A stretch of 23,833 bases of DNA from a virus (IMGVR_UViG_3300047323_000322:1-23833); one strand, 5' to 3'. Positions 1 through 23,833 are shown, counted from the first letter of the stretch. Notes: generated by a model from the letters alone, not told the origin. Translations and numbers: made by a program.

Positions 1-20
1 GGCCGCTAACGCGGCCCTTT
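1..20 (+). terminator. Possible terminator hairpin at window edge
   Basis: A 6-bp perfect stem (GGCCGC, loop taac, GCGGCC, 1-16) is followed by a short pyrimidine run. The gene it would terminate lies outside the window and the U-tract is weak, so it is only a candidate. Confidence 0.35.
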
Positions 21-36
21 CCTAACCAAATTTCAA

Positions 37-66
37 GCCTCAGCACTCGCTGGGGCTTTTTCGTTT
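37..66 (+). terminator. Rho-independent terminator upstream of lysis cassette
   Basis: The stem GCCTCAGC / GCTGGGGC (8 pairs, one G-T) has a 4-nt loop and is followed directly by a T-rich run from 57. It closes whatever transcript enters from the left, before the holin gene. In lambdoid phages a terminator ahead of the late genes is often overcome by antitermination; that role is inference here. Confidence 0.7.
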
Positions 67-149
67 TCGGCTCCCCACACCCATTGCCCCGAGCTGGGAG
101 TGCAGCGGACGCCGGATTTATCAATCTCCCCATGGGGGAGGCAACCCGG

Positions 150-473
150 ATGCCAAACATGCCTGACAAGCCAGACACATGGGCCAAGATCTGGCTGGCG
201 TTGAGCAATCCGCTCTGGCAGGGCGTGATCATGTCCATCACCGTATCGTTGCTTCGAGTCATGTACGACGCGAAGGAAACCAGTAAGCGCCGGATTGTGT
301 TCGAGGCGCTGATCTGCGGATCGCTGAGCTTGGTCGCGTCGAGCCTTATTGAGTGGATGGCCTGGCCTTCCAGTTTGTCGGTCGCTGCCGGTGGCACGAT
401 CGGCTTTCTTGGCGTGACAGCCATACGCGAACTGGTGACCCGATTCCTCGGTCGCAAGGCGGATGCCGCATGA
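150..473 (+). CDS. Lambda S-like phage holin
   Basis: Small inner-membrane protein that makes the lethal hole at the end of the phage cycle. The chosen ATG at 150 has a GGGGGAGG ribosome site at 134-141; a longer frame opens at 84 but has no good site. The product is 107 aa with three hydrophobic segments at about 23-39, 49-71 and 75-93, a short polar N-terminus and a basic C-terminal end (RFLGRK). Length, three-segment topology and the GTIGFLG(V) stretch before a charged tail fit the lambda S family (Phage_holin_3 type). Met1 and Met4 lie close together as in the dual-start lambda S, but no charged residue separates them. The stop overlaps the next ATG (ATGA), so it is coupled to the Rz gene. 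Confidence 0.85.
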   Translation: MPNMPDKPDTWAKIWLALSNPLWQGVIMSITVSLLRVMYDAKETSKRRIVFEALICGSLSLVASSLIEWMAWPSSLSVAAGGTIGFLGVTAIRELVTRFLGRKADAA

Positions 474-856
474 AGGCCTTCGCTGCTGCAATCATCATTG
501 CCCTGGTCGGCCTGCTCCTCATTGGGATCCAGCAGTCGCGCGTCATCGCCCTTCGCGGGGAGGTGGCATTCGAAGCCAGCGAGAAGAAGAAGGCGGTGGA
601 CGCCAACCTCGAAAGCCAAGCCACGATCACCACGCTGCGCGCCGAAGCCCAGCGCAACGCCGATTACCAGAAAGACCTGAACAAGCGGTTACAGGCCAGT
701 CAGGCCAAAGCCAAAAAGGCGGAGAAGAACTTTGAAGAACTCAAGCGCAACAGCAAGCCTGTTCGTGATTGGGCTGCTCAGCCTCTGCCTGACGGCCTGC
801 GCGGGAAAGCCGTCAGTGGTAACAAAGACAGCGGCAGTAAGGGTCGAACCCCCTGA
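470..856 (+). CDS. Rz: Rz-like i-spanin (LysB type)
   Basis: Inner-membrane spanin subunit that, with Rz1, fuses inner and outer membranes in the last step of lysis. I place the start at the ATG at 470, which overlaps the holin stop, rather than at the upstream in-frame ATG at 353 that lies inside the holin gene. The product is 128 aa: one N-terminal membrane helix (about residues 3-22), then a long charged helical region rich in Glu, Lys, Ala and Gln (about 30-95) suited to a periplasmic coiled coil, then a VRDWAAQPLPDGLRG-like end typical of LysB/Rz proteins of P2-like and Pseudomonas phages. The Rz1 gene begins inside its 3' half in another frame. Confidence 0.85.
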   Translation: MKAFAAAIIIALVGLLLIGIQQSRVIALRGEVAFEASEKKKAVDANLESQATITTLRAEAQRNADYQKDLNKRLQASQAKAKKAEKNFEELKRNSKPVRDWAAQPLPDGLRGKAVSGNKDSGSKGRTP

Positions 857-998
857 GCTGGTGCCATGTGAGCGGGTAGCCGATGAAGACCTCGCTGACA
901 ACGGCCAGCTGTGGGAGCTGAAGAACCAGGCCATCAACCTGCTCGACACCTGCGCAGACCAGGTGGACGCGCAGATCAAACGCAGTCAGAGCAAGTAG
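732..998 (+). CDS. Rz1: Rz1-like o-spanin lipoprotein
   Basis: Outer-membrane partner of Rz. It starts with TTG at 732, inside Rz in a different frame, 7 nt after GGAG at 721-724, and runs 142 nt past the Rz stop. The 88-aa product begins with a short polar stretch, a hydrophobic signal segment and a lipobox L20-T-A-C23, so the mature protein would be lipidated at Cys23. The mature part has a short proline-containing stretch (EPPELVP) and then an acidic helical tail. The embedded-and-overhanging arrangement is a known Rz/Rz1 architecture. The lipobox and position make the assignment strong even without sequence similarity. Confidence 0.85.
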   Translation: MKNSSATASLFVIGLLSLCLTACAGKPSVVTKTAAVRVEPPELVPCERVADEDLADNGQLWELKNQAINLLDTCADQVDAQIKRSQSK

Positions 999-1040
999 GT
1001 CGCGACACGTTTCGCGAGAGTGCAAATTGTGTCGCGACAC
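999..1040. repeat. Two copies of palindromic GTCGCGACAC
   Basis: GTCGCGACAC occurs at 999-1008 and again at 1031-1040, a 32-bp period. Each contains the perfect palindrome GTCGCGAC; the second is extended to TGTCGCGACA. They lie in the short gap between the Rz1 stop and the next ribosome site, so they could be operators. The binding protein is unknown. Confidence 0.6.
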
Positions 1041-1055
1041 TAAAAGGAGAGAGCC

Positions 1056-1331
1056 ATGAGTAACGGACATACCAACCCAACCTGCCGAGGCGACATGAAA
1101 CTCGGCACAGGCTGCGGGCACTGTGTGCGATGCGCAGTTTTCAAGCCGGCCGAGATTCACCATCTTGCGGACCAGCGCCCGCACCTGATGGTGGCAGCGA
1201 GTAATGGCGCTCATGTCATCCCGCGCGCGCTGGTCCAGTCAGTGATCGACGGTGAGCAGCCTTCCACCATCCTCACCGAGCCGGTAGTGCAGCGCATCAT
1301 TGAAGAATGGCTGCAGAAGGTAAGCGCATGA
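1056..1331 (+). CDS. Small cysteine-rich phage protein, function unknown
   Basis: 91-aa product with a strong ribosome site (AAAGGAGAG just upstream of ATG 1056). Four cysteines cluster near the N-terminus (C10, C20, C23, C26, pattern C-x9-C-x2-C-x2-C), suggesting a small zinc-binding knuckle; the rest is probably helical. I do not recognise a named family. It is translationally coupled to the next gene by an ATGA overlap, so the two probably act or are expressed together. Its place between the spanins and the packaging genes gives no firm clue to role. Confidence 0.7.
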   Translation: MSNGHTNPTCRGDMKLGTGCGHCVRCAVFKPAEIHHLADQRPHLMVAASNGAHVIPRALVQSVIDGEQPSTILTEPVVQRIIEEWLQKVSA

Positions 1332-1582
1332 CCGCCAAGCTCATCGACTTCAAACGCGAGGGATGGCGCGATGCTGCCAAGACGCTGCGCAAGATCGCAG
1401 ATGACCTCGATGCCGGTGTTCATCCGGAATGCACTGTAGGTGCTCTGACCCTCATGGGGCCGAAAGGCGAAGTGACGGTGTTCGGGCTCGGCCCCAAGTG
1501 CGACGATCTGCAGTGCTTGGGTGCCATGCGCTTGGGTGAGCAGAAGCTGATTGATGTTCTGCTCGATGGCGGGGAAGGGTAG
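1328..1582 (+). CDS. Conserved small phage protein, function unknown
   Basis: 84-aa product starting at the ATG at 1328 that overlaps the preceding stop (ATGA). A further in-frame ATG at 1307 lies inside the upstream gene and is less likely. The protein opens with an amphipathic helix (WRDAAKTLRKIADDLDAG) followed by an alternating hydrophobic segment that mentions 'VTVFGLG', a pattern I associate with short uncharacterised Pseudomonas phage proteins. No catalytic motif or membrane segment is visible. It is the last gene of the rightward transcript before a hairpin at 1585-1607 and a reverse-strand gene. Confidence 0.7.
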   Translation: MTAKLIDFKREGWRDAAKTLRKIADDLDAGVHPECTVGALTLMGPKGEVTVFGLGPKCDDLQCLGAMRLGEQKLIDVLLDGGEG

Positions 1583-1584
1583 GT

Positions 1585-1608
1585 AAGCCGCAGGATTAGT
1601 GCGGCTTT
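1585..1608. terminator. Hairpin terminator between convergent genes
   Basis: Perfect 8-bp stem AAGCCGCA / TGCGGCTT with 7-nt loop (1593-1599). It lies between the rightward gene ending at 1582 and the leftward gene ending at 1616, so it may stop both transcripts. The T-tract is short on both strands. Confidence 0.55.
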
Positions 1609-1615
1609 GGCTTAG

Positions 1616-2062
1616 TTACTTGTATGCGAAGGTAATCTTAGCGCTGACTAGAGCCTGTCCATTGATTGTTACCTTGCAGAATTTCACGGGGGTGGACTTT
1701 TCTCCGTCGGCCTCATCTGGCTCGCATTCAAGAAGGCCCGTTTTGTCACCGAATGGCAGTTGTTCGCCCTTTGTGGCTTTGCTGAGGTCTATTCGGAACG
1801 GTTGACGGTAATTCGCCCCTGCGAGAACTTGTGGCTCGCCATCGCTCAGGAAGCCCGAGCGCGGAGTGGCGCACAGAGTGCCTACAACCCGTTTGCCATC
1901 AATAATGTTGGCATCTGTGTAGCAAACAATTTTTCCAGCCTCGGTGACGAGATTAGACGGACCCAAGTTGGTCCAGGTCTCTTCTGGAATAGCGACGCAT
2001 CCGAAAAGAGTTGTGGCAGCAAGCAGGCAGGCTGCAGCGGGGCGAACATGAGCAAAAAACAT
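1616..2062 (-). CDS. Reverse-strand lipoprotein, likely moron
   Basis: 148-aa protein encoded against the late genes. The start is the ATG at 2062, with TAAGGA about 11 nt upstream on the minus strand; a longer frame to 2110 lacks support. The N-terminus is a classic lipoprotein signal (MFFAHVRP, hydrophobic Ala/Leu core, then LFGC), so the mature protein would be lipidated at Cys22 and sit in the cell envelope. The mature region contains several more cysteines (possible disulfides) and no recognised domain. Its own strand, flanking hairpin and a candidate promoter suggest expression from the prophage. Superinfection exclusion or another envelope change is a reasonable guess based on known phage lipoproteins, but nothing in the sequence proves it. 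Confidence 0.8.
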   Translation of the reverse strand: MFFAHVRPAAACLLAATTLFGCVAIPEETWTNLGPSNLVTEAGKIVCYTDANIIDGKRVVGTLCATPRSGFLSDGEPQVLAGANYRQPFRIDLSKATKGEQLPFGDKTGLLECEPDEADGEKSTPVKFCKVTINGQALVSAKITFAYK

Positions 2063-2097
2063 GCGGATAAGTGTCCTTACGAATAAAAAGGCGCACA

Positions 2098-2126
2098 CAA
2101 ATACAGGCAATTAGCCACTATTTCAA
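2098..2126 (-). promoter_or_regulatory. Candidate promoter for reverse-strand lipoprotein
   Basis: On the minus strand TTGAAA (2126-2121, 5/6 to the -35 consensus) is followed after 17 nt by TATTTG (2103-2098, only 3/6 to -10). Position upstream of the lipoprotein start is right, but the -10 is poor. Confidence 0.3.
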
Positions 2127-2140
2127 GCTCAGGGTGATCC

Positions 2141-2764
2141 ATGGATAGGCCATACCCTCCCTTGTCGCTTATCGAATTATCAGAGCAATCGGACTTTGGT
2201 ATTCGCCTGACCCCGGCTCCCGAGGTGTGGGAGTGGCTGCAGTCCCAGATCCTTGCTGACACCGGCAGCATTCACAATGAAGATCACGTCCATCTGATCG
2301 ACGCGAACATTCGTGTGATGTGGGCATCTGCTGCCTTCACGAAGAAGGGGCGTACGGTGGTGGGACAGGCCGAACAGGTGGCGTTCCGCGCTGGTGGCTG
2401 GCAGAAGGCCCGGATGGAACAGCAGATGCGCGATTGGTTCGGCGATGTGCCGGCCTACATCATCACTCTGGCTGCCGACTACTGCGCCGACTGCTCCGAC
2501 GCTGATTTCTGCGCCCTCATCGAACATGAGCTCTATCACATCGCCCAAGCGACCGATAAGTACGGTCAGCCAGCATTCACCCAGGAAGGACTGCCCAAGC
2601 TTGAGATGCGCGGACACGACGTTGAAGAGTTCGTCGGTGTGGTGCGTCGGTATGGGGCAAGCGCTCAAGTGCAAGAGCTGGTGGACGCTGCAAACAATCC
2701 TGCTGAGGTGGGGAAATTGAACATATCGAGGGCCTGCGGAACCTGTCTGCTCAAGTCGGCCTGA
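2141..2764 (+). CDS. Putative phage metallopeptidase
   Basis: 207-aa protein containing H129-E-L-Y-H133, the HExxH zinc-protease signature, preceded by a hydrophobic-acidic helix (FCALIEHE). A downstream H159 in RGHDVEEF is a plausible third zinc ligand. This matches the 'putative phage metallopeptidase' family found next to terminase genes in many phages. Cysteines at 115, 118 and 124 and a C-terminal CGTC pair (199, 202) may bind another metal or form disulfides. It has no signal peptide, so it is probably cytoplasmic. Its substrate is unknown; location just before the small terminase suggests a role around packaging or takeover. The start at 2141 follows AGGGTGAT. Confidence 0.75.
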   Translation: MDRPYPPLSLIELSEQSDFGIRLTPAPEVWEWLQSQILADTGSIHNEDHVHLIDANIRVMWASAAFTKKGRTVVGQAEQVAFRAGGWQKARMEQQMRDWFGDVPAYIITLAADYCADCSDADFCALIEHELYHIAQATDKYGQPAFTQEGLPKLEMRGHDVEEFVGVVRRYGASAQVQELVDAANNPAEVGKLNISRACGTCLLKSA

Positions 2765-2796
2765 TCCTTGACAGGACCTTGACGGAATAAACCCAT

Positions 2797-3258
2797 ATGG
2801 CAGCCCTGAAAGATGAGGTGAAGCGCTTCGTTGTGCAGGCGTTGGCCTGCTTTGATACGCCGACTCAGGTAGTGCAGGCGGTCAAGGAAACATTCGGCGT
2901 CGAGGTGTCTCGCCAGCAGTGCGAGCAGTACGACCCAACGAAACACGCTGGCCGTGACCTTGGCGTGAAGTGGAAAGCGGTGTTTGAAGATACCCGCAAG
3001 CGCTTCCGCGAGGAGACGGCCGAAATCCCGATCGCGAACCGAGCGTTCCGCCTTCGCGCCATGAACCGGTTTGTCGAGCGGGCCGAGACGATGAAGAACA
3101 TCGGCCTGGCCATGCAGATCCTCGAGCAGGCCGCCAAGGAAGTCGGCGACGTCTACGTCAATCGCAACCGGAAGGACGATCCAGACGATGAGCCGGCAAT
3201 CCCGACGCGCATCCAGGTTGACGTAGTGGACGCGAGGAAGCCGAATGCCGAGCCTTAA
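2797..3258 (+). CDS. terS: Terminase small subunit (DUF2280 type)
   Basis: 153-aa protein that would recognise phage DNA and recruit the large terminase to start packaging. The N-terminal half (about 5-50) looks like a helix-turn-helix region (TPTQVVQAVKETFGVEVSRQQ), followed by a basic helix (RKRFREE) and a central helical oligomerisation segment. The overall pattern is that of DUF2280 proteins. The 3' end overlaps terL by 14 nt, the usual TerS-TerL linkage. The ribosome site before ATG 2797 is weak, so translation may be modest. Confidence 0.85.
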   Translation: MAALKDEVKRFVVQALACFDTPTQVVQAVKETFGVEVSRQQCEQYDPTKHAGRDLGVKWKAVFEDTRKRFREETAEIPIANRAFRLRAMNRFVERAETMKNIGLAMQILEQAAKEVGDVYVNRNRKDDPDDEPAIPTRIQVDVVDARKPNAEP

Positions 3259-4546
3259 CGTTCCGCAGTCGCAGTTCCTTCTGTTGCCCCACAAGTTTCG
3301 CGCTTTCGTTGCAGGCTTCGGCTCCGGGAAGACCTGGGTCGGATGCTCGGCGCTCAGCAAGCACTTCATGGAGTGGCCCGGCGTCAACGCTGGTTACTTC
3401 GCACCGACCTACCCGCAGATCCGCGACATCTTCTATCCCACGATGGAGGAGGTTGCCTACGACTGGGGGCTGAAGACCAAGATCAACCAGGCGAACCATG
3501 AGGTTCACATTTACAGCGGCCGGCAGTATCGCGGCACTGTGATTTGCCGGTCGATGGAGAAGCCGCAAACAATCGTAGGCTTCAAGATCGGTCATGCCCT
3601 GGTGGATGAGCTGGACGTGCTGACGTCGATCAAGGCTCAGCAAGCCTGGCGCAAGATCATTGCCCGGATGCGTTACAACCTGCCCGGGCTGAAAAACGGC
3701 GTGGACGTGACCACGACGCCGGAAGGTTTCAAGTTCGTCTTCCTCCAGTTCGTGAAGCAGTTGCGTGACAAGCCGGCGCTGAAGGAAATGTATGGGCTGA
3801 TCCAGGCCAGCACCTTCGACAACGAGTTGAACCTGCCTGATGACTACATCGCCTCGCTGATGGAGTCGTACCCCGAGCAACTGATCCGCGCGTACCTAAA
3901 TGGCCAGTTCGTCAACCTGACATCCGGATCGATCTACCACGCTTACGACCGCAAGTTGAACCAGTGCTTCGACACGGTCCAGCCCGGCGAGCCGCTGTTC
4001 ATCGGCATGGACTTCAACGTTGGCAAGATGGCGGCGATCACCCACGTCAAACGTGACCAGGGCCTGCCGCGCGCCGTGGACGAGTTGATGGATGGCTACG
4101 ACACGCCGGACATGATTCGTCGCATCAAAGAGCGGTACTGGGAGCACACCGGCAACGACTACAAGAGGACCTGCGAGATCCGGATCTACCCGGACGCCTC
4201 CGGCGATTCGCGTAAGTCCGTTAATGCCAGCCTCACCGATATCGCCATGCTCAAGCAGGCAGGCTTCACGGTCATCGCGCCGGCGGCCAACCCTCCGGTG
4301 AAGGACCGAATCAACGCCATGAACGCCATGTTCTGCAACGCGCAGGGCGAGCGCCGCTACCTGGTCAACCCGTTTACGTGTCCGACTTACGCCGACGGCC
4401 TTGAACAGCAGATCTGGGCACCCAACGGCGAGCCGGACAAGAGCCAAGGAAACGACCACGCCAACGACGGCGGCGGTTACTTCATTCACCGCGAGTACCC
4501 GATTATTAAACCGGTCACCGCTATCAAAATGGGATACGCCCGATGA
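3245..4546 (+). CDS. terL: Terminase large subunit
   Basis: 433-aa packaging motor: an N-terminal ATPase that pumps DNA and a C-terminal RNase H-like nuclease that cuts it. Visible ATPase features are the Walker A-like AGFGSGKT (23-30), Walker B with catalytic glutamate ALVDE (118-122), and the coupling motif TTTPEG (156-161). The nuclease shows acidic positions D256 (GMDFN), D317 (YPDASG) and D404/D408 (DHANDGG), the usual three-acid arrangement. Length fits the family. It starts at ATG 3245 with GAGGA at 3234-3238 and ends in an ATGA overlap with the portal gene. Confidence 0.97.
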   Translation: MPSLNVPQSQFLLLPHKFRAFVAGFGSGKTWVGCSALSKHFMEWPGVNAGYFAPTYPQIRDIFYPTMEEVAYDWGLKTKINQANHEVHIYSGRQYRGTVICRSMEKPQTIVGFKIGHALVDELDVLTSIKAQQAWRKIIARMRYNLPGLKNGVDVTTTPEGFKFVFLQFVKQLRDKPALKEMYGLIQASTFDNELNLPDDYIASLMESYPEQLIRAYLNGQFVNLTSGSIYHAYDRKLNQCFDTVQPGEPLFIGMDFNVGKMAAITHVKRDQGLPRAVDELMDGYDTPDMIRRIKERYWEHTGNDYKRTCEIRIYPDASGDSRKSVNASLTDIAMLKQAGFTVIAPAANPPVKDRINAMNAMFCNAQGERRYLVNPFTCPTYADGLEQQIWAPNGEPDKSQGNDHANDGGGYFIHREYPIIKPVTAIKMGYAR

Positions 4547-5961
4547 GCAACGACGTCTCCTTCAAGCGGGCGGACTACATCGAAGTGCTGGATCGCTGGG
4601 CAACCGTGCGCGATGTTTGCGCCGGTCAGCACAGGGTTGTTGACCGACTGCCGTACATCAACGCTCACGACAAGTCGCCAGAGAACGTAGATCGAAACAA
4701 GGCTTATCGCGAACGGGCGGTGTTCAAGAACGCCACCGGTCACACGCGCAATGGTTTGCTCGGCTTGGCGTTTCACAAAGACCCGACGCTGACGGTCGCC
4801 AAGAAGATGGAGTACCTGCAGGACAACGCTAACTGCTCCGGGGTGAGCATTTACCAGCACTCGCAAGGCACGCTCGAAAAGGTGCTTGAGGCTGGGCGGC
4901 ATGGTCTGTACGTCGACTATCACCAAGATGCCGGCGCCGGTGGGCACTCGGTGATCCTCTCGTACTGCGCCGAAGACATAATCAACTGGCGCACGGGCAT
5001 GGTGAACGGTCACAGCGTGCTGACCCTTGTGGTGCTGCGCGAGTCGCCGGAGATCGAAGACGGCTTCGGCTTTAAGGTGGTAGAGCAATACCGGGAATTG
5101 GCGCTCGAGGATGATGGCTTTGCCTGCCGTGTTTGGCGCCGGTCCGGGCCGAAAGGTGGCGGGCCGCTGGCCGTTGTTCAGGAGTTCAAACCCACCGGCG
5201 CCGCCGGCCGCCTGAAGGAGATCCCGTTCACCTTCGTCGGCGCGCAGAACAACGATCCGAGCATTGACGAGTCGCCGCTCTACGACATCGCCATGATCAA
5301 CCTGGGCCATTACCGGAACAGCGCCGACTACGAAGATAGCGTCTTCTGGTGTGGCCAGGCTCAGCCATGGATTTCCGGTCTGGACGAACAGTGGCGCGAC
5401 TGGATGGAGAAGAACGGCGTTTACGTCGGCTCCCGTGCCCCGATGATGCTGCCGGCCGGTGGCCAGTTCGGGTACGCCCAGCCATTGCCGAACACGCTGG
5501 TGAAGGAGGCCATGGCCGACAAGAACCAGATGATGATCGAGCTCGGCGCCCGGATGGTCGTGGCTTCTCTCTCGTCCAAGACGGCGACCGAGGCCCGTGG
5601 TGATCAGTCTGCATCGACGTCAGTGCTCGCGGGCTGCGTGGCCAACGTCAGCGAGGCTTACACCCGGGCGATCATGTGGTGCTGCACCTACATGGGCGTC
5701 GACGACGCGAAGGTTGCCTATCAGATCAACCAGGAATTCGTGGAGCTGACGGCAGATCCGCAAATGATCACCGCGCTGGTCGGCCTCTGGCAGAACGGTG
5801 GATTCGCCAAAGCGGATCTCCGGGCCTATCTGCGCAAACTGGGCCTGATCGCGCCGGAGCGCACTGACAAGCAGATCGATGGCGAACTTGCAGAGCAGGG
5901 CGACGGCTTGGGCCTGGACGATGAGGACAAAGTAGATGGCGGCAAACCAAGCAATCCTTGA
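4543..5961 (+). CDS. Portal protein (DUF4055 family)
   Basis: 472-aa protein expected to form the dodecameric DNA entry ring at one capsid vertex and dock the terminase. Start at ATG 4543 overlaps the terL stop. The N-terminal pattern (YIEVLDRWATVRDVCAG..., then RAVFKNATGHTRNGLLGL) and the middle segment with IPFTFVGAQNN and INLGHYRNSADYEDS are characteristic of DUF4055 proteins, which sit at the portal position in many Pseudomonas and enterobacterial phages. The C-terminus is acidic and ends inside the overlapping head gene. Portal function is by family and position; no catalytic motif is expected. Confidence 0.9.
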   Translation: MSNDVSFKRADYIEVLDRWATVRDVCAGQHRVVDRLPYINAHDKSPENVDRNKAYRERAVFKNATGHTRNGLLGLAFHKDPTLTVAKKMEYLQDNANCSGVSIYQHSQGTLEKVLEAGRHGLYVDYHQDAGAGGHSVILSYCAEDIINWRTGMVNGHSVLTLVVLRESPEIEDGFGFKVVEQYRELALEDDGFACRVWRRSGPKGGGPLAVVQEFKPTGAAGRLKEIPFTFVGAQNNDPSIDESPLYDIAMINLGHYRNSADYEDSVFWCGQAQPWISGLDEQWRDWMEKNGVYVGSRAPMMLPAGGQFGYAQPLPNTLVKEAMADKNQMMIELGARMVVASLSSKTATEARGDQSASTSVLAGCVANVSEAYTRAIMWCCTYMGVDDAKVAYQINQEFVELTADPQMITALVGLWQNGGFAKADLRAYLRKLGLIAPERTDKQIDGELAEQGDGLGLDDEDKVDGGKPSNP

Positions 5962-7027
5962 CGCCACGATCCGGCACGCGGTTTTCCTTGAGAAGCTGAA
6001 GGCAGGTGAGGCCGGCAAGTTCGCGCCCTTCCTGAAGGAGATCGATCGCTCAATTCGAGATCGGCTCACTCAGTCAGATCTGACTGAATACAACGTGAAG
6101 CGGCTGGAGGCTCTGCTGAAAGAGGTCGACAGCTTGCTGCTAGGCATATTCGACCGCTACAGCGCGCAACTGAACCTCGACCTGATCGACATCGCCAACT
6201 ACGAGGCTGAGTTTGAAGCGTCGAGCCTGGCCCGGTCGGCACCGGTTGGTGTCTCGCTGGATGTGGTCGCGCCGACGGCAGCGGCTATCCGCACCGCGGT
6301 GCTGACCAATCCCCTCAGTGTGCGCGGCACCGGCGGCGGTAAGCTGCTGAAGTCGTTCATCAAGGGCTGGACCAGTGCCGAGCGCGAGCGCGTCACCGGC
6401 ACCATCCGGCAGGGCTTCTTCGAAGGGCAAACGAACTTCCAGATCATTCGCAACATTCGCGGTACAAAGTCTGCCGGCTACAAGGACGGCATTCTCGCCA
6501 CCACTAACCGCAATGCCAGCACGGTGGTGCACACTGCGATTCAGCATGTGTCGTCTCAGGCGCGCATGGAGGTGGCCAAGGCCAACACGGACATCGTGTC
6601 TGAAGTCGAGATGGTCGCCACGCTGGACAGCAAGACCAGCCAGCAGTGTCGGTCGATGGATAAGCGACGGTTTCCGGTCGATTCTGGGCCGCGGCCGCCG
6701 TTTCACCCGAACTGTCGCACCACATTCACTCTGCTGACAAAGCTCAGCGAGATGTTCGCGAAGGGCGCAACACGCGCCTCGGTGGGTGCTGATGGCGGAC
6801 AGCAGGTCAGTGCTGACCTCGATTACTACCACTGGCTTCAGCAGCAGCCCGCATCGTTCCAGGACGTGGCAATCGGTCCCGTGCGGGCCAAGTTGTTCCG
6901 TGAGGGCGGGTTGACGGTGGAGCGCTTCGCCGAACTGCAGCTTGATCGCAACTTCGCCCCGTTGACTCTGGTGCAGATGCGCGCTCTAGAACCGTTATCA
7001 TTTGAAAGGGCTGGTCTGCTAATCTGA
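5936..7027 (+). CDS. MuF/SPP1 gp7-like head morphogenesis protein
   Basis: 363-aa minor head protein, probably bound to the portal and injected or retained inside the procapsid. It overlaps the portal gene by 26 nt and starts at ATG 5936 after GAGGA at 5923-5927. The N-terminal 100 residues are helical; the C-terminal half holds the family signature at about 238-261: Cys, then MDKRRFPVD, then GPRPPFHPNCR, ending in a TTF stretch. This Cys-His-Cys pattern is the mark of the Phage_Mu_F family. About 100 residues follow the signature. Confidence 0.92.
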   Translation: MAANQAILDATIRHAVFLEKLKAGEAGKFAPFLKEIDRSIRDRLTQSDLTEYNVKRLEALLKEVDSLLLGIFDRYSAQLNLDLIDIANYEAEFEASSLARSAPVGVSLDVVAPTAAAIRTAVLTNPLSVRGTGGGKLLKSFIKGWTSAERERVTGTIRQGFFEGQTNFQIIRNIRGTKSAGYKDGILATTNRNASTVVHTAIQHVSSQARMEVAKANTDIVSEVEMVATLDSKTSQQCRSMDKRRFPVDSGPRPPFHPNCRTTFTLLTKLSEMFAKGATRASVGADGGQQVSADLDYYHWLQQQPASFQDVAIGPVRAKLFREGGLTVERFAELQLDRNFAPLTLVQMRALEPLSFERAGLLI

Positions 7028-7059
7028 TTGTTTTAGCGCTATATCAAGGAAGGTGTCGG

Positions 7060-7428
7060 ATGCTGGGTAAACTCCAAGGACAAGAGCAAGAAGACCTTTT
7101 CAATGATTTTGTGCGAGCTTTTGGGTTAGCAGGATTTCATAGTTTTGTTGATCGGCTGTGGAATCAACGCAATGCTATTTTCTGCATTAAAGTGTTTGCC
7201 CATTCCCACCAGTATAAGGATGATATTTTGCTGGTGCTGGCAAGTATTCGGAATAATAGATGGTTAAGATTGCACGTACGCGAACAAGCCCACACTTTTA
7301 TTTCAGCCGTCTCTGGTAGCAAAGAGGAAGTTGAGGCGCGACGCAGCTTAATTGCGATCACAGACCTTATATGCGAGTTCGCTCAAGATGATGAAACACT
7401 TGAGACATTAGAGATGTATTTAGAATAA
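7060..7428 (+). CDS. Accessory protein of unknown function (moron)
   Basis: 122-aa soluble protein, predicted mostly helical, with no motif I recognise. The DNA is clearly more AT-rich than the head genes on either side and the codons differ (many AAT, ATT, TTA-type codons). It has its own strong ribosome site (AAGGAAGGTG before ATG 7060) and is followed immediately by a rho-independent terminator. It interrupts the otherwise universal order MuF-like protein, scaffold, capsid. These are the hallmarks of a horizontally acquired cargo gene. A short Leu/Ile/Trp-rich middle and a strongly acidic C-terminus are the main visible traits. Confidence 0.75.
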   Translation: MLGKLQGQEQEDLFNDFVRAFGLAGFHSFVDRLWNQRNAIFCIKVFAHSHQYKDDILLVLASIRNNRWLRLHVREQAHTFISAVSGSKEEVEARRSLIAITDLICEFAQDDETLETLEMYLE

Positions 7429-7442
7429 ACGATTATGAATAT

Positions 7443-7466
7443 AACCCGCTTCGGCGGGTTTTTTTA
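7443..7466 (+). terminator. Rho-independent terminator of moron 7060-7428
   Basis: Perfect 7-bp stem AACCCGC / GCGGGTT with the stable ttcg tetraloop, followed by six Ts. It lies inside the head operon, so late transcripts must read through it (antitermination) to express the capsid. Confidence 0.9.
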
Positions 7467-7508
7467 TGCCTGCAAAACGGGCGAAATATACCCAAGGGGT
7501 GCATCAAC

Positions 7509-8237
7509 GTGGCAGAAGAAAACGAAATCGACCTAGAAAACCCGGCAATCAAGGCCGCTATCGCGACTGCCGTTGAAGCCTCTGTTACCGGGCTGAAAAC
7601 CAAGAATACAGAGCTGCTGGGAAAGCTGAAGGACACCTCCACCAAGCTAACCCAGTTCGAAACCCAGTTTGAAGGCATCGACATCGACGCCGTCAAAGGC
7701 TTGCTCAGTCGTGCCGGCCAGGACGAAGAAACCAAGCTGCTGACCGAGGGCAAGGTGGACGAGGTCTTCAACCGCCGCACCGAGCGCCTGCGCGGTGACT
7801 ACGACAAGCAGTTGAAGACCGTCACAGCGCGGGCCGAGAAGGCCGAGGCATTCGCCGCCAAGTTCCAGGGCAAAGTCCTGGGCGATTCGGTGCGCGGTGC
7901 AGCACTCAAAGCCGGCGCACTGCCGGAAGCAACCGACGACATCATCCTGCGCGCCAAAGGCGTGTTCTCGCTGAACGAAGAGGGTGAAGCGGTCGCCGTT
8001 GATGAATCCGGCCAGGTCATCCTCGGCAAAGACGGCAAGACCCCTCTGACCCCGCTCGAATGGGCGGAATCTCTGCGCGAAAGCGCACCTCATCTGTGGC
8101 CAAGGGCCTCAGGGACACAAGCCCCGGGCGGGGGTGGCGGCCAGGCTGCATTCAAGCGCTCCGAAATGACTGCCGAGCAAAAGCGCGACTACCAGCGCAA
8201 GCACGGCCAAACCGCATACCTGCAACTGCCCAAGTAA
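7509..8237 (+). CDS. Putative capsid scaffolding protein
   Basis: 242-aa acidic, highly helical protein encoded directly before the major capsid gene, the place of the scaffold in HK97-fold phages. It starts with GTG at 7509 after AAGGGG at 7493-7498. Residues about 10-120 are rich in Glu, Lys, Ala and Leu and suit a coiled coil; a Gly-rich linker (about 205-215) precedes a basic C-terminal tail (KRDYQRKHGQ), which in scaffolds typically binds the coat protein. No protease motif is seen, so prohead processing is not indicated. The assignment is by position and composition. Confidence 0.75.
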   Translation: MAEENEIDLENPAIKAAIATAVEASVTGLKTKNTELLGKLKDTSTKLTQFETQFEGIDIDAVKGLLSRAGQDEETKLLTEGKVDEVFNRRTERLRGDYDKQLKTVTARAEKAEAFAAKFQGKVLGDSVRGAALKAGALPEATDDIILRAKGVFSLNEEGEAVAVDESGQVILGKDGKTPLTPLEWAESLRESAPHLWPRASGTQAPGGGGGQAAFKRSEMTAEQKRDYQRKHGQTAYLQLPK

Positions 8238-8249
8238 GGGGATTCACCC

Positions 8250-9212
8250 ATGGCAACGACTGTTAACAGCGACCTGATCATCTACAACGATGAGGCGCAA
8301 ACCGCATACCTGGAGCGTGTCCAGGACAACCTCGATGTGTTCAACGCATCGTCCAATGGTGCGATCGTGCTCGACAACGAGCTGATCGAAGGCGACTTCC
8401 GCAAGCGCTCGTTCTACAAAATCGGCGGCTCGTTGGAGCATCGCGACGTCAACTCCACCGGCAAGGTGACCGCGAAGAAGATCGGCGCGGGCGAAGCCGT
8501 TGGCGTGAAAGCACCATGGAAGTACGGCCCGTACCAGACCACCGAAGAAGCTTTCAAGCGCCGCGGCCGGCCGGTAGACGAGTTCTCCCAGATCATCGGC
8601 GCCGACGTTGCTGACGCCACTCTGGAGGGTTTCATCCAGTACGCCACTGCTGCGCTGCGCGCCTCCATCAGCTCCAACGCTGACATGGTGGTTTCGGCCA
8701 ATATCGAGACCGACGGCAAGAAGACGCTGACCCGCGGCATGCGCAAGTTCGGTGACAAGTTCGGCCGCATCGCGCTGTGGGTCATGCACTCCAGTGCTTA
8801 CTTCGACATCGTCGACGAGGCGATCGCGAACAAGGTCTACGAAGAGGCGGGCGTTGTCATCTACGGCGGCCTGCCAGGCACGCTCGGCAAGCCGGTGCTG
8901 GTCACTGACACCGCCCCGGCCGATGTGATTTTCGGCCTGCTGCCAAACGCTGTTGTGATCACAGAGTCGCAGGCGCCGGGCTTCCGTTCGTACGCGGTGA
9001 ACGACGAAGAGAACCTGGGTATCGGCTACCGCGCTGAAGGCACCGTCAACATCGATGTTCTCGGCTACAGCTGGAAGGAAACCGCTGGTGGTGCGAACCC
9101 TACGCTTGCCGCTGTGGGTTCGGCTGCGAATTGGGTCAAGCATTCCAACAGCAACAAAGTGACTGCTGGCGTGCTGATCACTCTGACTACTACGCCACCA
9201 GCCGGCGGCTGA
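8250..9212 (+). CDS. Major capsid protein (HK97 fold expected)
   Basis: 320-aa protein with a strong ribosome site (AAGGGG before ATG 8250), as expected for the most abundant virion protein. It has an N-terminal helical arm, a conserved-looking middle (VDEFSQIIGADVADATLEGF, then an Ala-rich helix), and a C-terminal half with a WVMHSSAYFDI segment and alternating beta strands typical of coat proteins. Location between scaffold and connector genes supports the call. A GNRA hairpin follows the stop. Confidence 0.9.
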   Translation: MATTVNSDLIIYNDEAQTAYLERVQDNLDVFNASSNGAIVLDNELIEGDFRKRSFYKIGGSLEHRDVNSTGKVTAKKIGAGEAVGVKAPWKYGPYQTTEEAFKRRGRPVDEFSQIIGADVADATLEGFIQYATAALRASISSNADMVVSANIETDGKKTLTRGMRKFGDKFGRIALWVMHSSAYFDIVDEAIANKVYEEAGVVIYGGLPGTLGKPVLVTDTAPADVIFGLLPNAVVITESQAPGFRSYAVNDEENLGIGYRAEGTVNIDVLGYSWKETAGGANPTLAAVGSAANWVKHSNSNKVTAGVLITLTTTPPAGG

Positions 9213-9225
9213 TACTGGCCCTGAC

Positions 9226-9245
9226 AGCGGCCAGCGATGGCCGCT
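9226..9245 (+). promoter_or_regulatory. Strong GNRA-tetraloop hairpin after capsid gene
   Basis: Perfect 8-bp stem AGCGGCCA / TGGCCGCT closing a GCGA (GNRA) loop, located 14 nt after the capsid stop. There is no adjacent T-run, so it is more likely an RNA-stability or partial attenuation element than a full terminator. It covers an upstream ATG (9237) of the next frame, favouring use of ATG 9258. Confidence 0.55.
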
Positions 9246-9257
9246 ACGGAGACTTTT

Positions 9258-9848
9258 ATGGAACTGGTTTACTCCACTCAGAACTCGGACTTCGATCCGG
9301 AAAAGCGTTACCGCAATCCAGCGCACTTTGATCGGCCTGAAGCGGGTGTGACCCATGCGTTCGTGATTGGCGACTGGCCCAAGGTGGTCGATGCTTATGA
9401 GGCGTTGGGCGTCGAAGTTTCGGTGACGGAGCCTTTGATTAGCCAAACGGTTGACTCGGACGGTTCCGACGCCATTGCCAGACTGGAGCAGGACAACGAC
9501 ACCCTCCGCGCTGAGCGTGACGGCATCCTTCGACTGATCGAAGCCGCCGAGGGGCAATCGCAGCTGGAACATCCGGGCGCGGGCGAACTGTCGATCCGCC
9601 TGTTCGGTGCGCTGAAAGCCATTCATGAGGGTTTCGAAACCCTCACGGGCGAACGTGACAACTTGGCGGGTGAGGTTGAATCGCTCCGCGCTGAAGTTGC
9701 ACGCCTCAAGGCAGCAGCGGAACCGGTCGACAATGCCGAGAAGATCGCTGGTCTCAAAGCGAAGCTCGACGCCGCCAATGTGCCGTATCGGGCGAACGCT
9801 TCGGTAGAATCGCTTGAAAAGGCAGTTGCTGATCTGCAGCAGGCGTAA
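9258..9848 (+). CDS. Coiled-coil structural protein with HeH/LEM-like C-terminus
   Basis: 196-aa protein starting at ATG 9258, 6 nt after GGAG at 9248-9251. A start 21 nt upstream is buried in the hairpin. After a roughly 60-residue globular N-terminal part, about residues 65-150 form a likely coiled coil (long runs of Glu, Leu, Arg, Ala with heptad spacing). The last about 35 residues (LKAKLDAANVPYRANASVESLEKAV) resemble the short helix-extended-helix (HeH/LEM-like) motif found at the ends of phage head proteins. It could be a head-decoration or connector-associated protein; position between capsid and connector genes fits, but function is unproven. Confidence 0.7.
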   Translation: MELVYSTQNSDFDPEKRYRNPAHFDRPEAGVTHAFVIGDWPKVVDAYEALGVEVSVTEPLISQTVDSDGSDAIARLEQDNDTLRAERDGILRLIEAAEGQSQLEHPGAGELSIRLFGALKAIHEGFETLTGERDNLAGEVESLRAEVARLKAAAEPVDNAEKIAGLKAKLDAANVPYRANASVESLEKAVADLQQA

Positions 9849-9853
9849 TAATC

Positions 9854-9878
9854 CGGGTGCCCGTCAACGCGGCGCCCG
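9854..9878 (+). other. Stem-loop between structural genes
   Basis: 8-pair stem CGGGTGCC / GGCGCCCG (one T-G) with a 9-nt loop, in the 57-nt gap before the connector gene. No T-run follows, so it may shape mRNA processing rather than end transcription. Confidence 0.4.
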
Positions 9879-9905
9879 ATCCAGAACACAACAGCGAGCT
9901 GATTC

Positions 9906-10409
9906 ATGACTCTCATCATCGAGGACGGTACCTGCAAGCCTGACGCCGAGAGCTACGCATCCGCCGAAGACTTGGCCATGTACGCCGTGAAGTTTGGCGT
10001 GACTATCCCGGCAGAGGTGCCAGCACAGGAAGCGCTGCTGCGTCGAGCCGCGCTGGCAATGGATGGCATGACATGGAAAGGGCGAAAGTCCAACAGTGAG
10101 CAGGCGCTGTCATGGCCGCGCCGAGGCGTCGAGCTGGATTACGAGATCAAGCCCGACAACTACCTGCCTGCGCGGATCCAGTACGGGCAAATGGCGCTGG
10201 CTGCTGAGATCCACAATGATGACGTCGACCCTATCGAGAAGCGCAAGGGGGCTGTGACGCTAGAACGCGTCGAGGGCGCGGTAACTCGCGAGTACGCGAC
10301 AATCTCCAACACCAGCAATCGGCTACTGCCGGCGGCGCCTGATCGGCCGAGCGCTACGCAGTTTGCTGACTACCTACAGAAGCGCGGGTTGTTTGCTGTA
10401 AGAGCCTGA
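9906..10409 (+). CDS. Head-tail connector (family often named DnaT-like)
   Basis: 167-aa protein. The opening (LIIEDGT...DAESYAS), the two helices after it, and the WKGR...QALSWPRRGV stretch (about 57-75) are the pattern of proteins commonly labelled 'DnaT-like ssDNA-binding'. In phages these sit after the capsid gene and act as the first head-completion adaptor (HK97 gp6/SPP1 gp15 position). I therefore read it as a connector rather than a replication protein. No strong ribosome site precedes ATG 9906. Confidence 0.8.
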   Translation: MTLIIEDGTCKPDAESYASAEDLAMYAVKFGVTIPAEVPAQEALLRRAALAMDGMTWKGRKSNSEQALSWPRRGVELDYEIKPDNYLPARIQYGQMALAAEIHNDDVDPIEKRKGAVTLERVEGAVTREYATISNTSNRLLPAAPDRPSATQFADYLQKRGLFAVRA

Positions 10410-10447
10410 TGGTAGCGTTGTGCCTCTGTATGCAGAGGAGCAAGAAA

Positions 10448-10639
10448 ATGACGAAATTAGAAGCTTGGACTCGATTTGCTGAAAGTGCATTGATCGGAGT
10501 TATAACTGCCAAAGGAAACTCAATTCCACATGACAATCCAACAAAAACAGCGGCGAGTTACGCGGATAGCATGTTGAAAGAGTGGGAGAAAAAAAAGCAA
10601 CAACTCGAAGATGAGCGACTCGCCGCTTACAGCGAATAA
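10448..10639 (+). CDS. Small accessory protein of unknown function (moron)
   Basis: 63-aa protein starting at ATG 10448 with AGGAG at 10436-10440. A longer in-frame start at 10409 (touching the connector stop) has no ribosome site. It has an N-terminal aromatic/hydrophobic helix and a highly charged C-terminal helix (EWEKKKQQLEDER). The gene is more AT-rich than its neighbours and is followed at once by its own terminator, while sitting between two head-completion genes. No family recognised. Confidence 0.65.
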   Translation: MTKLEAWTRFAESALIGVITAKGNSIPHDNPTKTAASYADSMLKEWEKKKQQLEDERLAAYSE

Positions 10640-10643
10640 TTTT

Positions 10644-10668
10644 AGCCCAGCCATCGCGCTGGGCTTTT
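10644..10668 (+). terminator. Rho-independent terminator of moron 10448-10639
   Basis: Perfect 8-bp stem AGCCCAGC / GCTGGGCT with a 6-nt loop and a short T-run. It lies 4 nt after the moron stop and just before the next head gene. Confidence 0.8.
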
Positions 10669-10684
10669 CACATCTGGAGCCACC

Positions 10685-11053
10685 ATGGCCTTCTATGACG
10701 AAATGGCCATGATGGCTCTGGAGATGATCACAGAGTTCGGCCAGCCCGTGACCATCAGCAAGACGGAGCCGGGCGAGTACGATCCTGAAACAGGTGGGGA
10801 TTCACCGGGCGCCACCATCGAGCAGACCGCCCAAGGCATCCTGCTCGACTTCACCGGTCAGGAATTCCAGAACAACAGCCTCATCAAGCAGGGCGACAAG
10901 AAACTGAAGATCGCCGCTCAGCGGCTGGAGTGGGTGCCGGACCTGCTGAACAAAGTGATCATTCAGGGGCGCACCTGGTCAATCGTGCCGCCTTTGAAAG
11001 AAGTGAATCCCGCCGGGACGGCGGTTCTTTATGAGCTGCAGGTGCGGTCATGA
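10685..11053 (+). CDS. Putative head closure/head-tail joining protein
   Basis: 122-aa, beta-rich protein with a GGAG ribosome site before ATG 10685. The order connector, this gene, gp10-like, tail terminator is that of the head-completion block of HK97- and SPP1-like phages, in which the second small protein plugs the head. The pattern of a short N-terminal helix, an early 'VTISKTEPGEYDPETGG' turn, then strands ending in a 'V..GRTWSIVPPLKEVNPAGTAVLYELQVR' segment fits the family of phage minor head/stopper proteins. No catalytic motif is expected. It overlaps the next gene by ATGA. Confidence 0.7.
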   Translation: MAFYDEMAMMALEMITEFGQPVTISKTEPGEYDPETGGDSPGATIEQTAQGILLDFTGQEFQNNSLIKQGDKKLKIAAQRLEWVPDLLNKVIIQGRTWSIVPPLKEVNPAGTAVLYELQVRS

Positions 11054-11703
11054 GCAAGTACTCAGGCCTCAACGGCAGTTTCGCCGAAAACATCCGACAG
11101 TTTGCCGAGCAGGCCCAAGCGGGGCTCGACGCCACCTTCCGCGAAATCGTGATCGAGATCGGCAGCAGCGTTATTCGGATGTCGCCGGTGGGTAACCCCG
11201 AAATCTGGGCCGCGAACGTGGCGCATCGTGCAACCAACAGCCGCGCCGCCGACGACTACGATTTCAAAGTCGCCGTGCGCAACACCCTCATCAATCTTGA
11301 TGAGAACAATTTCACCAAGGCCGGGAAGCTCAAGCGCGGCATGAAGTACGCCAAGCCGCTGACAAAGACCGAGCGAGACCAGAACTTCAACGTGAATGGA
11401 CTGGTTGCCGGCAAGGATTACGTCGGCGGCCGATTCCGCGGTAACTGGCAATTCTCGATTGGGGCGCCGGCTGAAGGTGAGCTTGATCAGGTCGATCCGG
11501 CCGGCGGCGTCACGCTGGCGAAGCTCAGGCTTCAGGTCGAGCAACTGACGATAGGGCAAACGGCGTACATCGTGAACAACCTGCCATATGCGGTGCCGAT
11601 CGAGTACGGCCATTCTAAGCAGGCACCGGGCGGCATGGTGCGCATAACGCTCGCGCGGTTCCAGCAGATCGTCGACGAAGCCATCAGGAACAACCAGGTA
11701 TGA
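11050..11703 (+). CDS. HK97 gp10-like tail completion protein
   Basis: 217-aa protein coupled to its upstream neighbour by an ATGA overlap. The segments 'SPVGNPEIW', 'VGGRFRGNWQFSIG', 'NNLPYAVPIEYGHSKQAPGGMVRITLARFQ' are the signature of HK97-gp10-like proteins: a promised product of membrane-free, mixed alpha/beta fold that joins the neck to the tail. It is somewhat longer than the usual about 110-170 aa, with an internal region (about 60-125) rich in Asn, Lys and Asp that looks like an insertion. Position before the tail terminator supports the call. Confidence 0.85.
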   Translation: MSKYSGLNGSFAENIRQFAEQAQAGLDATFREIVIEIGSSVIRMSPVGNPEIWAANVAHRATNSRAADDYDFKVAVRNTLINLDENNFTKAGKLKRGMKYAKPLTKTERDQNFNVNGLVAGKDYVGGRFRGNWQFSIGAPAEGELDQVDPAGGVTLAKLRLQVEQLTIGQTAYIVNNLPYAVPIEYGHSKQAPGGMVRITLARFQQIVDEAIRNNQV

Positions 11704-12113
11704 GCCACAACATCATCCCTTCGATCTACGAGGCCAGGCTGATCGCCTGGGCGAGGGCTTTGCCGACACCGCTTAAGGTTGTCGTCGAGAACGAGGCCTA
11801 TGAACCCGGAACTGGCATCACCTACCTGCGAGCTTTCACTCTGCCGGGCGATACCGCGAGCAACACGCTTGCAGGCGATCACAAGCTGTTCACCGGTGTG
11901 TTTCAGGTCAATATCGTGACGCCGGCGGGCAAGTATCGCGGCGCGGCCGGTGCGCTGGCCGACCAGATAGCAGCGCTGTTTCCGTTGTACGAGCGAATAA
12001 CGAAGAATTCGTTGACCGTGGTGACCATGACGCCGGTCGATCAGGGGCCAGGTATTCCAGGCGACACGACCTTCACCGTACCGGTTTCGTTCATGTATAG
12101 AGCTGATATGTAG
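11700..12113 (+). CDS. Tail terminator protein (DUF4128, lambda U-like role)
   Basis: 137-aa protein, ATGA-coupled to the gp10-like gene. It would cap the finished tail tube and present it to the head. Length is close to lambda gpU (131 aa). The features that resemble DUF4128 are the 'A.ALPTPLKVVVENEAYEPGTG..YLRAFTLPGD' opening, the 'LFTGVFQVNIVTPAGKYRGAAGALADQIAALFP' core and the beta C-terminus. Normally the major tail gene follows directly; here an accessory gene intervenes. Confidence 0.82.
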   Translation: MSHNIIPSIYEARLIAWARALPTPLKVVVENEAYEPGTGITYLRAFTLPGDTASNTLAGDHKLFTGVFQVNIVTPAGKYRGAAGALADQIAALFPLYERITKNSLTVVTMTPVDQGPGIPGDTTFTVPVSFMYRADM

Positions 12114-12177
12114 TAAAGGGTAGGTATAGCCATCTGAGATCTTCGCTCATAAAATCATATTTTTTAGGAGCAACTAG

Positions 12178-12993
12178 ATGGCTTTTGGACGATGTAAGCT
12201 CACGCACGCAGATGGCACATTCGTTGATTCGCACATCATCCCTCAGGCATTTACGAGCCCGGAAGGCGGAAATTTTTTTATCGAAGGTGGCCCGGGCCGG
12301 CGCTTGACGAGACGACCAAGCAGTTGGTACGACAATCGACTCGTTGTGAGGAAGGGAGAGAATATTCTTGCTGATCTCGACTCTTTTGCTGCTACAGAGC
12401 TGAGAAATAATTTTATGGTTTGGAGTGGATGGGGGGAGAGTGAAAATCTACCGGATCCAGACGCAGAGCTTTTTGACGGCTATGGCATTCGAGCAATTAT
12501 GGGCCTAGACCACCGCAGGCTTCGTCTTTTTTTCTTAAGCCTGCTCTGGCGTGCAGCAGCATCCTCACGATCCGAGTTCAATGGTGTTTCTCTTCCTGAT
12601 CAGGATTTAGAGAAGTTACGCTTGATGCTGGTAACCGGAGAAAGTCAGCCACTGGACTTCATTCCTATTTTTCTGATGCAGCACTCGACTATCGGTCCTC
12701 GCCATAATCTGGCCCCTTTGATTGGTCGAGAAATTGGAGAAGGAGATGAGGTGCCCGACATCATTTCCAATAGCTTTCGATTCTATTTTGATGGGCTCAT
12801 TGTTTATTTTTGCAATCAAATATCAGATGAGACATATAAAAAGGCACGTGATTTTTTTGTAGGTGAGACCGAAAAAATTTTGGTGTCTTGTGTTCCATTT
12901 ACTAACTCTTGGCAGGAAAACAATCTCAAACAGCACGTCATCGGAGCGCAGCGCGACTGGCCTGCAGCCTATTCCAAAATGGTGAAATCGTGA
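12178..12993 (+). CDS. Accessory protein of unknown function (moron) with SHIIP motif
   Basis: 271-aa protein between tail terminator and major tail genes. The DNA is distinctly more AT-rich than its neighbours. It has a good AGGAG site before ATG 12178 and a strong terminator after the stop. The N-terminus reads CKLT...GTFVDSHIIPQAFT, recalling the 'C..C...K.HIIP' opening of some HNH-type nucleases but with only one cysteine, so nuclease activity is not shown. Conserved-looking patches follow: SWYDNRLV, FMVWSGWG, YGIRAIMG, and a hydrophobic segment about 114-124. It resembles uncharacterised cargo proteins I believe occur in several phages. A TAAAAT at about 12150 could be a -10, without a convincing -35. 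Confidence 0.75.
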   Translation: MAFGRCKLTHADGTFVDSHIIPQAFTSPEGGNFFIEGGPGRRLTRRPSSWYDNRLVVRKGENILADLDSFAATELRNNFMVWSGWGESENLPDPDAELFDGYGIRAIMGLDHRRLRLFFLSLLWRAAASSRSEFNGVSLPDQDLEKLRLMLVTGESQPLDFIPIFLMQHSTIGPRHNLAPLIGREIGEGDEVPDIISNSFRFYFDGLIVYFCNQISDETYKKARDFFVGETEKILVSCVPFTNSWQENNLKQHVIGAQRDWPAAYSKMVKS

Positions 12994-13045
12994 TGAGCTG
13001 ACTCTGTTGATCTGTTAGCAAATTTGCCAGTTTTTAGGCAGCCCC

Positions 13046-13070
13046 AAAACCCGCCATTGAGCGGGTTTTG
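13046..13070 (+). terminator. Rho-independent terminator of moron 12178-12993
   Basis: Perfect 9-bp stem AAAACCCGC / GCGGGTTTT with a 6-nt loop; the 3' arm supplies the T-run. It separates the accessory gene from the major tail gene. Confidence 0.88.
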
Positions 13071-13095
13071 TCATTTCTGAAGAGAGGAAAACCCC

Positions 13096-13752
13096 ATGGC
13101 CGGCATTCAAATGCCCAACGGCGCAACGTTCGAAATTGCTTCCGCCTATGGCGCTGCAATCCCATTCACCGCCTTGACCAATGCCAACCCGGCTGTGGCG
13201 ACCGCAGCAGCACACGGACTGGCCGAGGGCGACATCATTGCTCTCAGCTCTGGCTGGACCCGTCTGGACGGCCGCGCCGTGCAAGTCGGCGAGATTGCCA
13301 GCGGCACCTTTGCGCTCGATGGCGTGAACACCACGAACATTCAGCAGTATCCGGCCGGCTCGGGCGTCGGTGCCGCCCGCGAGGTGACGACCTTCACCGA
13401 GATATCGAAAATCACCGAACTCGGGTCGAGCGGCGGCGACCAGCAGTTTCTGACGTTCGGCTTCCTGGCTGACGATGACGACCGCCAGATGCCGACCACC
13501 AAGAATCCGATCACGCTGACCATCACGGTCGCCGACGATCCGTCGCAGCCCTATGTCGATGTCTGCGAGGCCGCGGACGACGACAAACAGGCCCGCGTTC
13601 TGCGCCTGAACCTGCCCGGCGGCAGCCGCATCATCTACAACGGCTACGTCTCAATCACTTCGACCCCGACCATGTCGCGCAACAACCTGATGACCCGCGT
13701 TATCAGCATCGCGCTGACCGGCCGCCCAACTCGTTACAGCGCCTCGGCGTAA
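13096..13752 (+). CDS. Major tail (tube) protein
   Basis: 218-aa protein that would polymerise into the tail tube. It has a strong site (AGAGAGG) before ATG 13096. The sequence is beta-rich, opens with 'GATFEIASAYG' and contains an early 'ITALSSGWTRLDGRAVQVGEI'-type Ig/tube-like segment and a 'NGYVSITSTPTMSRNNLMTRVISIALTGRPTRY' end. That last stretch is typical of phage tail tube proteins (Phage_tail_3 type). Its place directly before the frameshifted tail chaperone and tape measure confirms the role. Confidence 0.88.
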   Translation: MAGIQMPNGATFEIASAYGAAIPFTALTNANPAVATAAAHGLAEGDIIALSSGWTRLDGRAVQVGEIASGTFALDGVNTTNIQQYPAGSGVGAAREVTTFTEISKITELGSSGGDQQFLTFGFLADDDDRQMPTTKNPITLTITVADDPSQPYVDVCEAADDDKQARVLRLNLPGGSRIIYNGYVSITSTPTMSRNNLMTRVISIALTGRPTRYSASA

Positions 13753-13761
13753 GGAAGGCAC

Positions 13762-14142
13762 ATGGCAAAGTTCACACTCGCCCGGAATCCAACCTTCAAG
13801 CACGTCGTCATGCTACCAACGGTGGGTGGTGATCCGGTCAGCGTTGAGTTCGAATTCAAATATCGCGATCGCACCGAACTGGCTGGCCTCTACGCGGAGT
13901 GGGGCGAGCGTCATAAGGCCCTCAAAGAACAAGCGGAAGAGGCCGGCATTGAGCAGTTCACGGCTTTGCTGATTGATCTGCAGGTCGAGCAGCTGAAGGC
14001 GATTGTCGCCGGCTGGGATATCGCTGAAGAGTTCACCGACGAGAACCTGCGCATCCTGGTCAAATCCATCGCCGCCACTCCGGGCGCGGTGCTGGCCGCT
14101 TATTCCGATGCCTTCAGCAATGCACGCCTGGGAAACTCCTAA
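13762..14142 (+). CDS. Tail assembly chaperone, short form (lambda gpG-like)
   Basis: 126-aa protein made when ribosomes stay in frame. It starts at ATG 13762 with AGGAAG upstream. It has an N-terminal beta part (FTLARNPTFKHVVMLP, VSVEFEFKYRDRTEL) and a helical rest ending with DAFSNARLGNS. The position between tube and tape measure and the slippery heptamer four codons from the end are diagnostic of a lambda G-type chaperone, which coats the tape measure during tail assembly. Confidence 0.9.
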   Translation: MAKFTLARNPTFKHVVMLPTVGGDPVSVEFEFKYRDRTELAGLYAEWGERHKALKEQAEEAGIEQFTALLIDLQVEQLKAIVAGWDIAEEFTDENLRILVKSIAATPGAVLAAYSDAFSNARLGNS

Positions 14143-14459
14143 GCGTCTCCCGCAAGCTGTACGAGCCGGGGCCGTCAGCCGAATCGCTGGCGGCCTTCGG
14201 CCTTTCTCTTCGTGACATACCCGATGAAATCTGTGAGGTCTGGCCTGATGTATGGCAAGCCTTTAAGGTCTTCGAGGCCATGGGCACCCAGTGGCGTACA
14301 GGCGCGTGCGGCGCTACCGGACTCGATTACACGTCAATTCGCCATGTCGCCGGCTTTCTCGGCCTTACCCGGTCGGAGGTCGCCGGCGTCTTTCCAGACA
14401 TCCGCGTCATGGAAGCCGAAGCCCTGCGGGTGATGGCGGAACAGAGGGACAGTAAATGA
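13762..14459 (+). CDS. Tail assembly chaperone, -1 frameshift fusion (lambda gpGT-like)
   Basis: Fusion of about 232 aa produced by a -1 shift on GGGAAAC at 14130-14136. After the shift the reading is CTC CTA AGC and continues without a stop to TGA 14457-14459, giving a downstream part of about 107 residues (SRKLYEPGPSAESLAAFGL..., then 'DYTSIRHVAGFLGL', 'EALRVMAEQRDSK'). That part resembles DUF1799, the usual T-side partner in such chaperone pairs. There is no good ribosome site or start for it alone, so the fusion is the natural product. The end overlaps the tape measure start (ATGA). Confidence 0.85.
14130..14136 (+). promoter_or_regulatory. Programmed -1 ribosomal frameshift site GGGAAAC
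   Basis: The heptamer lies exactly in the X XXY YYZ register of the zero frame: CTG GGA AAC, re-read as GGG AAA. The zero-frame stop follows one codon later (TAA 14140-14142). Lambda G-T uses the closely related GGGAAAG. Confidence 0.88.
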
Positions 14460-17400
14460 GCACCACCTTCGCGTCCCTCGGTATCGAGGTGAACTCCTCG
14501 TCGGCATCCAGGGCGGCTGACGATCTCGACAAGCTGGTCGACTCGGCAGTTGATGCCGAAAAGGCGATTGATGATCTCGGCAAGTCGGGCGAGGGCCTGG
14601 CCAACACCGGCAAGAAAATCAGCCAAGCCGAGAATGAGGCTGCTCAGGGCATCGACAGGGCCACGGGCGCCAAAGAGCGCCAGGTTGATGCCAGCCGCAA
14701 GGCAGGTGCCAGCGCGGCCAGTGAAATCGCGATCATCAGCCAGCTCGACAAGGCGATGTCAGGCAACATCGGCAGCATGGAGCAACTGATCCAGGCTGAA
14801 GGCTTGCTGGAGCGCGCTCGCAAGGGCGGTCTCGTCACCATCGAGCAGCAGGAGTCCTATCAGGATCGGCTTGGCAAGGCGTATGAGCGAATCGAGAAAG
14901 CCGAAGCCAAGGAGATGGCGCAGAAGCAGCGGCTGATCGATGCTGAAAACCGTCAGATCGAAGCGTTGAAGCGCACGGTCAACGGCATCGACCCGGTCAC
15001 TGCGAAGTTGGCAAAGCTGGAGGCGCAGGAGAAAGCGCTCAACGATCTGTATAAGGCCGGCCAGATCGACGCGACTCGCTACGGTGAGGCGCTGGCGAAG
15101 ATCGGCAAAGACCGTGACGGTCTGACCGCGACAGAAACTGCATTCGATAAGTTGAAGCTCGGTACCCGCCAGGCGCAAGAAAACGTGATGCAGCTGACCA
15201 ATGCCCTGCAGTCTGGGGATTGGGGGAGTGGTGCGCGGGCTGTCGCTCAGTTGGGCGCCGGTGCGGGCGCGTCTGCCAAGAGCCTGGCCGCAGCACTGAT
15301 TCCTGCCGGCTTGCTGGCTGGTGTCCTCGGCGCGCTGGGTTATGCATACTTCGACGCACAGAAACAGGCCCGCGAGTTCAACGTGGCCATCAACGGCGGA
15401 TCAAACGATGCCGGTCAGAGCATTGACAGCCTTAAGGTGATGGCCGATACCGCCGGGGCGATCACTGAGAACTTCGCGGGCGCTCGGGAGGCTGTGATTG
15501 CACTGGCTTCCGGTGCCGCTACAAGCGGCGTCCAAATGCAGAACCTGGCTCAGGCCGCCGCAGCTATTGGTGAGGTGGCAGGGAGGGGCGCTGGAGACAT
15601 CGCCAAGTCGCTCGCGAATGCCGGAGACACCGCCACAGAAGCCGCGCAGAAGATCAGCGACCAGTATGGGCTGCTCACCTACGAGCAGTACCAGACGATC
15701 AAGGCGATTGATGATCAGGGAGACCATCAGCGAGCGCTGGACACCCTGAGTGAAGATCTCAATCAGTCGGCCCAGGAGCGCTTGAAGCATTACCGGGAAT
15801 CTCTGTCCGATATCGAACGCGATTGGGATCGGGTGAAGGTGGCCATCATGGGCGCTTACGCCGAAGTCCGATCAGAGATTTTCCCTGATCTGGCAAAGCA
15901 GATCGAGATCACCCAGCGCGTACTGGAAACCCGGAAGGGGGGCGGGGTCACAGGTGCGATATCAAACGGGCTGAGCTCGCTCAATTCCTTTCTGGGGTTG
16001 AACGACGGTGAGAACGACGACTCGACGCCTGCGCTGGAGGCCAAGCTTGCAGGACTGAAGGCACGCTTGTCAGCGAGCGAAAGCAACACTGCCGCGACTG
16101 GCGAAGCGACTCGGGCGAACAAGGAATTGATCGCTGTCCAGAAGGAACTGGACAAGCAGATGGACAACCTGAACCCACTCGCAAAGCGTCAAGAGGCCTA
16201 CAAGAAGCTCAACGATCAGTTCACGACGCTTTATCAAGACGCCGAAAAGACCGGTCAAAAATCACCATTGCTCGACGGTGTGTTCTTCGACGGCCAAAAG
16301 TTCTCTGGTGGCGCCTACGACAAACTGCGTAAGGCAATCGACGAGCAGAAAAAGGACCCCAAAGCTGCTGCGGGTAGCGTCGATCTATCCGGGTTCAATG
16401 ACTCGAAAAACGCGCTCAACACCGTGCTCGCCGAGTACAAAAATGCTCAAAAGGATTTGGAGGCTTCGCAAAAGGCTGGGCTGATCTCGCAGGCTGATTA
16501 TCTGCAAGCGCGTGAAGCCATGATCGGCAACGAGCGCGACGAGGTCACTGCAGCTTATGAGGCTGAGATCACCGCACTGGAAGCGGCGAAGAGCAAAGCC
16601 GGCACATCGGCCGCACAGCGCATCCAGCTTGACCAGAAAATCGCCGACGCCAGGGCTGCCATGGTCAAGGTGCAGCAGGATGCTGACACCGAATTGAGCG
16701 TGCTGGCGAAGAACGAAGAAGGCCGGCTGAAGAAGCAGACCGAGGCCGTCAACACCTATAGCAGCGCGCTGCAGCAACAAGTCAAAACTTTGCGTGAGCA
16801 GGGCCAGCGTGCGGCGGCGGGCATCGGCCTGGGAGATCGTCAGCGCGATCTGATGAGCCAGCAGAACGGCATCGACGATAGCTTCAATCAGCAGAAGCTG
16901 GATCTGGCGAACCAGTACGGTGATGGCTCGCGCGGCATGAGCCTCGACGAGTACACGCAGAAGCTGGCGGCACTGAAGGCAACTCAGCAGGATCTGCACG
17001 ATACGGTTCAAGCCAACTACGACGAGATGACGGCAGCCCAGGGCGACTGGAGTGCTGGAGCATCGTCGGCGTGGCAGAACTATCTGGAGTCCGCACAGAA
17101 TGCGGCGGGGCAGACGAAAAGCCTGCTCACCAATGCGTTCAGCTCGGTAGAGGACGCTGTGGCGAATTTCGCTATCAACGGCAAATTCTCGTTTTCTGAC
17201 TTCACCAAATCGGTGTTGGCGGATATGGCGAAGATCGCCGCTCGACAGGCTACGTCTCAAGGGCTCAACGCTCTATTCGGCGTTGCTGCATCTGCGGCGG
17301 GTTCGTACTTCGGTGGTGGCGGTGGCAATGGATTGGCCGCTGGGTCTGCAGGTGCAGTGTCGTCAGATCTCGGAGCGTCGCAGGCCGGCTACACGGGGTT

Positions 17401-17779
17401 TGATCTCTCCGGATATCGGGCTGCTGGCGGGCCTGTTGCGCCGAACTCTCTGTACGAAGTCAACGAACTGGGGCCGGAGCTCTACAACGAGGGTGGCCGG
17501 TCGTTCCTTATGACCGGTGCCAATGGTGGCAGCGTTACGCCGCTGACCACCGGCGGCGGGACTGCACTGGCTGCAATGTCTGGCGCTAGTGGAGGCCCGA
17601 CGCAGATCAATGTGCAAGTTTCGGTAGCCAGCAGCGGTTCGACCAGTTCTGCCACGGACGATCCTGCGTACGAACAGTTCGGCAAAGATCTCGCCGACTT
17701 TGTCGATCAGCGCTATCAAAAGTTGGTGAGCGTCGACCTTCGGCAGGGCGGCAAGATCAATCGGGCGATCAAGGGGTAA
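14456..17779 (+). CDS. H: Tail tape measure protein (lambda H-like)
   Basis: 1107-aa protein, the longest in the window, which sets tail length and is ejected into the host membrane. ATG 14456 overlaps the chaperone fusion stop and follows GAGGGA. Residues 20-260 are helical; 275-298 form a hydrophobic segment (SLAAALIPAGLLAGVLGALGY) that could insert in the inner membrane; 430-870 are long charged coiled-coil stretches. Near 868-941 comes the Tape_meas_lam_C region (SAQNAAGQTKSLLTNAFSS, FSFSDFTKSVLADMAKI), followed by a Gly/Ser-rich tail with 'ELGPELYNEGGRSFLM'. Lambda gpH is shorter (853 aa), so this tail should be longer. Confidence 0.95.
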   Translation: MSTTFASLGIEVNSSSASRAADDLDKLVDSAVDAEKAIDDLGKSGEGLANTGKKISQAENEAAQGIDRATGAKERQVDASRKAGASAASEIAIISQLDKAMSGNIGSMEQLIQAEGLLERARKGGLVTIEQQESYQDRLGKAYERIEKAEAKEMAQKQRLIDAENRQIEALKRTVNGIDPVTAKLAKLEAQEKALNDLYKAGQIDATRYGEALAKIGKDRDGLTATETAFDKLKLGTRQAQENVMQLTNALQSGDWGSGARAVAQLGAGAGASAKSLAAALIPAGLLAGVLGALGYAYFDAQKQAREFNVAINGGSNDAGQSIDSLKVMADTAGAITENFAGAREAVIALASGAATSGVQMQNLAQAAAAIGEVAGRGAGDIAKSLANAGDTATEAAQKISDQYGLLTYEQYQTIKAIDDQGDHQRALDTLSEDLNQSAQERLKHYRESLSDIERDWDRVKVAIMGAYAEVRSEIFPDLAKQIEITQRVLETRKGGGVTGAISNGLSSLNSFLGLNDGENDDSTPALEAKLAGLKARLSASESNTAATGEATRANKELIAVQKELDKQMDNLNPLAKRQEAYKKLNDQFTTLYQDAEKTGQKSPLLDGVFFDGQKFSGGAYDKLRKAIDEQKKDPKAAAGSVDLSGFNDSKNALNTVLAEYKNAQKDLEASQKAGLISQADYLQAREAMIGNERDEVTAAYEAEITALEAAKSKAGTSAAQRIQLDQKIADARAAMVKVQQDADTELSVLAKNEEGRLKKQTEAVNTYSSALQQQVKTLREQGQRAAAGIGLGDRQRDLMSQQNGIDDSFNQQKLDLANQYGDGSRGMSLDEYTQKLAALKATQQDLHDTVQANYDEMTAAQGDWSAGASSAWQNYLESAQNAAGQTKSLLTNAFSSVEDAVANFAINGKFSFSDFTKSVLADMAKIAARQATSQGLNALFGVAASAAGSYFGGGGGNGLAAGSAGAVSSDLGASQAGYTGFDLSGYRAAGGPVAPNSLYEVNELGPELYNEGGRSFLMTGANGGSVTPLTTGGGTALAAMSGASGGPTQINVQVSVASSGSTSSATDDPAYEQFGKDLADFVDQRYQKLVSVDLRQGGKINRAIKG

Positions 17780-17782
17780 TTC

Positions 17783-18121
17783 ATGGCAATTGAGCGCTTC
17801 ACCTGGCAGACGGAGAAGGGTGCGACTGGCGATATCAAGCAGCGCACCCGAACCAAGCAGTTCGGTGATGGCTACGGCCAAACTGTCTCTGACGGTATCA
17901 ACAACGAGCAGCAGTCATGGCCTGTCAGCTATACCGGGAGTGCTGCAAGAATCAACGACATCATTGCTTTCCTTCGTCGCCACAAGGGCGCGAAAGCGTT
18001 CCTGTGGATGCCGCCGCTGGGCGAACTCGGTCTCTACAAATGCGCGGGCTTTCAGCCATCCCACAAAGGCGGATCGGTTTACACGCTGACAGCCACATTC
18101 GAACAAACCTTTCATCCTTGA
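17783..18121 (+). CDS. M: Minor tail protein M
   Basis: 112-aa tail-tip protein, similar in length to lambda gpM (109 aa). The pattern 'FTWQTEKGATGDIKQRTRTKQFGDGYGQ', 'GAKAFLWMPPLGELGLYKC' and a C-terminal beta 'TLTATFEQTFHP' is typical of the Phage_min_tail family. The start at ATG 17783 follows AAGGGG 3' of the tape measure gene. It acts with L and K at the tail tip that closes the tube. Confidence 0.93.
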   Translation: MAIERFTWQTEKGATGDIKQRTRTKQFGDGYGQTVSDGINNEQQSWPVSYTGSAARINDIIAFLRRHKGAKAFLWMPPLGELGLYKCAGFQPSHKGGSVYTLTATFEQTFHP

Positions 18122-18132
18122 GGTAACGCCGT

Positions 18133-18885
18133 ATGGCACTGATCACGGACATCCAGAAACTGGAACCTGGCGGCGAGATTCGCCTGTTCGAAATCGACGG
18201 CACTGAATATGGCGCGGACTTTCTACGCTTCCATGCTCACGCAATTCCGCATACACCGGAGGAATTGCTCGCTTACGAAGGCTCGATTGATGACCTGCCT
18301 GCGAAGTCGATCTTCTGGCAGGGCAATGAGTACGCGGCGTGGCCAGTTCAGATCGAGGGCCTCGGTGCAGACAGTAATGGTAGCGCCACCAGACCGACTT
18401 TCATGGCAGGCAACGTCAATGGGCGAATCACCGCGCTGTGCCTGGCCTTCGATGACCTGCTGAAGTTTCAACTAACTGTGCGCGAGACGCTGGCCCAGTA
18501 CCTGGATGCCGCGAACTTCCCGGAGGGAAATCCGACAGCAGACCCGACGCAAGAGGCGCTGGAAATCTGGTTCATCGACCAGAAAACAGGCGAAGACGGC
18601 GAGGTTGTCCAGTGGGAGCTTTCGTCTCCAGGCGAGATCGACAACCACGGGTTGCCCGGGCGGCAGATGACGACCTTCTGCCACTGGGCCATGACCGGCG
18701 GCTATCGTGGGCCTAACTGTAACTACACCGGTGGGGCGATGTTTGACGACGATGACAATCCCGTCGACGACCCCGGCAAGGACGAGTGCAAGGGTGGATT
18801 AAAGTCCTGCAAGTTGCGCTTCGGCGAAAACAACCAGCTTCCACACGGTGGCTTCCCAGCCGTTTCCTTGATCGCAAGGAGCTGA
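18133..18885 (+). CDS. L: Minor tail protein L (probable Fe-S tip protein)
   Basis: 250-aa tail-tip protein slightly longer than lambda gpL (232 aa). The opening ('DIQKLEPGGEIRLFEIDGT') and the C-terminal region ('FCHWAMTGGYRGPNCNYTGG') are family signatures. Four cysteines at 183, 196, 219 and 226 match the set known in lambda gpL to hold an iron-sulfur cluster in the C-terminal domain. Between the second and third cysteine is a very acidic loop (DDDDNPVDDPGKDE). The start at ATG 18133 follows GAGG. Confidence 0.93.
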   Translation: MALITDIQKLEPGGEIRLFEIDGTEYGADFLRFHAHAIPHTPEELLAYEGSIDDLPAKSIFWQGNEYAAWPVQIEGLGADSNGSATRPTFMAGNVNGRITALCLAFDDLLKFQLTVRETLAQYLDAANFPEGNPTADPTQEALEIWFIDQKTGEDGEVVQWELSSPGEIDNHGLPGRQMTTFCHWAMTGGYRGPNCNYTGGAMFDDDDNPVDDPGKDECKGGLKSCKLRFGENNQLPHGGFPAVSLIARS

Positions 18886-18887
18886 CC

Positions 18888-19652
18888 ATGCGCAAACACA
18901 TTTTGAGCGCGATCCAGGCGCACGCAGCGGCCGAATACCCGAAAGAGTGCTGCGGGCTCCTGCTGGCGATCGGTCGCAAGCAGCAGTACTTCCCTTGCAT
19001 CAATGTCTCGACCGAGCCTAACGAAGAGTTCCGGATCGACCCCGAGGAATACGCGGCGGCCGAAGACATAGGCGAAGTGATCGGCGTGGTGCATTCGCAT
19101 CCGGACGCCACCAGCAGGCCCTCACCGCGCGACCTCGCCATGTGCGAAGCGACGGCGATGCCCTGGCACATCCTGAGCTGGCCGGAAGGCGATCTGCGGA
19201 CCATCACTCCTGCCGGCGAAGTACTGCTTCTGAAGCGGCCGTTCGTGCACGGTGCCTGGGACTGCTGGCAGGTCTGCGCCGATTGGTACAAGCGCAAGTG
19301 GGGGCTGGAGTTCGAAGCGTTCAAGCGCGCCGATGGCTGGTGGGAAAGCAAGGACAACACCAGCCTCTACGAAGCGAACTACGAGGCAGCCGGCTTCTAC
19401 CGCGTCGACCAGCCGCAGCGCGGTGACATGATCGTGATGGAGGTGGGAAGAACGGTTTACCCGAACCACGCCGGGATATTTCTCGGCTCAGATCCTGCGT
19501 TGCCGGGTGAGGATGCTGCAACGTTCGGCCCTGGGCCGTTCCTGCTGCACCACCTGTACGGCAGGCCGTCAGAGGTCATTGTCTTCGGCGGGCCGTGGCT
19601 GGATCGCACGCGCCTGATCCTCAGGCACAAAAATGCACAACCAACCAAATGA
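18888..19652 (+). CDS. K: Tail protein K: JAMM plus NlpC/P60 peptidases
   Basis: 254-aa protein starting at ATG 18888 with AGGAG at 18877-18881; a longer frame from 18786 is inside L. The N-terminal domain is a JAB1/MPN metalloprotease with E20 and the intact H69-x-H71-x7-S79-x2-D82 zinc motif (HSHP...PSPRD). The C-terminal domain is an NlpC/P60 cysteine peptidase with C126 (WDCW), H194 (NHAGI) and a likely third residue at H221/H222. Together they fit lambda-type K, a tail-tip protein with possible peptidoglycan-cleaving activity. Gene I usually follows directly, but here about 4.1 kb intervenes. Confidence 0.93.
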   Translation: MRKHILSAIQAHAAAEYPKECCGLLLAIGRKQQYFPCINVSTEPNEEFRIDPEEYAAAEDIGEVIGVVHSHPDATSRPSPRDLAMCEATAMPWHILSWPEGDLRTITPAGEVLLLKRPFVHGAWDCWQVCADWYKRKWGLEFEAFKRADGWWESKDNTSLYEANYEAAGFYRVDQPQRGDMIVMEVGRTVYPNHAGIFLGSDPALPGEDAATFGPGPFLLHHLYGRPSEVIVFGGPWLDRTRLILRHKNAQPTK

Positions 19653-19714
19653 CGCGGCGGTGCCGCTGGAGCTATTGATGAGTGAAATAGAATCGAAAAG
19701 TAAGCCCGTTAGCG

Positions 19715-19744
19715 ACTTCCCTGGTCACGCTGACGCAGGGAAGT
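19715..19744. terminator. Strong hairpin between tail gene K and convergent gene
   Basis: Arms ACTTCCCTG (19715-19723) and CAGGGAAGT (19736-19744) pair perfectly. Inside, GTCA pairs with TGAC around a 3-nt loop, leaving one bulged G, so the stem has 13 pairs. It lies between the K stop and the stop of the leftward gene 19757-20002, the expected place for a bidirectional terminator, although no T-run follows on either strand. Confidence 0.6.
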
Positions 19745-19756
19745 TGTTGCAATGGA

Positions 19757-20002
19757 TCAGTCGTCAGATTTCGGTGACTCAACTGGGTGCAAACCTTTTA
19801 TCAGCGCTCGAAGCGCCAAATGATTGCCCGATGAGCCATCAGCGTAATCTCGATCAAAAGGTAGCGCTTCCATAAGTTCCTGCGCCGCATTGCTGATTTT
19901 CGTGCGCTTCGACAAATCCAGGCTAGCAAGGGCCGTCCCAATTAGGGTGATCGCTGCGAGGGTTCCCGTCTCGAATGAACTCAGAACTTTCTTTTCACTC
20001 AT
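19757..20002 (-). CDS. Small reverse-strand protein of unknown function
   Basis: 81-aa product. The start at ATG 20002 has AAGGAG 6 nt upstream on the minus strand; a longer frame to 20041 is not needed. It has a hydrophobic stretch at about 12-28 (TGTLAAITLIGTALASL), possibly one membrane helix, then a polar C-terminal part. The ATG overlaps the TGA of an upstream open frame (ATGA) that lacks a good start. The gene is part of the accessory insertion between K and I. Family not recognised. Confidence 0.7.
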   Translation of the reverse strand: MSEKKVLSSFETGTLAAITLIGTALASLDLSKRTKISNAAQELMEALPFDRDYADGSSGNHLALRALIKGLHPVESPKSDD

Positions 20003-20136
20003 TTGATGCTCCTTGCGATATCCGCGCCGAAATTGGCGCAATCCCAGTCCTTGGGCTTGCAGGCAAAGGACCGGGAAAATCCGTTGCGTGAGGGCAAGAG
20101 GCTACTATTGGTGGCTGACGTTAAGGTACTGGGATT
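19999..20136 (-). pseudogene. Possible remnant reading frame upstream of 19757-20002
   Basis: On the minus strand 45 open codons end in the TGA at 20001-19999 that overlaps the next ATG. The end reads ACKPKDWDCANFGADIARSIK, Cys-containing and gene-like. There is no ATG; the only candidate is a TTG at about 20097 without a convincing ribosome site. It may be the tail of a lost gene or a poorly started short one. Confidence 0.25.
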
Positions 20137-20154
20137 TCATCCACACTGGATGAA
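20136..20154. promoter_or_regulatory. Perfect inverted repeat, candidate operator
   Basis: TTCATCCA, a 3-nt spacer and TGGATGAA form a perfect 8-bp dyad. It sits in the divergent gap between the leftward small gene and the rightward gene starting near 20220. It shares the core ATCCA(C) with the repeats at 21900-21965. No T-run follows, so an operator is more likely than a terminator. Confidence 0.45.
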
Positions 20155-20219
20155 TGCTCAGGTAGTGTTGCAATGTGCGGTAGGCGATGATGGCGTTTCG
20201 CCAAAATAGGAGTGTGGTA

Positions 20220-20726
20220 GTGGTTATGGATAGAAATGAAAAAGAGCGTATCGGGGTAGTTCTGCATTTAGACAGAAACGAATATCAAACTTCTATAATT
20301 GAGTGGGGGTTTGAGCTGCCTCCTGATTATAAGATTTCTCTTGAGTCATTAAGTTGGTGTCGATATGTTGCCTTCGTGGTCGACGGAGTTATGAAATCGG
20401 TTGGCGAGATCAATCGGTGGAGTTTTGATACTGGAAATGCCGGAACAAGATCGGCAACCATTGTCCTTCGTTCTGATAGTGTCCAAGAACTAGCCGATGA
20501 CCTAAGGAGGGATATCAAGGCGCTACAATGGCTTACGAATTATCAGGGTGAACTCATTGCGCAGGTAATGGCTGAGACTCGAGTCAAGCAGAAACCATCC
20601 GACGATTTGCCAACTCTAGATCTGCAAGAGGCAGCAACAGCAGTTGCGAGACGCTTTAATGTCAAAGCCGAACAGGTAGAAATCAATGTGCGATTGACGG
20701 CTTATCGGACGGTAGGCAGCGATTGA
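20220..20726 (+). CDS. Accessory protein of unknown function in K-I insertion
   Basis: The frame is open from 20187. I favour GTG 20220, 7 nt after AGGAG at 20208-20212; ATG 20226 (MDRNEKER...) is the nearest alternative, and the ATGs at 20187/20190 lack a ribosome site. The product is about 168 aa, soluble, beta-rich at first ('IGVVLHLDRNEYQTSIIEWGF'), then helical from about 75, with no motif I recognise. The DNA is AT-rich compared with the tail genes. A hairpin pair follows at 20730-20797, so it is probably a single-gene unit. Confidence 0.65.
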   Translation: MVMDRNEKERIGVVLHLDRNEYQTSIIEWGFELPPDYKISLESLSWCRYVAFVVDGVMKSVGEINRWSFDTGNAGTRSATIVLRSDSVQELADDLRRDIKALQWLTNYQGELIAQVMAETRVKQKPSDDLPTLDLQEAATAVARRFNVKAEQVEINVRLTAYRTVGSD

Positions 20727-20729
20727 AAA

Positions 20730-20760
20730 CAACAAACCCAGCCCCGCGCTGGGCTTGTTG
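20730..20760. terminator. Hairpin terminator, T-tract on minus strand
   Basis: CAACAAACCCAGC (20730-20742) pairs with GCTGGGCTTGTTG (20748-20760), 12 of 13 positions. Read leftward it is followed by TTTTC, so it is best as the terminator of the leftward operon ending at 20827. It may also slow the rightward transcript. Confidence 0.65.
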
Positions 20761-20766
20761 CATCTG

Positions 20767-20797
20767 GCGGCTGCGATAAGGGCCGCATTTCTTTTTC
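20767..20797 (+). terminator. Possible terminator of gene 20220-20726
   Basis: GCGGCT / GGCCGC (6 pairs, one T-G) with an 8-nt loop, then ATTTCTTTTTC. The T-rich run makes it a better rightward terminator than the larger hairpin before it. Confidence 0.5.
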
Positions 20798-20826
20798 GGC
20801 GGCCATGTGCCGGCCTGGGGCTCCGG

Positions 20827-21054
20827 TTAGTCCTCAAGTATGCCCTTGAAATATTTGTACTCGTCAGTCTCAGGGCAGTAGCCGCCTCCGTAAGACCTAA
20901 AGTTAGCCCCAAGGCGTTTTGCTTCTTGGTGCGCTTCAACAAGCCCCGGATAGATATTGTAAGGCTCTTTAGTGTCCGTGTTGACAATGACGAATCCACG
21001 AAACCAACCTGGCTCCCCAGGGTACGGCTCCAAATGTCTAACATCTTTTTTCAT
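20827..21054 (-). CDS. Small protein of unknown function, leftward operon
   Basis: 75-aa product starting at ATG 21054 with AAGGAG about 10 nt upstream on the minus strand. It is rich in aromatic and charged residues (GEPGWFRGFVIVNTDTKEPYNIYPG, then a helix, then GGGYCPETDEYKYF), probably a small alpha/beta fold. It is the last gene of the leftward Arc-led operon before the 20730-20760 hairpin. No family recognised. Confidence 0.65.
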   Translation of the reverse strand: MKKDVRHLEPYPGEPGWFRGFVIVNTDTKEPYNIYPGLVEAHQEAKRLGANFRSYGGGYCPETDEYKYFKGILED

Positions 21055-21123
21055 AATGTTTTCGCTCCTTCGATTAAATGCTCAAGCAATGCTTTCATAG
21101 CATGGTGCTTGGTCGGGCTTGCC

Positions 21124-21453
21124 CTATCTGGTGATCGGCATATGGCGGAAGTATTCACCAATAGCGCTTATAGTCGTTGGAGTGACATCTACTTCGTCGT
21201 ACCAGAATGAGGCCCGCAGCGGGATGTTAACGTTGAATAGGCATACGAACTGTCCTTCATCCAGATCGTAGATTACGCGCTCAACTGCTGGAGCAAGCTC
21301 TGAACCTGTCATCGTTTCCCACAACGTGCAGCTGGTTCCTTGCTCAAAATGGAGGCCAGGGAAAGGGGCGAAAGGAAGAATGAGTTGATGGCTTAAGTAG
21401 CCCACTAGTTCACCTTTTTGAACAACTCGTACTGCAAGCAAAACCTTGTGCAT
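21124..21453 (-). CDS. Protein of unknown function next to Arc gene
   Basis: I prefer ATG 21453 (109 aa), which has GGAG 5 nt upstream on the minus strand. A GTG at 21495 that overlaps the stop of the Arc gene (GTGA) would give 123 aa and also make sense as a coupled start. The product has beta-like hydrophobic segments (HKVLLAVRVVQKGELVGYL, FVCLFNVNIPL) and no signal peptide or known motif. It is second in the leftward operon that begins with the Arc-type regulator, so it may be co-regulated with it. Confidence 0.65.
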   Translation of the reverse strand: MHKVLLAVRVVQKGELVGYLSHQLILPFAPFPGLHFEQGTSCTLWETMTGSELAPAVERVIYDLDEGQFVCLFNVNIPLRASFWYDEVDVTPTTISAIGEYFRHMPITR

Positions 21454-21491
21454 TGGAGCTCCAACGATTGAGGTGCGGCGGGCTTGGAGGA

Positions 21492-21860
21492 TCACTTTCG
21501 CTCGTAACTTTTTACGATGTTTCCGTGTTCATCGGCAGTGATTGCGTGCTCGCCAGTTTTTTCGTCGTATAAACGCTCAACTCTCCTGATTCCATCTTCG
21601 GCGCTAGACAGCAGAAATCTGAGCTGACTCAAGGCGAGAACAATACTTTGGTCAGCAGGCTCAACCGAATTCTCTTTTGCCCATGCTTCGTAAGCGTCTT
21701 GGTCAACGATGGCTTGATCATGTGCATACGATTCTTCGAGTCGAGCGATGATTTCCGCGTTGAGGCTACGCTTTGCGTGCTTAGCGGATGATTCAAGCAT
21801 TTCACGCAGCTCGGCAGGCATCCGCAGTGAGTAGGGTGGTAATACGTGCCGGTCCGTCAT
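21492..21860 (-). CDS. Arc-type ribbon-helix-helix regulator
   Basis: 122-aa DNA-binding protein. Residues about 9-46 carry the Arc/Mnt fold: a short strand (PPYSLRMP), then helix A (AELREMLESSAKHAKR), then S-L-N-A-E and helix B (IIARLEESYA). The strand would enter the major groove, as in P22 Arc. The C-terminal about 75 residues have a helix and an extended tail not found in Arc (53 aa), possibly for oligomerisation. It reads leftward, divergent from a second Arc-like gene at 21985, with shared repeats between. In P22, Arc and Mnt control the antirepressor; a similar job here is inferred from context. Confidence 0.88.
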   Translation of the reverse strand: MTDRHVLPPYSLRMPAELREMLESSAKHAKRSLNAEIIARLEESYAHDQAIVDQDAYEAWAKENSVEPADQSIVLALSQLRFLLSSAEDGIRRVERLYDEKTGEHAITADEHGNIVKSYERK

Positions 21861-21899
21861 GATTTTCCAAAGTGCAGTGATATTAAACGCAGTTTGTAC

Positions 21900-21965
21900 G
21901 TGGATTCATAAAGATTCAAGAATCCACTTGACGTCAATTTGTCTGTGACTGCATTATGAATCCAC
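21900..21965. promoter_or_regulatory. Divergent operator region with three GAATCCAC half-sites
   Basis: GTGGATTCATAA at 21900-21911 and its exact reverse complement TTATGAATCCAC at 21954-21965 flank a third half-site GAATCCAC at 21920-21927. A palindrome TTGACGTCAA at 21928-21937 supplies a -35-like TTGACG on both strands. The layout between two divergent Arc-type genes is that of a shared operator, as in P22 immI, with spacing different. Confidence 0.7.
21928..21957 (+). promoter_or_regulatory. Candidate rightward promoter for Arc2-antirepressor
   Basis: TTGACG (21928-21933, 5/6) and CATTAT (21952-21957, 4/6) with an 18-nt spacer. The -10 overlaps the third operator copy, so a bound repressor would block it. 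A leftward counterpart using the other strand of TTGACGTCAA has a poor -10. Confidence 0.45.
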
Positions 21966-21984
21966 ACGAAACGGAGATCGATTC

Positions 21985-22158
21985 ATGCACAACAAAGTCA
22001 GATCCTCACCATTTCCTCTTCGGTTAGACGATGAGGTTAAAGGCAAAGCGAAAGGTGAGGCGCTCACAAATAGGCGCAGCTTGAATGCCGAGCTGGGGCT
22101 TTTGATTGAGGAAGGTTTGAAATGGCGGAAAGCACAGAGCAAGCAGGCAGTAGCCTGA
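21985..22158 (+). CDS. Small Arc/Mnt-like ribbon-helix-helix protein
   Basis: 57-aa gene translated directly from the sequence: ATG 21985, GGAG at 21973-21976 (8 nt away), stop TGA 22156-22158. The product reads HNKVRSSPFPLRLDDEVKG, then KAKGEALTNRRSLNAELGLL, then IEEGLKWRKAQ. That is the Arc pattern: a basic strand (FPLRLDDEV), helix A, S-L-N-A-E, helix B. Size is near P22 Arc (53 aa). It overlaps the long form of the antirepressor frame by 37 nt. It probably represses the same operator region, possibly in competition with the leftward Arc. Confidence 0.82.
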   Translation: MHNKVRSSPFPLRLDDEVKGKAKGEALTNRRSLNAELGLLIEEGLKWRKAQSKQAVA

Positions 22159-22164
22159 AACAAA

Positions 22165-22198
22165 GAAGCCCCGACGAGGTGAGAGTCGTCAGGGCTTC
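22165..22198 (+). promoter_or_regulatory. Leader hairpin before antirepressor
   Basis: GAAGCCC-C-GACGA pairs with TCGTC-A-GGGCTTC across an 8-nt loop (12 pairs, one C-A mismatch). It lies between the small Arc gene and the antirepressor ATG at 22233, 35 nt upstream. Without a T-run it is more likely a regulatory RNA element (attenuation, antisense target or translation control) than a terminator. Confidence 0.6.
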
Positions 22199-22232
22199 GG
22201 GAAACGAGATCAACTTCGAGGAAGAAATCGTC

Positions 22233-23132
22233 ATGAATAATGCTACCGCAATTCCAAAAGAAAACAATGTCCAGTGTCGGACGGCTGAAGTCATCCCCTT
22301 TAGCTTCGGTGCACAACAGGTGCGTACGCTGCTGATTGAAGATCAGCCATGGTTTGTGGCGAACGATGTCTCTGCTGCACTTCAGTACAGCGAAGCCTCG
22401 GCGATGACTCGCCATCTGGACGATGACGAAAAGGGTCTGTCAATTGTGCAGACCCTTGGCGGCGATCAAGAAATGCTCGTTATCAATCAGTCAGGACTTT
22501 ACTCGGCAATACTTCGAAGCCGCAAGGCTGAGGCCAAGCGCTTCAAAAAATGGGTCACTGCCGAGGTTCTCCCGACCATCCGCAAGTACGGTCGCTACGA
22601 AGACCAGGGCAAGATGCAAACCCTTATCGGCCAAACCATCGGTACTGACGGTTTTCACATGCTCGGAGCAGTAGTCAAGGGCAAGGTGTCGAGCCTTCCG
22701 GTTCCAGCTCAGCGACGCGCTACAGCAAAGATCTGGTCACAGACCCATGCTGCGTTCGGCGTTCGCTCGGCAGCGGATATTCCTGCTGATCAGTTAGACG
22801 CAGCTCGCAACTTCATTGCGGCCTATGTCGTGCAAGAAGGTGAGTTTCTGCCGAAAGAGCCAACCAGTCACGGCAACATGCTGACGGATCGGGAGCTGTA
22901 CGACGTGTTCTTCTTGATGCACCACTTTTCGGCGGTAAAGAGGATCTACGACAGCTACCAACTCGCAGCAGCATTTCGGATGCTTCGATCGCTTGCCGGC
23001 GCGGAAATGCTTGACCACTTCCGCGACTCAACGCTGGCGATTGCCACCTTGTCGAAGCGCTTGCCCGATATGGAAGCCGCGGCTGTGCGCATTGGCATGG
23101 ATCCCGGCACGGTGATGAAAAGCGCAGCATGA
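22233..23132 (+). CDS. BRO-N antirepressor
   Basis: 299-aa protein from ATG 22233 (GAGGA at 22218-22222). The frame also opens at ATG 22122 after GAGGAAGG, which would add 37 acidic residues spanning the hairpin; I rank this second. BRO-N is at about 20-122: strand VIPFSF, 'PWFVANDVSAALQYS', 'VINQSGLYSAILRSRKAEAKRFKKWVTAEVLPTIRKYG'. A helical C-terminal part follows (KIWSQTHAAFGVRSAADIP, then 'LTDRELYDVFFLMHHFSAVKRIYDSYQ'), like the ORF6C/P22-antirepressor C-terminal regions. Such proteins bind and disable the prophage repressor. A weakly coupled 25-codon frame overlaps its stop (ATGA). Confidence 0.9.
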   Translation: MNNATAIPKENNVQCRTAEVIPFSFGAQQVRTLLIEDQPWFVANDVSAALQYSEASAMTRHLDDDEKGLSIVQTLGGDQEMLVINQSGLYSAILRSRKAEAKRFKKWVTAEVLPTIRKYGRYEDQGKMQTLIGQTIGTDGFHMLGAVVKGKVSSLPVPAQRRATAKIWSQTHAAFGVRSAADIPADQLDAARNFIAAYVVQEGEFLPKEPTSHGNMLTDRELYDVFFLMHHFSAVKRIYDSYQLAAAFRMLRSLAGAEMLDHFRDSTLAIATLSKRLPDMEAAAVRIGMDPGTVMKSAA

Positions 23133-23206
23133 ACTTCATTCTGAGGGCTTGCGGCCTGGCGCTGGCAAAAAACCTTTTTGGAAGGGTGCGTCGAATACTG
23201 GTGTGA
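23129..23206 (+). CDS. Possible 25-aa peptide coupled to antirepressor
   Basis: ATG 23129 overlaps the antirepressor stop (ATGA) and runs to TGA 23204-23206. The product, MNFILRACGLALAKNLFGRV then RRILV, is an amphipathic or membrane-active-looking helix with basic residues. No own ribosome site is clear. Short length makes chance possible; its coupling and composition are the only support. Confidence 0.3.
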   Translation: MNFILRACGLALAKNLFGRVRRILV

Positions 23207-23237
23207 GCAATTGCGGTTGACGCTTACGCTCGACGCA
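23187..23237. repeat. Inverted repeat TGCGTCGA / TCGACGCA
   Basis: TGCGTCGA (23187-23194) and its exact complement TCGACGCA (23230-23237) are 35 nt apart, in the gap after the antirepressor. They may fold or bind a dimeric protein; no function can be assigned. Confidence 0.35.
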
Positions 23238-23260
23238 GCCTAACACCTTGAGCTGAATTG

Positions 23261-23280
23261 CCCCGCACTTGCGGGGTTTT
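23261..23280 (+). terminator. Rho-independent terminator of antirepressor transcript
   Basis: Perfect 6-bp stem CCCCGC / GCGGGG with loop actt, then TTTT. Confidence 0.85.
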
Positions 23281-23307
23281 GGTGCTTCCATCGCCGAATG
23301 ATAAAGT
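23279..23307 (+). promoter_or_regulatory. Candidate promoter for lipoprotein gene
   Basis: TTGGTG (23279-23284, 3/6) and TAAAGT (23302-23307, 4/6) with a 17-nt spacer, just before the ribosome site of the lipoprotein gene. Match is weak. Confidence 0.3.
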
Positions 23308-23334
23308 CGCGTCAAACTCAAGCGAGGGAACGAC

Positions 23335-23685
23335 GTGAAAATACTCATTGGCGCGATAGCAGTAGTGTTGCTGACCGGGTGCATGGCGCCGACGATGAAA
23401 GAAGCCAGGCAGAAAGGGCCGGACAAGATTCTGTACTCGAAAAAGTCTGATAAGGCAGTCGCTCAATGCATTCAGTACGAATGGCAAAATCAATCCCTGT
23501 TCGGGGTAACGCCTGAGGCGACGCTTCAGCCAGGAAGGGATAGCGGCTACACCGTGTTCACGGCCGGATCAGAATACTTCGTCGACATCCAGCCTGGCGC
23601 ATCCGGTACGGTAGCCAAGTATTACGCGGTGTTGAACAACTGGATATCCGCTAAACGGCTGAGCGCTCTGCAAAGCTGCCTTTGA
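23335..23685 (+). CDS. Small lipoprotein, likely moron
   Basis: 116-aa protein starting with GTG 23335 after GAGGGAA. The signal is MKILIGAIAVVLLTGC, with lipobox L13-T-G-C16, so it would be exported and lipidated at Cys16. The mature part is about 100 residues with two further cysteines (45 and 115) that may form a disulfide, a 'QCIQYEWQNQS' segment and beta-like ends. It is flanked by terminators on both sides and a possible promoter, so it is an independent unit. Envelope lipoproteins in this part of phage genomes often exclude related phages, but this is a guess. Confidence 0.8.
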   Translation: MKILIGAIAVVLLTGCMAPTMKEARQKGPDKILYSKKSDKAVAQCIQYEWQNQSLFGVTPEATLQPGRDSGYTVFTAGSEYFVDIQPGASGTVAKYYAVLNNWISAKRLSALQSCL

Positions 23686-23699
23686 TCGAAACCTATCTC

Positions 23700-23723
23700 A
23701 AAACCCTCTTCCGCGGGTTTTTT
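23700..23723 (+). terminator. Rho-independent terminator of lipoprotein gene
   Basis: Stem AAAACCC / GGGTTTT with an 8-nt loop and further Ts. It closes the insertion just before tail gene I. Confidence 0.8.
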
Positions 23724-23740
23724 ATTGCATGGAGAAAAGC

Positions 23741-23833
23741 ATGTCCGCACAGGCAATCAATTATCAGCCCATGACAACGATCTTGCTTTATGGGCAACTT
23801 CGCCAGTTCGGCCGGTCCTTCCGTCTTTCGGTG
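23741..23833 (+). CDS. I: Tail assembly protein I, 5' end only
   Basis: The first 31 codons run off the window. ATG 23741 follows GGAG at 23731-23734. After a short lead, 'MTTILLYGQLRQFGRSFRLSV' is the family opening (short strand, 'LYG.L...FGR', 'L.V') of lambda tail assembly protein I. In lambda the order is K, I, J, so this is where gene order resumes after the insertion. Confidence 0.8.
   Translation, partial: MSAQAINYQPMTTILLYGQLRQFGRSFRLSV

Follow-up and report, generated by a model that had tools for sequence, protein, structure and literature searches.

A probable P22-type immI antirepressor module with a sar-like RNA between tail genes K and I of a lambda-like Pseudomonas phage

The window, which is the whole 23,833-base stretch of DNA that was analysed, is a fragment of a lambda-like tailed phage and ends 93 bases into tail gene I. 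Among annotated phages it is closest to those of Pseudomonas (73-79% DNA identity across M-L-K), and no DNA match was found in E. coli genomes. The original prediction described about 4.1 kb with at least eight genes separating K from I, two genes that are neighbours in lambda. The coordinates hold, with 4088 nt and eight plausible genes (A-H) between K and I, and in lambda K (14276-14875) and I (14773-15444) even overlap. The PHROG match of I is weak because the contig ends there; its 31 available residues are 87-97% identical to I of loci L057 and L072. The G+C content of the insert is 51.1%, vs 58.4% in the structural genes upstream. The features of the region are as follows.

18888-19652, plus strand: tail gene K, the left border (PHROG minor tail protein, E 5e-119; Prok-JAB and NlpC/P60 domains)
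19757-20002, minus strand: gene A, small leftward gene beside K (phrog_17867)
20226-20726, plus strand: gene B, open frame, cargo
20827-21054, minus strand: gene C, open frame, third of the leftward run E-D-C (weak match to phrog_4280, E 0.01)
21124-21453, minus strand: gene D, second frame of the leftward run, adjoining E in L169 and L210 too
21492-21860, minus strand: gene E, ribbon-helix-helix (RHH) repressor in the Mnt position (Pfam Arc, 41.6 bits; cut-off 20.4)
21900-21965, no strand assigned: operator region with GTGGATTCATAA (21900-21911), GAATCCAC (21920-21927) and TTATGAATCCAC (21954-21965)
21928-21957, plus strand: candidate promoter Pant, TTGACG-18-CATTAT, between the operator copies
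21985-22158, plus strand: gene F, small RHH protein of 57 aa in the Arc position (Pfam Arc; Arc-like PHROG matches)
22232-22164, minus strand: sar-like antisense RNA of ~69 nt, covering the ant leader and its GAGGAAG (22218-22224)
22165-22198, minus strand: terminator hairpin of the sar-like RNA, a 13-pair stem then a T-rich tail, with compensatory changes across relatives
22240-22267, minus strand: candidate sar promoter, TTGTTT (22267-22262), 16 nt, TAGCAT (22245-22240); weak, without TG, read from the sequence at the conserved offset
22233-23132, plus strand: gene G, Bro-N antirepressor of 299 aa (Bro-N, 86.5 bits, E 2e-24; PHROG anti-repressor Ant, E 1e-56)
23335-23685, plus strand: gene H, lipoprotein-like, the usual neighbour of I (phrog_914)
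23741-23833, plus strand: start of tail gene I, ATG at 23741, first 31 codons, the right border (weak PHROG tail assembly match)

Several of these genes appear to have no part in regulation. Family and defence searches found no known function for genes A, B, C and D, and no family was found for B in four libraries. PADLOC gave no match for A-D or H, and a reading of them as known defence genes was dropped. Gene A is 98-99% identical in L005 and L078, whose K-I intervals are without G, and is predicted to be independent cargo outside the switch. Gene D is 79% and 55% identical beside E in L169 and L210, respectively. The family of gene H occurs in 80/92 Pseudomonas K-I intervals, so H is ordinary furniture of the site and was rejected as a member of the module. 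The first inventory overlooked the leftward RNA between F and G.

The core of the insert (21492-23132) has the order E(-)/operator/F(+)/G(+), which is the order of mnt/operator/arc/ant in the immI region of phage P22. E and F diverge across a 124-nt gap, in which repeats surround a consensus promoter. F and G lie on the same strand 74 nt apart, placing a small Arc-type RHH gene directly before an antirepressor gene. All three frames are intact. Gene E is 88-92% identical in L165-L169, where it also lies beside an arc-ant pair; it gave a single short match against the phage collection. The Pfam Repressor_Mnt C-terminal domain, present in P22 Mnt, was not found in E. The Arc score of F (19.6 bits) is just below the curated cut-off of 20.4. 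A domain search of G did not find the P22_AR domains. The family searches agree with the original prediction on the leftward Arc gene that heads the E-D-C run, the rightward small Arc (F) and the BRO-N antirepressor (G).

The operator region contains an exact 12-nt inverted repeat and an 8-nt direct repeat. The inverted repeat and the two copies of GAATCCAC flank the candidate Pant, the only rightward consensus match in 19600-23833. Consensus promoter matches in the region were no commoner than in shuffled sequence, and so the evidence for Pant is its position, not the match itself. Which operator motif is present varies with the kind of repressor encoded leftward. GAATCCAC was found only with the E type of the window, at 5 loci (window, L126, L165, L166 and L169). 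GTCACTA was found mainly with a second RHH type of leftward partner, and AATGATG with one HTH type.

The annotation of P22 immI (NC_002371) reads mnt(-), arc(+), sar(-, 15021-15090) and ant(+, from 15091). The window carries a predicted leftward antisense RNA in the same arc-ant gap. Its 5' end lies 1 nt before the G start codon, the geometry of P22 sar. The Rfam sar model (RF00262) was the sole match at E<=5 in 4.2 kb on both strands, and aligned over its full length (1-68) at the right place and strand. The score was 24 bits vs a curated cut-off of 43, too low for a call by Rfam on its own; the relatives L126 and L178 scored 26 bits. The window RNA differs from the Rfam family in that the 5' hairpin is not conserved and the terminator loop region is two nt longer. 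No other terminator-like site in the insert is as good as its stem, and the RNA folds better than shuffled sequences (z -5.0).

Relatives of G were collected from viral contigs and genomes, and relatives of E from viral contigs. Loci with Arc-type genes have a leftward terminator in the arc-ant gap, whose sequence varies while the stem persists. In an alignment of 25 sequences pairing is kept in 96.7% of cells, and 58 cells are compensatory vs 19 in shuffles, figures that are inflated because 21/25 sequences came from a scan that required a stem. Three more independent tests were available: recovery of P22 sar, matches in whole genomes, and a -10 element at a fixed offset. A covariance model, R1, was built from the 25 Pseudomonas phage sequences with P22 left out. 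R1 scored the window RNA at 90.5 bits, the window itself being included in the model. It recovered P22 sar at its annotated place and full length (41.2 bits, E 1.5e-7), making recognition between the two models reciprocal. In whole genomes R1 had matches in 21/299 Pseudomonas vs 0/368 other gammaproteobacteria; the single match in the wider gammaproteobacterial search fell in the Pseudomonas genome that served as its centre. At 23/23 genome matches, at least 2 of which duplicate model sequences, the 5' end of the RNA is where an ORF starts and its 3' end is where an RHH gene ends; at L204/L207 and L205 that RHH gene was recognised by manual reading, in a different frame or with a different start. 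A leftward extended -10 (TGnTANNNT; background rate 1.9e-4 per position) occurs at one fixed offset in 22/25 model leaders and 15/21 other leaders. P22 has TGCTATACT at this offset.

Most relatives have a clear promoter. The window and L126 share a deviating ant leader without the TG-extended -10, and in the window no leftward consensus promoter passes the scan at the sar start. Because the TG of the extended -10 is missing, sar may be weak in the window; little of the RNA may be made, or its promoter may have taken a different form. The same features would also fit an Arc/Arc/antirepressor module lacking a working antisense RNA, in which the hairpin ends leftward read-through or structures the F-G mRNA while E and F alone control G. 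We consider this improbable. The hairpin is kept at the same place together with the 5' part of the RNA, relatives keep the promoter at a fixed offset, and R1 recognises P22 sar, a known RNA. Moreover, the window leader is nearly identical in L126 although G there is only 61% identical.

The leader is joined to differing genes. The arc-sar leader precedes antirepressors with the N-domains Bro-N (window), P22_AR_N (L178 and L185), Rha (L165, L166 and L203) and ORF6N (L198). In L200, L204, L205 and L207 a DUF3077-type gene takes the antirepressor place; in L204 an apparent Rha-like gene comes next. The leftward partner varies as well: some loci have an RHH protein there, others an HTH protein of the Cro/C1 type.

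The module is an accessory element. Both genes are present in 74 of the 80 nearest K loci, with a K-I gap of ~430 to 4660 nt. No relative of E, F or G and no confident sar (by R1) was found in any of the 80, and the module was ruled out as core to the phage group. The original prediction had proposed comparing K-I junctions for empty sites, and named the same genes being core in all related phages as the outcome that would count against it. The 74 nearest loci with K and I lack it, and an empty junction was found in L211 (K 81% identical), where the two genes overlap by ATGA and the module is found instead between those for the tail tube and the tape measure. This one locus thus shows the K-I junction empty and the module at another place. 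Such a module sits in about 17 distinct K-I intervals of Pseudomonas, and the variable K-I site is a hotspot for insertions in the lambda-like phages of this genus. P. costantinii LMG 22119 (locus L173) is one of the strains in which the module occurs. The suggestion that a regulatory module inside the tail operon occupies an unusual place did not survive, given these ~17 intervals and the location of P22 immI, which is also among late genes (between 16 and 9).

Absence from the nearest relatives and the weak sar promoter of the window copy are also compatible with decayed or passenger cargo that has no effect on lysogeny. This seems very improbable, since E, F and G are intact, the operator repeats and the RNA are preserved, and full-length relatives of G are open frames with 60-75% identity.

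The orientation of the antirepressor was compared at loci with a recognizable tail flank. At 30 loci with sar the antirepressor is co-directional with the tail genes; L135 is the one exception by count, having two antirepressors of which the one with sar runs with I. Antirepressors without sar oppose the tail genes at 29 loci, mostly of one lineage (PAJU2-like) in which no relative of E or F was found. Because the opposed group is mostly one lineage, we felt that the association of sar with orientation should be treated as a lead rather than a law. Weak R1 matches in L010, L030, L042 and L075 had hinted at inverted modules. The candidate at L010 was rejected, as no Arc or Ant frame was found around the match.

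Taken together, the element is probably (roughly 80%) an antirepressor module of the P22 immI kind with a sar-like RNA, an accessory cassette that a lambda-like Pseudomonas phage carries in its late operon. This reading rests on gene order, protein families, operator repeats, the conserved RNA with its geometry, and accessory status, all read from sequence. The 'Immunity-I-like' label of the original prediction is strongly supported, the order being that of P22 mnt/arc/sar/ant with the antisense RNA included.

We infer binding, expression, silencing and effects on lysogeny by analogy with the P22 roles (repressor off-switch, damping, translation block by sar, and Ant), which are summarised in PMC11016777 and PMC12197685. 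E, made leftward in the lysogen, would bind the GTGGATTC/GAATCCAC sites over Pant, so that F and G stay off. On infection, before E accumulates, Pant would make F and the antirepressor G. F, in the Arc position, would then damp its own operon, and G would inactivate a phage repressor, favouring lysis. The ~69-nt leftward RNA would pair with the F-G intergenic mRNA over the ribosome-binding site of G and block translation. Because it acts on mRNA, it could silence G even on late read-through transcripts from the tail genes, which repressors at Pant cannot do. The orientation pattern suggests this as the reason for sar: E and F would close only Pant, and late transcripts arriving from upstream would need silencing at the RNA level.

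The phage repressor in question may be that of the phage itself; P22 Ant acts on its own c2 repressor (PMC11016777). G might instead target, in trans, the repressors of co-resident prophages, in prophage competition or cross-induction. The modules travel from phage to phage and from site to site with varying antirepressor domains, a pattern that would suit a weapon whose targets change, and trans-acting antirepressors of Gifsy prophages are known (Lemire et al. 2011, cited in PMC7067206). With the P22 precedent against it, we regard action in trans as possible but rather unlikely.

The proposed P22-type module can be set beside several known systems. P22 immI shares with it the divergent leftward RHH repressor, the operator between, the small RHH gene, the ~69-nt leftward RNA, the antirepressor, and an orientation co-directional with late genes. 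The site differs (between 16 and 9 in P22, between K and I in the window), and the P22 antirepressor is of the P22_AR type whereas G is Bro-N, although L178 and L185 have P22_AR_N. The window E also lacks the Mnt C-terminal domain, the operator sequence is another one, and the sar promoter is weak. The window probably holds a genuine immI module of the P22 type, accessory and with a sar-like RNA, that departs from P22 in antirepressor domain, leftward repressor and site. PAJU2-type phages of Pseudomonas aeruginosa also have a Bro-N ant beside tail genes, 55-65% identical to G, but with no relative of E or F, no sar found at the ant start, and ant opposing the tail genes. The c4 RNA of phages P1 and P7 is likewise an antisense RNA controlling an antirepressor; it is listed as a different RNA from sar (PMC12197685), and the two are set apart here by description only. 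Filamentous Pf prophages carry Arc/Mnt-domain proteins and so share Arc-family regulators in Pseudomonas phages, but the portion of PMC7549136 consulted describes no antirepressor-sar arrangement. The literature search found no paper describing sar or immI in Pseudomonas tailed phages, and the papers found mention sar only in P22 and its relatives. Novelty is provisional, because subscription journals and preprints fell outside the search.

P22 sar is a classic antisense RNA. The large and divergent Pseudomonas set adds comparative power on its conserved end points, terminator stem and promoter position, and a curated sar model could reach beyond Salmonella phages. We tentatively suggest, as a serious possibility that we would not yet call probable, that sar is a portable antisense cassette rather than a P22 peculiarity. 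One arc-sar leader would have been combined with no fewer than four antirepressor N-domains unrelated to one another (Bro-N, P22_AR_N, Rha and ORF6N) plus a DUF3077 gene, with an RHH or Cro/C1-type repressor opposite, and may be kept where ant runs with late genes because only a brake at the RNA level silences ant on late read-through. The Pseudomonas set also points to a testable explanation for the need of P22 for an RNA in addition to its two repressors.

In four of the compared Pseudomonas phage loci (L200, L204, L205 and L207) the place of the antirepressor gene ant, directly downstream of the sar-like antisense RNA, is occupied by a DUF3077-type gene of 103 aa. The arc-sar leaders of these loci are without the extended -10 element (TGnTANNNT) usual for the leftward sar promoter. 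In L204 the DUF3077-type gene is followed by a Rha-like gene. One prophage, L135 (4024-4102 and 6001-6831), has two antirepressors. The one with a sar-like RNA runs in the same direction as tail gene I, while the second, of the Bro-N type and without such an RNA, runs in the opposite direction.

Two further RNA matches were obtained. The sar-like covariance model weakly matched L010 at 9933-10003 (+) (26.7 bits, E 8e-4), within the gap between tail genes K and I, and neither Arc nor an antirepressor was found in the frames around it. The Rfam int-alpA RNA was identified 5' of tail gene K in the phage contig L093, at 3044-3109 (+), scoring 45.0 bits against a curated cut-off of 35.8.

The following genes and fragments were located within K-I gaps.

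Window 19757-20002, gene A, 98-99% identical to copies in L005 and L078
Window 21124-21453, gene D, adjoining E-type repressor genes in L169 (79%) and L210 (55%)
L072 ~10599-10694, broken second copy of the K 3' end
L032 10411-10515, broken second copy of the K 3' end
L044 6414-6509, broken second copy of the K 3' end

The K-I intervals of L005 and L078 are without the Bro-N antirepressor gene G, and a different leftward small-gene family is present in 33/92 intervals. Because gene D adjoins E-type genes in L169 and L210, it may belong to a leftward unit with E. For comparison with gene D, the leftward genes past mnt in P22 include the superinfection-exclusion gene sieA. The extra K ends look as if cargo had arrived by recombination together with a duplicated K end.
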